The notes under the pieces were generated by a model that was not told the DNA's origin, ran no database searches, and worked only from the letters and a program-made list of their open reading frames with translations. Position numbers and translations under genes: made by a program. From Sphaerochaeta sp. (lineage in GTDB: Bacteria; Spirochaetota; Spirochaetia; Sphaerochaetales; Sphaerochaetaceae), in contig JAGYOG010000010.1 of NCBI GenBank assembly GCA_018399495.1, positions 1 to 64,000 on the forward strand: a stretch of DNA of 64,000 bases, written 5' to 3'. Below are positions 1 to 64,000 of the stretch, one piece after another (positions within the stretch are counted from its first letter, which is position 1; each line of letters begins with the position of its first letter).

Positions 1-242
1 ACCAGTGAGCTGGGTCTAGTGGTAAGCAAGAGTTTCCATGAGACTACGATACCCAAAGCCATGGCGATGAAGGGAGCATTTGCCTGTATGTAGGGAATGT
101 TGAAACGTTCAAGCAGCATCACAACATAAGGACCCAGTATCAACCAAAAGAGCAGGCTGAGAACCATGGCCAGAGCTATGCTTAAGGCCGAATTTCCGGC
201 CTCTTTATCCTTCTGCATCAAGTTTCTTCTTGGTTTTTCCAT
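1..242 (-). CDS. Partial membrane protein (N-terminal part)
   Basis: Reading the minus strand from an ATG at 242 gives an uninterrupted frame that runs off the left edge of the window, so only about 80 N-terminal residues are present. A short basic, polar N-terminus (start MEKPRRNLMQKDKEAG) is followed by a hydrophobic span of roughly 20 residues, a short loop, and a second hydrophobic span, so this is an integral membrane protein with its N-terminus probably cytoplasmic. I do not recognise the family. It is divergent from addB, with only about 43 bases between the two likely starts. No strong ribosome binding site is visible (GATGAG lies a little upstream). An internal Met at codon 9 is an alternative start. 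Confidence 0.6.
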   Translation of the reverse strand, partial: MEKPRRNLMQKDKEAGNSALSIALAMVLSLLFWLILGPYVVMLLERFNIPYIQANAPFIAMALGIVVSWKLLLTTRPSSL

Positions 243-272
243 GACGTACGCTCATCGTACACACAAACATGA

Positions 273-278
273 TATACT
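273..278 (+). promoter_or_regulatory. Possible -10 element for addB
   Basis: TATACT lies 8 bases before the ATG at 286. If it is a -10 box, transcription would start at about 285-286 and the mRNA would be essentially leaderless, which fits the absence of a ribosome binding site. No convincing -35 hexamer is seen. Confidence 0.25.
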
Positions 279-285
279 GCAACGT

Positions 286-2901
286 ATGAGTCTACCACAA
301 ACGAAACGTTCCTATGTGCACCAGGCTTTTGATCAGGGATTGATTTGTGTATTCCCCACTGAAGTAGCAGCACGATCATACCTGGTGGATTATGCGCTTC
401 ATGGGAAAAATCATGCAATCCTGGCAGAGAGGGCAATCTCCTATGATACCTTTCGAGGCTATTTCCTGCCTCATCATGAAACCATGGCCCCCGCAAACAG
501 CCTTACCCGTCAGCTTTTCATCCATCAGTTGCTTGAATCAGGGAGTCTTCTTCGTTACTTTCTCAATCCAACGTATCCAGAGATGAACAACCGAGTGAAA
601 GGGTACTTGGCTAAACTGCTTCCATCCCTCCGGGATGCATGTGAGGAAGAGGTGCTCAGCAACCTCGACTCTGCCATGCAGACGGACCTCCTGGTGCTCT
701 ATGGGCAGTACCAGCAGTTCCTTGATGAGCATCAGCTGTTTGAACCAAGATATGAGAGGCCAAGCATCCCTGGTGACTGGGACAACAGTAAGGCATATTG
801 CATCCTTTTCTCAGATACCAGCCCAGAGGCTGCGAGCCTGTACGATCAGCTTGGAAGGCCTTCCTTCATGGAACTGAGGCCATCTCCTGAGGAGGATTCT
901 TCTGTGTTTCTGGAGGTTTTTCCCAATCATCTTGTGGAGATCAAGCAAACGCTTAAAAGGGTGAGGGAGCTGTTGGATGCAGGAGTGGAAACACACCAGA
1001 TTGTTATCGGCAGTACTGCAGCGGAAATCCTAATGGATGTGCTTCGAGAGGAAGCAATGCTCTATGGAATTCCTTTGACGATCAGGGAAGGGAAATCGGT
1101 ACTTGCCTACAGCAGTGGTCGATTTTTCAGTCTGCTCCAAGAGGTATATGATGAACAGTTTAGCCTGGAAAGCCTAAAATCACTCTTGCTTGACCCAGGT
1201 ATTCCCTGGGCTGAGGGAGAAAAGCATCGGCGTTTCATCAAGCGCGCAGTGGGGCAGTCAGTCATGCATGGCTCCCTCTATGGAGAGGATCAATACAGCT
1301 CCTTGCTGGGAGACGGGGTGTTGCAGAGGTGGTATGAAGGCTTGAAGCAGAGCATCATTGCAATCGTCCAAGCTGAAGATATTGAGGACTTGCGGCGGAA
1401 AATTAATCACTTCCAGGATACCTACTTCATTCCAACGCAGTGGGTGGACACCCCTGGGGAAGATGTGTATGCGTTCTGTCTTGATGCCATGGCACAGGTC
1501 AAGGATGCGATGGAGAAGACAGGAATCACCTCATACCCCAGGATCTTTTCCTTTTTACTCTCCTTCCTGCAAAACAAGCGCTATGTATTCCAACAGAAGA
1601 ATGAAGGTATTGCCGTCTACCGATGGCCGCAGGTATCAGCTCTGAGTGCTGATTATCTCTTTATCCTTGCCCTCGATCAGGAAGGCTCTCGTTGCATTGA
1701 ACGCCCCTTGGAGTTTCTGCCCCAACAGATTGAGAAGGCACTTCATAGGGAGGTCGATACGACCGATGCTCAGTTCCGCTGTGCAACTCTGGGGGAAGGA
1801 AAGCGGTTCCTCTCCTGCCATATGCGTCGCTATGAAGGGGAGTTGATGGTTCCTTCCCACTTCCTGCAGCATAATCGTCTCACGATGTATGAAGGTGATC
1901 CAAATGTCATTACAGATCCATTGGCTGCAGAACTGTTTCTCTACAAGCATGCTGTGCTTCCTGACGTAAAGGCGACAGCAAGCCAGAAGAATTGGTTCCT
2001 TGCAGCCAAGAAAACGGTGCTCTCTGAACGTGCTGACGACTATACCCGGCATACTATCAAGCCGGATCTCATTGCAAGGCTGAAGGATGAACAAGGAAGA
2101 TTCCATTTCTCGCCAACCGGCATCGACCAGTTTGACCACTGTCCGTATGCATGGCTTGCAAGGTATCTCTATGGATTGACCACTGAGGAGTATGAAGTAC
2201 AACCGGTGGACCACCAGAGGATTGGAATGTTCCTACATTCCGTGTACCAACGGTTTTTTTCTGAGATTCGTGACTATGACCCCAAACAGATTGAGATGTA
2301 TCAGGAGCGCCTGTATGCGTTGTTTGACGAGTGTTTGGTTTCCTATTATGGACAGCGTGGGCCATCCCCATCTATGAGGAGTTGGATTATTGCAAGCTAT
2401 AAGGAAAAAGTTGCCTCTATTCTTGACTGTGAAGCTGCATTGTTTGCCCATGGAAGGTCCATTGCATTTGAAGTGAAATATGAAGTAGCGCAATACCCTC
2501 TTCTTATAAATGGCCGGATCGACCGTGTGGTCAGCCTCAACCCCCCAGGGAATACCAGGCTTGCTGTCATAGACTATAAGAAAGGGGTTCCGGAAGTAAA
2601 ACGGGCATCAGAGCATCTTGAGTCTTTCCAGCTACCCATCTACCGATTCTTGTTGACTCATGACAGTGATGTTTCTGTAGCCAATGCTTCCTACTACAGC
2701 GTCAAGGACGAAAAGTACTACACGCTCTGGGCTCATGAGGATGATCCATCTGCACTACTTTGTGAAGAGCAACTGCAACAGCGCCTGGAGAGTCTGCTTG
2801 ATGCAGTACAAGGTGGGCATCTGATGGCAACGCCCTCGAAGAAGCATTGCGGTACCTGTCCTTACCGATCCTTGTGCCGAAGGAGGTACGCAACTCTATG
2901 A
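286..2901 (+). CDS. addB: AddB-like PD-(D/E)XK nuclease subunit with Fe-S cluster
   Basis: This protein of about 871 residues is the probable partner of the adjacent AddA helicase-nuclease in double-strand break resection. The C-terminal third carries a RecB-type nuclease signature, GRIDRV followed by IDYKKG. It also has the AddB cysteine arrangement: one Cys near residue 619 (DHCPYAW) and three near 855, 858 and 864 (CGTCPYRSLC), which in the family hold a 4Fe-4S cluster. No Walker A motif is seen in the N-terminal region, so it is probably a catalytically inactive helicase-like scaffold with an active nuclease domain. The frame is open back to 166, but that region overlaps the divergent membrane protein gene. 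I chose the ATG at 286 because the protein-like sequence begins there. No Shine-Dalgarno is visible. The stop overlaps the addA start as ATGA. Confidence 0.82.
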   Translation: MSLPQTKRSYVHQAFDQGLICVFPTEVAARSYLVDYALHGKNHAILAERAISYDTFRGYFLPHHETMAPANSLTRQLFIHQLLESGSLLRYFLNPTYPEMNNRVKGYLAKLLPSLRDACEEEVLSNLDSAMQTDLLVLYGQYQQFLDEHQLFEPRYERPSIPGDWDNSKAYCILFSDTSPEAASLYDQLGRPSFMELRPSPEEDSSVFLEVFPNHLVEIKQTLKRVRELLDAGVETHQIVIGSTAAEILMDVLREEAMLYGIPLTIREGKSVLAYSSGRFFSLLQEVYDEQFSLESLKSLLLDPGIPWAEGEKHRRFIKRAVGQSVMHGSLYGEDQYSSLLGDGVLQRWYEGLKQSIIAIVQAEDIEDLRRKINHFQDTYFIPTQWVDTPGEDVYAFCLDAMAQVKDAMEKTGITSYPRIFSFLLSFLQNKRYVFQQKNEGIAVYRWPQVSALSADYLFILALDQEGSRCIERPLEFLPQQIEKALHREVDTTDAQFRCATLGEGKRFLSCHMRRYEGELMVPSHFLQHNRLTMYEGDPNVITDPLAAELFLYKHAVLPDVKATASQKNWFLAAKKTVLSERADDYTRHTIKPDLIARLKDEQGRFHFSPTGIDQFDHCPYAWLARYLYGLTTEEYEVQPVDHQRIGMFLHSVYQRFFSEIRDYDPKQIEMYQERLYALFDECLVSYYGQRGPSPSMRSWIIASYKEKVASILDCEAALFAHGRSIAFEVKYEVAQYPLLINGRIDRVVSLNPPGNTRLAVIDYKKGVPEVKRASEHLESFQLPIYRFLLTHDSDVSVANASYYSVKDEKYYTLWAHEDDPSALLCEEQLQQRLESLLDAVQGGHLMATPSKKHCGTCPYRSLCRRRYATL

Positions 2902-5900
2902 TTCGATTCGAAGATTTTCTGAAACATACAAACGCAAGGCTGGACGATAACCAGAAGAAGGCTGTGAATGTCCTGAACAACTGTGTTGTATCTGCCGGAG
3001 CCGGTTCAGGGAAGACCACGGTTCTCAGTTACCGGTTCCTTCGTCTGGTCCTTGAAAGAAAAGCCCGGTGTGATGAAATCCTTACCCTGACGTTCACCCG
3101 AAAGGCTGCAAGGGAGATGCATCAGCGTATTCATAAGCACCTGCTTACCTGCCTTGAGGATGAAGAAATTGCCCAACAACTGGAGACCTTCAGTGAAGCA
3201 TCCATCTCGACATTGGACAGCTTCTGCGCGACGATAGTCAGAAGTAATTCCGTGGCCTATGGTGTACCACAGGATTTTGTCATCGATGATGAAAAAAACC
3301 TGGGAACCATCCGCCGGGTAGCTACTGAACTGCTGGATGCGTATCCACAGAGCCCGGGGGCGAAGTTGCTCAGTGAGCTCTATACCCCCGATACCCTGAT
3401 AGACAATGTATTTGTCCCTTTGGCGAGCAATTACTATTGTCTTCCCAAGACTGTTGAGGAAGGTGGGGCCGAGAGGATTCTTGCAGCAGTAGAGGATGAG
3501 TATGAACGCCTGTTTATACAGTACCGCCAGATGTTGGATCTCTATGCTTCCCTTACCGACAAGGGGAATACGGTGCAAGGCTACAAGAGCGATGCACAGT
3601 TGATGCTCTCCAAGATGGATGCCTGTCAGGACAAGGAGGAACTCAGTTCCTTGCTGTGTTCTGGGTTTGCCCATCGTAGGGCTCCTGGGGCTGGGAAAGC
3701 AGAAGATATTCAGACCATCAAGGAAACTGTGGCGGTGTATAGGGAGCTCAGGAGTAAACTCTGCATGGCGCTGAGTATTCTTCTTGCGCAGGACCAACTG
3801 CATGCTGTTCTGGCTTTCATGCAGGAGTTTGTGACCAGGTACCAGAGGGAGAAACGCTCAAGCGGGATACTTACCTTTGCCGATGTCTCTACTCTTGCTG
3901 TTACGATGCTCGCTGAGGACAAGACTTTACGGGCATTTTACAAGAAGAAGTTCCGCTACATCATGATTGATGAATTCCAGGATAATAATGCACAACAGAA
4001 AGCGATGCTTTATCTCCTCGCTGAACGACTCGATAGGGAAGGTGATGGTATCCCTCTTCCTGAGGATTTGCAAAAGGATAAGCTATTCTTTGTGGGAGAT
4101 GAGAAGCAGTCAATCTACCGCTTCAGGGGTAGCGATGTCCGGGTTTTTAAACAACTGAGTGGAGAGCTGGCTTCCATCGGAGGGGAGACCATAACCCTGG
4201 GAAGGAACTACCGAAGTGAGCCGGACTTGATTGGACTGTTCAATACGATGTTCGCCAGCATCATGAAGAATGAAGGTGAGAGCTATGAGGCAGATTTCTC
4301 CACATTGGAATACCGTAGTGCCTCCCCTGGTGTGCAAAGCAGTTGTACGCTTCTGATCAAACCCTATCAGGAGAGTGGCGGTGACGAAGAGGAGGAGGAA
4401 GCTTCCTCCGTTGAAGCAGAGGCATATACCATTGCAAAGATGGTGAGGCAGATGCTTGAAAGCGATGAGTTCCTGATTCCCTCAAAAGAGGGACCAAGAA
4501 GGCCGGTGGCAAGCGATATAGCACTCCTGCTTCGCACTACCAGCAACCAGCTGAGTTTTGAAAAAGCCTTCAGAAGATTCAATATACCTTATACGGTGCA
4601 GGCAGCGCGATCCTTGATGTTGGAAGCTCCAGCGAACGATCTGTATGCCATGTTGCAGCTTACCCTCTACCCTGAAGATAAGCAGGCGTATGCCACCGTG
4701 CTTCGCTCTCCGTTCTGTAATCTAAGTGACTGGGCAATTACTCATGTGGTTCAGGAACCACTTTTTTCCCTACTTCCCATTCTCTCTGAGGACGACAGCG
4801 AGCGATTGGCAGCTTTTGGGGCGTTCTATCAACGGTTGTATCAGGCGGTAGGCAGTGAATCATTGAGTACCCTTGCGCTGATGCTGTGGTATGAGAGCGG
4901 TTACTACCTCTCCTTGGTTTCCAATCCCCAGTACCAGGTATATGTTGAGCATTTTGCCTTTTTTCACCGCTTGGCACAGATCCAGGAGGAACAGGGCAAG
5001 AGTGTCAGCCAATTTGTCGATTTCCTGAGACGTAATCTGGTCCAGAACGAAAAAATTGACCAGCTAGAGGTGATAAAGGAACAAGAGTCGGGACTTCAGA
5101 TTATGTCGATCCATAAGTCCAAAGGACTGGAGTTTCCCATTGTTATCGTGGGTAATACCGCATCCAAGGGTAAAGGTGGAGGCGATTATTTCAGCACCTT
5201 CCTCGATATCCCGATTCCTCACTATCTCTCTGCCACCTACCATGTCTCAGCTACGAAGAGGGAAAGAGTCCGTCATGCAGGACCCCTCTTTGCCGGTAGT
5301 GAAGAACAAGACATGGAGATTGCTGAGTTGAAACGGCTTCTGTATGTTGCCATGACCAGGGCTGAGACCCACCTCATACTCAGTGGAGCATTCTCGAAAA
5401 ACAACAGGGGATTGGATCCTTCCAAGAAAGCTGACACGTTGCTTCAGATGCTGGTTGGAAGTCTACCTCTGGATATAGACAATCCAGTGTATGATGAAGG
5501 CATACTGAAGGTGCGACCCATAGAGAGCATTCCTGAGTACTATCTTTACAGTGGGGAGAGAGAGGAAAAATCAGAGGTAAAGGCAAGGCTCCAGACTGCC
5601 GAGCGTTGGTACGAGCAAGCCACTCCAGCCTATGAAGGGCAACCTATCAGGGTTGCCACCACCAAGCTTCATCCCCTTGCCCCTGGAGGGGAATGCGTGG
5701 AGTTGCCACGGTATCCCAGTGATGAGATCCTTAGTAGGTATTCTGAAGAACAGGTTACCGGGTTTGGTACCTTCGTGCATGCGCTTTGTGAGCAGAGGGT
5801 GCTTGGGAAAGATATTGAAAAGCTCTCTTCTCTTATGCCTGATTCCCTGACAAAGGTCTTGAAAGCCCAAGAGCTGGCTGTGTTGAGAGAGGATGCAATG

Positions 5901-6233
5901 GCTCTTTGTAAGGGTTTTCTGGAGAGCGAGTGGTATGAGAGAGCGGTCAAGTCGTATCCTGCCCAGTGTGAAGTAGGTTTCTTCAGTGCTGTTGAGCAGG
6001 AAGGAAAAACCATCGTCGCAGAAGGTGCGATCGATTTGCTGGTGAAGCAGAATGACGCATATCTTGTGATAGATTTCAAGACCGATAGACGTAGGGATGA
6101 ATCCATCCACCGTTTTCAGGTAGAGACCTATATGCAAGCAATTGAAAGAATTCATCAACATCCGGTACGGGGGTGCGTCATCTATTTACGTGACCCTGAG
6201 CAGGTGTTGGTATGGGAAGGAGAGAACGTATGA
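2898..6233 (+). CDS. addA: AddA-like UvrD-family helicase-nuclease
   Basis: This protein of about 1,111 residues has superfamily 1A helicase motifs in order: Walker A SAGAGSGKT at residues 32-40, motif Ia (LTFTRKAAREM), Walker B (IDEFQD), motif III (GDEKQSIYRFRG), motif IV (GRNYRS), motif V (SIHKSKGLEFP) and motif VI (LLYVAMTRA). A C-terminal PD-(D/E)XK nuclease follows (EGAIDLL, then VIDFKTDR, then QVETYMQA). With the upstream addB this makes an AddAB/RexAB-type recombination complex that processes DNA ends for RecA. The start at 2898 overlaps the addB stop. AGGAGG at 2881-2886 sits 11 bases ahead of the ATG, whereas an earlier in-frame start lies inside the addB Fe-S motif. Its stop overlaps the next gene by ATGA, so the three genes are probably cotranscribed. 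Confidence 0.9.
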   Translation: MIRFEDFLKHTNARLDDNQKKAVNVLNNCVVSAGAGSGKTTVLSYRFLRLVLERKARCDEILTLTFTRKAAREMHQRIHKHLLTCLEDEEIAQQLETFSEASISTLDSFCATIVRSNSVAYGVPQDFVIDDEKNLGTIRRVATELLDAYPQSPGAKLLSELYTPDTLIDNVFVPLASNYYCLPKTVEEGGAERILAAVEDEYERLFIQYRQMLDLYASLTDKGNTVQGYKSDAQLMLSKMDACQDKEELSSLLCSGFAHRRAPGAGKAEDIQTIKETVAVYRELRSKLCMALSILLAQDQLHAVLAFMQEFVTRYQREKRSSGILTFADVSTLAVTMLAEDKTLRAFYKKKFRYIMIDEFQDNNAQQKAMLYLLAERLDREGDGIPLPEDLQKDKLFFVGDEKQSIYRFRGSDVRVFKQLSGELASIGGETITLGRNYRSEPDLIGLFNTMFASIMKNEGESYEADFSTLEYRSASPGVQSSCTLLIKPYQESGGDEEEEEASSVEAEAYTIAKMVRQMLESDEFLIPSKEGPRRPVASDIALLLRTTSNQLSFEKAFRRFNIPYTVQAARSLMLEAPANDLYAMLQLTLYPEDKQAYATVLRSPFCNLSDWAITHVVQEPLFSLLPILSEDDSERLAAFGAFYQRLYQAVGSESLSTLALMLWYESGYYLSLVSNPQYQVYVEHFAFFHRLAQIQEEQGKSVSQFVDFLRRNLVQNEKIDQLEVIKEQESGLQIMSIHKSKGLEFPIVIVGNTASKGKGGGDYFSTFLDIPIPHYLSATYHVSATKRERVRHAGPLFAGSEEQDMEIAELKRLLYVAMTRAETHLILSGAFSKNNRGLDPSKKADTLLQMLVGSLPLDIDNPVYDEGILKVRPIESIPEYYLYSGEREEKSEVKARLQTAERWYEQATPAYEGQPIRVATTKLHPLAPGGECVELPRYPSDEILSRYSEEQVTGFGTFVHALCEQRVLGKDIEKLSSLMPDSLTKVLKAQELAVLREDAMALCKGFLESEWYERAVKSYPAQCEVGFFSAVEQEGKTIVAEGAIDLLVKQNDAYLVIDFKTDRRRDESIHRFQVETYMQAIERIHQHPVRGCVIYLRDPEQVLVWEGENV

Positions 6234-7231
6234 TGAGGATTCCATTTGAGACAATGTGTGCACAGTTTGAACGCGTGCTGGAAAGCCGGGATATGGATAA
6301 GCGTGATGCAGTACTCTGTGCTCGTCTGATAGCTGAGACCTCACTTGAAGGGGTGTACACCCATGGTGCGAATCGCTTTGCATCATTGATCAAGGGAATT
6401 GATGAGAAGTGGGTAGATGTACACTCCCATGCCCACAAGAGTGATTCGTTCGGGCCTCTTGAACGATGGGACGGAAAACGTGGTGTGGGGAACCTGAATG
6501 CCCACTCCTGTATGAAGCGAGCCATTGAACTGGCAAAAGAACATACCATTGGCTGTGTTGCCTTAAAGCATACCAATCACTGGATGAGACCTGGAACCTA
6601 TGGATTGATGGCTGCCAAGGAAGGATGTATTGCGCTTCTCTGGACCAACACGATGCCGCTGATGAGTCCTTGGGGTGGTGCCGATACCAAGGTAGGGAAT
6701 AATCCTCTGGTATTGGCCATTCCCAGTGAAGAGGGACCACTTCTTGTTGATATGGCCATGTCACTCTTCAGTTATGGCAAGCTGGAAACCTATGTAAGGG
6801 AGAAGAAGAAACTTCCAGTCCCCGGTGGGTGGGATGAGAAAGGAGAACTCACTACCAATGCAGAATCGATTCTGCAAAGCAAACGCTCACTCCCCATTGG
6901 TTTCTGGAAGGGGACCAGCCTAGCGCTTGCCCTCGATTTGATTGCAGCAACCCTGTCGGGAGGGAGAACCACCCGCTCCATCGGGTCATTGCCAGAGGAA
7001 GGGGAAGTCTCCCAGGTCTTCTTGGTCTTTGATATATCGAAGTTCCCCGACCAGGAGGAAATGCAGAGAGAGATCCAGGCAACACTTGAGGACTTGAAGG
7101 ACTCAACACCATTGGACGCAGAGAAGCCGGTTCGTTATCCAGGACAATTTAGGGAGCGAACAAGAAAGGAGAACCTTGAGAAGGGAATCCCTGTTGATGA
7201 GGCTGTCTGGAATACCATTCTCACTCTCTGA
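6230..7231 (+). CDS. Ldh2/YiaK-type NAD(P)-dependent dehydrogenase
   Basis: The 333-residue protein belongs to the malate/L-lactate dehydrogenase (Ldh2) family, which uses NAD(P)H to reduce 2-oxoacids and related keto acids. Recognisable blocks are THGANRF near the N-terminus, DGKRGVGN, HTNHWMRPGTYG and GNNPLVLAIP. HTNHWMR in particular resembles 2,3-diketo-L-gulonate reductase (YiaK) more than malate or ureidoglycolate dehydrogenases. The exact substrate is not settled. The start at 6230 overlaps the addA stop and has AAGGAGA upstream. Co-transcription with addAB looks positional rather than functional. The stop abuts the convergent stop of the next gene, so TGATCA at 7229-7234 holds both stop codons and there is no room for a terminator. 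Confidence 0.85.
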   Translation: MMRIPFETMCAQFERVLESRDMDKRDAVLCARLIAETSLEGVYTHGANRFASLIKGIDEKWVDVHSHAHKSDSFGPLERWDGKRGVGNLNAHSCMKRAIELAKEHTIGCVALKHTNHWMRPGTYGLMAAKEGCIALLWTNTMPLMSPWGGADTKVGNNPLVLAIPSEEGPLLVDMAMSLFSYGKLETYVREKKKLPVPGGWDEKGELTTNAESILQSKRSLPIGFWKGTSLALALDLIAATLSGGRTTRSIGSLPEEGEVSQVFLVFDISKFPDQEEMQREIQATLEDLKDSTPLDAEKPVRYPGQFRERTRKENLEKGIPVDEAVWNTILTL

Positions 7232-8470
7232 TCAGATATATCCGAACAGGGGACCAAAGAGCAGGACAACAATGAGAAACCAGAGGGCATAAACCCCCAT
7301 GAATATGCCCTGTATCCGAATGAAGGATTTTCTTCTCAGCAGTGTCACCACCAGGAATCCAAGGTTGGCGAGTAATAACAGGTTCTCTGCAAGTACTGCC
7401 AAGCGGTTGGGACTCAGTCCATATTGAAGAAACCTCCCTCCAATGGCAATGAGGGCAAAGGTATCTATGCCTATGGCCGCCAATGCTCCCGTGATGAGCA
7501 CTACGCGGTGAAATGCTGTGGTATGCTCATTCTCTAGAAGGTCCGTAGCATAAAGGATCATCATCAAGACCAATGCAAGCAATACATCGATTACCAACAG
7601 CAGGTTTCGGTCTTCAGTAATAGGAAGTCTTCCTACTACCAAGGCAGTTAAAAAGGAAATCATCACAACGGTAATTACAGGGAGGAAAATGGTAGCCAAC
7701 AGACGAGTAAGTGCTGCCATCTGGTTTTCTTTGTATTGCAGGAGGTATCGAGCAGACAGGGGAAGTAGGGTAAGGATACCGGTAATCACAAACGGGGCAA
7801 GACGGTCCTCGACATTGACCCCCACCGCTTCAAAGAGGACGAAGGTCAGCATCATCACCACAAAGACGGCACAGGCTAACAGGAATGTGAGCAGCAGTAC
7901 CTCTCCGGTAAGGCGTATATGCCTACTCATTCGTTCCTGAAGTGTTCCTCTCTGGGTAGGTATGGCAAGACTTACCACCAGAAGCAGTGGAAGATGGATG
8001 AGGGAAAGGAGTTTGGTCTGAGCGTCTTCAGTTCCTGTCATGCTGAACTGCAGATTCATCAGTAGTGCAAGGATTCCAAGAAATGAGAGATACCCTATTA
8101 AAGACTTGCGCTCTTTTGCCAAATAGAGCGTGAGGAACAGGATTACAAGAAAGGGTAGATTAAGGCCATAGAAGAGCATTGTCTGGTCATTGAATGGAAA
8201 TCCGAGAAGCGTTGGTACCTGCGAGATGATGAGCTGGGCCACCAGAATGATAATGAATAGTTTGGGAACTACCTTACTGTGAGGTTCTTCATTTAAGGTG
8301 AATCGAGCCCCCATGCGATAGAGGGAGAGCAAGGTGGCTTCATCCCTAGGAAGGAACTCTTCGAGCTCCTGCTGTACTTGCTCTTGTTTTTGGAGCTTCT
8401 CACCACTCGTGGGAGATTGTTCTTGACGCAACAGTACTTGTTCTTTCCATGCAGTGAGTATCGATTTCAT
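7232..8470 (-). CDS. Uncharacterised polytopic membrane protein
   Basis: The protein has 412 residues, starting at the ATG at 8470 preceded by GGAGGG (minus strand). The longer open frame to 8557 lacks a ribosome binding site. A polar N-terminus of about 70 residues, rich in Gln and Glu, is followed by at least ten hydrophobic segments, so this is an inner-membrane protein. The segment YGLSPNRLAVLAENLLLL near the C-terminus looks like a conserved family motif, but I cannot assign a function. It is convergent with the Ldh2-type gene, their stops abutting, and lies downstream of the fucI terminator on the same strand, so it probably has its own promoter in 8471-8523. Confidence 0.75.
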   Translation of the reverse strand: MKSILTAWKEQVLLRQEQSPTSGEKLQKQEQVQQELEEFLPRDEATLLSLYRMGARFTLNEEPHSKVVPKLFIIILVAQLIISQVPTLLGFPFNDQTMLFYGLNLPFLVILFLTLYLAKERKSLIGYLSFLGILALLMNLQFSMTGTEDAQTKLLSLIHLPLLLVVSLAIPTQRGTLQERMSRHIRLTGEVLLLTFLLACAVFVVMMLTFVLFEAVGVNVEDRLAPFVITGILTLLPLSARYLLQYKENQMAALTRLLATIFLPVITVVMISFLTALVVGRLPITEDRNLLLVIDVLLALVLMMILYATDLLENEHTTAFHRVVLITGALAAIGIDTFALIAIGGRFLQYGLSPNRLAVLAENLLLLANLGFLVVTLLRRKSFIRIQGIFMGVYALWFLIVVLLFGPLFGYI

Positions 8471-8523
8471 ATAGCCCTCCAAAGAAGCATAACATCGGTT
8501 GAGGGAAATGGATACAACACGTG

Positions 8524-8554
8524 AAAAAAACGGGTTGGCACTGAGGCCAACCCG
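8524..8554 (-). terminator. Rho-independent terminator of fucI
   Basis: An 8-bp perfect stem (CGGGTTGG at 8531-8538 with CCAACCCG at 8547-8554, 8-base loop) is followed on the minus strand by a run of seven T. It lies about 25 bases past the fucI stop. Confidence 0.9.
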
Positions 8555-8576
8555 CAATCAATAGAAGAACTATTGT

Positions 8577-10403
8577 TTAGTACTTACCGTACAGTGGTCC
8601 AAAGGTGGAGCAGGCGCGATAGTCAGCTCCTTCCTTGTCCATGCCAAGCATTGACCATGCACTGGGACGGAAGATCTTATCTTCTTCAACATTGTGCATG
8701 CACACAGGGATGCGTAGCATTGCACAGAGGGAGATGATATCGGCACCAAAGTGTCCATAGCTCAGTGCTCCGTGGTTTGCTCCCCAGTTTGCCATGACCG
8801 AGTAGACGTCCTTGAAGGGACCTTCCTTGCCATTGGTTCTGGGTACGAACCAGGTGGTAGGCCAGGTTTGGTCGGTACGTTTGTTGATTACATCAAAGAC
8901 GTTCTCCGGTACCTCGCAGGTCCATCCTTCAGCAAGCTGCAGGACCGGGCCTACGCCCTTGACCGTATTGATCCTGACCATGGTCAGTGGCATACCGCCT
9001 TCACTGAGGAAGGTTGAGCTATAACCACCACCACGGAAGTAACCACCGTTGGCGACGCTGAAGCAGGTATTCTCGAGGGTTTTCTTTACATCTTCCTCGG
9101 TAATATCCCAATAGGGCTTCATCTCGCTCTCGCCTTTCTCGTTCTTCATCTGACCTGCTGCGTCAAGTGTGGTAGCACCACTGTTGATGAGGTGAATGAA
9201 ACCTTCCTTGGCCAACCCTTCTGGTTTCCACCCGGACACTCTCTCAATAGCTGCTGGGCTCCAGTAGGTACGTACATCGCTGAAGATTGCAGCACGGTTG
9301 GTGAGCAACTTACAGAACAGCATGCTGATACCATTCAGGTGGTCATTCTCTGTTGCCATGATGTACGGTTCACGGATGCCGTTCCAGTCAAAACTGGTGG
9401 TAAGCATTGTTTCCATGAAGTCACCGTTCGGCCAGTGGTCGGTCCACTGTCTCTGTCCTTGGAAGCCTGCGCAGATTGCATTATGGCCAAGCGCCTCTTC
9501 CTTAAACCCGAGCTTTTCAAGTTTCTTGTTGCCAACCATGAGATCGCGACCGATCATGGTCATCTTGGTACAGTACTCCCAATCCTTGGCAAGCTGTTCC
9601 TCACTTCTCTGGTACTCAGGGGGATTGGCAACATCTTCAGCTTGGATGCAGTTTTCCTTCACCCATGCAATTGCCTTTTTATACTCTTCAGGATCATATA
9701 TCTCTTCAGCGATACGGCGTTCAATCTCGCACATGTCGACCACTTCACTGCGCATTCCCAGGTAGGACTGCAAGAAATCTTGGTCAACAATTGAGCCCGC
9801 GATACCCATCGACATACCACCAATGGAGAGATAGCTCTTTCCTCTCATGGTTGCAACAGCAATACCTGCACGTGCAAAGCGGAGAATCTTTTCAGCAACA
9901 TCCTCAGGGATGGAAGTGTCATCGTTGTCTTGTACGTCACGACCATAAATCCCAAAGGCAGGAAGGCCTTTCTGGGTGTGTGCGGCAAGCACTGCGGCAA
10001 GGTACACTGCACCTGGGCGCTCTGTCCCGTTAAAACCCCATACACCCTTGACGGTCATAGGATCCATGTCAAATGTCTCTGTTCCATAGCACCAGCAGGG
10101 AGTTACTGTCAGTGTAACGGCAACGCCTTCTTTGGCAAACTTCTCTGCACAGTCGGCACTTTCTCTTACACGTCCGATGGTGCCATCAGCAATAACACAT
10201 TCAACCGGCTCTCCGGTTCCATGAAACAGATTTTCGCTGATCAGCTTAGCAGCTGCCTTTGCCATATTCATGGTCTGATCTTCCAAGGACTCGCGAACGC
10301 CTCGCTGTCTGCCGTCGATCACCGGTCGGATTCCAATTTTGGGAAGGGAAGAAGCATAGCGCTTCTCAGGCCCTACCGATTGCATTCCATTTGTATTTGC
10401 CAT
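8577..10403 (-). CDS. fucI: L-fucose isomerase
   Basis: This 608-residue cytoplasmic enzyme converts L-fucose to L-fuculose (family members also take D-arabinose) with Mn2+. The length matches the FucI family (about 590-610), and the order of conserved blocks agrees from the N-terminal [14 protein letters not shown] region to the C-terminal [10 protein letters not shown] and [18 protein letters not shown] stretches. The start at 10403 (MANTNG) has AAGGGGGAT upstream on the minus strand; the longer frame to 10430 has none. It is divergent from the fucose mutarotase gene, and the 103-base gap holds a LacI-type operator. No fuculokinase or dedicated fuculose-1-phosphate aldolase is adjacent, so downstream steps may be shared with the rhamnose genes or lie elsewhere. 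Confidence 0.93.
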
Positions 10404-10431
10404 AGTATCCCCCTTGGTATATAATTGCAAA

Positions 10432-10445
10432 TGTAATCGTTTACA
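10432..10445. promoter_or_regulatory. LacI-family operator between fucI and fucU
   Basis: TGTAATCGTTTACA is a near-perfect palindrome (outer arms ATGTAA/TTACAT at 10431-10446). It differs at one base from TGTAAACGTTTACA at 35357-35370, upstream of the second sugar ABC operon, whose last gene encodes a LacI-type repressor. It sits centrally in the divergent promoter region. Confidence 0.65.
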
Positions 10446-10506
10446 TCATGGATAGTATCGCATACAGAACGAGCAAATGCAATCCAAAATTTTAAAGGAG
10501 TCAACT

Positions 10507-10932
10507 ATGTTGAAAACAATTCCCTCTATCCTCAGTCCTGAACTGTTGAAGATTCTCATGGAGATGGGCCATGGTGATGAGATCGTGATCGGGGACGGAA
10601 ATTTCCCTGCTGCATCTATGAATGATCGGGTAGTCCGCTTGGATGGCCATGGTGCAGATGAGGTGTTGAAGGCAATCTTGCAACTTTTTCCTCTTGATAC
10701 CTATGCTGAGAACGCATTCCTAATGGACACCACAGCAGGGGATACTGTCGAGACCCCTATCTGGGATGTATATGAGGCTACCTGCAGGGACGGTGATCCT
10801 GCATTTAAAGGCTTCTCCCGTCTTGAGCGCTATGCTTTCTATGAGCGGAGCCAGAAGGCTTATGCCATTGTCGCTACCGGTGAGACAGCGTTGTATGCAA
10901 ACATCATTCTAAAGAAAGGTGTGGTTGTCTAA
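10507..10932 (+). CDS. fucU: L-fucose mutarotase (RbsD/FucU family)
   Basis: The 141-residue protein interconverts alpha- and beta-L-fucose, feeding the isomerase. The family pattern is clear: a GHGDEIVIGDGNFPA motif near residues 20-33, then a VRLDG block, and a C-terminal YAFYERSQKAYAIVATGE stretch that carries the conserved FucU-type Tyr and Glu residues. The start at 10507 has AAAGGAG 6 bases upstream; the frame is open to 10477 without a binding site. Divergent to fucI and probably co-regulated through the shared operator. Its stop overlaps the convergent AraC-type gene by 4 bases. Confidence 0.9.
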   Translation: MLKTIPSILSPELLKILMEMGHGDEIVIGDGNFPAASMNDRVVRLDGHGADEVLKAILQLFPLDTYAENAFLMDTTAGDTVETPIWDVYEATCRDGDPAFKGFSRLERYAFYERSQKAYAIVATGETALYANIILKKGVVV

Positions 10933-11799
10933 TCCTCTTTTGGTGTAGTCCACAGCTGTTTATACTGCCGTGGACTCATCTGCATATGGCTCCTGAACTG
11001 GCGAGCGAAGTAATTCGCATCTGAAAACCCGGTTTTTTCACTGATTCTCTCGATGTTCAGGTCAGTGGTCAGAAGCAGGTTGGAAGCGTAGGCTATTCGT
11101 CTATGGATGTGGAAATCGACCGGCGACCAGCCGGTTGATAGCTTGAACTGTCGGTTGAGTGTACTTGCGCTCATGTTCGAGATCTCAACCAATTCATTCA
11201 AGGGAATACTTCGGTCAATATTTTGCTCCATATAGATGATCACTTTCTCCAGACGTTGGTCATTCTGGAATGCAGAGCCCCTACGTGCACTGTGGAATCT
11301 GCTTACCAAGATGAGAAATTGCAATAGCTTGGAGTAAGTCATTGAGGTTGAGCCTTTGTTGTAGTCCTGCTGCTCCGACTCTTCTTTGACTGCGCTTACC
11401 AGGGCAACAATTTCAGCGTGTTGGTGTGAGTTGAGTCGTACCAAAGGTACTTCGCCTTCCGGCTGTATGAACGTATCTTCGAATCCAGCTACGTCTTTGA
11501 CCTCGGGGTAGAGCACTGAAAATGCTTTCCTGCCTATGAGCAGATTATAGAGAACCAGATTCTCGATTTCTGCATATCCGTGGATTGTTCCAGGGCGAAT
11601 ACAGAAAACCATGCCCTCCTGCAATTGCTGTTTGTCGTGTTCCAGCAGGTGAATGCCCTTTCCTGACACGACCACCACAATTTCGTAGAAATCATGACCA
11701 TGCAATGAAAAAGGGAATCTCAGGGTCACGAAGCAGCACCTTTACCGGAAGGCTGTTTTCCTTGAAGAACATGGTTTCATGCAGTGTAAAACTTGACAT
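10929..11799 (-). pseudogene. AraC-family regulator with N-terminal frameshift
   Basis: The gene encodes a RhaS/RhaR-like activator: an N-terminal cupin sensor and a C-terminal pair of helix-turn-helix motifs (FSDANYFARQFRSHMQMSPRQYK at the end). The intact frame from the GTG at 11729 gives 266 residues and begins abruptly inside the cupin. In another frame, from ATGs at 11799 or 11772, the sequence reads MFFKENSLPVKVLLRDPEIPF, the expected N-terminus of this family. That frame then breaks at a run of five T (minus strand) near 11710-11714; dropping one T joins it to SLHGHDFYEIVVV. I therefore read it as one gene with a +1 frameshift, real or artefactual. It is divergent from rhaA and probably acts on the box conserved at 11797-11860 and 15267-15340. 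Confidence 0.7.
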
Positions 11800-11870
11800 G
11801 ATAAAAATCGTGTAGAATTTGACTATTCTGTCAAGGTAAAAACTGCAAATGGTGGCAAACTAATAGAGTA
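11797..11870 (+). promoter_or_regulatory. Promoter/operator block of rhaA, copy 1
   Basis: This block matches 15267-15340 upstream of the rhamnose-binding protein gene. Shared words are CATGATAAAA, TCGTG, TGACTATTC.G, AAATGGTG.CA.ACTA and AGTAAA, and CATG and AATGGTG are spaced identically (51 bases) in both copies. It lies between the AraC-type gene and rhaA. A TTTCG word follows at 11876-11880. Confidence 0.65.
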
Positions 11871-11896
11871 AATACTTTCGTATGAGGAGGGCTGTC

Positions 11897-13141
11897 ATGT
11901 CTTACTATGAAGAGGCCAAGAAGATATATGCACACTATGGTGTCGATACCGATTCTGTCTTGGACCAACTGTCCGGCATTCCCTCTCTGTCCATTGTTGC
12001 AGGGAGATGATGTTGGCGGATTCGGAGCGTCCTGATGCCGAACTAGCTGGTGGTGGAATCCAAACCAGGGAATTACCCCGGCAAGGCAAAGAATGTCAAA
12101 CAGCTGCGTCAAGATTTGGAGCAGGTCTTTTCCTAGTTGGGCAGCCATAGGCTTAACCTGCATGCAAGCTATGGGGAATTTGGTTCCACATTTGTTGACC
12201 GTGACCAGATTGAAGAGAAGTACTATCAAGGTTGGCTTGACTGGGGAATGAAGATGGGTGTCCCATTGGACTTCAATGGTACCTTTTTCAGCCATCCAAT
12301 GGCTGATGACGGCTATACCTTGGCAAGCAAGGATGAGAGGATTCGTAGGTTCTGGATTGAGCACGCAAAACGGTGCAGGAAGATTGCTGCCTGGATAGGG
12401 AAGCGACAGGGGAGTCCCTGTATTCTTGACACTTGGGTTCCTGATGGTGCAAAAAACCTTACTGTTGACAAGTTCGGGTATCGTGCCATTCTCAAGGAGA
12501 GTCTTGATGAAATCTTTGAGACAGAGTATCCAAGTGAGTTCATGCGTGATGCACTGGAGACCAAGCTCTTTGGTATCGGAAGCGAAGCTTTCGTGGTTGG
12601 TTCCCATGAGTTCTATATGAATTATGCAGCACGGAACAACAAGATGCTCTGTATTGATATGGGGCACTTCCATACAGAAGAAGATATCTCAGATAAACTT
12701 TCTGCCATCCTCCTCTTCGACGATGAGATTCTCCTGCACGTGAGTCGCCCCATGCATTGGGACAGTGACCATGTGGTTCTTTTCAATGACAAGATCAAGA
12801 TGGTTGCAGAGGAACTGGTGAGAAGCGGAAAACTGGAGTCCTCCCACATAGGTTTGGATTTCTTTGATGCCTCCATCAACCGCATCGGTGCCTGGGTTAC
12901 CGGCATCAGGGCAATGCGAAAGGCCTTGCTCTTTGCACTGCTTGAGCCGATTGATCAACTCATTGAGTATGAAGAGTCAGGAAATGGATACGCAACCATG
13001 GCACTGCTTGAGCAGCAGAGTGTATTGCCTTTCGGTGCCATCTGGGACGAGTACTGCAAAAGAACCAACACTCCACTTGAAGGTGAGTTGATCGAACTGG
13101 TAGGCTCGTATGAGAGAGAAGTATTGGGGGAACGTTCATGA
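11897..13141 (+). pseudogene. rhaA: L-rhamnose isomerase, frameshifted near the N-terminus
   Basis: L-rhamnose isomerase converts L-rhamnose to L-rhamnulose. The long intact part (12137-13141) matches family blocks: RLNLHA, FSHPMADDG, DKFG, KLFGIGSEA, GHFHTEEDISDK, SRPMHWDSDHV and HIGLDFFDASINRIGAWV. The start at 11897 has GGAGG upstream and reads MSYYEEAKKIYAHYGVDTD, as expected. Between about 11984 and 12070, however, the expected HCWQGDDVGGF and GGIQTTGNYPGKA motifs are spread over three frames, and an in-frame TAG sits at 12134-12136. The total length, 415 codons, equals an intact RhaA because the indels cancel. As written the enzyme would not be made. The stop overlaps the aldolase start by ATGA. 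Confidence 0.85.
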
Positions 13142-14217
13142 GTTTTGCATCTCTGATTGCTTATTCCAAACGGTATGGCTCTGACCCTTCTTTCGTCCTC
13201 TTGGGAGGTGGAAACACCTCCTACAAAGAAGGGAACATCCTTTATGTGAAGGCAAGTGGCTATGCCTTGGGAACCATTGATGAATCAGGATTTGTCCGGA
13301 TGGATCTGGGGAAGCTGGAGAGAATCTGGGCAAAGCAATACAGCAGCGATGATGATACGAGGGAGGATGAAGTCCTCAAGGACATGATGGACTGCCGCCT
13401 TGAAGGCGAGACAGCCCGTCCTTCTGTTGAGGCATTGCTCCATGCGTTGCTCCCATTCCCCTATGTAATCCACCTTCACCCCGCTATGGTAAATGGCCTT
13501 ACCTGCGCACAAGAAGGAGCATCGGCAGTTGCTAGACTTTTTCCTGATGCGCTCTGGATTGAGTTGGTGAAGCCTGGATTCATTCTTGCTGATATTGTGC
13601 GAACCAGGATGGCTGAGCAGAAGAAGGAGACAGGAACGGTCAGTTCCCTGATTTTTCTGCAAAACCATGGCATTTTTGCTGGTGGACAGAGTTTGGAAGA
13701 GATTGAGAGTATCTATGATTCCTTGATGCAAAAAATTTCCTCCCAGTTGGTCAGAAAGCCTGATTTTACTGCTTTAGAAGCGGATGCATCACAGGTTGAA
13801 GCAGTTAAAAAAGATCTTGGGGCCCTTACAAAAGAACCCGTTCTTTTCTCTTGGAACAAGGAGTTTGCTTACTACCTGCAGGATGAGAACCATTTCCAGC
13901 CAGTCGCTTCTTCCTTTACCCCCGATCATATTGTCTACGCTGGTTTCAAACCATTATGGGTAGGAGAAGGCCAGGACGTGATTTCTGCTTTCAAGCAGTT
14001 TGAGTCGGAGCACGGGGTAAATCCAAAGATTGTCTGTGTGCAGAACCTTGGAGTATTTTCCTTGGGTGAAAAGCCGATGCCACTCTTTTTGGATACCGTA
14101 TCCATCGCAGTATATACCGAGAGTTTCGGAGGACCCCGTTTTATGGATGATGCCATGATTGACTTCATCAGGAACTGGGAAGTAGAGAAATATCGGTCTT
14201 CGGTTGCATCAAAGTAG
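13138..14217 (+). CDS. Class II aldolase (probable rhamnulose-1-phosphate aldolase)
   Basis: The 359-residue protein belongs to the class II aldolase/adducin family. LLGGGNTSYK and LYVKASGY near the N-terminus are typical of the phosphate and metal site, and VIHLHPAMVNGL near residue 120 supplies zinc-binding His residues, with a third possible in FLQNHGIFAGG. It resembles the aldolase half of the bifunctional RhaE/RhaEW proteins (aldolase plus SDR) more than the short enterobacterial RhaD. Here no SDR domain is attached; a separate SDR gene lies at 27773-28933. The likely reaction is L-rhamnulose-1-phosphate to DHAP plus L-lactaldehyde. It is translationally coupled to rhaA by a 4-base overlap. 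Confidence 0.82.
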   Translation: MSFASLIAYSKRYGSDPSFVLLGGGNTSYKEGNILYVKASGYALGTIDESGFVRMDLGKLERIWAKQYSSDDDTREDEVLKDMMDCRLEGETARPSVEALLHALLPFPYVIHLHPAMVNGLTCAQEGASAVARLFPDALWIELVKPGFILADIVRTRMAEQKKETGTVSSLIFLQNHGIFAGGQSLEEIESIYDSLMQKISSQLVRKPDFTALEADASQVEAVKKDLGALTKEPVLFSWNKEFAYYLQDENHFQPVASSFTPDHIVYAGFKPLWVGEGQDVISAFKQFESEHGVNPKIVCVQNLGVFSLGEKPMPLFLDTVSIAVYTESFGGPRFMDDAMIDFIRNWEVEKYRSSVASK

Positions 14218-14222
14218 GTAAG

Positions 14223-15176
14223 ATGGCATCACTGCAAGATATTAACAAGCGTTTTAATGCAGTGATGCCGTTCGTTACACCGATAGGGGTGGTGTTTGGC
14301 TTGTTGCTTGGGCACCGATTGGACTCCTATCGATTTCTTGGCACCTACTTCTTCGCGTTCATTACCTTTGTAGGAGCCTTGGGGGTAAGCTATCGTCAGT
14401 TTGCCCAAATTGCCCGTAGAATGACCTCAGTGTTGTTGGTCCTTTTCTGTGCGCATATTGTACTACCGGTTTTTGTCGCGCTCCTTGGTCGAGTGATATT
14501 TCCCACCCAGCCAGATATTGTCACCGGTTTTGTGTTGCTTTCTTCGATTCCGATTGCGATTACTGCATTTATATGGTCGACCATCTATGAGGGAGATGCC
14601 GCCCTTGCACTCTCGCTCATCATTCTTGATACCTTGCTCTCTCCAATCCTGACACCCCTGACAATCAGGCTACTTTCCGATACGTCAGTTGTAATTGACC
14701 AAGGTGGGATCATGACCAGCCTGCTGGTGATGATAGTCCTTCCTTCACTTATTGGGATGTTGGTTACCCAAACCATGCCCAAGGTTGCAAAGGAAGCTGT
14801 GCTCTATCTCAGTCCAGTTACCAAGCTGTTGCTTATCGTAGTGGTGGTAATCCATGTAGGAGCGCTCTCTGGTTCTCTCTCTTTCTCTTGGATCTATGTT
14901 CCACTCATCCTCATGAACCTCTTTGTCATTGCCTTGGGTTTCTTGCTCGTCTACGTACTTGCAAGGTATGTATTGAAGGTGGATCGTCCCAGTCTGGTCA
15001 GCATGACCTTCACTGGGGGAATGCGGAACATCAGTGCAGCTTTGGTGCTTGCTACCACCTATTTCCCCCCCATTGCAGCTCTTCCTGTTATACTGGGAAT
15101 CCTCTTTCAGCAAACCTTTGTAGGGTTGCTGGGAGGATTGCTGTTTGCAAACAGGAAAAAAGATTCTTTCTCGTAA
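14223..15176 (+). CDS. BASS-family (bile acid:Na+ symporter-like) transporter
   Basis: The 317-residue integral membrane protein has nine to ten hydrophobic segments and the BASS-like pattern: SSIPIAITAFIWSTIYEGDAALALS in the middle and a TFTGGMRNISAALVLATTYFPP stretch resembling the conserved substrate/sodium region near the C-terminus. The family imports or exports organic acids, bile acids or other anions with sodium. It follows the aldolase by 5 bases, so it belongs to the rhamnose transcript. An attractive but unproved role is exchange of an acidic end product such as lactate; an alternative is uptake of a rhamnose-related acid. No terminator follows, and the rhamnose-binding protein promoter begins about 90 bases downstream. 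Confidence 0.75.
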   Translation: MASLQDINKRFNAVMPFVTPIGVVFGLLLGHRLDSYRFLGTYFFAFITFVGALGVSYRQFAQIARRMTSVLLVLFCAHIVLPVFVALLGRVIFPTQPDIVTGFVLLSSIPIAITAFIWSTIYEGDAALALSLIILDTLLSPILTPLTIRLLSDTSVVIDQGGIMTSLLVMIVLPSLIGMLVTQTMPKVAKEAVLYLSPVTKLLLIVVVVIHVGALSGSLSFSWIYVPLILMNLFVIALGFLLVYVLARYVLKVDRPSLVSMTFTGGMRNISAALVLATTYFPPIAALPVILGILFQQTFVGLLGGLLFANRKKDSFS

Positions 15177-15266
15177 TCTATTCTCATAGAGATATTCCCG
15201 TAAATCACTTTCTTTGTATTGTCTTTTGACTTTCGATGTATAGGAAATCGGGTTCCATAACTGTTT

Positions 15267-15340
15267 CATGATAAAATCGTGCTAAAAAATGACTATTCAG
15301 TTATTGCAGATTTCGAAAATGGTGTCACACTATGAGTAAA
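15267..15340 (+). promoter_or_regulatory. Promoter/operator block of rhamnose ABC operon, copy 2
   Basis: This is the second copy of the block at 11797-11870. It additionally contains TTTCGAAA at 15311-15318, a palindrome also found just upstream of the deoR promoter at 20420-20427. It lies about 105 bases upstream of the binding-protein ATG. Confidence 0.65.
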
Positions 15341-15371
15341 GGAAGTTGTGACAGTAGTTTTGCTGTTTGAC

Positions 15372-15415
15372 CCTGGTACTTTACCAGGTATAAATAGACT
15401 CCGGGTTTTCCCGGA
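15372..15415 (+). other. Two leader hairpins before the rhamnose-binding protein gene
   Basis: Two perfect short stems sit in the 5' leader: CCTGGTA/TACCAGG (15372-15378 with 15382-15388, 3-base loop) and TCCGGG/CCCGGA (15400-15405 with 15410-15415, TTTT loop). The second ends 11 bases before AAAAGGAG. They may stabilise the mRNA or tune translation. Confidence 0.5.
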
Positions 15416-15443
15416 AAAGATTTCTCAAAAGGAGTGTTTTGTT

Positions 15444-16457
15444 ATGAAGAAAACGTTGTTGTTTGTCCTCATCATGACCATGGTTCTTGGTGCGATGTTC
15501 GCCCAAGGAACCAAGGACGTAGCCCCCACGGGTGAAAAAGAAATTATCATTCTCGGAAAGAGTATGGGTAATGGATTCTTTGATGCAGTATTCAGAGGCA
15601 GTGAAGAAGCTGCTGCTGAGCTCGGTGGAATCAAGACGACCTATATGGCGCCTCCCCAGGCAACTGCAGAGGGTCAGATTGAAATCATCGAGACCTTGAT
15701 TGCACAGAGAGTTGATGGTATTGCCATCAGCGCAAACGATGCCGATGCATTGATTCCTGTAGCCAAGAAAGCCATGGCAGCCGGTATCAAGGTTATCAGT
15801 TATGACTCCGGCATCAGTGTTGGTGGACGTATTGTTGACCTGCTTCCCAGTAACCCTGAGCTTATCGGACGCCAGCAGGTACAGCTTGCAGCTGAACTGA
15901 CTGACTATAAGGGTGACATTGCTGTACTTTCCGCTTCTGCTCAGGCTACCAACCAGAATCTCTGGATTGAGTGGATGAAGGAAGAGGTCAAGGAAGCTGA
16001 TTATTCCAACATGGAGCTTGTTGAAGTCGTCTATGGTGATGATGCTCCCGATAAGAGCTATCGTGAAGCTGTCTCCTTGATGCAGAAATATCCCGACCTG
16101 AAGGCTATCATCTGTCCGACCACTGTTGGTCTGCTTGCAACCGCACAGGCTGTCAAGGACGCTGGCAAGACCGGTGTTGTGGAAGTAACAGGTCTCGGCC
16201 TTCCTTCAGAAATGAAGGGCTACATCCTCGACGGTACCTGCCGCCAGATGGCTCTGTGGAATCCAATTGACCTTGGATACAGCTCCACCTACATCCTCAA
16301 TGGTCTTATTGAAGGTACCGTTGATGGTTCAACTGGCGAAGAGATTCCTGCCGGTCGCATGGGCGCCATCAAGATCGAAGAGAACGGTATTGCCTTCATG
16401 AGTACTCCGTATGTATTCAACAAGGACAACATTGTAGAGTTCGCAGAAATTTATTAA
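15444..16457 (+). CDS. Rhamnose-type sugar ABC transporter substrate-binding protein
   Basis: This 337-residue periplasmic protein of the Peripla_BP_4/RbsB superfamily has a cleavable signal peptide (MKKTLLFVLIMTMVLGAMFAQG; no lipobox Cys, so signal peptidase I). The mature part starts with the typical IIILGKSMGNGFF strand and contains RVDGIAISANDADAL and VISYDSG blocks. It resembles RhaS-type L-rhamnose-binding proteins, and mutarotase RhaM at the end of the same operon supports this. AAAAGGAG at 15427-15434 selects the start at 15444; the frame is open to 15348. A hairpin separates it from the ATPase gene. Confidence 0.88.
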   Translation: MKKTLLFVLIMTMVLGAMFAQGTKDVAPTGEKEIIILGKSMGNGFFDAVFRGSEEAAAELGGIKTTYMAPPQATAEGQIEIIETLIAQRVDGIAISANDADALIPVAKKAMAAGIKVISYDSGISVGGRIVDLLPSNPELIGRQQVQLAAELTDYKGDIAVLSASAQATNQNLWIEWMKEEVKEADYSNMELVEVVYGDDAPDKSYREAVSLMQKYPDLKAIICPTTVGLLATAQAVKDAGKTGVVEVTGLGLPSEMKGYILDGTCRQMALWNPIDLGYSSTYILNGLIEGTVDGSTGEEIPAGRMGAIKIEENGIAFMSTPYVFNKDNIVEFAEIY

Positions 16458-16470
16458 TCAATTCACACCC

Positions 16471-16500
16471 GACTCCTGCTTCCATTCGGAAGCGGGAGTC
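16471..16500 (+). terminator. Intercistronic hairpin (partial terminator)
   Basis: GACTCCTGCTTCC pairs with GGAAGCGGGAGTC around an ATTC loop (13-bp stem with one mismatch). Only three T follow. It probably protects the binding-protein message and lets a fraction of transcripts continue into the ATPase and permease genes. Confidence 0.7.
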
Positions 16501-16528
16501 TTTGCATCTGCTTGCATAAGGAGGAACA

Positions 16529-18046
16529 ATGCAACAGGCATTGTTGGAAGTTCAAAACGTAACAAAGGTGTTTCCCGGTATTAGGGCCTTGGATGACGTA
16601 CATCTTTCCCTTCGACGAGGTGAAGTGCATGCCCTTATTGGTGAAAACGGAGCAGGAAAGTCTACGCTGGTGAAGATTCTCACAGGTGTCTATATCCCTA
16701 CCAGTGGGAAAATGACCTTGGATGGTAAAGAGATATCCTTTAAAAATGCAATCGATGCCCAACAGGCAGGGATTGTTGCCATCCATCAGGAAGCTTCCAT
16801 GTTTCCCGAGCTCAGTGTCACAGAGAATATCTTCATGGGACACCACCTTAGGAATCCAAAAACAAAGAAGCTCGATTGGAAGACCATGAATGAGAAGACT
16901 CAGGGGTTGCTACAACGCATGCAACTCGATATCAATCCAGACTCCTTTGTCAAGAATCTGAGTGTTGCACAGCGACATATGGTAGAAATTGTCAAGGCAC
17001 TCAGCCTTGATGCAGATCTGGTCATCATGGATGAACCGACCAGTGCATTGACCGGCCGTGAGGTTGAAGATTTATTTAGAATTGTCCGTTCCTTGAAGGA
17101 AGAGGGCAAAGCAATACTTTTTATCTCCCACAAGTTTGACGAGATTTTTGATATCTGTGACTACTACACGGTTTTCCGTGATGGACAATATATAGGGGAA
17201 GGCAAGGTAGCTGAAAGCAATGAAGATACCCTCATCAATATGATGATCGGCCGCTCTATTGACCAAATGTATCCCCACCATGAACCAAAAATTGGCAAGA
17301 AGGTGCTTGAGGTCAAGCATTTGAGTCAGCTTGGAGCTTTTAAGGACATCTCTTTTGACTTGCATGAGGGAGAGATCTTGGGGTTGTTCGGACTTGTTGG
17401 AGCCGGTCGTAGCGAGGTGGTCAGAACCATCTTTGGGATTGACAAGGCGAGTGAGGGGACCATGCATTTGCTTGGGAAGCCTTTTATGCCGAGAGGTGCT
17501 ATTGACAGCATGCGAAAAGGGATTGCCTTGGTACCTGAAGACCGCCAGAGGCAAGGTCTGGTGTTGAAAATGAGCCTGACCCATAATATCAGCCTACCGG
17601 TGTTGACCAATCTCTGCTGGAAAGGCATGGTAACAAATAAAAAGACAGAGATGCAGTACGTTCAAGAGCATGGTGATCAGATGGAAATCAAATCTGCAGG
17701 ATACCATGTCGAAGCTGAAACACTCAGTGGTGGAAACCAGCAGAAAGTCGTACTTGCCAAATGGATTGGGACGAATCCCAAGATCCTCATCCTAGATGAG
17801 CCTACCAAGGGTATTGATGTAGCAACGAAGGCAGCTGTACACGAATTTGTCTGTGATATGGCAGACAAGGGTGTTGCAGTCATATTGATTAGTAGTGAGC
17901 TTCCTGAGATTTTGGGAATGTCAGACCGGATCGTCGTGATGCATGAAGGGTACCAGACAGCCATTCTTGATGCAGAAGAAGCGACAGCAGAGTCAGTAAT
18001 GCGTTATGCAATCGCGACTGTACAGATGGAGGCCTCCAATGCCTGA
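16529..18046 (+). CDS. Sugar ABC transporter ATPase (two fused ABC domains)
   Basis: This 505-residue protein of the RbsA/MglA/RhaT type energises the rhamnose importer. Domain 1 has Walker A GENGAGKST near residues 39-47, a signature region reading LSVAQRHMVEI, and Walker B VIMDEPTS. Domain 2 has a degenerate Walker A (GLVGAGRSE), signature LSGGNQQKV and Walker B LILDEPTKGID. A GGAGG lies upstream of the ATG. The final codons overlap the first permease gene by 8 bases, indicating translational coupling. Confidence 0.92.
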   Translation: MQQALLEVQNVTKVFPGIRALDDVHLSLRRGEVHALIGENGAGKSTLVKILTGVYIPTSGKMTLDGKEISFKNAIDAQQAGIVAIHQEASMFPELSVTENIFMGHHLRNPKTKKLDWKTMNEKTQGLLQRMQLDINPDSFVKNLSVAQRHMVEIVKALSLDADLVIMDEPTSALTGREVEDLFRIVRSLKEEGKAILFISHKFDEIFDICDYYTVFRDGQYIGEGKVAESNEDTLINMMIGRSIDQMYPHHEPKIGKKVLEVKHLSQLGAFKDISFDLHEGEILGLFGLVGAGRSEVVRTIFGIDKASEGTMHLLGKPFMPRGAIDSMRKGIALVPEDRQRQGLVLKMSLTHNISLPVLTNLCWKGMVTNKKTEMQYVQEHGDQMEIKSAGYHVEAETLSGGNQQKVVLAKWIGTNPKILILDEPTKGIDVATKAAVHEFVCDMADKGVAVILISSELPEILGMSDRIVVMHEGYQTAILDAEEATAESVMRYAIATVQMEASNA

Positions 18047-19040
18047 CCTCTCCTTTTCTTCCTTTGTAAAGAAAGCCTTGGCCCGTAGGGAGGCGGCTCT
18101 TACCTTGTTGTTGGTGGTGATTCTTGTGCCGATTACCATTCGTTCTCCGCAGTTTCTTTCTGCGAAGAATATTTCCACCATTCTCAATGACATGGCAATT
18201 CTCTCCATTGTCGCCATTGGAGAGTTCTACGTTATTCTTTCAAATGGAATTGACCTCTCGGTTGGTTCCATCATCGCCTTTACCGGTATGGCTACCGGCA
18301 TGATCAATCAGGCAAATCCTACGGTGAGTCCCATTCTCCTAATGTTTGCTGGAATGGGTATTGGAATGGTAATGGGACTGTTCAATGGGGTGTTGGTTGC
18401 CTACGGGAAAATCCCTCCGATCATCACCACACTGGGTACAGTGAATATCTATCGTGGACTTACCTTCCTGCTCAGTGGTGGTACGTGGGTAACAGCACAT
18501 GAGATGAGTGAATCCTACATAGCCTTTCCTCGTAATACGTTCCTGGGAGTTTCTAACCTGCTTTGGATTGCCTTATTGGTTATTGCTGTATTTTATTATT
18601 TCAGTAGGTATAGCCGCACTGGGCGTGAAGTCTATGCAATTGGTGGAAACCCGACGGCAGCGAAGTTCGTAGGGGTGAATGAAAACAGAGTCAGGGTTGT
18701 GGTGTTCCTCATCAGTGGCACACTCTGTGGGCTTGCTGGTGCTCTTTGGACCGCTCGATATGCTTCAGCTGTAAATGAGATGGCAACTGGATTTGAGATG
18801 CAGGCAGTTGCTGCCTGTGTGCTTGGAGGCGTCAACTTTGCAGGTGGCTCTGGTGGAATTATCGGGGTAGTCCTGGGAACGCTCTTTCTTGGTGTCGTCA
18901 CCAACGCATTGCCGGTAATTTACCTGTCGGTTTTCTGGCAGACGTTCGTTCAAGGCTTGATTATTCTCATCGCATTAACGCTCAACACCATGAGTGACCA
19001 ACGAAAGACGAAGAAGCTGCTTGCACAGAGGAGAGGCTAG
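18039..19040 (+). CDS. Sugar ABC transporter permease 1
   Basis: The 333-residue inner-membrane permease is of the RbsC/RhaP family (BPD_transp_2 fold), with eight to ten hydrophobic spans. Family blocks include SNGIDLSVGSIIAFTGM, GLFNGVLVAYGKIPPII, and YAIGGNPTAAKFVGV, the cytoplasmic loop that contacts the ATPase. GGAGG 8 bases upstream selects the ATG at 18039. It is followed at a 2-base gap by a second permease; such permease pairs are typical of rhamnose and autoinducer-2 importers. Confidence 0.9.
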   Translation: MPDLSFSSFVKKALARREAALTLLLVVILVPITIRSPQFLSAKNISTILNDMAILSIVAIGEFYVILSNGIDLSVGSIIAFTGMATGMINQANPTVSPILLMFAGMGIGMVMGLFNGVLVAYGKIPPIITTLGTVNIYRGLTFLLSGGTWVTAHEMSESYIAFPRNTFLGVSNLLWIALLVIAVFYYFSRYSRTGREVYAIGGNPTAAKFVGVNENRVRVVVFLISGTLCGLAGALWTARYASAVNEMATGFEMQAVAACVLGGVNFAGGSGGIIGVVLGTLFLGVVTNALPVIYLSVFWQTFVQGLIILIALTLNTMSDQRKTKKLLAQRRG

Positions 19041-19042
19041 GT

Positions 19043-20086
19043 ATGGCTGAAAAGAGAGATTTGATGGCAAAATCCCGGCTTATCGATGAAATGTCGGTTA
19101 AGAACCGGCTGATAGAATATTTTACCCAATGGGAAGTCTTGCTCTCCATTATCATCGTATTTGTGTTTGTATTCTTCACGATCAGGACCCCCTACTTTCT
19201 GGATTGGTTCAATTTAATGAATGCAACCTTCCAATTCAGTGAGAAAGCTATCATAGCACTTCCGATGATATTCATTATCATGTGTGGTGACATTGATATT
19301 TCGATTGCATCCATTGTTGCCCTCTGTGCATACGCTGTGGGAAATGCTGCGCAAGCAGGAGCTTCCATACCTTCCCTGATATTCCTCGCGCTTCTTGTTG
19401 GAACACTTGCTGGTCTATTCAATGGAGTGATGATTACCGCTCTTGAGATGCCCGCCATCGCCGTCACCCTTGCGACACAGTCTGTGTTCAGGGGGATCGC
19501 AATTGGTTTGCTGGGAGATCAGGCACGTACGGATTTCCCAGAGAACTTTGGGTTTTTCGGCCAGCAATTCATACCTGGTACGATAATTCCCTTTGAGTTT
19601 GTTCTTTATTTAGCGCTCGTATTGCTCTTTGCTTTCATCTTGCATAAGACAACGTATGGGAGAAGGCTGTATGCAATTGGTAACAGTGCTGAAGCAGCCC
19701 GCTTCTCCGGTATCAAGGTAAAGACTATGAGGATCATCAACTTCACCGTTACTGGATTCTTCTGTGGTCTTACCTCTATCCTGCTTGCAAGCCGCATACT
19801 TTCTGTCCGCTCAAACATTGCTACCGGATGGGATCTGGAAATCATCACTCTCGTTGTGCTTGGTGGTGTTGCCATCACCGGAGGCAAGGGAAGTGTGTAT
19901 GGTGTTTTCATCGGCTCAATGCTGGTTGGTTACCTAAAGTTTGGCATGGGCTTATTGAAGTTCAGCGGAACCCTGATGACCATCGTCATTGGATTGCTCT
20001 TGATCACTGCGGTCCTGCTTCCTCGCTTGCTTGACATGTATAAGGCGAACCGGAAGCTCCGACTTCAGCAGATGGGACGAAATTAG
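19043..20086 (+). CDS. Sugar ABC transporter permease 2
   Basis: The 347-residue permease is homologous to its upstream neighbour. It has a longer polar N-terminus (about 35 residues) and the same landmarks: MCGDIDISIASIVALCAYAV, GLFNGVMITALEMPAIAV and YAIGNSAEAARFSGI. With permease 1 it forms the transmembrane heterodimer of the putative rhamnose importer. AGGAGGG at the end of this gene serves as ribosome binding site for rhaM. Confidence 0.9.
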   Translation: MAEKRDLMAKSRLIDEMSVKNRLIEYFTQWEVLLSIIIVFVFVFFTIRTPYFLDWFNLMNATFQFSEKAIIALPMIFIIMCGDIDISIASIVALCAYAVGNAAQAGASIPSLIFLALLVGTLAGLFNGVMITALEMPAIAVTLATQSVFRGIAIGLLGDQARTDFPENFGFFGQQFIPGTIIPFEFVLYLALVLLFAFILHKTTYGRRLYAIGNSAEAARFSGIKVKTMRIINFTVTGFFCGLTSILLASRILSVRSNIATGWDLEIITLVVLGGVAITGGKGSVYGVFIGSMLVGYLKFGMGLLKFSGTLMTIVIGLLLITAVLLPRLLDMYKANRKLRLQQMGRN

Positions 20087-20099
20087 GAGGGACCTTACC

Positions 20100-20411
20100 A
20101 TGAGACAAGCATTCGTCATGCAGTTGAAGAAAGGGTATGAGAATGAGTACAAGAAGCGTCATGATGCAATATGGCCTGAGTTGAAGGCTCTTCTCAAGGA
20201 AAGTGGGGTTTCTGACTACACCATTTTCCTTGACCGGGACAGTGGCCTCCTCTTTGCTTTTCAGAAATCAGAAGGTGAATCGGGGAGCCAGGATCTTGGC
20301 TCCAACCCCATAGTGCAAAAGTGGTGGGCCTATATGGCTGATATCATGGACACGAATGAAGACAACTCCCCAATCTCGCTCCCCTTGGAAGAAGTCTTTC
20401 ATATGGATTAA
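20100..20411 (+). CDS. rhaM: L-rhamnose mutarotase
   Basis: This small cytoplasmic enzyme (103 residues, matching the 104-residue RhaM family) interconverts rhamnose anomers. The diagnostic pattern is present: an N-terminal MRQAFVMQLKKG strand, YKKRHDAIWPEL with the catalytic Tyr and His, and NPIVQKWWAYMADIM near the C-terminus. It is the best single marker that the preceding ABC operon handles L-rhamnose. AGGAGG at 20086-20091 selects the start at 20100, inside a longer open frame. Confidence 0.92.
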   Translation: MRQAFVMQLKKGYENEYKKRHDAIWPELKALLKESGVSDYTIFLDRDSGLLFAFQKSEGESGSQDLGSNPIVQKWWAYMADIMDTNEDNSPISLPLEEVFHMD

Positions 20412-20419
20412 CAAATCCC

Positions 20420-20480
20420 TTTCGAAAACACTTGAAATGATCACCTATCTGTAATAGAATCGAAAGCGTAACGAAAGTGA
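20420..20480 (+). promoter_or_regulatory. deoR promoter with flanking operators
   Basis: A good sigma-70-like promoter: TTGAAA (20432-20437), 17-base spacer, TAGAAT (20455-20460). Immediately upstream is the palindrome TTTCGAAA (20420-20427), and CGAAAG is repeated downstream at 20461-20466 and again near 20472-20477. CGAAAG/CTTTCG words are typical of DeoR-family operators, so autoregulation is likely. Confidence 0.65.
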
Positions 20481-20502
20481 TAAGAAAGTAGGAGTGTACC
20501 AA

Positions 20503-21258
20503 ATGATTGGCCTTTCCCCTCGGGAGAAACACATACTTCAGCTTCTGAAAAGTGGTGAGGAGTATCCTGTATCTCGGCTCAGTGAAGAGCTGGGTGTTTC
20601 TGCGGTTACCATCAGGGGGGATTTACGGGATCTGGATTCCAAAGGATTAGTGATACGCAGCCATGGCCGGGTCGTTGTTGCATCGGCTCCCCAGGCAGCA
20701 TTTCGTGATGATACCAATACTCCAAAAAAAGATTTGATTGCAAAACTTGCAGCCACCCTGGTAAAGGATAATGACTTTATCATGATTACCAATGGGTCTA
20801 CCTGTTCCCTGATCCCCAGGCACATATTCGGGAAAAGGAATGTACGGGTGGTAACCAACTCAACACTTATCCTGCCCTATGCGCGGGCAAATACCCAGTT
20901 GCAGGTTACGCTGGTGGGTGGTGAATACCGAAGCGAAGCTGAGGCTCTTGTCGGGCCTGCAGCCATTTCCCAGATTGAAAATTATCATGTATCCACCACC
21001 TTCTTTGGGACGGATGGATTCACCATGGAACATGGGCTTACCACCAGCCTGATTGAAAATGGGCAGGTGGTACAACGCATGTGCGCACAAGCCACCCGGC
21101 GGGTGTTGTGTGTTGATTCCTCCAAAGTGGGGAATCGTGGTTTTGTGCGGATTATGCCGGTAACAGAGATAGATACCATTGTCACAGACAGTGGTTTTCC
21201 TGCAGACCTGATTGTCCAGCTCGAGGAGCAGGGCGTTGAGGTCCTTATCGCAAAGTAG
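20503..21258 (+). CDS. DeoR-family transcriptional regulator (candidate RhaR)
   Basis: The 251-residue protein has a DeoR-type winged helix at residues 4-55 (SRLSEELGVSAVTIRGDLRDLDSKG) followed by a DeoRC sugar-phosphate sensor domain (ITNGSTCSLIPRH, GTDGFTMEHGLT, VDSSKVG). DeoR proteins usually repress sugar operons and are relieved by a phosphorylated sugar. The position between rhaM and the E2-E3-E1...rhaB genes, plus the shared TTTCGAAA word upstream of the rhamnose ABC operon, suggests it controls both halves. I chose the ATG at 20503 (TAGGAG 8 bases upstream) over a GTG at 20494 that overlaps that site. Confidence 0.85.
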   Translation: MIGLSPREKHILQLLKSGEEYPVSRLSEELGVSAVTIRGDLRDLDSKGLVIRSHGRVVVASAPQAAFRDDTNTPKKDLIAKLAATLVKDNDFIMITNGSTCSLIPRHIFGKRNVRVVTNSTLILPYARANTQLQVTLVGGEYRSEAEALVGPAAISQIENYHVSTTFFGTDGFTMEHGLTTSLIENGQVVQRMCAQATRRVLCVDSSKVGNRGFVRIMPVTEIDTIVTDSGFPADLIVQLEEQGVEVLIAK

Positions 21259-21270
21259 AGGAGTGAACAG

Positions 21271-22608
21271 ATGGCACAACAAGTTGTGATGCCCAAACAG
21301 GGAAACTCAGTGGAATCCTGCATTATTGTAGAATGGAACGTCAAAGTCGGCGACAAGGTCGCTGTAGGGGATGTCCTATGCTCAGCAGAGACCGATAAAT
21401 CAACCATTGACGTAGAGTCAACCGCTGAAGGTGTAGTACTGGCCATACTCTATGAGGAAGGGGATGATGTTCCAGTAATGGTTCCCATCGTCATGGTAGG
21501 GGAAGAAGGCGAGAAGTTCGAACTTCCCAAGGCAGAGAGCAGAAAAGAAGAGCCGAAAGAAGAAAAGCAAGAAACAGCAGCACCACCAGAGGAAGAGCAA
21601 CCAGAGAAGTCGACCACTTCAGTTACTGCAGGAGAGGCCCAGGGCTCCAGCCCAAGGGCACGTAATCTAGCTGCTTCCATGGGTGTTTCCCTCTCATCAG
21701 TACAGCCAACCGGTCCGAAGGGTCGCATCATTGAACGTGATGTAGCCTCAGCGGGTGGCGAGCCTCTCAGTCCGGTAGCCAGGCAGCAAGCTATTGAGCA
21801 GGGAGTTCAGGCACCACAGCGTGGCAGCGGTATTGGCGGGAGAGTCCTCTCTTCCGACCTGCAGGTGAAACCGGCGATTGCAACTCCATTACGCTTGGGT
21901 GAAGTCTCTGAAGAGATTCAGGAAATACCGGTGAAGGGAGTAAGGAAAGTGACTGCCAGAAGAATGATGGAATCCATTCATTCCACTTGCCAGCTTACAC
22001 TGCATGCACAAGCTGATGCACGGGCCCTGAAGCGGCTAAGAGCAGGGTTCAAGAATTCAAAGAGTGAGCTCGGTTTGAATAAAGTTACGATCAATGATTT
22101 GATCCTCTTTGCCGTCAGCAGGACCTTGCTGGAGTTCCCCGCCTTTAACGCACACTTCCTTGGTGACAAGATTTTGCGTTTTGGCCACGTACATCTTGGT
22201 GTCGCTACCGACACGCCAAAGGGCCTTCTGGTTCCTGTGGTGCGCAACAGTGATGTACTCAGCCTCCGACAACTCTCTGAAGAGGTCAAGCTATTGATCG
22301 ATAAGTGTAAGGAAGGAACCGCCCAGATGGATGAGATTAGTGGTTCGACATTCACTGTAAGCAATGTAGGGGCCTTCGGGATTGATGCGTTCACTCCGGT
22401 ACTCAATGTTCCTGAGGTTGCGATCCTTGGGGTTGGTGGTATAACACTCAAACCGGTTGAAGATGAGGATGGGGATATCATCTTTGTTGAAAAGATTGGA
22501 CTTTCACTGACAATGGATCATCAGGCCGTCGATGGTGCAGATGCTGCACGATTCCTCAAGGCCCTGATGGACAACATTGCTTCCATTGATCTTTTGTTGG
22601 CACTGTAG
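21271..22608 (+). CDS. 2-oxoacid dehydrogenase complex E2 (dihydrolipoamide acyltransferase)
   Basis: The 445-residue E2 core protein transfers the acyl group from lipoyl-lysine to CoA. An N-terminal lipoyl domain has its lysine at about residue 43 (ETDKSTIDV). An acidic Glu/Pro-rich linker follows, then a peripheral subunit-binding domain (SPRARNLAASMGV), and a second, looser copy of that motif (LSPVARQQAIEQGV), which is unusual for a protein with one lipoyl domain. The catalytic domain ends with HQAVDG (His near 417, Asp near 421). Sequence style is closest to acetoin dehydrogenase or branched-chain E2, but the substrate is not fixed by these motifs. Twelve bases separate it from the deoR gene, with GAGGAG upstream, so it belongs to that transcript. 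Confidence 0.88.
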   Translation: MAQQVVMPKQGNSVESCIIVEWNVKVGDKVAVGDVLCSAETDKSTIDVESTAEGVVLAILYEEGDDVPVMVPIVMVGEEGEKFELPKAESRKEEPKEEKQETAAPPEEEQPEKSTTSVTAGEAQGSSPRARNLAASMGVSLSSVQPTGPKGRIIERDVASAGGEPLSPVARQQAIEQGVQAPQRGSGIGGRVLSSDLQVKPAIATPLRLGEVSEEIQEIPVKGVRKVTARRMMESIHSTCQLTLHAQADARALKRLRAGFKNSKSELGLNKVTINDLILFAVSRTLLEFPAFNAHFLGDKILRFGHVHLGVATDTPKGLLVPVVRNSDVLSLRQLSEEVKLLIDKCKEGTAQMDEISGSTFTVSNVGAFGIDAFTPVLNVPEVAILGVGGITLKPVEDEDGDIIFVEKIGLSLTMDHQAVDGADAARFLKALMDNIASIDLLLAL

Positions 22609-22616
22609 GAGGATGC

Positions 22617-23969
22617 ATGAGTACGTATGATTTAATTGTAGTAGGCAGTGGTCCTGGTGGATATGTTGCCGCAGAAAGGGCAGGAGCACTTGGTAAAAAG
22701 GTCCTGCTGATAGAAAGAGGCCATCTTGGAGGAGTTTGTACCAACTGGGGATGTATTCCCACCAAGAGTCTTCTGAACAGTGCAAAACTCTATCATCATG
22801 CGCTTGATGGGGCTAAATATGGTGTTGAGGCTGCCTCAGTGACCTTCAATCTTCCAGATGCAATGGCTTGGAAAGAAAAAACGGTAAAGACGCTGAGAAG
22901 TGGAATTGAGTTCTTGATGAAATCGAACAAGGTAGAAACAATTTTTGGTGAAGCCGAATTTGTTGATCCTCATCATGTAAAGGTCGATGATACGGTCTAT
23001 GAAGGATCCTACCTCATGCTCGCTACTGGCTCTTCAGCTTTTGTCCCGCCACTTCCAGGAGCCAAGTTGGAACATGTGCTTACCAGCAATGAAATCTTGG
23101 ATCTAAAGGAAGTCCCCGATTCCTTGGTTATCATCGGCGGCGGGGTGATCGGGATTGAGTTTGCCTCTTTCTTCTCCATGATTGGGACCAAGGTTACCGT
23201 TATTGAGATGATGGATGAGATTCTTCCCATGATGGATCCAGAATTCGCTAAGCTGATGAGACGTGAACTCAAGGAAGTGGACTTTCACCTTGGTTGCAAG
23301 GTAGAGGAAATTACCAAGGAATCGGTGATCTATACTGATGCTAAGGGAAGTAAACAGTCCACTGATTCTTCTCTGGTCCTGATGAGTGTAGGGCGTAGGC
23401 CAAACACCCAAGGGATGGAGAAGCTTGGTTTGGATATTGAGCGACAAGGGGTTGTCGTGAATGACCGCCTACAGACCAATGTTGCCAACATCTGGGCAAT
23501 CGGGGATGTGAATGGTCGCTCCCTTCTCGCCCATAGCGCTTCCCGTATGGCAGAGGTCGCTGTTTCCAACATCTTCGGTTCAAAAGAGATGCGCATGCGT
23601 TACAACGCAATACCCTGGGCTGTCTATGGGAATCCAGAGGCAGCTGGTTGTGGCATCACTGAAAAGGAAGCCAAAGAGCAAGGCATTCCTGTGAAAAGCA
23701 AAACCGTGCAGATGCGGGCAAACGGACGTTTCCTCGCTGAGCAAGGCAAGCGTGCATCCGGCTTGGTGAAAGTAATCTGTCACCAAGATACTGGTGCCAT
23801 TTTTGGAGTCCACCTGCTGGGACCCTACAGCAGTGAGATCATCTGGGGCGCTTCTGCTCTTATTGAAGCAGAACTGAGAGTCCAGGATGTCAAAGAGATA
23901 GTATTTCCACACCCGAGTGTATCCGAGTTGATCAAGGATGCTTGCTTTGCACTCGAGCATAGCCTTTAA
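22617..23969 (+). CDS. Dihydrolipoamide dehydrogenase (E3)
   Basis: The 450-residue flavoprotein reoxidises dihydrolipoamide with NAD+. The N-terminal FAD fold (VVGSGPGGYVAAERAG) is followed by the redox pair GGVCTNWGCIPTK with Cys 41 and Cys 46. A NAD fold (IIGGGVIGIEFASFF) lies near residue 170, a second FAD contact (IWAIGDVNG) near 300, and the C-terminal active-site HPSVSE is present. All key residues are intact. It lies 8 bases after E2. Confidence 0.93.
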   Translation: MSTYDLIVVGSGPGGYVAAERAGALGKKVLLIERGHLGGVCTNWGCIPTKSLLNSAKLYHHALDGAKYGVEAASVTFNLPDAMAWKEKTVKTLRSGIEFLMKSNKVETIFGEAEFVDPHHVKVDDTVYEGSYLMLATGSSAFVPPLPGAKLEHVLTSNEILDLKEVPDSLVIIGGGVIGIEFASFFSMIGTKVTVIEMMDEILPMMDPEFAKLMRRELKEVDFHLGCKVEEITKESVIYTDAKGSKQSTDSSLVLMSVGRRPNTQGMEKLGLDIERQGVVVNDRLQTNVANIWAIGDVNGRSLLAHSASRMAEVAVSNIFGSKEMRMRYNAIPWAVYGNPEAAGCGITEKEAKEQGIPVKSKTVQMRANGRFLAEQGKRASGLVKVICHQDTGAIFGVHLLGPYSSEIIWGASALIEAELRVQDVKEIVFPHPSVSELIKDACFALEHSL

Positions 23970-23980
23970 GGAGTAACGAT

Positions 23981-26434
23981 ATGGCCAGAACGATACCATT
24001 TGATCCAGCAAAATTGAGGGAACCACTCACCATTGAGACGCCCTCGATTCCCGTTAACCAGTATAAGAGCGACTTTAAGAAAGAGCTCAAGCAATACGGA
24101 AAGGAACGCATGATCCGTGCTTACTATGACATGCTCTTGATCAGAAAATTCGAGACCATGTTGGACACCATCAAGAAAGAGGGTGTATATCAGGGGATTA
24201 CCTACAATCACCGTGGACCAGCCCATCTCTCATCCGGTCAGGAAAGTGCCGCAGTCGGACAGGCAATGGTCCTCGACCCCGAAGACCAGATCTTTGGCTC
24301 ACACCGTAGCCATGGTGAAATTCTTGCCAAGAGCATGAGTGCCATCTACAAGATGGAGGACAAGGAGCTCCTTGCCATCATGGAATCATTCATGGATGGG
24401 GAGACTTACAAGATTGTTGAGAAGCACTTCCCCGGAGAGAGTGTTCGCGATCTTGCAGAGAACTTTGTGCTATATGGTGCCTTGGCAGAGATTTACGCAA
24501 AGAAAACTGGATTTTCCGCCGGTCTTGGTGGCTCAATGCACACCTTTTTCAAGCCTTTTGGAAGCATGCCCAATAACGCTATTGTTGGAGGATCTTGTAC
24601 TATTGCAGTCGGGGCTTCCCTCTATAAGAAGATCAATCGCAAAAAAGGAATCGTCATCGCCAATATAGGTGATGGAGCGCTTGCCCGTGGCCCAGTCTAT
24701 GAAGGGTTGGTACTCTCCTCAATGGACCAGTATAAGACTCTTTGGGATGACAACCCTGGGTATCCCCCCTTCATGCTGAATTGTTTTGACAACCTCTACG
24801 CTATGGGTGGTCAGCCTATCGGTGAAACGATGGGATACAAGGTTGCAGCAAGGGTTGCTTCTGCTATCAATGAGTACTCAATGCACACCGAGCGTGTTGA
24901 TGGATTTAACCCTCTTGCTGTAGCAGATGCAACAGCACGCAAGAAAGAGATTCTTCTTAAAGGCGAAGGTCCTGCCTTTATGGATACCATCACATACCGT
25001 TACAGCGGTCACAGCCCCAGTGATGCCATGACCTACCGCACGAAAGAAGAGCTGGAAGCATTTCGTAACCAAGATCCCATCGTGGCCTACGGAAAATACC
25101 TGCTTGAGAACAAGGTGGTAACCCAGAAAGAACTCGATCAGTTTGATACTGTCCTTGAAGAGAAGATGAGAAAGACTCTCGAGATTACCGTTGATCCGGT
25201 ACTCAGTCCCATGGTTGATGAGCATTTTGTTGAGTCTGTGATGTTCTCCAATGGAAGCGTTGAGAAGTTCGATGACACCAAGCCAGTACTTCTCGAGAAA
25301 CTGAAAGACAATGCAAGAGTTAAGCAGATTGCCCGAAGAAGTCGCTATGCCTATGACGAAAACGGCAAGGAACTGCCTGCTGCGAAGCAGTACCAGTACC
25401 GTGATGCTGTTTTCGAAGCAATGGTTCACCGTTTTTCCATTGACCCGACACTGGTCGCCTATGGCGAGGACCATCGAGATTGGGGTGGGGCGTTTGCCTG
25501 CTACCGCGGGCTCACCGAATTGCTTCCTCCTTCCCGTTTCTTCAACTCCCCGATTGCTGAATCGGCAATTGTTGGAAGTGGAGTAGGCTATGCAATGGCC
25601 GGTGGACGTGCTGTTGTTGAGCTGATGTATTGTGACTTCCTTGGCTGCGCAGGGGATGAGGTATTCAACCAAATGCCCAAATGGCAGGCAATGAGTGCCG
25701 GTGTCCTAAAGATGCCTCTTGTGCTTCGTGTATCGGTTGGAAACAAGTATGGTGCACAGCACTCCCAGGAATGGACCAGCATGGTCGCATCTGTCCCTGG
25801 TTTGAAGGCAATGTATCCTGCAACACCATATGATGTGAAGGGAATGCTCAACTACGCACTCCGTGGTACCGACCCTGTGGTTTTCTTTGAGAGCCAGAAA
25901 CTCTATGGAATTGGCGAGATGTTTGTCAAGGAAGGAGTTCCAGAGGGCTACTATGAAATTCCAGAAGGCGAGCCGGTAATTAGAAGGGAAGGAGACGATG
26001 TTACGCTCATCGCACTCGGACCCGCTCTCTATACAGCAACCAAGGCAGCAGAACAGCTTGCTGAGAAGGGTATTGATGCAGAGGTGATCGACCTGAGATG
26101 GATCAATCCACTCAAGTATGAGTTGTTGATTGAATCAGTTAAGAAAACCGGAAGAGCTGTCTTTGTAACCGATAGTGCTGAGCGTGGCAGTTACCTGCAT
26201 ACCGTAAGCTCCAACCTAAGTAGGCTTGCCTTCGATTATCTCGATGCTCCGACGATTGTGGTTGGTTCGAAGAACTGGATCACCCCACCTGCTGAGATGG
26301 AGGAGTACTACTTTGCCCAGGCATACTCAGTACTGGATGCAATCCACGAACAGATTTTGCCGATTTCCGACTATGTTCCCAAGAGCAACTATACCGACGG
26401 TGAGTTCTTCAGGACCAGCCGGCTTGGTGTCTGA
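23981..26434 (+). CDS. Fused E1 alpha-beta 2-oxoacid dehydrogenase (ThDP-dependent)
   Basis: The 817-residue protein is a natural fusion of E1 alpha (about 1-440) and E1 beta (about 470-817). The alpha half has GSHRSHGE, GLGGSMHTF and a ThDP motif starting GDG at 230-232. The beta half has YGEDHRDWGGAF, FNSPIAESAIVGSGVGYAMAG and a C-terminal transketolase-like domain. At 817 residues it is well over a simple sum of the two subunits (about 660-680). The distance from GDG to the next Asn that could complete the ThDP motif is about 35 residues rather than the usual 25-30, with an insertion reading SSMDQYKTLWDDNPGYP. This points to a divergent subfamily whose oxoacid or ketol substrate cannot be guessed from standard PDH/BCKDH/AcoAB models. 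It is 11 bases after E3 and followed at 12 bases by a PHP gene. Confidence 0.88.
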   Translation: MARTIPFDPAKLREPLTIETPSIPVNQYKSDFKKELKQYGKERMIRAYYDMLLIRKFETMLDTIKKEGVYQGITYNHRGPAHLSSGQESAAVGQAMVLDPEDQIFGSHRSHGEILAKSMSAIYKMEDKELLAIMESFMDGETYKIVEKHFPGESVRDLAENFVLYGALAEIYAKKTGFSAGLGGSMHTFFKPFGSMPNNAIVGGSCTIAVGASLYKKINRKKGIVIANIGDGALARGPVYEGLVLSSMDQYKTLWDDNPGYPPFMLNCFDNLYAMGGQPIGETMGYKVAARVASAINEYSMHTERVDGFNPLAVADATARKKEILLKGEGPAFMDTITYRYSGHSPSDAMTYRTKEELEAFRNQDPIVAYGKYLLENKVVTQKELDQFDTVLEEKMRKTLEITVDPVLSPMVDEHFVESVMFSNGSVEKFDDTKPVLLEKLKDNARVKQIARRSRYAYDENGKELPAAKQYQYRDAVFEAMVHRFSIDPTLVAYGEDHRDWGGAFACYRGLTELLPPSRFFNSPIAESAIVGSGVGYAMAGGRAVVELMYCDFLGCAGDEVFNQMPKWQAMSAGVLKMPLVLRVSVGNKYGAQHSQEWTSMVASVPGLKAMYPATPYDVKGMLNYALRGTDPVVFFESQKLYGIGEMFVKEGVPEGYYEIPEGEPVIRREGDDVTLIALGPALYTATKAAEQLAEKGIDAEVIDLRWINPLKYELLIESVKKTGRAVFVTDSAERGSYLHTVSSNLSRLAFDYLDAPTIVVGSKNWITPPAEMEEYYFAQAYSVLDAIHEQILPISDYVPKSNYTDGEFFRTSRLGV

Positions 26435-26446
26435 TAAGGAAAGCCC

Positions 26447-27763
26447 ATGGATTTGAAACAGCTTGAACAGAGCATCAATGATAGAGATCTCACTACTCGA
26501 CTTACCTCGAGTAGTGAGATTGGTTTGCTGATAAGGCAAGGAAATCTTGAGAGGACACTGCTTGAAGAGGTGAACAACCATGTGCATACCACCTACTCAT
26601 TCAGCCCCTATGAGCCCTCTGCGGCAGCCTATGCTGCCTGGAAGGCAGGACTGGGTATTGTGGGAAGTATTGACCATGATAGTATTGGTGCGGCCGAGGA
26701 GATGCTGGAAGCAGCACAGAATATTGGGATTGCTAGTACTGTGGGGTTTGAGTTGAGAACGAGTTTTCTCGATACCCCTCTGGGGGATAGAAAGCTCAAT
26801 AATCCAGACAGCATTGGTATTGCCTACATGTGTGTCCACGGAGTTCCCAAGCAGCACATCCCTACGGTTGTGGAGTTTTTGAAGCCGGTACAGGCAATTC
26901 GCAACCTTCGCAACAAAGCACAAGTGGAAGCTTTACAGGCTTTGGTAGGAAAGTATGGATTTGATCTCGATTTTGAAAGGGATGTCCTTCCTCTGAGCAA
27001 AGCAGATAAGGGAGGTTCCGTTACCGAACGGCATATTCTCTATGCTATGGCCAACCAGAGTGTCTCCATGTTTGGAAAAGGAGAGAAACTGGTCCACTTC
27101 TTGGAAAAGGACTTAGGCCTTGCGCTTGCTGGAAAGGTGCAAGAGTGGTTGTTGGATAAAGATAATCCCCACTATGCGTATGATCTCTTGGGAGTCTACA
27201 AGAGTACCTTCCTTCCTCGGTTCTTCATCCAACCGTCCAAGGAGGAGTGTCTGGATGTTCGTGAGGTGGTTTCCTTTGCCAACAGCATTGGAGCCATCGC
27301 AGCCTATGCCTATCTCGGGGATGTGGCTGAGAGTGTGACCGGAGATAAGAAAGCAGAGAAGTTTGAGGATGAGTTCCTGGAGGAACTATTGGATCTTCTG
27401 GTGGACATAGGGTTCCCAGCAGTGACCTATATGCCTCCGCGCAACACCAAGGAGCAGATGCTTCGCTTGCAGAAGCTTGCTAGGGAACGAGGATTGATGG
27501 AAATCAGTGGAGTGGATATCAACAGCAGCAGGCAAAGCATGAACTGCCCTGAGTTGTTGGAACCTACTGCAAGACATCTTGTTGATGCTGCTTGGGCGCT
27601 GGTAGCGCATGAGAAGCTTGCTTCTTGCAATGAGACGCTTGGTTTGTTCCACTCTGGTAATCCTTTATCAGGATTGTCTCTTGAGAAGAAGTTGGCACAC
27701 TACGCAGCTTTGGGAAGAAAGATGGATACTTATGACCCATATTCCCTTGTCGAACAGTTCTAA
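26447..27763 (+). CDS. PHP-domain phosphoesterase-like protein
   Basis: The 438-residue protein has a PHP-type metal site: NNHVHTTYSFSPYEP near residue 43 (HxH motif), GSIDHDSIGAAEEM, and later MEISGVDINSSR. PHP proteins hydrolyse phosphate esters with two or three metal ions; this one is longer than the simple YciV/HisK type and contains an inserted segment between about 130 and 270. The first 40 residues are an N-terminal extension encoded by a region containing a perfect 14-bp inverted repeat. AAGGA lies upstream of the ATG. Within this operon it might dephosphorylate a sugar phosphate; that is inference. Confidence 0.75.
   Translation: MDLKQLEQSINDRDLTTRLTSSSEIGLLIRQGNLERTLLEEVNNHVHTTYSFSPYEPSAAAYAAWKAGLGIVGSIDHDSIGAAEEMLEAAQNIGIASTVGFELRTSFLDTPLGDRKLNNPDSIGIAYMCVHGVPKQHIPTVVEFLKPVQAIRNLRNKAQVEALQALVGKYGFDLDFERDVLPLSKADKGGSVTERHILYAMANQSVSMFGKGEKLVHFLEKDLGLALAGKVQEWLLDKDNPHYAYDLLGVYKSTFLPRFFIQPSKEECLDVREVVSFANSIGAIAAYAYLGDVAESVTGDKKAEKFEDEFLEELLDLLVDIGFPAVTYMPPRNTKEQMLRLQKLARERGLMEISGVDINSSRQSMNCPELLEPTARHLVDAAWALVAHEKLASCNETLGLFHSGNPLSGLSLEKKLAHYAALGRKMDTYDPYSLVEQF
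26487..26520 (+). repeat. Perfect 14-bp inverted repeat inside the PHP gene
   Basis: ATCTCACTACTCGA (26487-26500) and TCGAGTAGTGAGAT (26507-26520) are exact reverse complements around a CTTACC loop. It lies 40 bases after the ATG, in codons 14-25. No T-run follows, so it is not a standard terminator. Confidence 0.9.
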
Positions 27764-27772
27764 GGAGGAGAG

Positions 27773-28933
27773 ATGACAACATTTACCGAACAGATCAAGT
27801 ATGAGATTCCCCCAGTTCTACGTGGACTGACTTTTGATGGTCAGAAGGGTTTGTTTATCCACCATGTCACTGGAAAGAAGGGAGACCTGATGCTTCCATC
27901 TCCAAAGGAGTATGCAAGCATCGAAGAGGCTTCTGAAGCGTGGAAAAAGCTGCTTGACGCCTATACAACAGAAAGAAGGGTATACCCTTCTGTGATTGAA
28001 ATTGCAGGAATGGACCTGCAGTACGGACTCGGAACCAACTATGATGAGGCGAGTAGGGCAGAAGGAGTTAGCCTTCTTCCCACGCTTCCTCCCTCTGGCA
28101 GCCGGGCTGACGTGGTACGCGACAAGGTAGTCTTGGTCACCGGTGGTGCTCAGGGTTTTGGAGAGGGTATGGTCCGTTCCCTCGTGGCGAATGGGACTTT
28201 TGTCTATGTAGCTGATATGAACGCAGACGGTGCAAAAAAACTCAGTGATGAGTTGAACTGGGAAGCTTGTATTACTGTTTCCAAACCGCTCACAGTCAAT
28301 GTGACCGATGAGGAGAGTGTTGAGTCTATGATGAATCAGGTAGCTGAAGAGACTGGGGGACTGGACCTGTTTGTCTCCAATGCCGGTGTACTTCGTGCTG
28401 GTTCGGTGAAGGTGATGGAGCTGAAAGATTTTCAGTTTGTTACCAACGTCGATTATACTGGATTCTTTATCTGCACAAAGTTTGCTTCCAGGCTGATGGC
28501 CCTGCAGAATATTCCCAGTGCCTCGTATTTCACAGATATTATTGGCATTTCCAGCAAGTCCGGATTGGAAGGTTCCAACAAGAATGGTGCCTATGCGGGT
28601 GCCAAATTTGGAACCATCGGACTTACCCAGAGTTTTGCTTTGGAGCTGGTTGAGGATAACATAAAGGTTAATGCAATCTGCCCTGGCAACTTCCTTGACG
28701 GCCCGCTTTGGTCGGACCCAAAGAGAGGGTTGTTTGTGCAGTACTTGGAAGCGGGAAAAGTTCCAGGAGCTAAAAGTGTTGCCGATGTAAGGCGGTTCTA
28801 TGAATCGAAGGTGCCGATGAATCGTGGATGTCGCACAGAAGACGTCATGAAGGCACTTCTCTACATAGTCGAACAGACTTACGAGACAGGTCAGGCGGTT
28901 CCTGTAACCGGTGGCCAGGTCATGCTTAATTAG
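27773..28933 (+). CDS. Short-chain dehydrogenase with N-terminal extension
   Basis: The 386-residue protein has about 115 extra N-terminal residues before a classical SDR domain. The Rossmann motif VTGGAQGFGEGM lies near residue 122, NAGVL follows, then the catalytic Ser region (IIGISSKSG) and YAGAKFG with Tyr and Lys; INAICPG-like VNAICPGNF also matches. The SDR domain resembles the dehydrogenase half of RhaEW-type proteins, which oxidise L-lactaldehyde to L-lactate, while the aldolase half is a separate gene here (13138-14217). The extension (VLRGLTFDGQKGLFIHHVTGKKGD onward) is not a domain I recognise. It lies 9 bases after the PHP gene with AAGGAGG upstream. Confidence 0.83.
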   Translation: MTTFTEQIKYEIPPVLRGLTFDGQKGLFIHHVTGKKGDLMLPSPKEYASIEEASEAWKKLLDAYTTERRVYPSVIEIAGMDLQYGLGTNYDEASRAEGVSLLPTLPPSGSRADVVRDKVVLVTGGAQGFGEGMVRSLVANGTFVYVADMNADGAKKLSDELNWEACITVSKPLTVNVTDEESVESMMNQVAEETGGLDLFVSNAGVLRAGSVKVMELKDFQFVTNVDYTGFFICTKFASRLMALQNIPSASYFTDIIGISSKSGLEGSNKNGAYAGAKFGTIGLTQSFALELVEDNIKVNAICPGNFLDGPLWSDPKRGLFVQYLEAGKVPGAKSVADVRRFYESKVPMNRGCRTEDVMKALLYIVEQTYETGQAVPVTGGQVMLN

Positions 28934-28943
28934 GAGAATAGAA

Positions 28944-30218
28944 ATGAAAACACGTGCTATCCGTCTGTATGGAGTGAATGATCTTCGCCTCGAAGAGTTT
29001 GAACTTCCCCAGATTGCAGAGGATGAGATCCTCGCTAAAGTGATAACCAATAGTATCTGCATGAGCGATCATAAGGCCGCCGAGCAGGGCGCAAGTCATA
29101 AGAGAGTTCCAGATGATGTCGACAAGAACCCGATCATGCTTGGCCATGAGTTCTGTGGAGAGATCGTTGAAGTTGGAAAGAAGTGGGAGGACAAGTTCAA
29201 GGTCGGTTCACGCTTCTCCATCCAACCAGCATTGAATTACAAGGGCACACTCGATGCTCCTGGCTACTCATTCCAGTATATTGGAGGGGATGCCACCTAC
29301 GTGGTGATTCCTCACCAGGTAATGGAACTGGACTGCTTGCTTCCTTACGATGGGGATGCTTTCTTCCTGGGAAGTCTTGCTGAACCTGTTTCCTGTGTCG
29401 TTGGCACCTTCCATGCAATGTACCACACAACTGGTGGTTCGTATGAGCACCAGATGGGGATTGTCGAGGGTGGCAATATGGCCATCCTTGCCGGGGTTGG
29501 TCCCATGGGTCTCTCCGCCATCGACTATGCAGTACACAACCCTGACCGCAAACCCGGTCGCTTGGTTGTTACCGACATAGATGATGCACGTCTCAAACGT
29601 GCCCAGGACTTGTACAGCGTTAAGGATGCGAAGCAGAATGGGGTTGAGCTGATCTACGTCAATACCAAGAACTACAGTGACCCGAATGCTACCCTGATGG
29701 AGTACGCCGAGGGGAAGGGGTACGATGATGTACTTGTCATGGCCCCAGTTAAGATGCTGGTGGAGCAGGCAGATGCAATCCTCGCAAAGGATGGTTGTCT
29801 GAACTTCTTCGCCGGTCCCAACAAGACCGACTTTATTGCAAGTCTGAACTTCTATAACGTGCACTATGCATCGACCCATATCGTGGGCACCAGTGGTGGT
29901 AATACCGCCGATATGAGGGAGTCATTGCACCTGATGGAAAAAGGGTTGATCAACCCTGCGGCAATGGTCACCCATATCGGAGGACTCTCTGCTGTCCCTC
30001 AGGCCGTCATCGACCTGCCGAATATCCCCGGAGGAAAGAAGATGATGTATACCCATCTGGACTTCCCCCTTACTGCACTCACCGACCTAGCTGAGCTAGG
30101 AAAGACCAATGAGGTGTTTGCTGAACTTGCAAAGCTGGTGGATAAGCACAATGGATTGTGGTCAGCTGAAGCTGAGGCCTACCTCTTGGAAAACTGTAAG
30201 AAGCGAATCAAGGAGTAA
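28944..30218 (+). CDS. Zinc-type MDR dehydrogenase (SorE-like)
   Basis: The 424-residue medium-chain dehydrogenase has a catalytic zinc site with CMSDHKAA, GHEFCGEIVEVG and a Glu in LAEPVSC, and a Rossmann fold (LAGVGPMGLSAIDYA). The four-cysteine structural zinc lobe seen in alcohol dehydrogenases is absent. It looks closest to L-sorbose-1-phosphate reductase (SorE), which acts on phosphorylated ketoses. The start at 28944 has AGGAG upstream; the open frame from 28911 overlaps the SDR gene. It is 2 bases from rhaB. Possible roles are lactaldehyde/propanediol interconversion or oxidation of a ketose phosphate; neither can be chosen from sequence. Confidence 0.82.
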   Translation: MKTRAIRLYGVNDLRLEEFELPQIAEDEILAKVITNSICMSDHKAAEQGASHKRVPDDVDKNPIMLGHEFCGEIVEVGKKWEDKFKVGSRFSIQPALNYKGTLDAPGYSFQYIGGDATYVVIPHQVMELDCLLPYDGDAFFLGSLAEPVSCVVGTFHAMYHTTGGSYEHQMGIVEGGNMAILAGVGPMGLSAIDYAVHNPDRKPGRLVVTDIDDARLKRAQDLYSVKDAKQNGVELIYVNTKNYSDPNATLMEYAEGKGYDDVLVMAPVKMLVEQADAILAKDGCLNFFAGPNKTDFIASLNFYNVHYASTHIVGTSGGNTADMRESLHLMEKGLINPAAMVTHIGGLSAVPQAVIDLPNIPGGKKMMYTHLDFPLTALTDLAELGKTNEVFAELAKLVDKHNGLWSAEAEAYLLENCKKRIKE

Positions 30219-30220
30219 TT

Positions 30221-31645
30221 ATGAAAAAGCATATTGCCATCGACTTAGGTGCTTCAAATGGACGAGTCCTTGTTGGGGACCTTGGAGAGTTTGAAGTTGT
30301 ACATCGGTTTGTCACCCAAAACGACCAGATACTAGGAGAGTTCTATTGGAATATCCAGAGCCTGTTCGCCGAGATCAAGGTGGGACTGAAGAAGGCTTTT
30401 ACCAAGTATGGAAGTGAAATATCTTCCATCGGCATTGACACCTGGGGCGTTGACTATGTGCTGACTGATGCAAAAGGGAGCTTGGTCTCCCTTTGCTATC
30501 ACTACCGTGACAGCAGAACCGATGGGTTGATCGAGCAGGTATCGAAAAAGCTGGGTGGAAAGATGCGGATCTATGAGAGAACCGGAATTGCCTTCCAGCC
30601 TTTCAATACGCTCTATCAGCTTGCTGCTATGCAGCGTGATCGCCCTGAAGCCATGAAAGCGGCAAGTCACTATCTGTCGGTACCTGACCTGCTTGCTTAT
30701 TGGTTGACTGGTGTAATGAAGAATGAGCGGACTCATGCGTCAACCACGCAGTTGTATGATCCAAAGCAGAGAAATTGGGCGTGGGATTTGATCGATGACA
30801 TGGGTTTCGATCATTCCTTGTTTGGGGAGATTGTCGATAGTGGAACTATTTTGGGAAGCCTGACCACAGATGTCTCTCACGAAGTGGGATCGTCCTCTGA
30901 TGTCTCTGTTATCGCAAGTGCTGCTCATGATACTGCTAGTGCAGTGGCTGCCGTTCCTGCTGAGGCAGGAGGGACTCCACTCTACATTTCCAGCGGTACT
31001 TGGTCCCTCCTTGGAGTTGAACTTCCTGAACCCCGTACAGACCAAGCTTCCATGGAAAGTGGATTCACCAATGAGGTGGCTGCCAGTGGGGGTATTAGGT
31101 TTCTCAAGAACATCATGGGGATGTGGATACAGCAGGAGTGTGTCAGGCACTGGGAACGGGAAGGACAGGAGATCAAGTGGAAAGAGCTTGATGAGGAAAC
31201 ACTTCGCTCGGTAGCCTATAAAGGCTACATTGATCCAGCTGACACTCGGTTTCTCAAACCCAATAGCCATGACAATCTGATGACTGACCGTATCGATGCC
31301 TGGTGCGTGGAGCATGATCTTCCCAAACCTTCCAATAATGGTGAGTATATGGTTGCCATCTATCGAGGACTTGCCAAGGCCTATGCCAAGGCAATCAGTG
31401 ATCTGGAGGCAGTGATCGGGAAGAAGTTTACAGCTCTGCATATTATAGGTGGCGGATGCAAGAATGAGATTCTCGACCAGTGGGCAGCCACTGAAACCGG
31501 TCTACCTGTATACGCAGGACCGGTGGAAGCAACAGCTTTAGGTAACTTGGTTGTACAAGCCTGGGCTACCGGTGAACTGGAAAGCCTGCAAGAGGGTCGT
31601 GACCGGATCAAGCGAGATCAGAAGGTAAAGATCTTCAAACCGTAA
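30221..31645 (+). CDS. rhaB: Rhamnulokinase
   Basis: The 474-residue FGGY-family kinase phosphorylates L-rhamnulose at C1 using ATP. The N-terminal phosphate loop reads IDLGASNGRVLVG, followed by GIDTWGVDY with the probable catalytic Asp, QPFNTLYQL, and a C-terminal nucleotide region IIGGGCKNEILDQW. These blocks match RhaB better than xylulokinase or fuculokinase. It is the last gene of the deoR-E2-E3-E1-PHP-SDR-MDR series, which ties that series to deoxyhexose breakdown. The stop at 31643-31645 is followed by only 32 bases before the convergent helicase gene. Confidence 0.9.
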   Translation: MKKHIAIDLGASNGRVLVGDLGEFEVVHRFVTQNDQILGEFYWNIQSLFAEIKVGLKKAFTKYGSEISSIGIDTWGVDYVLTDAKGSLVSLCYHYRDSRTDGLIEQVSKKLGGKMRIYERTGIAFQPFNTLYQLAAMQRDRPEAMKAASHYLSVPDLLAYWLTGVMKNERTHASTTQLYDPKQRNWAWDLIDDMGFDHSLFGEIVDSGTILGSLTTDVSHEVGSSSDVSVIASAAHDTASAVAAVPAEAGGTPLYISSGTWSLLGVELPEPRTDQASMESGFTNEVAASGGIRFLKNIMGMWIQQECVRHWEREGQEIKWKELDEETLRSVAYKGYIDPADTRFLKPNSHDNLMTDRIDAWCVEHDLPKPSNNGEYMVAIYRGLAKAYAKAISDLEAVIGKKFTALHIIGGGCKNEILDQWAATETGLPVYAGPVEATALGNLVVQAWATGELESLQEGRDRIKRDQKVKIFKP

Positions 31646-31655
31646 CACAGAGAAC

Positions 31656-31690
31656 ACCAGACAAAGCCAGCCCTTCCTCAACGAGGGGCT
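31656..31690. terminator. Possible imperfect hairpin between rhaB and the SNF2 gene
   Basis: CAGCCC..CCTC and GAGGGGCTG can pair with a short bulge in the gap between the convergent stops. No clear T-run is seen on either strand, so this is only a weak candidate terminator. Confidence 0.3.
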
Positions 31691-34600
31691 GTCTCTGTAT
31701 GGCTTTCCCTCAATTCGATGAGCTCTTTCAGCTGTGTAGCGGAGAGCTCTGTAATCCAGTTTTCTCCTGCGGCTACGACACTGTCAGCCAAATCTTTTTT
31801 GGAAGTGAGCATTTCGTTGATGCGTTCCTCAAAGGTGCCTTCTGTGATTAATCTATGAACAGTTACCTGTTTATCCTGGCCAATTCTGAAAGCACGGTCT
31901 GTTGCTTGGTTTTCCACTGCTGGATTCCACCAGAGATCATAGTGAATTACGTGACTGGCTGCAGTAAGATTCAATCCCGTACCGCCTGCCCTGATTGAGA
32001 GTATCATAAGCCAGCATTCAGGATCAGTTTGAAATTGCTTTACCATGGCATCACGCTGTGCCCTGGTAGAACCTCCGTGCAGGAAGGGAGCCTCCAGTGA
32101 AAATGATTCTTTCAACAATTCTTGAAGCAGAAACCCCATTTGGGCGTATTGGGTAAAAACCAATACTTTCTCGTTTCGTTGGTGAATTGACTCAAGCAAG
32201 TCCATCAAGAGGGTTGTTTTCCCGGAGTTCTCAGATTTCTTTCCGCTGGTGTCACAGTAAAGGGCAGGGTGGCAACAGACCTGCTTGAGGGCGGTCATCA
32301 GTTTGAATATCGCTCCTTTTTTTGCAATTCCATCAGCACCTTGCAGGGTTTCTTCCGTCTGCTCCACAATCCCCTTGTATAGTACCTTCTGCTCCAAAGA
32401 CAGGTTTGCATACCGTTCAAGAACTAGCTTCTCTGGTAGGTCATTGATGATGGTGGTGTCGGTTTTAACTCGACGAAGCATCAATGGTTTTGTAAGGGAG
32501 CGGAAGGCCTTCAAGGCTGCCTGATCGTGGTATCGCTCTATGGGAATGGCAAAGTGTGTCTTGAAGCTGGATTGATTACCCAAATACCCCTTCATGACAC
32601 AATCAATAATGCTCCAGTAGTCAAGCATTCGGTTTTCTACTGGTGTGCCGGTCATGGCGATGGTATGATCACTTTTTAGTTTGCTAACTGACTTTGCTTG
32701 AGCTGAGTCCCTATTCTTGATTGCCTGGGCCTCATCAAGGATGGTCACTGAGAAACGGGTTTTCTGCAAGAGTTCAGTATCTCTTCTTACCGTAGCATAG
32801 GTGGTAATGATGCAATCGCTTTCCTTCTCAAGCTGCCGGTTTTGCCCATGATAGACAAAGGTAGAGAGAGAAGGGGCAAAGCGAGCTATCTCATGTTCCC
32901 AGTTAGTCATTAAGGAGGCTGGAACGACGATTAAAACTGGTTTTTTCTGCGTGATGATGTTCTTGTTTTTCAGGGCAACCAGGAATGTTATGACCTGTAC
33001 TGTCTTCCCTAGCCCCATGTCATCGGCCAAGAGTGAACCCAAGCCGATTGTATGGTTGTGCATCAACCACTGGTATCCACGCTCTTGGTAAGGCCGTAAC
33101 GAAGCATTGACTTCAGAGGGAACGGGTGTCGGTGCTATCTGCAAGAGGGAATTGAACAGTTCCTGTACACCTTCTTCCATGATAACCGGTTGTTCATCAT
33201 AGGTACCCAGCAGATTTGCCTTCAGGAGGTCGAGTGCTGAGAGTTTTATGGTTTTTTCTAGCCGGCGATTGATTCTCTCAATTTCCTTCTCATCCAGTAA
33301 GACGTATTGGTCCTTGAATGCGACATACTTCCGACCTTGATCAATCATGGTTTGCAGTGTTTCTGGATTGATTGACTCATTTCCCAAGACAATAGTCCAT
33401 GTAACTTCCAAGAGGTCTCGTAGGGCAAGAAAACGTTCAGCTGAACCACTTCCGGAAGTGCTCATCCTAACAGAAATGCGTGGAGAGAGTGTTCTTTGCA
33501 AGCTTCTGGGTATGATCATGCTGATTCCAAGGGCTTTCAGGGCTGGAAGGGCGTTGAACCAAGCGTCCATAAATTCATCACCAGAAACTGTGGTTGCTCC
33601 TCGTGCCATCAACGCTTTCTGGATGGGTGTAAAGTAGGTTCCTAGATAGCTGAGGTCTTGAAGAATTGCAGCTGTCTCGCTGTTTTCTGAAAGAAATGAG
33701 GCAAGCTCGATTGGATCTTCATCTGCTTTTTGGACTTGGATGCTACATAGATAGGTGTCTTTCCCTTTCTCCTGCATCCAAAGCACAGGTCGATGCGAAC
33801 GGGTACTGAGCATGAGTCTTCCAAGCCAGTGGTGTATTGCAAGAGGATTTCCTCTTTGGGCAAGGGTCTTGCTTTTGTAGGGTGTTCCTGCAAAGAACAA
33901 TGCATGCTCGTCAGTTTCAGGGAGTTTTGTAGCGTTCTCTAAGAGGTCGCTGTAGGAACGAACAAACAGCGATACCAAGAGAAAAATTTGTTGCAGTTTG
34001 TCTGCTGGCTGGGAATCGATGAAGACCAGGTCCTTATCCTGTAGCCTTGACGCAAGGGAATCTGTTATAGCCTTGATCTCAGGGTTGAAATAGGCGGGGA
34101 TCCATTGAAGAGTGTATTGTTCTTTGCCAAGATCCAACAGCCTTGGAATAGCACCGTGTGATTGTAGAAGACGAAGTGCGAAGTTGTGTGTAAAGAGCAA
34201 GAGGGTAAGGACCGGAGGGTATTCCTCGGTTGAGCCGATGGGAAAGGATTGGAGGTAGGAGAGACAGGCATCCATTTCTTGTGATGTAAAGGAGAGCTTG
34301 CTATTTCCCTGTTTGAGCACTCCCTGTATCTTTTTCCCATGATATATGATCTTACACTCATCATAGAGGATGCTCGGAGTCTGTTGAGGAATCTCCATTT
34401 GATTGACAAACTTCGTGGTATTTCTCGCAAGGCTTGTGATGAAAGAGAGATAGTCACGCTTGAAATTGTGTTGAGGAGCAAAGAGCGGGGAATCAGTAAG
34501 TACACGCTCTAGTACTGGTTTCATATCTGGGATCACCTGTAAATCCAGCTCACTTTCACCTGTAGAGGAGGTCTTCCACGTATTAATGGTAAGCGAATCC

Positions 34601-35142
34601 AAGGTTGGTATCTGCTCTCCAACAACCCCTTCTGCACTCTTGTATAATGAGTCCACATCCAGCCCATGTAAGCGAAAAACCAAAAAAGGATCCTTGTCGA
34701 TCTCATTCGCAATCATATAGATGACTGCAGCCAAGTGCTTGCAGGGGACTGCCCAGTCAGGACAGCTGCATTGCATGCCCAAATCTTTCCATGATTGGGG
34801 AAATAGCGTAATGCCGATATTCATACACTCCTGCTCAAGCTCTGGGGGAAGTTCTCCTGTTTGTAGGCTCCCCATGTAATACGGATTCTCCTTGATGAGA
34901 GAAATCAGTTTCTTGTTGTCTGCTTGAGTATATTGCCGGATGCCTATAGCTACTTTATAGGGCGTTGCCCGCGTTCCTTGCACCCGGGCGGTTACCTTAC
35001 CCTTGTCAATTGTAATTGAACGAACAGAGCCATTACGGGCATATCGTTTTCCACGAGGGAGTCGGTTTGAGAAATCAATTTCTGTTAGGGCATCAAGCCA
35101 ACGGTTGCCCCACCAAGTATTTCCGTATTCTGTATATGCCAT
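31678..35142 (-). CDS. SWIM zinc finger / SNF2 helicase
   Basis: The 1,154-residue protein begins MAYTEYGNTWWGNRWLDAL, typical of bacterial SWIM-SNF2 proteins. The SWIM finger is CSCPDWAVPCKH around residue 140. After a long middle region, SNF2 motifs appear: LLADDMGLGKTVQV (motif I), TILDEAQAIKN (motif II), MTGTPVENR (III) and the C-terminal lobe ending GGTGLNLTAASHVIHYD, WWNP and DRAFRIGQ. These proteins remodel nucleoprotein or act in transcription/repair; substrates are poorly known. The start at 35142 is chosen by homology, as no Shine-Dalgarno precedes it. An inverted repeat GCATAC/GTATGC (35143-35148 with 35158-35163) sits right at the start and could be an operator. Confidence 0.88.
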   Translation of the reverse strand: MAYTEYGNTWWGNRWLDALTEIDFSNRLPRGKRYARNGSVRSITIDKGKVTARVQGTRATPYKVAIGIRQYTQADNKKLISLIKENPYYMGSLQTGELPPELEQECMNIGITLFPQSWKDLGMQCSCPDWAVPCKHLAAVIYMIANEIDKDPFLVFRLHGLDVDSLYKSAEGVVGEQIPTLDSLTINTWKTSSTGESELDLQVIPDMKPVLERVLTDSPLFAPQHNFKRDYLSFITSLARNTTKFVNQMEIPQQTPSILYDECKIIYHGKKIQGVLKQGNSKLSFTSQEMDACLSYLQSFPIGSTEEYPPVLTLLLFTHNFALRLLQSHGAIPRLLDLGKEQYTLQWIPAYFNPEIKAITDSLASRLQDKDLVFIDSQPADKLQQIFLLVSLFVRSYSDLLENATKLPETDEHALFFAGTPYKSKTLAQRGNPLAIHHWLGRLMLSTRSHRPVLWMQEKGKDTYLCSIQVQKADEDPIELASFLSENSETAAILQDLSYLGTYFTPIQKALMARGATTVSGDEFMDAWFNALPALKALGISMIIPRSLQRTLSPRISVRMSTSGSGSAERFLALRDLLEVTWTIVLGNESINPETLQTMIDQGRKYVAFKDQYVLLDEKEIERINRRLEKTIKLSALDLLKANLLGTYDEQPVIMEEGVQELFNSLLQIAPTPVPSEVNASLRPYQERGYQWLMHNHTIGLGSLLADDMGLGKTVQVITFLVALKNKNIITQKKPVLIVVPASLMTNWEHEIARFAPSLSTFVYHGQNRQLEKESDCIITTYATVRRDTELLQKTRFSVTILDEAQAIKNRDSAQAKSVSKLKSDHTIAMTGTPVENRMLDYWSIIDCVMKGYLGNQSSFKTHFAIPIERYHDQAALKAFRSLTKPLMLRRVKTDTTIINDLPEKLVLERYANLSLEQKVLYKGIVEQTEETLQGADGIAKKGAIFKLMTALKQVCCHPALYCDTSGKKSENSGKTTLLMDLLESIHQRNEKVLVFTQYAQMGFLLQELLKESFSLEAPFLHGGSTRAQRDAMVKQFQTDPECWLMILSIRAGGTGLNLTAASHVIHYDLWWNPAVENQATDRAFRIGQDKQVTVHRLITEGTFEERINEMLTSKKDLADSVVAAGENWITELSATQLKELIELRESHTETAPR

Positions 35143-35511
35143 GCATACAACTATGTAGTATGCATCACAAATTTTCCAGCAATTTTTATATTTCTGGTGC
35201 ATTTTTTTATAGGGTAGCATCATATGCTATGGATTTATTTCACGAGAATTTCGACTAAGAACGTAGGCTGAGGTAATTTTGTAAAGGTTTACACTTAGCT
35301 TAAAGTATAGAAAAATACTGAAATACATACCAAAAGCAATATAAAAAGAAAAAAACTGTAAACGTTTACATTTTTTTATTGACAAATGGAATTTCCGATG
35401 TGAAGATACAACGAACATAGGCAATAGTGGTTGTTTATCGATGATGAAAACCTATTGTGAATATCACGCTTGCCAGGAGACGAATCCTGGAATTACTCAA
35501 AAGGAGTTTTT
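35143..35511. promoter_or_regulatory. Divergent control region with two LacI-type operators
   Basis: This 369-base gap contains no convincing gene. It holds two palindromes of the LacI type: TGTAAAGGTTTACA (35280-35293) and a perfect TGTAAACGTTTACA (35357-35370), centres 77 bases apart. The second ends 8 bases before TTGACA (35379-35384), a consensus -35 box; the -10 region near 35402-35410 (GAAGATAC) is weak. A leader hairpin CCAGGA/TCCTGG (35473-35478 with 35485-35490) precedes AAAAGGAG. The LacI-type gene at 39200 is the likely repressor. Confidence 0.75.
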
Positions 35512-36588
35512 ATGAAGAAGACTGTAGCAATTTTGTTGGTGCTGGCACTTGTCTGTACTGGTCTTTTCGCACAGGGCGGAAAAGAAGCAGCCGATGACAC
35601 GGTGAAAATCGGTGCGCTTATTAGAAATCTGAATGAACAGTTTGTTAAGGACTATGCTGACAATCTTCGCAAGATTGCAGAAGAGAACGGCGTTGAATTG
35701 AACCTGCAGGATGCACAGGGAGACGTAGCTCGTCAGCTCGACCAGCTCAACACCCTGATCACCTAGGGATACAAGTATTTTGTAGTTATTCCCCAGGACA
35801 CAAGTGTGACTGAGCAGATGGCACAAAAGATCCAAGCTGTTGGTGGTGGCGCTGCCTTCTCCAACATCCAGCCTTCTGTTGAAGCTCTGAAAGTAGGTAA
35901 GGATTTCTATTTTGCTTCCTCACCAGATTTGGTTGCCGGCCAGTACCAGGCAGAGATTGTAGACGACTACTTCACCAAATATCCTGAAAAGGCTCCTGGT
36001 AAGGTGTTGAATGTTCTGTTCTTGCAGGGACAACTTGGTCACCCCGCTCAGATCAGACGTGAAGCTGGTTTCATTGATACTCTCGAAAGCCTCGGTTATA
36101 CCGTGAACTTTGTTGCGAAGGACACTGCTGACTGGATTCCAGACAAGGCTCAGGAAAAGATGGATACCTGGCTTGCAGCACATCGTGGTAACTTCAACCT
36201 CGTGGTTGCACAGAATGATGGTATGGCCCTCGGTGCAGTTGAATCCTTGATCACCAACGGTCTGGTTGACAATGATGCCAGTGATGGCACCATCCTCAGC
36301 TTCCCTGTCATCGGTATTGATGCAACAGCTGATGCTCTAAACTCCATGGATCAGGACAAGCTGTATGCTACCGTTCTGCAGGACTCTGTTAGACAGAGCA
36401 GCACCGCATTCGAACTTGCCTATGCAATGGCCACCGAGGGTACTGCACAGGGAGTCACTGCTGGGGGTATTGAGCCCGCCAAGGAAGTCATCAGTGAAGC
36501 TCCGGCAAATGACCCAGCTGTCATTTCCCAGTGCTATCTGGTTCCTTACAAGCCGATCACCAAAGAGAATTACAAAGATTTGATGTAA
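35512..36588 (+). pseudogene. Sugar ABC transporter substrate-binding protein with in-frame TAG
   Basis: This is a Peripla_BP_4 protein of 358 codons with a signal peptide (MKKTVAILLVLALVCTGLFAQG) and a typical mature start VKIGALIRNLNEQFVKDYADN. Codon 85 is TAG (35764-35766), in the context LNTLIT-stop-GYKYFVVIPQD. Homologues usually have a Q-rich helix followed by a loop such as LITQGY, so CAG to TAG by one transition is a natural reading. The frame is otherwise intact to the end, with VAQNDGMALGA, VIGIDATADAL and a full C-terminus. It is a recent nonsense mutation, a base-call error, or a gene inactive in this strain. The permease, ATPase and regulator downstream are intact. Confidence 0.85.
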
Positions 36589-36600
36589 GACAAGATTGTT

Positions 36601-36623
36601 TCCTGCTGCCATTGGCAGCAGGA
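36601..36623 (+). terminator. Intercistronic hairpin after binding protein
   Basis: TCCTGCTGCC (36601-36610) and GGCAGCAGGA (36614-36623) form a perfect 10-bp stem with an ATT loop, 12 bases after the stop. There is no T-run. It is the positional twin of the hairpin at 16471-16500 in the rhamnose operon. Confidence 0.75.
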
Positions 36624-36669
36624 GGCACTTTATGAACGACGATTGCAAAATATGGAAAAAGGAAGACAG

Positions 36670-38172
36670 ATGGACACAACATTTGCCCTGGAAATGGAAG
36701 GGATTACCAAAACCTTCCCTGGTGTTAAAGCCCTGGATGAAGTTACTCTCCGGGTTAAACCGGGAACAGTACACGCCTTGATGGGCGAGAATGGTGCAGG
36801 CAAATCGACGTTGATGAAGTGTTTGTTCGGTATTTATCAGGAAGATAAAGGAATCATCAAACTTAATGGGAAGGAGCACCGGTTCAAGGACTCTCATGAT
36901 GCACTAAACCAGGGAGTGTCGATGATTCACCAGGAGCTCAGCAATGTTCCTGAACGCTCAGTAGCAGAGAATCTCTACCTAGGTAGGGAGCCGCTGAACA
37001 AGTTTGGTTTGATCGACCACAAGAAAATGAATGTCGATACCAGTACACTGCTCAAGGATTTGGAGATCAATGTGAAACCGCAAGTACGCATCGGTTCATT
37101 GTCAATTTCCATGCAACAGACTTGTGAGATAGCCAAAGCGGTTAGCTATAATGCCTCGGTAGTTGTCATGGATGAACCTACCAGTTCTCTTACGGACAAC
37201 GAGGTACAGCACCTGTTCAAGATTATCAACCAATTGAGGGACCAGAATGTAGCAGTTATTTACATCTCCCATAAGATGGAAGAGATTTTCGCCATCGCTG
37301 ACGAAGTGAGTGTTATGCGCGATGGTCAGATGATCGGAACCTATGATGTTGCAGAGATGACCAATGAGAAACTCATCTCTCTGATGGTTGGTCGAGATGC
37401 AACACTTCGATTCCCTGAGTTTAAGAGTAATGTGGGAGAGGTGCTCCTGAAGGTGGAGAATCTCAGTTCCCCCAATCCCAGAAGTTTCCAAGATGTTTGC
37501 TTCGAAGTGCATCGTGGAGAAATTCTTGGAATAGGAGGCCTGGTTGGGGCACAACGTACTGAGCTGATGGAAGCCATCTTCGGTGTGAGAGCAACCAGTA
37601 CAGGGAAAATCTATGTTGATAACGATGAAATTCTCAACATGACACCCAGAAAAGCCATTGACCATGGTATTGGTATGATTACCGAGGATAGAAGAGGAAG
37701 TGGCATTTTTCCCTTGATGAATATATCCAGTAATACCTCCATCGCTTCCTTGAAAGAGTATCTGAACAAGTTGCACTTGCTTAAACACAAGGAAATGAAG
37801 GAAGAGTCAGTTCGATACAACAAAGCCCTCAGGACCAAGACTCCTACAATGGAGACATTGATCCAGAACCTTTCAGGAGGTAACCAGCAGAAGGTAATCA
37901 TCAGCCGGTGGTTGATGACCTTACCCGATATCCTAATTATGGATGAGCCAACCAGGGGTATTGATGTCGGGGCAAAATATGAAATCTACCAGATTATGGG
38001 ACAGCTGGTTGAGCAGGGGAAAGCTATTATCATGGTTTCCTCAGAAATGCCGGAATTGATTGGAATGTCCCACCGTGTAATGGTTCTTTGTTCTGGGAAA
38101 TGTACAGGCGTGTTGGACAAGTCTGAATGCACCCAAGAGAATATCATGCGTCTCGCAACGAAGTTCATGTAA
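36670..38172 (+). CDS. Sugar ABC transporter ATPase (MglA/RbsA type)
   Basis: The 500-residue double ABC protein has domain 1 with GENGAGKST, LSISMQQTCEIAKA (signature region) and VVMDEPTSSL; domain 2 has GGLVGAQRTE (degenerate Walker A), LSGGNQQKV and LIMDEPTRGIDVG. Degeneracy of the second Walker A is normal in this family. I chose the ATG at 36670, preceded by AAAGGAAG, rather than the TTG at 36643 that opens the frame. The operon lacks a second permease, which fits galactose/ribose-type systems rather than rhamnose-type ones. Confidence 0.9.
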   Translation: MDTTFALEMEGITKTFPGVKALDEVTLRVKPGTVHALMGENGAGKSTLMKCLFGIYQEDKGIIKLNGKEHRFKDSHDALNQGVSMIHQELSNVPERSVAENLYLGREPLNKFGLIDHKKMNVDTSTLLKDLEINVKPQVRIGSLSISMQQTCEIAKAVSYNASVVVMDEPTSSLTDNEVQHLFKIINQLRDQNVAVIYISHKMEEIFAIADEVSVMRDGQMIGTYDVAEMTNEKLISLMVGRDATLRFPEFKSNVGEVLLKVENLSSPNPRSFQDVCFEVHRGEILGIGGLVGAQRTELMEAIFGVRATSTGKIYVDNDEILNMTPRKAIDHGIGMITEDRRGSGIFPLMNISSNTSIASLKEYLNKLHLLKHKEMKEESVRYNKALRTKTPTMETLIQNLSGGNQQKVIISRWLMTLPDILIMDEPTRGIDVGAKYEIYQIMGQLVEQGKAIIMVSSEMPELIGMSHRVMVLCSGKCTGVLDKSECTQENIMRLATKFM

Positions 38173-38194
38173 GAGAGAGGGAGAAAAACCTACA

Positions 38195-39187
38195 ATGGAA
38201 ATGAAAAAACTACTTAACGACAGCAAAAAAGTTGCCACACAATATACAACTTGGGTCACCTTTGTTGGATTGCTGCTATTGCTCTCCATTCTGACCAACG
38301 GTCAGGCGCTTCGATGGAGCAGTATCAGGAACCTCTTGATTGCAGAATCGGTCAGATCCTTCGCTGCATTGGGTGTTGGTATGATCATCATCACCAAAGG
38401 AATCGACCTGTCCATCGGATATGTGGTTTGCTTGACCGCAAGTGTCGCTGCTTCCTTTGCGCAGAATCCGGATTATAGTTCTGCTATTTATGCAGGCCAA
38501 AGTTTTCCTCTGATCGTTCCCATTATAGCTGCAGTCGCAGCCGGCGGTCTGTTTGGTCTCTTCAACGGCTACTTGATCGCGTATGGAAAACTACCTCCAT
38601 TCATCGCAACGCTTGGTTCAATGTCAATTGCAAAAGGTTTACAGCTCATCTACACCAGAGCCGCTGTTGTTGGTTCACTGAACCAGAACTTCAAGAACAT
38701 CAGTCAGGGAAGCGTAGGGCCTGTTCCTAATCTTATCATTTACGTAGCGATTGTTGCTTTCATCGTCTGGGTGCTGCTCAAGCATACCCGTCAGGGCACG
38801 CACTTTTATGCTATCGGTGGTAATGCGCAGGCAGCTCGGGTAAGCGGAATCAATGTAGAACGTGACTTGATGATGGTCTACTTCTATGCAGGATTACTCT
38901 ATGGTACAGCTGGTACACTTCTAGCCAGTCGTCTTGGTCTTGCAAACTCTCTTACTGCAAACGGTATGGAGTTGGATGCTATTGCTGCAGTCACCGTTGG
39001 TGGAGTTTCCCAGAATGGTGGTGTTGGTAGGGTCAGTGGTATGATGGTTGGTGTTTTCACTATGGGCTTGATTAACTACGGAATGTCCTTCTTGGGTGTA
39101 GACAGCTACTACCAACAATTGGTAAAAGGCTTTATCATTATTGTTGCGGTCTACTTCGACATGAAGAAATATGCACGCCGCGCATAG
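38195..39187 (+). CDS. Sugar ABC transporter permease (MglC/RbsC type)
   Basis: The 330-residue inner-membrane permease has family landmarks TKGIDLSIGYVVCLTASVAAS, GLFNGYLIAYGKLPPFIATLGS and YAIGGNAQAARVSGI, and nine to ten hydrophobic spans. It would act as a homodimer with the preceding ATPase. AGAGGGAG lies upstream of the ATG. Twelve bases separate it from the LacI-type gene. Confidence 0.9.
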   Translation: MEMKKLLNDSKKVATQYTTWVTFVGLLLLLSILTNGQALRWSSIRNLLIAESVRSFAALGVGMIIITKGIDLSIGYVVCLTASVAASFAQNPDYSSAIYAGQSFPLIVPIIAAVAAGGLFGLFNGYLIAYGKLPPFIATLGSMSIAKGLQLIYTRAAVVGSLNQNFKNISQGSVGPVPNLIIYVAIVAFIVWVLLKHTRQGTHFYAIGGNAQAARVSGINVERDLMMVYFYAGLLYGTAGTLLASRLGLANSLTANGMELDAIAAVTVGGVSQNGGVGRVSGMMVGVFTMGLINYGMSFLGVDSYYQQLVKGFIIIVAVYFDMKKYARRA

Positions 39188-39199
39188 GAAGGTTGATAC

Positions 39200-40285
39200 A
39201 TGGGCAAACGAGATGCCGCAACAATCAAGGATGTCGCGAATCTAGCAGGCGTCTCCATTGCCACTGTCAGTAGAGTTCTGAATAATCTTGGGGTGGTGAA
39301 TTCTGAAACAGAAAGGAAGGTGCTTTCAGCCGTAAATATGCTGCACTATCAGCGTAATGCAGTTGCACGTTCCTTGAAACTCAGAGTAACCAAGAGTATC
39401 GGGATCATCATCCCTGAGATTTCGAATACTTTCTTTACGGAAATTGTCGAGCAACTGGAGAAGTTGCTTGGACCGCTTGGATATGCATTGTTGCTCTGCA
39501 ACTCAGAGAACTCGGTGCAGGAAGAGAAGCGTAAGCTTGCATTCCTGCTTGAACGTAATGTTGATGCGCTCTTCGTAATTCCTGTCAGTGATGTGGGGGC
39601 TCATTTTACTTCCCCAGCACTCTCAAACATTCCATTGGTCATGCTTGACCGAAAAATTGATGGGTTGCGTTGTGATGTGGTGCTAACAGACAACCGTAAA
39701 AGTGCATACAATGTGACCTGTGCTCTAATCAGGGAAGGGAAAACCAATATTGGATTCCTTGGTGGGGATAACCATGTACACACCTCGATTGAACGTCTGC
39801 ATGGATTTTTAGATGCAATGCATGCACATCAGCTTGATGTTGATCCTGATTTTATTCTGCTTGGGGGAATGACCCAGACGGCTGGATACATTCTTATGCA
39901 AAAAGCTTTGACGATGCCGAAATGTCCTGATACATTCTTCGTGGTAAATGACATGGTGCATATTGGGGCAACGAGCTATCTGATGAGCAAAGCCTCCAAG
40001 GAAATCCGCTCAAAGGTGGTGTTCTCCACGTTTGACTATCTTTACTATGCACCACTGCTTAAGTTTTGCCATTATGCAGTTGCACAGCCGCTTGACCAAA
40101 TGGGCGAAGCAGCTGCCCAACTTTTAATTCGTCGTCTTGATGGTGATCTTGAAGGATTTCCTTCGACCATCGTCATTGAACCAACCATCTGTGTTATGGA
40201 AGACAACGGTGGGGTGGTGACCGATGAAAAGTCAAAAGTGGCTTTCAACGAGCACTCCCCACGATTTAATAGAGTCTTTAGCTAG
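39200..40285 (+). CDS. LacI-family transcriptional regulator
   Basis: The 361-residue repressor has an N-terminal helix-turn-helix and hinge (TIKDVANLAGVSIATVSRVLNN at residues 8-29, then hinge helix NAVARSLKL) and a periplasmic-binding-protein-like sensor domain (IGIIIPEISNTFF, VIPVSD, VMLDRKIDG, IGFLGGDNHV). It closes the second sugar ABC operon and very probably binds the two TGTAAA..TTTACA sites upstream of that operon. A one-mismatch site between fucI and fucU suggests L-fucose or a related sugar as the regulon theme. Its stop overlaps the convergent MDR gene by 8 bases. Confidence 0.88.
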   Translation: MGKRDAATIKDVANLAGVSIATVSRVLNNLGVVNSETERKVLSAVNMLHYQRNAVARSLKLRVTKSIGIIIPEISNTFFTEIVEQLEKLLGPLGYALLLCNSENSVQEEKRKLAFLLERNVDALFVIPVSDVGAHFTSPALSNIPLVMLDRKIDGLRCDVVLTDNRKSAYNVTCALIREGKTNIGFLGGDNHVHTSIERLHGFLDAMHAHQLDVDPDFILLGGMTQTAGYILMQKALTMPKCPDTFFVVNDMVHIGATSYLMSKASKEIRSKVVFSTFDYLYYAPLLKFCHYAVAQPLDQMGEAAAQLLIRRLDGDLEGFPSTIVIEPTICVMEDNGGVVTDEKSKVAFNEHSPRFNRVFS

Positions 40286-41345
40286 GAAGCTCTTCGTCGA
40301 AACAAACAGCTACCTTCCCACAAGCACCGCTTGCCATCAAGGCATATGCTTCATCAGCTTTCTCCAGTGGGAAACGGTGTGTGATGAGCTCATCTGGGTG
40401 TATATTCCAACGAACCAAATGTTCTACCAGATCTTCCATCTTCCAGATACTGGTTACCCAGCTTCCATATATGGTTTTTTGGTCATGGAGCATGTCTTCG
40501 CTTGGATTGAAGTGTACCGTGCCACCCTCTCCTACAAGTGCAATCTTGCCCCATTTACGTGTTGCCCTGATTGCTGTAGCACGTCCGGCATCACTCGCTG
40601 AGCAATCGAAAGCGCGTTCAACACCATGTCCCCCAGTAAGTGCCTTGACTTGTGCCACATTGTCTTCTGCAGGGGTGAATACATGGTCTACAAGGCCAAG
40701 CTTCTTCGCAAGTTCTATACGGGCACTCTGGGATTCAATACCGATGAGTTTGTTTGCTCCCATTGCCTTTGCAAGCATCAAGGCAGCCAGTCCTACTGGA
40801 CCAAGGCCAACAACCAGTACAGCATCGTTTCCACTTACCCCGACTTTCTCGATGGCTTCATAAACCGTACCAAAGCCGCAAGCTACCTGTGCACCATCTG
40901 CATAGGTTAGTTCATCTGGAAGGTAAACAAGATCTTTCTCATCGCAGAGGATGTACTCTGCCATGCCGCCATCTCGTTGCCAACCATATGCAGCTCTCTT
41001 TTCACTGGTACAGCTAATCATATAACCCTGACGACATTCATGACAGACCCCGCATCCACTGATGTGGTACACAACTACACGATCCCCTTTCTTGAAACGC
41101 TTCAGGCCTTCCCCTTCTTCAACAATCTGGCCACAAGGCTCGTGTCCTGCAATGACGTTCTGGTATCCTTCAGGCCCTTTCCCGAGGTGTTCCCGGTAAA
41201 TGGCCCTGATATCACTACCACATATGGTACTGCACTTGGTCTTAACCAATACCTGCCCATAACCCGGCTTGGGGATCTCAAATTCACCGAATGCAACTGT
41301 GCTGTTTCCTGGAAGCTTTGCTCCCTTCATCATCTTTTTTTCCAT
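40278..41345 (-). CDS. Zinc-dependent MDR alcohol/polyol dehydrogenase
   Basis: The 355-residue enzyme has both zinc sites: catalytic (CSTICGSD, GHEPCGQIVEEGEG) and structural (four Cys in CGVCHECRQGYMISC). The Rossmann motif VVGLGPVGLAALMLA follows. This pattern fits sorbitol, threonine or similar secondary alcohol dehydrogenases using NAD. AAAGGAGG precedes the ATG at 41345, which shares one base with the stop of the upstream aldo-keto reductase gene, so the two are translationally coupled. Together they could oxidise and reduce a polyol/sugar pair. Confidence 0.85.
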   Translation of the reverse strand: MEKKMMKGAKLPGNSTVAFGEFEIPKPGYGQVLVKTKCSTICGSDIRAIYREHLGKGPEGYQNVIAGHEPCGQIVEEGEGLKRFKKGDRVVVYHISGCGVCHECRQGYMISCTSEKRAAYGWQRDGGMAEYILCDEKDLVYLPDELTYADGAQVACGFGTVYEAIEKVGVSGNDAVLVVGLGPVGLAALMLAKAMGANKLIGIESQSARIELAKKLGLVDHVFTPAEDNVAQVKALTGGHGVERAFDCSASDAGRATAIRATRKWGKIALVGEGGTVHFNPSEDMLHDQKTIYGSWVTSIWKMEDLVEHLVRWNIHPDELITHRFPLEKADEAYALMASGACGKVAVCFDEELPS

Positions 41346-42355
41346 CAGTTTCCTCCTTTACGATATCTTTCTGGGCAGGGGATGGTTCCATCCTCGTCCC
41401 ATAAGTCGTGCCAAGATTCGGCTCCCTCCCAGAGGAAGACTTGTCCCTTGATCAAACGGTTATTGCAATCTGCATCTCTGAGGGTGAGTACCTCATCCTC
41501 AGTGAGAGGATCAGAAAGCACGCTCTCCAGATTGCTCTTCAAATTTCTTTCCTTTGTGGACTGAGGAATGGGTACCACAGCATTGGCCTGGGCCCACTTC
41601 AGGCAGATGGCTGCAGGGTGGCAGTTGTGCTTCTGGGCAATCTTGACCACCAGTGGATGTTGCATGTCGATGACATCATCCGGCGTTGTATCTCTTTCAG
41701 GTCTGTTTGGAGATCCCAAGGGGCTGTATCCAATAGGTATGATGCCCTCCTGCTTGATATACGAGAGCAACTCGGGTTGCTGGAAGCAGGGATGGAGCTC
41801 CATCTCGTTGACGGTCGGTCTAATCGAACAAGAGGCAAGCAATAATTCCATTTTTGCTTTTGTCATATTGCTGGTGCCAATATGCCGGACAAGACCCATG
41901 GACACAAGTTCCTCCATGGCAGACCAGGTTTCCATGAATTCCTCATGGATGTAAGGTCTTGCATCAGGGTTGCGACTGGTTACATCACAGTGTGGTGGGT
42001 GAAAGTTCGGAAACGGCCAGTGCACGAGATAGAGGTCAAGATAGTCCAGCTGTAAGTCTTTGAGTGACTGTTTCGCTGAAGCGATGACTTGCTCCCTTCC
42101 ATGGGAATCATTCCATACCTTGCTTGTGATCCAGAGCTCTTCGCGCTTGATTCCACAGGTTTTCAAGACTTCTCCAATCTCTTTCTCATTGTTGTATACG
42201 CTGGCGCAATCAATGTTTCGGTATCCTATCTGCAAGGCTGTTCGCACTGCTTCGGCCATCTGGCTACTGGAAATGTGGTCAGAACCAAACGTTCCCACTC
42301 CGATGATGGGCATTTCTGCTTTGGTACTTGCAATAGTTCGTGTAGGTAGTTGCAT
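41345..42355 (-). CDS. Aldo/keto reductase
   Basis: The 336-residue NADPH-type reductase has the AKR barrel signatures GYRNIDCASVYNNEKEIG (catalytic Asp and Tyr), LWITSKVWND (catalytic Lys) and LYLVHWPFP (catalytic His), IGTSNM, and a C-terminal cofactor block IPQSTKERNLKSNL. Family members reduce aldoses, 2,5-diketogluconate and methylglyoxal-like aldehydes. AGGAGG precedes the ATG. It is divergent from the XylR-like regulator with 94 bases between them, so that regulator is its likely controller. Confidence 0.88.
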   Translation of the reverse strand: MQLPTRTIASTKAEMPIIGVGTFGSDHISSSQMAEAVRTALQIGYRNIDCASVYNNEKEIGEVLKTCGIKREELWITSKVWNDSHGREQVIASAKQSLKDLQLDYLDLYLVHWPFPNFHPPHCDVTSRNPDARPYIHEEFMETWSAMEELVSMGLVRHIGTSNMTKAKMELLLASCSIRPTVNEMELHPCFQQPELLSYIKQEGIIPIGYSPLGSPNRPERDTTPDDVIDMQHPLVVKIAQKHNCHPAAICLKWAQANAVVPIPQSTKERNLKSNLESVLSDPLTEDEVLTLRDADCNNRLIKGQVFLWEGAESWHDLWDEDGTIPCPERYRKGGN

Positions 42356-42397
42356 GATACTCCTCCTAATATGTACACCCTATCCTGTTTCCACAAG

Positions 42398-42444
42398 TTG
42401 GCAATGCTTGATATGCGAAAAGATACTATCAAAATGCGCATTTT
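42398..42444 (+). promoter_or_regulatory. Promoter and palindrome between AKR and regulator genes
   Basis: TTGGCA and GATACT, 18 bases apart, form a plausible promoter for the regulator. A perfect 14-base palindrome AAAATGCGCATTTT (42431-42444) covers the expected start of transcription. It is a candidate autoregulatory operator. Confidence 0.45.
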
Positions 42445-42449
42445 CTGAT

Positions 42450-43598
42450 ATGATGGAGACAATGAAACAGATAGGGTTAAAACTACGGTTCCAAGACGGC
42501 TATGACATGGCGGTTGCAAATGGAGTAGTGCAGTATGCACGTACAAAGTTCGATTGGCAGGTACGTGGGCAAGGCCCTTGGTTTTTTTCCCTCGACAAGG
42601 ATGCACTCCTCTCCTGTGATGCCTTGATCGCCCGAATTGAGGATGATGAGGATGCACGGTTTTGTGCTTCGCTCGGTATACCTGTGGTCGATATTGCTGG
42701 GGCTACCTCTCTGAAGCTTTTTAGCCAAGTCAGAAATGATGATTACCAGACCGGGGTAAGTGCCGGGGTGTACTTGAAAAAGTTGGGGAGCCAGAATCTT
42801 GCTTGGTGTGGTGTAGAACAGGTGCACTGGGCACGTGAGCGATTTATTGGCTTTTGTAGTGCTACATCCTCCATCCCTGAAATGATGCCGAATTTTTTCC
42901 GTTCACTCTCCTGGTGGAGGCATCTCTATGATTCAGATGCAGAACTGGAAGCGTGGCTGACCGATCTTCCCAAACCCTGTAGCGTATTCTGTTGCAACGA
43001 CCTTTCTGCAATGAAGGTTGAACTTGTATGCCAACGATTGGGTATAGCAATACCTGAGGAGATTATGGTGTTGGGTGTGGATAATGAAACCTTGCTCTGT
43101 GAGCTTGCCAGTCCTTCCATCTCAAGCATCCAGCCTGATTGTGAGACAATCGGGTACCAAGCTTCGGTCATGCTCGACTCGCTGCTCAATGATGAAACAA
43201 GCGGGGTGCATATACGCCGTATAGCTCCAGGGCCTGTGAGGGAGCGGGAGAGCACTCGTTTGATTTTCTGTGAGGATGAGCATGTAGCGAAGGCGATGCA
43301 ATTGATCAAAGCAGAGGCAACAGGTGGGTTGCAGGCAAGTGAGGTGGCTCGTCAGGCTGCAATCTGTAGACGTTCATTGGAAATGCGTTTTCGATCCATA
43401 CGCGGGGTCACCATCTGGGAGGAAATTACTGCAGAGAAACTCTCAAGGGCTGCCTTGTTGCTCTCTCACTCAAAGGATAGTATTGCTAGTATTGCCCAGC
43501 AATGTGGTTTTTCCTCAATTCACAGGTTTTACAGTCTATTCAAACGTCACCATCAAATGACTCCCCAACAGTACCGTGAGAAAAAGCTCAGAATATAA
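42450..43598 (+). CDS. XylR-like regulator (periplasmic-binding-like sensor plus AraC DNA-binding domain)
   Basis: The protein of about 382 residues resembles E. coli XylR: an N-terminal LacI/GalR-type sensor (MAVANGVVQYAR, VVDIAGATS, SVFCCNDLSAMKVELVCQRLGI, VLGVDNETLLCELASPSISSI) and a C-terminal AraC-type double helix-turn-helix (ASEVARQAAICRRSLEMRFRS, then ASIAQQCGFSSIHRFYSLFKRHH). The frame is open back to 42060 inside the antisense AKR gene. Likely starts are 42450, 42453 or 42462; no clean ribosome binding site decides. It probably controls the divergent AKR-MDR pair and perhaps the downstream aldolase. Confidence 0.83.
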   Translation: MMETMKQIGLKLRFQDGYDMAVANGVVQYARTKFDWQVRGQGPWFFSLDKDALLSCDALIARIEDDEDARFCASLGIPVVDIAGATSLKLFSQVRNDDYQTGVSAGVYLKKLGSQNLAWCGVEQVHWARERFIGFCSATSSIPEMMPNFFRSLSWWRHLYDSDAELEAWLTDLPKPCSVFCCNDLSAMKVELVCQRLGIAIPEEIMVLGVDNETLLCELASPSISSIQPDCETIGYQASVMLDSLLNDETSGVHIRRIAPGPVRERESTRLIFCEDEHVAKAMQLIKAEATGGLQASEVARQAAICRRSLEMRFRSIRGVTIWEEITAEKLSRAALLLSHSKDSIASIAQQCGFSSIHRFYSLFKRHHQMTPQQYREKKLRI

Positions 43599-43647
43599 GC
43601 TTTCACATTACTGCGTTTTTATGGCATGATGGAGAACGAGGTACAGT

Positions 43648-44325
43648 ATGGAACTCATGCTTGATACAGTTAATTTGGAAGAGATCAAGAAAGGTTTGGA
43701 AACCTATCCCATTAATGGGGTTACCTCCAATCCTTCCATCATCAAGGCAGAGGGCAAGATTGACTTCTTCGCTCATATGCACAAGATTCGTGATCTTATA
43801 GGGGAAGAGAGAAGCCTTCATGTACAGGTAGTCGCCCAGGATGCAGAACACATCATCCTTGAGGCAGAGAAAATCCTTAGGATTCTTGGTAGCAATACGT
43901 ATGTAAAGATTCCTGTGACTGAAGAGGGCATGAAAGCAATAAAGATTCTAGCTTCCCGTAAGGTCAACATTACAGCCACTGCAATCTACACGACCATGCA
44001 GGGAATCTTAGCAATGCTTGCAGGTGCACGCTATCTTGCTGTCTACTACAACAGGATGCTGAACATTGACATTGATGCGGCCAAGGTCATCAAGGAACTC
44101 AGTAGTCTGCTTTGGGCAAACAGTACCAACTGCCAGGTACTTGCAGCCAGTTTCAAGAATCTCAGTGAGATAACCACCAGTTATGCCAATGGAGCAAGCT
44201 GTTGCACCGTTCCCTATGCGCTGTTGCAGACCGGACTTCACATGCCTTCCATTACAAAGGCAGTCCACGATTTTTCTGAAAATTGGGAAGAGATATATGG
44301 GAACCAAACGCTACTTGACTTCTGA
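43648..44325 (+). CDS. Transaldolase / fructose-6-phosphate aldolase-like protein
   Basis: The 225-residue class I aldolase has the FSA/TalC pattern: MLDTVNLEEIKKGL with an early Asp, GVTSNPSI, Schiff-base Lys 87 in TYVKIPVTEEG, and NITATAIYTTMQG. The size matches FSA (about 220) rather than full transaldolase (about 320). FSA-type enzymes split fructose-6-phosphate or join dihydroxyacetone/hydroxyacetone with aldehydes; the use of hydroxyacetone-like donors would fit deoxy-sugar metabolism but is inference. The coding end overlaps the next gene by 29 bases. Confidence 0.87.
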   Translation: MELMLDTVNLEEIKKGLETYPINGVTSNPSIIKAEGKIDFFAHMHKIRDLIGEERSLHVQVVAQDAEHIILEAEKILRILGSNTYVKIPVTEEGMKAIKILASRKVNITATAIYTTMQGILAMLAGARYLAVYYNRMLNIDIDAAKVIKELSSLLWANSTNCQVLAASFKNLSEITTSYANGASCCTVPYALLQTGLHMPSITKAVHDFSENWEEIYGNQTLLDF

Positions 44326-45292
44326 AGATGACCTGTTTGCCCTGGCACATAATGCACTATCAGTTGAACGTCTCGAAGATGGATATTATTGTGCTTTACG
44401 TTTTTCGAAAGAACAGGAACCAGTTTACAACAGTCATCCACTCTATCGGGCAATGGCTAAGACCAGTGCTTCCGTGTGCCTTCGCTTTCAAACCCTTACT
44501 GACGTTACGATTCACCTAAAACGGTATAACCAGTCCCTGCTTCCCAAGAAAGGGGAGCAGGTAATTGATTTTGCGTCTCTCTATCCCCATGAGCTGGACC
44601 TTTCTGAAACCATAGATCTCTTATATGCAGGTAAGGATGTGGTCCATTTTCCTTTACGGAGTGAACAGATTTCCATAAAGAAAGGAAACCAGGTGAGTAT
44701 CTATCTCCCAATGCATCACAAAACAGGGTTCAAAATAGAAGGGAGTGTGCAACCCATTGCAAAAAATGAAAAAACATTACTGTGTATTGGAGATTCAATC
44801 ATTCAAGGAGTCGGTGTCCACCATCCTTCAGTGGCTTTATGCGAACAACTCTCATCCCTCAAGGGAATGCAGGTCATAAACCAGGGTCTTGCTGGAGCTT
44901 TGGTGAATCCAAAACTCATCCAGAAGTTGGATATGCCCATTCATAACATCCTCGTGGCGCTTGGTACCAATGATTGGTCCATACGAGAAAACCTAGCAGA
45001 TTTGCGTGGAGAGATGTTTGCATTACTCGGGAGAATAAGGAAGTTCTATCCCCGAGTACCAGTTACGGTTCTTACTCCGCTCTGGAGGGCCGACATCCAG
45101 CAGACTCAGAATATGGGGAGCTTTTCCGAGATGCAGAAGACCTTGGAGTATGCAACCTACTGCTTCCCCAGGGTCCGTGTCGCAAATGGTCTCTCCCTAT
45201 CTCTCCGTGATGCGTATGATGATGGATTCATCCACCCTGAAGAGCGAGGAATCAGGTTCTTGGCAAAAGGGTTAGTCTCTCAATTCCCATAG
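44297..45292 (+). CDS. SGNH/GDSL hydrolase with N-terminal beta domain
   Basis: The protein of 331 residues has about 155 N-terminal residues of unassigned, probably beta-rich sequence, then an SGNH hydrolase: LCIGDSIIQGVG (nucleophile Ser), a Gly in NQGLAGAL, GTNDWS, and DGFIHPE near the end (catalytic Asp and His). Such two-domain proteins include carbohydrate esterases. No signal peptide is visible, so it is likely cytoplasmic. The ATG at 44297 has GGGAAGAG upstream and lies inside the aldolase gene. The stop overlaps the convergent MalY-type gene by 13 bases. Confidence 0.8.
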   Translation: MGTKRYLTSEDDLFALAHNALSVERLEDGYYCALRFSKEQEPVYNSHPLYRAMAKTSASVCLRFQTLTDVTIHLKRYNQSLLPKKGEQVIDFASLYPHELDLSETIDLLYAGKDVVHFPLRSEQISIKKGNQVSIYLPMHHKTGFKIEGSVQPIAKNEKTLLCIGDSIIQGVGVHHPSVALCEQLSSLKGMQVINQGLAGALVNPKLIQKLDMPIHNILVALGTNDWSIRENLADLRGEMFALLGRIRKFYPRVPVTVLTPLWRADIQQTQNMGSFSEMQKTLEYATYCFPRVRVANGLSLSLRDAYDDGFIHPEERGIRFLAKGLVSQFP

Positions 45293-46530
45293 GTAGTTTT
45301 CAGTGTATCCACTGCTGTAATGATACGCTTCATTGCTTGTTCAATAGTGGCCCGTTGGGTACCAAAATTAATTCTCACAAATCCGCGGTACTCATCTCCT
45401 CCAAACCACGTCCCATCATTGAAGGCAACACTGGCCCGCCAGCCGAAAAATCTGGATAGCAAGCCTCCTCTTGGGCTTTTCTTGCTTTCATAGAGCTCTG
45501 GGTGTGCATCCCTATCCTTCTCGACCAAGGGGAGCAAGGCAGAACAATCGAGCAGGGTGATGAATGAGGCTTTTGGCTTGATGCATACTATTTCTGGAAC
45601 ATGCTTCTGCAGTGTCTTCTCGATGTAGTCAAGATTATCCTGCAAATAGGCTAGCAACTCTGTTAGCCATGCCTCACCCGTTTGGTAGGCAGAAGTTGCC
45701 AACGTGATGGCAAAGGTGGAATTGCCTGTGAGGAAGAGTTGCTGTAACCGTTTCTCATAGATTTTCTTCAAACTTGGATTGTTGAACAGTGTAACTGAGT
45801 AGTGTTCTCCAGCCATATTGAATGTTTTTGAAGGCGCCATGCATACGATGCTTTCACATCCAGTTTTCTTACCTACTTCTAAAAGGCTTACGAAAGAATC
45901 ATAGCGAAGATCTGCATGAATCTCATCGCTTATGATTGTTACATCATGCTCCTTGGCTATGAGGCAGAGCTTGGTAAGTTCTTCTTCACTGAAAACCAAT
46001 CCCGAAGGGTTATGGGGGCTGCAAAAGATCAGGGCCTTTGCCTTTCTGCAGAGTTTCTCGAATGCATCCCAATCAAGAGAGAACTGGTGGTGTTCTTCAT
46101 CGTATGACAAGGACCACGGGCACAATATTCTCTTAAGGTTGTTCACCATGGTCACGAATGGTTGGTAGGAAGGGAAAGGAACGATGATTTCATCCTGTTC
46201 CTCACTGAGAATATCCAGAAGAATTGCAATACTGTTCAGGACACCCTGACTAAGTACTACCTGGTTTTCTGACAACTCCATTTGATGCCATAGCTCTGCC
46301 CATCGAAGAAAAGCTTCTTTCTGTAGGGGAGCGTAGGGATATCCATAGATGCCGTGTTCAGCCAAGGATCGTGCCTGTCCAGAAATTTCCGGGGCTACAG
46401 GAAAGTCCATGTCTGCGACCCAAAAAGGTGTTGCTTCAGGATTCCCGCACAAGGATGCAATGGCTTCCTTGTTCCATTTGACGGACAAGGAGGACCGGCG
46501 GTCAGTGATTTGATTAAACAATGAATGCAT
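45280..46530 (-). CDS. MalY/PatB-type PLP C-S lyase (aminotransferase fold)
   Basis: The 416-residue fold-type I PLP enzyme is of the MalY/PatB group (cystathionine beta-lyase-like). Landmarks are WVADMDFPVAPEI near residue 38, SQGVLNSIAILLDILS, CSPHNPSGLVFS, SDEIHADLRYD and the PLP lysine in APSKTFNMAG. It probably cleaves cystathionine or cysteine S-conjugates. The C-terminal region contains an insertion between about 340 and 375 (EKDRDAHPELYESKK) compared with typical 385-390-residue members. Its ATG shares one base with the TAA of the upstream EFR1 gene. Confidence 0.85.
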   Translation of the reverse strand: MHSLFNQITDRRSSLSVKWNKEAIASLCGNPEATPFWVADMDFPVAPEISGQARSLAEHGIYGYPYAPLQKEAFLRWAELWHQMELSENQVVLSQGVLNSIAILLDILSEEQDEIIVPFPSYQPFVTMVNNLKRILCPWSLSYDEEHHQFSLDWDAFEKLCRKAKALIFCSPHNPSGLVFSEEELTKLCLIAKEHDVTIISDEIHADLRYDSFVSLLEVGKKTGCESIVCMAPSKTFNMAGEHYSVTLFNNPSLKKIYEKRLQQLFLTGNSTFAITLATSAYQTGEAWLTELLAYLQDNLDYIEKTLQKHVPEIVCIKPKASFITLLDCSALLPLVEKDRDAHPELYESKKSPRGGLLSRFFGWRASVAFNDGTWFGGDEYRGFVRINFGTQRATIEQAMKRIITAVDTLKTTYGN

Positions 46531-47318
46531 TACGAACGATACTCCACTTGATAACCGGAACGCGGGTTGGGGTAATACCCCTCACGTACCTTTCTGGTCT
46601 TAAATACGATTGCATGTTCTGGGCAGCGATGGTAACACCCAAGGCATCCAGTACAGGCGCGGTCGAAGACTGGTTTGCCATCCTTCATCTCGATGTTTGC
46701 AGATGGGCACATCCGGTAACAAAGCCCACAGGAAGTACATGCATCGGTAACTGCAAAATCGAGTGCTGTATCCATGAAAGCGCGATGGATCGGGAGCATT
46801 ACATGGTTAATCGCAAAGCGAGAGAGGGGAGGGCGATGAGGAGGCCTGATGACCTCTTCCATAATATCCTTCGCAATTTCTGCTACCTTCTGGTCAGCTT
46901 TTGTATAGAGATCATCAATCTTTTCCTCACTTGGTGCCTTGAATAGGGGTATGTAGCCATCTGGCATCACTACATGGTTTGCATAGCTTACCACAGCCCC
47001 TGCTTCCTTGAGCAGTACCTCCATTGCCTGGAAGGTATATGCCTGGAAGAGATAACGTGTAGTAACCAGAAAAAGGTACTTTAATGGGGAAAGGTCCTGT
47101 TTTTGGAATACTTCCTCAATGAAATGAGGTACAAGATTGGGTGGAAATCCCTTGTAGACAGGAAATACAAATCCTACCTGTTCTGTGATTGTGAAGGTTG
47201 GTGTTTCCATCAAGGAAGGGATCATTAAAATCTGGCAGTCTTTGAGCTCATTACATAGCTTCTGTGCTATATAGTAGCTGTTGCCTGTGCCTGAGAAACA
47301 GATAAGGGTAGTTTTCAT
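46530..47318 (-). CDS. EFR1-family flavodoxin-ferredoxin fusion
   Basis: The 262-residue protein has an N-terminal flavodoxin-like FMN fold (ICFSGTGNSYYIAQKL) and a C-terminal 2[4Fe-4S] ferredoxin with CTSCGLCYRMCP and CTGCLGCYHRCP. EFR1 proteins are predicted electron carriers, mostly in anaerobes, without a settled partner. It overlaps the downstream MalY gene by one base and the upstream threonine aldolase by four, so the three form one transcript. Confidence 0.88.
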   Translation of the reverse strand: MKTTLICFSGTGNSYYIAQKLCNELKDCQILMIPSLMETPTFTITEQVGFVFPVYKGFPPNLVPHFIEEVFQKQDLSPLKYLFLVTTRYLFQAYTFQAMEVLLKEAGAVVSYANHVVMPDGYIPLFKAPSEEKIDDLYTKADQKVAEIAKDIMEEVIRPPHRPPLSRFAINHVMLPIHRAFMDTALDFAVTDACTSCGLCYRMCPSANIEMKDGKPVFDRACTGCLGCYHRCPEHAIVFKTRKVREGYYPNPRSGYQVEYRS

Positions 47319-48340
47319 GCGTCCGCCTCTATTTGGAAATCCTTCAGCAGAGTGTATAGTTCAGTAATATCTTCATCATGCAAATCAAGATTGGTGACGA
47401 GCCGAACCATATTCCCTTCGGTATTTGCCAAGATTCCCTGTTTTGCCAATTGGCTCACCACTTCAGAACTCGGGAGCGAAGGTACCCGGAAAAAGACAAT
47501 ATTGGTTTGGACTCCTTCGGTATCTACCTCAGCCCATCCCCCTTTCATCAAGGCATCAGCTAAAACCTTTGCATGAACATGGTCATCCGCCAGTCTCTCT
47601 ACATTATTTTCAAGCGCGTAGAGCCCGGCTGCAGCAAGTACACCGGTCTGTCGCATCCCTCCTCCCAGCATCTTGCGAATCGTAAGGGCTTTGTTAATAA
47701 ATTCATCATCACCACAAAGCATGCTTCCGACTGGACAACCGAGTCCCTTGGAGAGACAGAAGGTGATGGTATCTGCATAGCTTGCATAGGTTTTTACCGG
47801 GATCCCCGTGGCAACTTGTGCATTGAAAATTCTTGCTCCATCCATATGTACTTTCAAATCGTGGGTAGATGCAAAATCCTTGATACCTTCCAGATTTTCC
47901 AATGGGTAACAGTAACCTCCAATCGTATTTTCAATTTCGATAAGGGTGGTGGTTGCCATATCATAGTCACCTTGTTTTACATTCCCAATGAATAAATCAG
48001 CGTTGAGAATACCACGAGGGACATTGAAGGAAATCGGAAGTACACCGGCGATCGCAGAGAGGGATCCTATTTCATGCTGGATGATGTGACTATTGCTTGC
48101 TGTAAGTACCTCGTTGCTTCTTCCTCCATTGATATAGAGGCTGATCAGGTTGCCCATAGAACCGGAGGAGACAAACAATCCACGTTCTTTACCTGTGAGT
48201 TCAGCTGCCATTGCTTCCAGTTCTGTGGTTGTAGAGTCTTCCCTGTAGACATCATCACCTACCTCAGCTGAAGCCATGGCTTTTCTCATTGCTTCTGTTG
48301 GTTTTGTGATGGTATCACTTCTCAGATCATAATATTTCAT
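47315..48340 (-). CDS. ltaE: Low-specificity L-threonine aldolase
   Basis: The 341-residue PLP enzyme cleaves L-threonine or allo-threonine to glycine and acetaldehyde. Landmarks are DLRSDTITKPTEAMRKAM at the N-terminus, GDDVYREDSTTTELE, HMDGARIFNAQ and the PLP lysine in FCLSKGLGCPVGS. Size and motifs match the LtaE family. AAGGAGA lies upstream of the ATG. It is the first gene of a three-gene minus-strand operon with EFR1 and MalY. Confidence 0.9.
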   Translation of the reverse strand: MKYYDLRSDTITKPTEAMRKAMASAEVGDDVYREDSTTTELEAMAAELTGKERGLFVSSGSMGNLISLYINGGRSNEVLTASNSHIIQHEIGSLSAIAGVLPISFNVPRGILNADLFIGNVKQGDYDMATTTLIEIENTIGGYCYPLENLEGIKDFASTHDLKVHMDGARIFNAQVATGIPVKTYASYADTITFCLSKGLGCPVGSMLCGDDEFINKALTIRKMLGGGMRQTGVLAAAGLYALENNVERLADDHVHAKVLADALMKGGWAEVDTEGVQTNIVFFRVPSLPSSEVVSQLAKQGILANTEGNMVRLVTNLDLHDEDITELYTLLKDFQIEADA

Positions 48341-48399
48341 TGGTCATCTCCTTGGTGCTACATAAAACTATAGCGGAGAGGGAGAGTTCAGTCCAGCAT

Positions 48400-48429
48400 A
48401 AAAAAGGTCCCCGGACAAATCCAGGGACC
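48400..48429 (-). terminator. Rho-independent terminator after oppA remnant
   Basis: GGTCCCCGG (48406-48414) pairs with CCAGGGACC (48421-48429) with one internal mismatch, followed on the minus strand by a run of six T. It lies about 20 bases past the oppA stop. Confidence 0.85.
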
Positions 48430-48450
48430 AGTGTTTGTCTAGTGCGACAA

Positions 48451-50151
48451 CTACTTGAGGTAGATATCCTTGACCGGATGGTAATCCATGGTGTTTGGAT
48501 GCCAGCCGCCCCACTTGTCAGTATCAATCATGTTGATTGCTACATAGTAGTAGAATGGCATGATACCCATATCCTGGTTGATCATGATATCTTCAGCGGT
48601 CTTGAGAACGCCGAAGCGATCCTCGCCTGCCGGCATTCTTGCTGCTTCATTAATCTCCAGGTCATAGATCTCGTTTTCGTACTTACCACCGTTCATACCG
48701 GCACCAGTGATGAACATGTCAAGGAAGGTGTTTGATCCTGATAGTCACCAACCCATCCTGCACGTGCAACCTGGAAGTTACCCTTCGTTAGGTTAGAAAG
48801 GTAGGTCTGCCATTCCTGGTTCTCAAGAACGACGGTGATACAAGATTGTCTTTCCATTCTGCTGTACGAACTCAGCAATCTGCTTGTGACCTTCGTTGGT
48901 GTTATACAGAATGGTTGAGGTCGGGAATCCAGCACCATTGGGGTAGCCAGCTGCAGCCAAGAGGTCCTGTGCCTCGGCAATCATGTCATCCATGTTGTCG
49001 TGGGGGGAACCAAGAGCGTCATAACCAGCCATTGGAGGTACGATGCCCCATGCAGGAATCTGTCCAGCTCTAGTTACACCTTCAACAAGTGCTTCGCGGT
49101 CGATAGCCAATGACGCGCGCGGCGGACATCGGGATTATCAAACGGAGCTACTTCGTTCTGGAAGACATAGTAGTAGGTGGAAAGCTGTGGGGGAAGACTG
49201 GAAGTCTGCGCGCATCTGAGCAGCTGAGAGCTGGTCATTTGGCACGTTGGTTGCCCAGTCAATCTCACCATTGAGATACATGTTGTAGTTTTTTGGTATC
49301 ACTGTCAGAGGAGTAGAAGATGACCTTGTCAAGTGCTACATTCTCCTTGTCCCAGTACGTGCACTCTTGGTGGCGGTAAGGGAGGTCTGGGAATTCTCTC
49401 AGTGAGCACGAACGGACCATTGCCTACGAAGTTCTCAGGACTTGTCCACTTGTCGCCAAACTCTTCAATAGCATGTTTGGGTACGATGGAGAAGCTGTAG
49501 TGGGTCAGTGCATCAACTGCATATGGGAGGGACCAATGAGGTCCATCTGGAAAGTTCTCGTCAAAGAGCGCGGATTCCCACGGCCTCCAGGACCAGCATC
49601 TCCAGCGTTGAACTCTGTTGCACCCCTGAAGGAACATGCAAGGGAACCAAGCATAGGGTCCACCAGTTGCAGGATCAAGCAGTCTCAACCAGCTGAGACA
49701 ACGTCGTCAGCGGTGATGGCAACACCATCAGACCAAACAGCATCTTCACGAAGGGTGAAGGTATATGGGTGCCGTCTTCATTGACTTCCCAGCTCTCAGC
49801 AACGCCAGGAACAGCAAGAGCAGTTTCGGGATCGATTGCTACCAAGCCTTCGAAAAGAGCCTCGAAAATTCTATGTTCGGGAACTCCCTGGATAAGAGCG
49901 GGATCAAGTGACTCGGGCTCTGCACCATTGGAAATGCGGAACACATTTTCTTCCTTTTCAGGAGCGACGGGAGCCGGAGCAGCAGGTTCTGCTTCAGTTT
50001 TTGGAGCCGGAGCCGGAGTTTCCGGAGCAACAGTAGCTGCCGGAGCCGGCGTCGTGGTAGCGGCTGGTGCAGGTTCTTCTTTTTTTCCACAGGAAATCAA
50101 GAGAGCACTAACAAGCAACACACTAAGCATGATAGCCAGAAATTTCTTCAT
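48451..50151 (-). pseudogene. oppA: Oligopeptide-binding lipoprotein OppA, heavily frameshifted
   Basis: Pieces of one SBP_bac_5 protein appear in order over all three minus-strand frames. It begins with a lipoprotein signal (MKKFLAIMLS, lipobox LLISCGKK), an Ala/Pro-rich linker and FRISNGAEPESLDPALIQG. It continues as TLREDAVWSDG, WLRLLDPATGGPYAW, YAVDALTHYSFSIVPKHAIEE, NYNMYLNGEIDWATN, STYYYVFQNEVAPFDNPDVRRA, AIDREALVEGVTRAGQIPAW and ends in GWHPNTMDYHPVKDIYLK. I count at least nine frame changes between about 48735 and 49770. The pieces themselves contain almost no premature stops. AAGGAG precedes the ATG at 50151. The intact oppBCDF operon lies just upstream on the same strand. Confidence 0.88.
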
Positions 50152-50259
50152 AGACATATCTCCTTGTAATTCTAAGTATACATATTCAACTTAGCTTACG
50201 TCACATTAAACCACGAATCAAGAGAAAACGCAAATAGGTTTCTCTAAAACAGTGTTTTG

Positions 50260-50308
50260 AATGTATACATTGTGTTGATTTATACAGAAATTACATGAAC
50301 TGTAATTT
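50260..50308. promoter_or_regulatory. Palindromes upstream of oppA
   Basis: The 216-base gap between oppA and the divergent small membrane protein gene holds a 12-base palindrome AATGTATACATT (50260-50271) and an inverted repeat AAATTACA-TGAAC-TGTAATTT (50288-50308). Related TGTAA/TTACA repeats occur upstream of oppB. Confidence 0.45.
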
Positions 50309-50374
50309 TTACTAGGTACCTGTTTTTTCTTTCTCTTTTAAGTATATTGGAAGTGAAGAAGAGGAGAAATTACC

Positions 50375-50938
50375 GTGGTCCGACATACTACCTATATAAA
50401 ACCCAATGGAATCCATTATCGTGTTACCAATATGTTTCATAGTATATGTGGATTTTTCTCACTGTTCCTGATCTGGGGTCTTGTGTTGAACTTCTCTGAA
50501 GGGGTCAGTTTACTTAGTATGATTCATATTCTGATTCTGTTACTGCTTACCCTAGCAGGCACCTTCTACCGTGATACTTGGATTTTCAATACGCAAGATA
50601 AAAGCATCACCAGTATCTATGGGTTTGGTCCCGTATGCAGACGTGAACAGTTCTCGTTCTCTGAGGTGTACCGGTTGGAATTGACCCACTTTGTCAGAGG
50701 GTCCACCAGTAAGGATGCTAAACCGACAAAACGTCGATTTCGCGCTATGATTGTGTTCTCTCTCTCTCTGGGAGAGGAAGATAAAAGAGATATCGAAATC
50801 ATTGCTGAGAAAACCAGCGGTGGCAGAACGGAATCGGCGGTCCAGGCTATCTCCGCAGTGACTGGACTTCCCTTATTCGTCGATCGACCTAGAGACTTCG
50901 ACCTGAATATATCCTACAAGGATATGAAGTGGCGTTAA
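50375..50938 (+). CDS. Small membrane protein of unknown function
   Basis: The 187-residue protein starts at a GTG with GAGGAG 8 bases upstream. After about 20 polar residues it has two close hydrophobic segments (residues about 22-40 and 46-62) and then a 120-residue soluble domain with alternating hydrophobic strands (WIFNTQDKSITSIYGFGPV, EVYRLELTHFV), reminiscent of bacterial PH-like domains. I do not recognise a specific family. It stands alone, divergent from oppA and convergent with oppF, and shares the terminator hairpin just past its stop. Confidence 0.7.
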   Translation: MVRHTTYIKPNGIHYRVTNMFHSICGFFSLFLIWGLVLNFSEGVSLLSMIHILILLLLTLAGTFYRDTWIFNTQDKSITSIYGFGPVCRREQFSFSEVYRLELTHFVRGSTSKDAKPTKRRFRAMIVFSLSLGEEDKRDIEIIAEKTSGGRTESAVQAISAVTGLPLFVDRPRDFDLNISYKDMKWR

Positions 50939-50964
50939 AAAAGAGTCACCGCTTGGGTGACTCT
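50936..50964 (-). terminator. Terminator of the opp operon
   Basis: AGAGTCACC (50942-50950) and GGTGACTCT (50956-50964) form a perfect 9-bp stem with a 5-base loop; six A precede it on the plus strand, giving a T-run for minus-strand transcripts. It may also act weakly on the plus strand. Confidence 0.85.
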
Positions 50965-50971
50965 GTATTGC

Positions 50972-52051
50972 TCAGGCTTCCGCTCCCGCAACTTTCGCTG
51001 CATCAGCTTCAGCTTCTTCCATTGTGACCTTGCTGAGATTTCTCTTGTCGTAGAGCCAGCAGGCGACATGTTGCTTCTCATTGATGTTGAACATTGGTGG
51101 AATATGGCAGGAACACCAAGGCATTTTCTTTGGACAACGGTCATAGAAATAACAGCCAGTACGCTCCTTGTCAGGGGAAGGTACATCACCGGTGAGGATG
51201 ATGCGCTTTCTCTCCCTTTCTACCTTCGGATCAGGAATAGGAGCAGCACTCAGCAGTGCGATGGTATAGGGGTGCAGCGGATTGTCGTAGAGCTGTACAG
51301 CCTCACTGATCTCCACTATTTTGCCCAGATACATAACAGCCACGCGGGTGGAAATGTGCTGGATGACTGCGAGGTCGTGAGCAATGAAGAGGTAGGTCAG
51401 CCCAAACTCTTTTTGCAGATCTGCCATCAGATTGAGGATCTGCGACTGGATGGATACATCCAATGCTGATACCGGCTCATCGGCAAGGATGATCTTTGGG
51501 TTCAACGCCAACGCTCGTGCAATTCCAATTCTCTGTCTCTGTCCACCACTGAATTCATGAGGGTAGCGGTTCTTGAAGGCTTTGTTCAATCCTACACGTT
51601 CCATCAATTCCTCCACACGACGTTCGATATCCATGGGACTCATCGGTGTTTCGAGCAGTCTTCGGTTATTGTAGATGATCATTGGTTCTGCAATGATGGA
51701 GCGAACCGTCATTCTGGGATCCAATGATGCATAGGGATCCTGGAAAATCATCTGAATATCGCGTCTAGCCTTGAGCATGGTTCGGCTATCAGCTCTTACC
51801 AGGTCAACTCCATTGAATATGACACTTCCACTGGTTGGTTTGTAGAGCTGGCTGATAGAACGTACTGTGGTAGACTTTCCACAACCAGACTCTCCTACGA
51901 TCCCCAGTGTTTCTCCGGGGTATACATCAAAGGAGACTCCATCCACTGCGCGGATTGCTCCAACCTGTTTCTGAAGGATTGATCCACTGGAGATGGGGAA
52001 GTGCTGTTTTAAATCCCTGACTTCCAATAGGGGCTTTCTTTCTGTACTCAT
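50972..52051 (-). CDS. oppF: Oligopeptide ABC transporter ATPase OppF
   Basis: The 359-residue ATPase has Walker A GESGCGKST, Q-loop region MIFQDPYASLDPR, signature FSGGQRQRIGIARAL and Walker B ILADEPVSALD, then a C-terminal oligopeptide-transporter extension with Cys residues (GCYFYDRCPKKMPWC), probably a 4Fe-4S-type motif as in Dpp/OppF proteins. It overlaps oppD by ATGA. All catalytic residues are intact even though oppA is broken. Confidence 0.92.
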   Translation of the reverse strand: MSTERKPLLEVRDLKQHFPISSGSILQKQVGAIRAVDGVSFDVYPGETLGIVGESGCGKSTTVRSISQLYKPTSGSVIFNGVDLVRADSRTMLKARRDIQMIFQDPYASLDPRMTVRSIIAEPMIIYNNRRLLETPMSPMDIERRVEELMERVGLNKAFKNRYPHEFSGGQRQRIGIARALALNPKIILADEPVSALDVSIQSQILNLMADLQKEFGLTYLFIAHDLAVIQHISTRVAVMYLGKIVEISEAVQLYDNPLHPYTIALLSAAPIPDPKVERERKRIILTGDVPSPDKERTGCYFYDRCPKKMPWCSCHIPPMFNINEKQHVACWLYDKRNLSKVTMEEAEADAAKVAGAEA

Positions 52052-53097
52052 TCGGCCTTCTCCTTGACATTAGCTTCTTTAAGTGCCTGCTGCTTTTCAC
52101 TCTCGTCAGCGAAGAGCCAGCAAGCTACCTCATGCCCCTTTCCCAGGTCCTTAACCGGTGGGTAGGCATGTCGACACACTTCCATTGCCTTGTGACAACG
52201 TGGGTGGAACGGACAGCAGGGGGGTAGGTCGATAACATTGGGTGGTTGTCCCTCGATGGAGAAGAGGCGGTTGCCCTTCTTTGTCGTGTCCATTCGGGGC
52301 ACACTCTTGATCAATCCTTCTGTGTATGGATGACTTGGTCTTGCATATAGTTCATCAGTTTCGGCTTTTTCGACGATTTTCCCGGCATACATGACACATA
52401 CTTGGTCGCACATACCAGCTACAACACCCAAGTCATGGGTGATGAGGATGACTGCTGTGCCCATTTTGTCACTGAGCTTGGCAATCAATTCAAGAATCTG
52501 CGCCTGGATGGTGACATCAAGGGCGGTGGTCGGCTCGTCAGCAATCAGAACCTCAGCATTACAGCTCAGTGCCTGGGCGATCATTACACGCTGACGCATA
52601 CCACCGGAGAATTGGTGGGGGTAGCTCTGGATACGCTTTTCCGCGGAGGGAATGCCTACCAGCTTGAGCATCTCTATTGAACGCTCAAGTGCTTCCTGCG
52701 TGGAAACATCCTTCTCATGCAGACGGATGGTTTCCACCATCTGTGTTGAAATCTTGAGGAATGGATTCAAGCTTGTCATCGGGTCCTGGAAAATCATGGA
52801 AATCTTTTTTCCTCTGATGCTTCGCATTTGTTTTTCCGTGAGCTTTAGGATGTCTCTTCCTTCAAAGAGGATCTCTCCACCAACAATTCTTCCTGGAGGG
52901 GAGGGTATAAGACGCATCAGTGAAAGGTTGGTAACGCTCTTGCCGCTTCCGCTTTCTCCTACGATGCCTATGGTCTCTCCTTCTCTCACCGAGAACGAGA
53001 CTCCATCAACTGCCTTTACGATTCCGGCGTCAGTCTTGAAATATGTCTGTAGGTCCTTTACTTCAAGGACTGTCTTTGCATTAGGTTTCATACTCAT
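52048..53097 (-). CDS. oppD: Oligopeptide ABC transporter ATPase OppD
   Basis: The ATPase has about 349 residues with Walker A GESGSGKSV, MIFQDPMTSLNPF, signature FSGGMRQRVMIAQAL and Walker B LIADEPTTALDVT; the C-terminal extension again has a Cys cluster (CCPFHPRCHKAMEVC). Starts at 53100, 53097 and 53091 are all possible; AGGAGG spacing favours 53097. The frame is open to 53142, but that overlaps oppC. It pairs with OppF. Confidence 0.9.
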   Translation of the reverse strand: MSMKPNAKTVLEVKDLQTYFKTDAGIVKAVDGVSFSVREGETIGIVGESGSGKSVTNLSLMRLIPSPPGRIVGGEILFEGRDILKLTEKQMRSIRGKKISMIFQDPMTSLNPFLKISTQMVETIRLHEKDVSTQEALERSIEMLKLVGIPSAEKRIQSYPHQFSGGMRQRVMIAQALSCNAEVLIADEPTTALDVTIQAQILELIAKLSDKMGTAVILITHDLGVVAGMCDQVCVMYAGKIVEKAETDELYARPSHPYTEGLIKSVPRMDTTKKGNRLFSIEGQPPNVIDLPPCCPFHPRCHKAMEVCRHAYPPVKDLGKGHEVACWLFADESEKQQALKEANVKEKAE

Positions 53098-53107
53098 CAT
53101 GTTCCTC

Positions 53108-54715
53108 CTAGAGCTGGTTCTTGCTTTGTGGATCGAACGCATCCCTCAGCCCGTCACCAAAGAAATTCATGGCGAAGAGGAAGATGGTCATGGCGATTGC
53201 CGGGAAGACAAGCTTCCACGGATACAAGGTCATGCCGTTGACGGCATCACCTACCAAGGACCCCCATGAAGCGTACGGAGCCTGGACTCCGAGACCCAAG
53301 AAGGAGAGGAAGGACTCTTGCATGATGAATGCGGGAACCCTGAGTGTTGAATATACGATGATGACAGAGAGTGAGTTTGGCACCATATGGCGGAAGATGA
53401 TTCTTCCGGTCGATGCACCCATGCTACGGGCAGCCTCAACGTACTCACTGTTCTTCAGGCTCATTATCTGTCCACGTACCATACGAGCAACGGTCAACCA
53501 GCTGACCATGGCCAATGCTACGAAAAGATTCATGATGTTGCGTCCGAAGATGGCCATGAAGATAATGACCAAGAGCATGTACGGTAGTCCATACATGATA
53601 TCGACAAAACGCATCAGGAAGAAGTCAATCTTACCTCCGGCATACCCTGCAATTGCACCCAGTACAATGCCGATCAATACACTGGTGATGGTTCCTACCA
53701 AGCCGATTGCAATGGATACCTGTCCACCATAGATGATACGGCTGAGCATATCGCGTCCACTGTAGTCGGTCCCAAGGTAATAGTGCCTTTCGTGTTTCAA
53801 GTCAGCAGTAATATCTGCAGAAAGCAATTCATTAACAGTTACCTCACGATTGATGGGAAACTGGGTTTTGTCATCCTTGATTTCCTGCTTCAGCCCACGT
53901 TCGATGGATCTGCTGATGGCGGTCTTTAGGCTGACCAACAGGTTGGTCTTTCCCAATGATGCCATACCTTTTTCCCCAAGGCTCTGTAACTCAAGTTCCA
54001 GATTGGCCTCGTACTCCTCAGCGGTAAGGTCAGGTGTGGCTGACTTTACTGTGTTGAGGACTTGGCTACGGATTTCATTCTGTATCTGATCAGAGATAAC
54101 AGACTCCTCTACACCAAGGTATTCAGCGTAGATTCTCTGGATATCCAGGAAGTTCATTCGGGCAATATTCTTGCTTTTTCCCGTCTCGGGATCGGTATAG
54201 AACATTTTATCTACGTTGATCAGGAACTCTGTATCAATTTTCTCTTGTAAGCGGTCGATGGTACGCTGGTCAGCAGAACTAAAGGTAAATGTGCCGGCCT
54301 GTCTTTGTGCTTCACCTTCAGTATAGAGGAAATTCCAGACCTTGTTGGTTTCGTTCAGGGATATCCACTCCTCAATTTTCTGGCTTTCTGCTTCTGTTAC
54401 CACCAAGCTTCCTGCTCTCCAGGCCTTGAAGTACAAGTCATCCAACTTAGTTTCCATCATCAGATCCCCTGCTGTTTTGTTGAAGGAAGGGCGTAGGTGC
54501 TGGTGATCTAGGATAATCTGATCATAAGGATTGATGGGAAGGAACATTGCTGAAGCAGCAAGGATTGAATAGATGGCAACAATAATCATACCAAGTACAG
54601 CCATCTTGTTTTTCTTTAGGCGCTTCCAAGCATCTTTTCCTAGGCTATTGCCTTCTACGACCTGGGCAAACTCATTGAGGGCCGCTTCTTTTGGTTGTTT
54701 TCGTTTCAAGAACAT
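53108..54715 (-). CDS. oppC: Oligopeptide ABC permease OppC with large insertion
   Basis: The protein has 535 residues, whereas OppC proteins are usually about 300. The first membrane span (MAVLGMIIVAIYSILAASAMFL) is followed by an insertion of about 235 residues, charged and helical in look, that should lie outside the cytoplasmic membrane. The normal permease body resumes at HYYLGTDYSGRDMLSR (residue 311) with the EAA loop EYVEAARSMGASTGRIIFRHMVPN and four to five spans. The insertion mentions no recognisable catalytic motif. The frame is clean throughout, so this is a real insertion, not an assembly joint. Confidence 0.88.
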   Translation of the reverse strand: MFLKRKQPKEAALNEFAQVVEGNSLGKDAWKRLKKNKMAVLGMIIVAIYSILAASAMFLPINPYDQIILDHQHLRPSFNKTAGDLMMETKLDDLYFKAWRAGSLVVTEAESQKIEEWISLNETNKVWNFLYTEGEAQRQAGTFTFSSADQRTIDRLQEKIDTEFLINVDKMFYTDPETGKSKNIARMNFLDIQRIYAEYLGVEESVISDQIQNEIRSQVLNTVKSATPDLTAEEYEANLELELQSLGEKGMASLGKTNLLVSLKTAISRSIERGLKQEIKDDKTQFPINREVTVNELLSADITADLKHERHYYLGTDYSGRDMLSRIIYGGQVSIAIGLVGTITSVLIGIVLGAIAGYAGGKIDFFLMRFVDIMYGLPYMLLVIIFMAIFGRNIMNLFVALAMVSWLTVARMVRGQIMSLKNSEYVEAARSMGASTGRIIFRHMVPNSLSVIIVYSTLRVPAFIMQESFLSFLGLGVQAPYASWGSLVGDAVNGMTLYPWKLVFPAIAMTIFLFAMNFFGDGLRDAFDPQSKNQL

Positions 54716-54727
54716 GGTCCTCTCCTC

Positions 54728-55657
54728 TTATTTATACGTAATTCGTGGGTCGAGCTGTGCGTAGATGATGTCTACAACGAAGTTCATCACTATCAAGATA
54801 GCCGAGTAGACGATAACTACCCCAACGATGAGGGTGTAGTCACGGTTGAACGAGCTTTGTACGAAGAACTTGCCCAAGCCAGGTACGCGGAAAATTTGCT
54901 CTACAACGATGGATCCGGTGATGATTCCGGCGAATGCAGGACCAAGATAACTTACAATTGGAAGCATTGCACCTTTCATTGCATGCTTGAAAATGATAGT
55001 GGTGTTTTTCATCCCCTTGGCCTTCGCCGTGCGGATATAGTCGCTCCTGAGTGTTTCCAGCATCGATGAACGAGTCAATCGTGCGATATTTGCGAAATAT
55101 GCAAAGGAGAGGGAAACGGCTGGGAGAATAACGGTCTTCCAACCTTCTCCAGTAGTGTACCAGCCACTGGTAGGTAGCCATTTTAGTTTCATTGCAAAAA
55201 TGAGTTGCAAGACTGGGGCTATGACAAACAGCGGCACCGAGATGCCTATAACTGCCACACCCATGCTTAGATAATCCAGCCAGGTATTTTGTCGAATTGC
55301 TGCAATGATTCCTGCAGATATACCAAACACTAATGCTAATAGCATTGCATAGCTTCCTAGTACTATTGACTTCGGGAGGCTGTTGGCGATGTAGTAGTTT
55401 ACATCATAGTCCTTATACTTGAAGGAGGGGCCGAGATCGCCACGCAAAATATCAAACATATACCGGCCGTACTGTTGGATCAGCGGTTCGTCCAGGTGGT
55501 ATTTTGCGTTAATGTTTCTCTCAACTACTTCAGGAAGCTTGCGTTCACTGGCAAATGGGCCACCAGGGGCAATACGGACAATGAAAAAACTCAACGTGAT
55601 GATAATCAAAAGCGTGGGAATCATTCCCAATAGTCGGTTCACGATATATTTTGTCAT
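54728..55657 (-). CDS. oppB: Oligopeptide ABC permease OppB
   Basis: The 309-residue inner-membrane permease has an N-terminal span typical of OppB (YIVNRLLGMIPTLLIIITLSF), the periplasmic PGGPF motif, and the EAA loop YIRTAKAKGMKNTTIIFKHAMKGAM. It is the first gene of the oppBCDF operon. GAGGAA lies a little upstream of the ATG. Confidence 0.92.
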   Translation of the reverse strand: MTKYIVNRLLGMIPTLLIIITLSFFIVRIAPGGPFASERKLPEVVERNINAKYHLDEPLIQQYGRYMFDILRGDLGPSFKYKDYDVNYYIANSLPKSIVLGSYAMLLALVFGISAGIIAAIRQNTWLDYLSMGVAVIGISVPLFVIAPVLQLIFAMKLKWLPTSGWYTTGEGWKTVILPAVSLSFAYFANIARLTRSSMLETLRSDYIRTAKAKGMKNTTIIFKHAMKGAMLPIVSYLGPAFAGIITGSIVVEQIFRVPGLGKFFVQSSFNRDYTLIVGVVIVYSAILIVMNFVVDIIYAQLDPRITYK

Positions 55658-55964
55658 TCGTTTCCTCGTCTGTGAGTTTTGCTACATAGTAGAAAGGCAG
55701 ATAGGCGCACCTATGTACATACAGCATTTTGATACTATACCAAGATGTTCATTTATGCAAGAATGATGATAAATTACAAAAGTAAACGATTCTATTATGA
55801 TGTAACCATATTACAGATAATAAGATATATGAATATGAGAATCCTTGTAAATTTACATAAAATTACATAGTGTCAACAACCAAGCACAGGTGATGAGAGG
55901 TAGGAAAGAGTACTGATTTTATGCTATTCTGCCCATCTGTATAGATACTAGGAGAGAATTACAA
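55658..55964. promoter_or_regulatory. Divergent control region of oppB and rimO
   Basis: The 307-base AT-rich gap has no convincing gene. It contains TGTAA-CCATA-TTACA (55801-55815) and the palindrome TGTAAATTTACA (55846-55857), both possible regulator sites, and TATAGA near 55940 as a possible -10 box for rimO. AGGAGAG precedes the rimO ATG. Confidence 0.5.
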
Positions 55965-57314
55965 ATGAAGAAATTTTACATAGAAAACCTTGGATGTTCC
56001 AAGAATCAAGTAGATGCAGAGCTGTTGATTAAGCAACTCGAAGAGGATGCTTTGCAACTGACAGAGTCTGCAAGTGATGCTGATCTCATCCTGGTCAATA
56101 CCTGTGGATTCATCGAGTCCGCACGTGAGCAGTCTATTGAAGCATTCTTTACATTGCATGAAGCAAACCCTAAAGCAAAAATTATTCTCAGCGGATGTAT
56201 GGCTCAGCGCTATGCAGATGAGTTGCGTGAACAGTTGCCAGAGGCCTCAGCTATTTTTGGTAACCGCGATCTTTCAGCGATAAAGGACGTGGTGAGAAAG
56301 GTCTTCGCTGGGGACAGGGTAGTGGAAGTTCCTTCCTATCCATCTCCAGAAAAAGAGATATATGAACGCAATGAACTGCTTTCCTTCCCGGGGAGTGCGT
56401 ATTTGAAGATTAGTGAAGGATGTAACCATTGGTGTGCCTACTGTGCCATCCCTCTAATCAGAGGAAATTTGAGAAGCAGGCCAAAACAGATTATCCTTGA
56501 TGATGCTAAGGCATTGATTAAAAGAGGGATGAGGGAGATTAATCTTATTGCCCAGGATCTAGCATCCTATGGAACCGACAGTGCTGACCATACGAGCCAT
56601 TTTATGGAATTGCTTGCCGATTTGGTAGCGCTTGATGGAGATTTTGTGGTGAGACTTCTCTATATCCATCCAGATGCTTTCCCCTCTGAATTGCCTGCAT
56701 TCATCAAGGAGCACAAGAAAGTGTTGCCGTACTTCGATATACCTTTCCAGCATGCAGACACTGCCGTCTTGAGAAGTATGGGGCGAAAGGGGGATAAGGA
56801 GCAGCACTTGGCCATGATCGAACATATTAGGGAGGTGCTTCCTGAAGCAGTCTTCCGTTCTACAATACTTCTAGGGTATCCAGGGGAAGATGAGAAGGCT
56901 TTTGCTGAAGTCCTTGATTTTCTCACTCGTGCTCGCCTTGATTGGGTGGGATCCTTCTTGTACAGCAGGGAGGAAGGAACCAAGGCCTATGCACTTCGTG
57001 GTGAGAAGGAGCATGCAAAAGCCCTCAAGTGTGCACAGGGATTCCAGAAGCAACTTGAAGCGTTGCAAAGTCCCATCACGAGTGAAAATCTTAAGCGGTT
57101 TGTCGGTAAGGAGTATGATGTATTGATTGAAGAACCGGTTGAGGGAGAAGACTTGGCTATTGGCCGCATGTATGCCCAAGCACCGGAGGTCGATGGGCTT
57201 ACGGTGGTAATGGGCCGTGACCTAAAAGCGGGGGCAGTGCTACGCTGCGGAATTAGCAGAGTCAACGGTCTTGACCTTGAGGCCATCCCCTTGCAAGGAG
57301 TGACTCATGGCTGA
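55965..57314 (+). CDS. rimO: Ribosomal protein S12 methylthiotransferase RimO
   Basis: The 449-residue radical SAM enzyme methylthiolates Asp of ribosomal protein S12. The N-terminal UPF0004 domain has its Cys ligands (NLGCSKNQVDAELL, VNTCGFIESA, LSGCMAQRY). The radical SAM cluster motif CNHWCAYC places Cys at 153, 157 and 160, followed by GNLRSRP. A C-terminal TRAM domain closes the protein (YDVLIEEPVEGEDLAIGRMYAQAPEVDG). The distinction from MiaB rests on the NLGCSKN and CNHWCAYC wording, which is RimO-like. It overlaps the helicase gene by 8 bases. Confidence 0.93.
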   Translation: MKKFYIENLGCSKNQVDAELLIKQLEEDALQLTESASDADLILVNTCGFIESAREQSIEAFFTLHEANPKAKIILSGCMAQRYADELREQLPEASAIFGNRDLSAIKDVVRKVFAGDRVVEVPSYPSPEKEIYERNELLSFPGSAYLKISEGCNHWCAYCAIPLIRGNLRSRPKQIILDDAKALIKRGMREINLIAQDLASYGTDSADHTSHFMELLADLVALDGDFVVRLLYIHPDAFPSELPAFIKEHKKVLPYFDIPFQHADTAVLRSMGRKGDKEQHLAMIEHIREVLPEAVFRSTILLGYPGEDEKAFAEVLDFLTRARLDWVGSFLYSREEGTKAYALRGEKEHAKALKCAQGFQKQLEALQSPITSENLKRFVGKEYDVLIEEPVEGEDLAIGRMYAQAPEVDGLTVVMGRDLKAGAVLRCGISRVNGLDLEAIPLQGVTHG

Positions 57315-59592
57315 GCTACAGGAACTTATGAATCAACTCAACGAAGCACAGAGGGAAGCGGTCCTTGAAAACAGTCACCCCTTGCTTGTTCTTGCAGGTG
57401 CAGGAAGTGGCAAGACGCGAGTAATTACCACCAAGATTGCCTATGCCATCGAGCAGTTGGGCATACCCCCGTATAAGATTCTTGCTGTCACCTTTACCAA
57501 TAAGGCAGCAAATGAGATGAAAGAGCGGGTGAAAGAGATGCTGGAAGGCCGTGCAGATGTCAATGAGTGTAGTATCCGTACTTTCCACTCCTTTGGTGCT
57601 TGGTTTCTCAGGAGATTTGGTTCAGAAATTGGCCTCGACTCCAATTTCACCATCTATGATGACGATGATTCGCTTAACTTGCTTGCTTCCTGTTTCCCGA
57701 ACTACAAGAAACGTGAACTTGCTCCCATCATGAAAAAGATCAGCTATGCAAAAGACCGCGGACTTACCTATACAGATAACCTGCAGTCTCTTAAGGTGGA
57801 TTCTACCTTCAAGCGAATGTTTGAAGCATACGAGAGGAAGCTGCATCAGGTGGGAAATGTAGATTTTGCTGACCTTATCGGCCGAAGTATTGAGCTTCTC
57901 GAAACAAAAAGTGAAATACAGCAGTGGGTTCATCGCAGGTTCAGCATGATTTTGGTGGATGAGTATCAGGATTCCAATGCTGCGCAGTTCAAATTGCTGC
58001 ATCGTTTGGTAGAACCTGGGACCTTCATCTGCGTCGTCGGTGATGACGATCAGTCCATCTACCGATTCCGTGGAGCTGAGGTGCAGAATATTCTCAGCTT
58101 CCCCAACCAGTATCCGATGGCCAGGACGGTCAAACTTGAGCAGAACTATCGCTCAACACAGAATATCCTGGAAATTGCCAATAGTGTTATCAAGAACAAC
58201 AAGGGAAGACACGAAAAGCAGCTTTGGACTGCGAATCGTAAGGGTGGGAAACCCCACCTGTTCTATGTGCAGGACGAGCAGGACGAAGCGCTTCGTATTG
58301 CGACAATCGTAAAGAAAGACCGACGTTTCAATGAGAGCGCAATACTGTACCGTACCAATGCGCAGTCCGTAGCCTTTGAGACAATGTTCAAACGTTCAGG
58401 TATTCCCTACAAGGTGGTTGGTGCGCTGCAGTTCTACGAGCGTGAAGAGGTAAAAGATGCCTTGGCGTTGCTCTTCCTGCTTACCAACACAAAGGACGAA
58501 GTCAATTTCAAGCGTATGATCAACAAGCCTACCCGGGGTATAGGACCAGGAAGCCAGGATACCATTCTTACCTATGGGGCTGAGGCAGAGGGCAATTTGC
58601 TTGCAATGTTGCGTTTCTCTACTGAGAAGAGTGGACTTTCCGTTAAGGCAAGAGAGGGAGCAAAACACTTTTTACGGATGTACGAGCATGCCCTGAAGAT
58701 GCTTCAGGAAGGGGAGTTGGTTGACTGTGCCTATTTCCTTATCCGGGAATCTGGGCTTCTCGATCACTACCGGAAGCTCGATCAGCAGAACACCACCAGC
58801 AAGGTGGAGAACCTGGAAGCCTTGGTCAACGCACTCTCTTCCTATGAATCCTCTCTTGAAGGGTTGTTGCTTTTCCTTGAACAACTCTCCCTCGACCCTA
58901 CCACCCTAGGCCGGGAAGATCCCAGGGATAAGGATGGGGTTACTCTTATTACCATGCACAATACCAAAGGTTTGGAGTTTGACAGGGTATTTGTGGCTGG
59001 CCTCGAGGATGAGCTGTTCCCCGGTCGCTCTGCAGAGAGTGATGAGGATACTGAGGAAGAACGTCGTATCTTTTATGTCGCAGTGACACGGGCAAGGGAT
59101 GAGTTGTATTTGCTCAGCGCCCGTGCACGTAAGATATGGGGTAAAACCAGTTACAATCATCCCAGCCGTTTCCTGGATGAGATTGACCCTTCGCTTCTTA
59201 CCGTGCAAGGAATTCGCCCTGGTACTGATCTTCTTGGTGGGTTTGGCTACCAAGGACTTTCCAGTCTGCAGGAGAAGCGAAAGCGGCATGAGGCTACATC
59301 TTCCCCCAGGTCTTCTTCGTCTTCTTGGGGTGCCAGTGGAGCTCCCATTATTCAGAAAGGATTTGGCAGCAAAGCAAAGACCTTTACAATGAAGACAGTG
59401 CATGAGGCAAAGGAAGGGGAGCCCCTGTTCCCTGTCGGGCAACGCGTCTATAGTGACAGTTATGGGGAAGGGGAAGTGGTAACCCTTCGGATGAGTGGGG
59501 AACGTGAGGTCATCGAAGTCAAGTTTTTCAATGGCAAGAAAACCACATTCATAAGCAAGTTTGCCCAGCTTGAGAAAATTGGGGGTGAGTGA
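57307..59592 (+). CDS. UvrD/PcrA-family DNA helicase
   Basis: The 761-residue superfamily 1 helicase has LAGAGSGKTRV (motif I), AVTFTNKAANEM (Ia), LVDEYQDSN (II), VVGDDDQSIYRFRGA (III), LEQNYRST (IV), LITMHNTKGLEFDRVFVAG (V) and IFYVAVTRARDELYLL (VI). There is no nuclease domain. The C-terminal region, after a Ser-rich linker, ends in a small domain (FPVGQRVYSDSYGEGEVV) seen in PcrA-type helicases that contacts RNA polymerase. Likely roles are repair and replication-transcription conflict handling. Confidence 0.92.
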   Translation: MAELQELMNQLNEAQREAVLENSHPLLVLAGAGSGKTRVITTKIAYAIEQLGIPPYKILAVTFTNKAANEMKERVKEMLEGRADVNECSIRTFHSFGAWFLRRFGSEIGLDSNFTIYDDDDSLNLLASCFPNYKKRELAPIMKKISYAKDRGLTYTDNLQSLKVDSTFKRMFEAYERKLHQVGNVDFADLIGRSIELLETKSEIQQWVHRRFSMILVDEYQDSNAAQFKLLHRLVEPGTFICVVGDDDQSIYRFRGAEVQNILSFPNQYPMARTVKLEQNYRSTQNILEIANSVIKNNKGRHEKQLWTANRKGGKPHLFYVQDEQDEALRIATIVKKDRRFNESAILYRTNAQSVAFETMFKRSGIPYKVVGALQFYEREEVKDALALLFLLTNTKDEVNFKRMINKPTRGIGPGSQDTILTYGAEAEGNLLAMLRFSTEKSGLSVKAREGAKHFLRMYEHALKMLQEGELVDCAYFLIRESGLLDHYRKLDQQNTTSKVENLEALVNALSSYESSLEGLLLFLEQLSLDPTTLGREDPRDKDGVTLITMHNTKGLEFDRVFVAGLEDELFPGRSAESDEDTEEERRIFYVAVTRARDELYLLSARARKIWGKTSYNHPSRFLDEIDPSLLTVQGIRPGTDLLGGFGYQGLSSLQEKRKRHEATSSPRSSSSSWGASGAPIIQKGFGSKAKTFTMKTVHEAKEGEPLFPVGQRVYSDSYGEGEVVTLRMSGEREVIEVKFFNGKKTTFISKFAQLEKIGGE

Positions 59593-59593
59593 G

Positions 59594-60433
59594 ATGGAGA
59601 GAAGTGGGAAAGCCACTAGACAAGATTGGCCGGAAGGTTATACAATGCCTACCGTTGTCCGCGCTCGTGACTTCTATGTATATGATCGTTACGGGGAGCG
59701 GTATACTGATTTTTTTCAGAATTATGGCAGAGCCATTCTTGGCCATCGACCTGAGAGGATCCAGCAGGCTATTAAGTCTACGGTAAGTCGCGGGTTGGTT
59801 GCAGAATACCCATCGGTATTCACGGGAAGGCTCGAAAAGCTATTGGTGAACCTGTTTCCAAACTTTCCGGTTGTCCGTTTTTATACAGACCCCTGGAAGG
59901 TCATGCAGGCAGCACGAGCAGTTTCGGATGATGCAATATTCGATCCTGCAATTTCTGCTGAGCATGCAAGCCGTACAGTGTCCTATTGGCGACCGTTCCT
60001 AGGTTTTGGCGGGGCAGAATCCGTGATGCTCCTCCCTATCCTACCTTTCCCAGGGAGTTTCGTACCTCAGGTCGTTTGCCTCAAGGAAGAATTCTGTACA
60101 GACCAGGTCCCGCCTTCAGACGTGGTTTCCCCGTTGTTGCTTGATTTGCTCGTCAAGACAACTGCGAGTTTGACCCAAGTTTTGAAGTCGGAGGAGACAG
60201 TTGCAAAACGCATGGACAATCCACTTGATGGTGTGTTCAAGACACGAGGACCGTACGGATTAACCGGTCTTAGTGAAGAGCGTTATGAGGCCTTTGCCAG
60301 GGAAGCACTCACAAAAAAAATGGTGTTTCCTCCAACAGCGGATATTCCGTTCATTATCCCCGGTTCCTATACCAAGGGTGATGTGGTTGGACTGGTGGAA
60401 TTGGCCAGCCGATATGCCGATGCTGTAACATAG
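59594..60433 (+). CDS. Truncated class III aminotransferase-like protein
   Basis: The 279-residue protein starts at 59594, one base after the helicase stop, with a G-rich stretch (GGGGGTGAG) as ribosome binding site. The N-terminal 100 residues look like the start of glutamate-1-semialdehyde-type aminotransferases (YTMPTVVRARDFYVYDRYG, FFQNYGRAILGHRPERIQQAI), and the next part resembles the region where small-domain and substrate contacts would be. I cannot find the PLP lysine motif or the Asp that holds the PLP pyridine nitrogen, and the length is about 150 residues short. The frame is clean and coupled to the helicase, so this looks like a conserved degenerate protein rather than fresh decay. 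Function unknown. Confidence 0.7.
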   Translation: MERSGKATRQDWPEGYTMPTVVRARDFYVYDRYGERYTDFFQNYGRAILGHRPERIQQAIKSTVSRGLVAEYPSVFTGRLEKLLVNLFPNFPVVRFYTDPWKVMQAARAVSDDAIFDPAISAEHASRTVSYWRPFLGFGGAESVMLLPILPFPGSFVPQVVCLKEEFCTDQVPPSDVVSPLLLDLLVKTTASLTQVLKSEETVAKRMDNPLDGVFKTRGPYGLTGLSEERYEAFAREALTKKMVFPPTADIPFIIPGSYTKGDVVGLVELASRYADAVT

Positions 60434-60503
60434 AAATGGCTGTAGGAAATACGCCATGCACAAAACACACGCAAGGTACGAACTTGCAGAACAGGATGAA
60501 TAG

Positions 60504-60932
60504 ATGAAGACTATTTTTGTGAAACCGCTGACGATTCAGAAGAAATGGTATCTGATAGATGCAGAGGGAAAGGAGCTTGGCAAGGTAGCAGTTGCCGCTG
60601 CACGCATCCTCCGCGGGAAGAACAAGCCCGAATTTGTCCCACACCAGGACATGGGCGACTATGTGATTATCATCAATGCTGAGAAAGCTGCTCTTTCGGG
60701 CAACAAGTATCAGGATAAAATGTACTATCGCCACTCCAACTACCCCGGTGGGCTCAGGCAGACCAGCTATGCTGATATGATCAAGCGCAACCCGGTATAC
60801 CCGATGGAGCGTGCCGTTCGTGGAATGCTTCCCCGAGGTCCCCTCGGTCGCAAGCTGTACACCAACATGAAGGTCTATGCAGGTACAAAGCACCAGCATC
60901 AGGCACAGCAGCCCATCACGGTCGAAATTTAA
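60504..60932 (+). CDS. rplM: 50S ribosomal protein L13
   Basis: The 142-residue protein has the usual L13 blocks: WYLIDAEGKELGKVA, ARILRGKNKPEFVPHQDMGDYVIIINAEK, and a C-terminal RMLPRGPLGRKL-like stretch (GMLPRGPLGRKLYTNMKVYAG). It is followed at 14 bases by rpsI, as in most bacteria. Confidence 0.97.
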   Translation: MKTIFVKPLTIQKKWYLIDAEGKELGKVAVAAARILRGKNKPEFVPHQDMGDYVIIINAEKAALSGNKYQDKMYYRHSNYPGGLRQTSYADMIKRNPVYPMERAVRGMLPRGPLGRKLYTNMKVYAGTKHQHQAQQPITVEI

Positions 60933-60946
60933 GGTAGGAGCGAAAA

Positions 60947-61360
60947 ATGGCAAAAAAAGAAGTAAAGAAAGTGGAAAACCTTGGTCACGGTGTCGGACGC
61001 CGTAAGACCGCCGTTGCTCGTGTCTACCTTAGGGAAGGCGAGGGCAAGATTGTAATCAATGGTAGGAACATCGATACCTACTTTGGTAATCCGATGCTCA
61101 CTTTTATCGTGAAGCAACCACTCGAGACCACAGAGACTACTGGCAAGTATGACTTGCTCATCAACGTGATTGGTGGTGGTCCTTCCGGTCAGGCTGGCGC
61201 TTGTCGCCACGGTATCGCACGTGCTCTCTGTGCTCATGATAATGATTTCAGACCAGCACTGCACGCTGCTGGATTTATGACTCGTGACTCCCGTATGGTT
61301 GAACGTAAGAAGTATGGTCAGCCGGGTGCACGCCGCAAGTTCCAGTTCTCCAAGCGTTAA
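60947..61360 (+). CDS. rpsI: 30S ribosomal protein S9
   Basis: The 137-residue protein carries [12 protein letters not shown] near the N-terminus, [19 protein letters not shown] in the middle and the conserved basic tail [18 protein letters not shown] that reaches the ribosomal P site. The stop TAA is directly followed by the GTG of recX. Confidence 0.97.
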
Positions 61361-61957
61361 GTGGCATTTGCTCGCATCGAAAAGGAACCCTCTCGTGGTG
61401 GCTACCGAGCCGTACCTCAGGAGGGTTCTCCTTTTTTAATACCCAGTGAATTATTTGTCTCAAATCAGCTTTTCATAGGTCAGGAACTTAGCAGGGAAGC
61501 ATTCCTGCATCTCAAGGAGCTTCAGGATCATTATCTTTGCAGGAAGCAAGCGCTGACGTATCTGTCTCGTAGGGAGCACACTGCCTTTGAGCTGAAGATC
61601 AAATTGCAGAAGAAGTTATTCTCTCCAAGGTGTATAGAAAATGTCTTGGATGTGCTGAAAGAGGAAAACCTTCTCAGTGAGATTCGCTATGCCCTGCAAT
61701 TCATTGAGTCCCGTCAGCGTAAGAATCCTGAGGGAAGAGCCTTGATGGCCCAACGTCTTGCCTCCAAGGGTGTGGAACGTGAGGCTGCAGAGAGAGCTCT
61801 TGATGCGCTCTATACTGAGGAACAGATCATCGACTATGTGGAGAGGGCCTACACCCTGGCAGTGAGGAAAGTAGGTAAGGAAAATGCAAAAATGGTTCTT
61901 TTCAAGAAGGGCTTTTCCTCTTATGAGGTTCGTCTCGGTCTTGAGCGTCTCTTTTGA
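61361..61957 (+). CDS. recX: RecX-family regulatory protein
   Basis: The 198-residue protein has the three-helix repeats of RecX (ALTYLSRREHTAFELKIKLQKK, EENLLSEIRYALQFIESRQRKNPEGRALMAQRLASKGV, KENAKMVLFKKGFSSYEVRLGLERL). RecX modulates RecA filaments. The only available start is the GTG at 61361, immediately after the rpsI stop and without a clear Shine-Dalgarno. The first 25 codons are also a terminator-like hairpin (61385-61437), so expression is probably low and dependent on ribosomal readthrough from rpsI. No recA is nearby. Confidence 0.82.
   Translation: MAFARIEKEPSRGGYRAVPQEGSPFLIPSELFVSNQLFIGQELSREAFLHLKELQDHYLCRKQALTYLSRREHTAFELKIKLQKKLFSPRCIENVLDVLKEENLLSEIRYALQFIESRQRKNPEGRALMAQRLASKGVEREAAERALDALYTEEQIIDYVERAYTLAVRKVGKENAKMVLFKKGFSSYEVRLGLERLF
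61385..61437 (+). terminator. Terminator-like hairpin inside the recX start
   Basis: GAACCCTC (61385-61392) pairs with GAGGGTTC (61421-61428). An inner stem (GGT.GGCT with AGCC.ACC) fills the loop, and six T follow at 61432-61437. It would terminate or attenuate rplM-rpsI transcription while being translated as recX codons 9-26. Confidence 0.7.
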
Positions 61958-61991
61958 TACCGATACACTTTCTGGTGGTAGGGGGATTCTA

Positions 61992-62618
61992 ATGGGCAAG
62001 AAACGTATCCTAGTGCTGACACTGCTGTTCTTTCTTTCGGTTTCGGGGCTCTATGCACTGCATTTCGAGTATAACGAAAACCTCTCTAAAGCAAGCGATG
62101 TCACCCTGGCAATGACGATGGCAACCCCGGGATTGCTTGTATTCGAGGCACCTGTCTCAGACTATTTGGCAATCGGAGGTAGTTACGGTGCGACTATGGG
62201 AACTGCATACGGAGTACGTACAGTGTTGAAGCAAACCATCCAAGTAGAGCGACCCTATGTAAACGATTCCCCGCTGCCAGAGGGAGTAGATCCATCAGAG
62301 AATTATGAATCCTTTCCTTCCGGCCACACCCTGATGGCCTTCGCCTCTGCTGCCTACACTCAGACCCTCACCAGTCTCTGGTATCCCGACTCCCAGGTGA
62401 TGAGTGTTGCAAGTATTGTAGGCTGGACATTAGCCACTACTACGGCAGTGCTGCGTGTGGCCAGTGGAAATCACTGGCCGACAGATGTGATTGCAGGTGC
62501 GGCCATTGGCAGTGCTTTGGGATTTCTTGGTCCCTACCTTACCGATAAACTCTTTCCACATGATGATTCTGTACAGATTCTGGCAGGTCCAATGGTGGGT
62601 ATGCGGGTAACTTTCTAA
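61992..62618 (+). CDS. PAP2-family phosphatase
   Basis: The 208-residue protein has an N-terminal signal or membrane anchor (LVLTLLFFLSVSGLYAL) and PAP2 motifs: KQTIQVERPY (KX6RP), SFPSGHT, and SGNHWPTDVIAG (HX3D). PAP2 enzymes dephosphorylate lipid phosphates such as undecaprenyl or phosphatidate. The catalytic His residues are present; the Ser-Arg of the third motif reads Ser-Gly, a variation. The ATG at 61992 has GGTAGGGGG upstream. Confidence 0.85.
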   Translation: MGKKRILVLTLLFFLSVSGLYALHFEYNENLSKASDVTLAMTMATPGLLVFEAPVSDYLAIGGSYGATMGTAYGVRTVLKQTIQVERPYVNDSPLPEGVDPSENYESFPSGHTLMAFASAAYTQTLTSLWYPDSQVMSVASIVGWTLATTTAVLRVASGNHWPTDVIAGAAIGSALGFLGPYLTDKLFPHDDSVQILAGPMVGMRVTF

Positions 62619-62646
62619 AAAAACAACGCATCAAATCATGATGCGC
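62618..62646 (-). terminator. Terminator between PAP2 gene and trpB
   Basis: CGCATCA (62628-62634) and TGATGCG (62640-62646) form a 7-bp stem; on the minus strand it is followed by GTT and a T-run (62618-62624). It serves trpB, about 27 bases after its stop, and may also act for the PAP2 gene. Confidence 0.75.
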
Positions 62647-62672
62647 TGTGTTTCTAACAAAAAGCTTCCAAT

Positions 62673-63956
62673 TTATGATTTCTGGATATGGGAGAGGAAC
62701 TCCTCGAACCCATTTTCCTTACCCGTTGGTTCATACTCCACCAAGGGGTAGTGCTCCAGGACATAATCAATATCCTTATCTCCACGGCCTGAGAGATTGA
62801 CCAGGATTATCTCATCTTTCTTCATGGTCTTCGCTAGCTTGATGGCATGAGCCACTGCGTGGCTTGATTCAAGGGCTGGGATAATACCTTCCATCCTGCT
62901 CAATCCATAGAAAGCCTCCACTGCCTCATGATCGGTTGCACTGTCATAGTTGACCCTCCCGATGGTTTTCAGGTAGCTGTGCTGGGGGCCAACGCCAGGA
63001 TAATCCAAACCACTTGCAATGGAGTAGACGGGTAGTGCCTCGCCACTCTCATCTTGCAGGAGGAAGCTTTTAAACCCATGGAGAATACCTACCTTGCCCT
63101 TGGAGAGGGTTGCTGCATGGTCCGGGGTATCCAATCCCTTGCCAGCTGGTTCAACTCCATAGAGCGTGACCTCTGTGTCTTCAAGAAATGCACTAAAGAT
63201 TCCCATGGCATTAGAGCCTCCCCCTACACAAGCGATTACAGCTTCAGGAAGTCGGCCGGCCAGCTCTTGTATCTGAGCTTTTGCTTCAATACCAACCACA
63301 CTCTGGAAATCTCTGACCATCATCGGGAAGGGGTGTGGACCTACCACCGATCCTATGCAGTAAATCTGGGTATCGGGATCTCCTAGGTATGCTTCAAAGG
63401 CTGCATCGACTGCATCCTTGAGAGTCTTGGTACCTCTGGTAACCTCAATCACCTGGGCTCCAAGAATTTTCATCCTGCTTACATTGGGCGCTTCTTTCTT
63501 GATGTCGACTTCTCCCATGTAGATGTCACATTCAAGCCCAAGTAAAGCTGCTGCGGTTGCAAGGGCAACGCCATGTTGTCCAGCCCCTGTTTCAGCAATG
63601 ACCTTCTTCTTTCCCAACTTCTTGGCAAGCAACACTTCCCCAATACAGTGGTTGATCTTGTGAGCACCGGTATGGTTCAAATCTTCCCGCTTCAAGTAGA
63701 TTTGAGCTCCGCCTACCTCTTCGCTAAGGCGTTTTGCATGATAGACAGGGCTGGGTCTTCCTATATAATGCCGCTGGAGAGAGCTGAGTTCTTCAAGGAA
63801 TGCTGGGTCCTGTACAATTTCCTCATAGGCTTTGGTTACCTCGTCCATGACTGTTTGCAACTGTGGAGGTATATAGGAACCTCCGAACTCTCCGAAGCGA
63901 CCATTGGAGTCGGGTAGGTTGGTAGTGTTGATTTCTTTGGTAAGCATGTTCTGCAT
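62673..63956 (-). CDS. trpB: Tryptophan synthase beta chain
   Basis: The 427-residue PLP enzyme condenses indole and serine to tryptophan. Landmarks are [15 protein letters not shown] at the N-terminus, [16 protein letters not shown] with the PLP lysine, [20 protein letters not shown] (PLP phosphate site) and [11 protein letters not shown] near the C-terminus. The size and HTGAHKINH wording fit TrpB1 rather than TrpB2. AAGGAG precedes the ATG at 63956, and TATAGT lies a little further upstream as a possible -10 box. No trpA is next to it within the window. Confidence 0.95.
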
Positions 63957-64000
63957 TGGGTATCTCCTTGTGTTGGGTGTGATGTTACTATAAAGAGAAA

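Follow-up and report, generated by a model that had tools for sequence, protein, structure and literature searches.

The closest described counterparts of the element analysed here come from differential operon decay in E. coli, for which the account we draw on (PMC5927463) places the protective structure within the coding sequence of the downstream gene in 17 of 26 cases. These coding-embedded structures are reported to lie on average 107 +/- 56 nt into the gene, without a U-tract and with conserved wobble positions, and according to the authors they might reduce translation of the flanking gene as well (PMC5927463). Hairpins can also be created by template switching of a polymerase; the mechanism, its recurrence without selection and the creation of hairpins by it have all been published (PMC8794818, PMC8604942). 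Finally, many palindromes of up to 284 bp are described from coding sequences of Nematomorpha mitochondria (PMC6649704).

The hairpin H1 lies in the first codons of a PHP-domain protein gene of Sphaerochaeta, within the window (the whole stretch of 64,000 nucleotides that was analysed). As in the E. coli cases outlined in PMC5927463, it is a stable stem inside the start of a downstream cistron, without a U-tract, with wobble-position conservation in the window clade, and located at the boundary between two functional operon halves. It differs from them in being known from sequence alone, in that no RNase E was found in the four genomes searched, and in that unrelated stems appear to serve different Sphaerochaeta lineages, whereas the E. 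coli structures are reported as often conserved (PMC5927463). With template-switch hairpins, as characterized in PMC8794818 and PMC8604942, H1 shares a near-perfect stem, arm-homogenising changes, recurrence at one place and amino-acid replacements in one arm; unlike them, it has changed its pairs by way of G.U states, and one clade has frozen third positions. The likeness to the Nematomorpha palindromes, as reported in PMC6649704, lies in a perfect inverted repeat within a translated gene, but here the gene is bacterial and holds a single stem of 14-21 bp. None of the papers listed in literature searches has a title naming the H1 hairpin, and such a paper may still exist.

The genes of this rhamnose operon run in the order ABC permease, L-rhamnose mutarotase, DeoR-type regulator, E2, E3, fused E1, PHP, SDR, MDR and sugar kinase, an order kept across the genus loci read (the names of permease, regulator, E2 and E3 were taken from their translations). 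The features under discussion are the following.

23981-26434, forward strand: fused E1 (alpha-beta) dehydrogenase, the upstream gene and end of the E2-E3-E1 part
26435-26446, forward strand: 12-nt gap from the E1 stop to the PHP start, with a Shine-Dalgarno-like AAGGA at 26436-26440
26447-27763, forward strand: gene of the PHP-domain protein (438 aa), which holds H1; its N-terminal helix (residues 15-30) lies outside the PHP core
26447-26521, forward strand: first 25 PHP codons, whose third positions hardly vary within the window clade
26487-26500, forward strand: left arm of H1 (14 bp), in codons 14-18 of the PHP gene
26501-26506, forward strand: 6-nt loop CTTACC of H1, with the symmetry axis between 26503 and 26504, that is, between codons 19 and 20
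26507-26520, forward strand: right arm of H1, in codons 21-25
26614-26646, forward strand: second hairpin, H2, spanning the codons of the conserved E-P-S-A-A-A-Y-A-A-W-K-A; lineages that lack H1 have it in stronger form
27773-31645, forward strand: downstream genes for SDR, MDR and a rhaB-like kinase

On direct reading, the left arm ATCTCACTACTCGA and the right arm TCGAGTAGTGAGAT form 14 perfect Watson-Crick pairs around the 6-nt loop, exactly at the coordinates which a sequence-only reading of this DNA had given, and one further G.U pair is contributed by G26486 and T26521. Taking the A of the PHP start codon (26447) as +1, H1 spans +41 to +74. The same reading had judged the stem to be beyond chance for coding DNA, and this is borne out: H1 is the only perfect stem of at least 11 bp (loop 3-12) in the window, the longest stem in 30 third-order Markov copies of the window was 11 bp, and about 726 kb of coding sequence, within 800 kb of two other Sphaerochaeta genomes, contained no coding stem of at least 13 bp. 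All stems of that length in the same 800 kb fall outside the drawn ORFs of at least 300 nt. Among 50-nt windows of the locus, H1 ranks in the top 0.2-0.6% in the window clade; an RNA fold over 134 nt has a z of -2.15, and when synonymous codons were permuted, none of 300 versions matched the fold of +31..+90. A genome search found the exact arms only at H1 in its own genome (G000), where near-matches to the arm were fewer than for a reversed-pattern control. H1 is a real, single-copy, lineage-specific mRNA stem. Rfam covariance models gave no match up to E = 1 in 26000-27000. As for perfect inverted repeats elsewhere, one of 15 bp lies at 4608-4643 of L033, within the ORF of another gene.

The sequence-only reading had also placed the stem in an N-terminal extension outside the PHP fold. 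This agrees with the AlphaFold2 model (mean pLDDT 93.2), in which the H1-encoded residues fall in a single confident N-terminal helix (15-30) and the first PHP strand begins at 43; the Pfam PHP family matches residues 45-106, below its cut-off. The predicted position of the stretch, a single helix before the PHP core, would explain how these codons could bear a second task. The protein, whose closest relatives come from S. halotolerans (93%) and Sphaerochaeta sp. S2 (91%), aligns gap-free at its N-terminus throughout the genus. In five distant homologues (L036, L037, L049, L058, L065) a stop codon or a start stands just before E41-V-N-N; there the protein seems to begin at this motif and the N-terminal helix seems dispensable.

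Next, we compared the stem across the genus. In 24 copies read (the count set aside the C-terminal fragment L159), H1 pairing was present at its axis in 11. Relatives with the same protein but without the pairing, which had been named in advance as speaking against the element, therefore do exist, in 13 of the 24 copies; two of these 13, however, carry a strong hairpin just downstream. Within clade W, comprising the window and seven other genomes, 15 pairs are kept in 8/8 and every departure is a G.U, so that conservation, which the earlier reading had left to be checked in relatives, does hold at this level. Clade B (L013 = L103, L016 = L104, L017 = L105) has a stem of different sequence on the same axis, between codons 19 and 20, with 21 perfect pairs in L013 and 18 of 22 positions paired in L104 and L105. 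The two copies with a downstream hairpin make up clade C (L099, L100), whose larger imperfect stem extends from about +43 to +125 with a loop near +88. It reaches -51.5 kcal/mol for 85 nt, and in G005 none of the 39,992 85-nt windows taken from 400 kb of that genome is as stable. The remaining 11 copies are at background level at the H1 axis. Although axis and sequence differ, clades W, B and C place the 5' base of the stem at a similar distance from the start codon (about +35 to +46). Two trees, built without the fragments L159 and L160 (one also without L164), place non-carriers between the three stem-bearing groups, with low backbone support of 51-62% at several nodes. A single origin of the clade W and clade B stems was set aside on account of these interposed non-carriers; at such support, the stems may nevertheless go back to one origin with several losses.

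The way in which the stems have changed points to selection on pairing. Across the eight distinct sequences of clades W and B, H1 pairs hold in 95.8% of cells versus 31-44% in slid registers, and both partners have changed in 8 of 15 pairs; as these clades were chosen for having a stem, only changes within a clade are free of that bias. Inside clade W, the stem has undergone three substitutions, of which the window has two and L091 one; each turned a G.U into a Watson-Crick pair, whereas 6 in 90 single changes would be expected to do so; the two window changes are adjacent and may be one event. In clade B, the pair +42/+73 is G-C in L104, G.U in L105 and A-U in L103. Such a G-C, G.U, A-U series is the usual route of change in paired RNA. 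Another clade B pair, ten steps from the axis, is either U-A or G-C, with both sides synonymous. Departures from Watson-Crick pairing were G.U in eight cases and A.C in two (one-sided P 0.055, three clade W positions counted once).

Third positions tell a similar story. In clade W, 2/25 are variable in codons 1-25 compared to 235/398 in codons 41-438 (P 6e-7), and codons 1-25 carry a single synonymous change versus 246 of the 438 codons of the whole PHP gene. The frozen stretch begins at the PHP start codon and reaches as far as the stem does. However, synonymous changes are often scarce at gene starts in this operon (MDR has two in its first 25 codons), and because of this we regard the wobble conservation at H1 as only partly specific and of moderate weight. 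Two further stretches of the window clade deserve mention in their own right. At 28796-29015, hardly any synonymous change is seen in SDR codons 342-386 and MDR codons 1-24, with 25-codon minima of one change in SDR and two in MDR, as low as the H1 block, and an overlapping signal may be present at this junction. At 23877-24019, the end of E3 (from codon 421) and the first 13 E1 codons are also poor in synonymous changes.

Structure in excess of protein and codon usage was then assessed by codon permutation. In 19 of 20 genus genomes the PHP gene had z < -1.5 in +31..+130 or +151..+240, compared to 68/266 and 52/266 background genes (20-26%) of two relatives under the same test, and the better window averaged -2.91 over the 20 genomes; these windows were picked after H1 had been seen, and part of the scan was post hoc. 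In excess structure, PHP ranked above all eight other operon genes tested (the per-gene summary omitted L164, which is near-identical to L163). The presumed linker of E2, +301..+400, contained no such stems (mean z +0.1, minimum -1.4). Distant genera (Treponema, Verrucomicrobia and others) entered the test outside the genus and the homologue and G.U comparison, and the genus counts given above do not include them. Outside the genus, 62 genes showed no signal on average (best-of-two z of -1.06, with -0.95 for control regions; P 0.59), and 4 of these 62 had z < -3 in the N-terminal region versus 8 of 532 background genes; a family-wide signal was thus rejected, the distribution having a null mean and only a fat tail. 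Several individual stems were observed besides. Two spirochaete copies (L035, L056) have unlike stems, each of about 9-10 bp, at a shared place in the PHP start; an A/T swap in one arm is matched in the other, and the axis differs from the Sphaerochaeta axis. A Sphaerochaetaceae MAG (L026) has another unrelated stem, GAAGGGAACC/GGTTCCCTTC, at PHP codons ~29-38. In rhaB, L177 (G006) has a very stable imperfect hairpin in +31..+130 (-47.9 kcal/mol, codon-permutation z -6.1), seen in one species only, and +301..+400 (30521-30620 in the window) is structured in clade W (z about -4) and clade B (-2.6 to -3.8), and not in most others.

The second hairpin, H2, was noticed in the post hoc scan. Lineages without H1 tend to have a stronger H2 (Spearman -0.52, P 0.019, uncorrected for kinship), and a comparison by clade, three against five, gave an exact one-sided P of 0.018; one analysis used 18 of the 20 sequences of this comparison, with L107 and L108 left out. 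It lies over an alanine-rich segment that does not vary, and its pairing is mostly dictated by the protein, with weak covariation at third positions. On these grounds we did not accept the conserved H2 as the actual element.

What could have produced and kept H1? The chief rival of selection for structure is a neutral by-product of template-switch (quasipalindrome) mutation: family codons for R18-L-x-A21 such as CGC..GCG, already complementary, would act as a seed, a polymerase switch would copy the left arm into the right one, a tolerant N-terminal helix would absorb the change, and the palindrome would then decay. We consider this quite possible, though doubtful on balance. It accounts for the departure of the right arm, and not the left, from the family (S21 in clade W and F24 in L013, in none of 32 in-register homologues), for the adjacent TG to CA changes which perfect the window stem and look like one templated event, and for the strong stems that turn up sporadically in this N-terminal region beyond the genus. 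G.U intermediates and later changes of G.U into Watson-Crick pairs, on the other hand, fit stepwise selection better than one-step copying, and neither the linker of E2 nor the 726 kb of coding sequence yielded comparable stems. Frozen third positions in the window clade argue in the same direction, as does the age of the clade B palindrome: L103 and L105 differ at 10 places in +31..+84, and with L104 as outgroup six of these differences trace to L105, two trace to L103 and two are unclear. Since most of them arose in L105, the palindrome is older than L103 and its 21-bp stem is not a fresh event. It should be stressed that template-switch origin and upkeep by selection are compatible.

The remaining alternatives are less probable. 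A ribosome stalled at the stem would, by footprint arithmetic, be close enough to the start codon to block the next initiation. H1 could in this way lower the yield of PHP relative to E1, or serve as a backstop which helps E1 ribosomes to restart on PHP; the similar distance of the stem from the start in clades W, B and C and the third positions frozen up to the stem end are in keeping with such a translation element, but the opening energy of the ribosome-binding site is unaffected in most genomes, and we deem it improbable. This energy lay below nearly all permutations in only 5/20 genomes (L162, L163, L165, L167, L173; at most 3/60 permutations as open), and a hairpin acting as an insulator that keeps the site open was rejected, the energy being average or higher in the other 15/20. 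A DNA operator or internal promoter would fit the palindrome standing directly after a promoter-like site (26453-26482, one 9-of-12 match); as 0.9 such matches are expected by chance, the arm sequence is unrelated between clades and occurs once in the genome, and G.U departures make no sense for DNA, this explanation is very unlikely. The suggestion of a binding site in the sequence-only reading is likewise unsupported, the arm sequence changing wholly between clades while pairing stays, and G.U pairs being present. Its other suggestion, a small mobile repeat (a dispersed palindrome of REP/RPE-like kind), does not survive the single copy of the exact arms and the scarcity of near-matches. An intrinsic terminator was dismissed as well, no terminator-like T-run or U-tract being found after H1. 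Least credible of all is coincidence of protein coding alone: the R..A codon pair does yield a short complementary core in many family members, but synonymous resampling reached the 16 Watson-Crick pairs observed at the H1 axis in only 4 of 20,000 draws for the window protein and the observed pairing in none for the L103 protein, and the same axis is used in two clades.

By analogy with the systems compared above, H1 is most likely a candidate of a known kind, a coding-embedded protective structure, with neutral mutational origin as its chief rival. The model that we tentatively favour, at somewhat short of even chances, assumes a sense-mRNA stem in the first codons of the downstream cistron, kept by selection on pairing and likely protecting the E2-E3-E1 mRNA. 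Twelve bases separate the E1 stop from the PHP start, too few for a stem to fit between the genes. According to the model, an endonucleolytic cut would first occur in the less protected PHP-SDR-MDR-rhaB part, the H1 stem would then stop 3'-to-5' exonucleases, and the E2-E3-E1 mRNA would be left longer lived; slowing of the first ribosomes on PHP might be a second effect. The earlier proposal that the hairpin splits the operon and could set relative expression, be it by pausing, RNase processing or slowed translation, is in line with its location, well placed between the E2-E3-E1 and PHP-SDR-MDR-rhaB parts. Retention of the pairing in close relatives, together with different hairpins near the same position in other lineages, suggests that H1 may set the output of each operon half. 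Genes for PNPase and RNase III were found in all four genomes searched, RNase R exceeded the cut-off of its model in three, and RNase Y exceeded its own cut-off in three but not in the genome of H1 itself (89% complete). No member of the RNase E family was found in any of the four, so that the mechanism described for E. coli would here need RNase Y or RNase III. Counting against the protective reading, translating ribosomes on PHP would open the stem, and H1 is lineage-specific, being absent at the axis in the 13 copies noted; rhaB, too, shows strong intragenic stems.

A more far-reaching version, which we hold to be rather unlikely, is that the need for an mRNA stem persists in the first ~80 codons of PHP, while different hairpins arise by template switching in an N-terminal helix that bears change, are refined by selection by way of G.U pairs, and succeed one another from one close lineage to the next at a kept operon boundary. 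If true, Sphaerochaeta would provide, inside a single bacterial genus, a natural series in which one coding-embedded RNA structure functionally replaces another, and in which origin (template switching) and maintenance (selection on pairing) would be separable. Structure-guided operon stoichiometry, as described for E. coli, would then reach spirochaetes in which searches found PNPase, RNase R and RNase Y but no RNase E.
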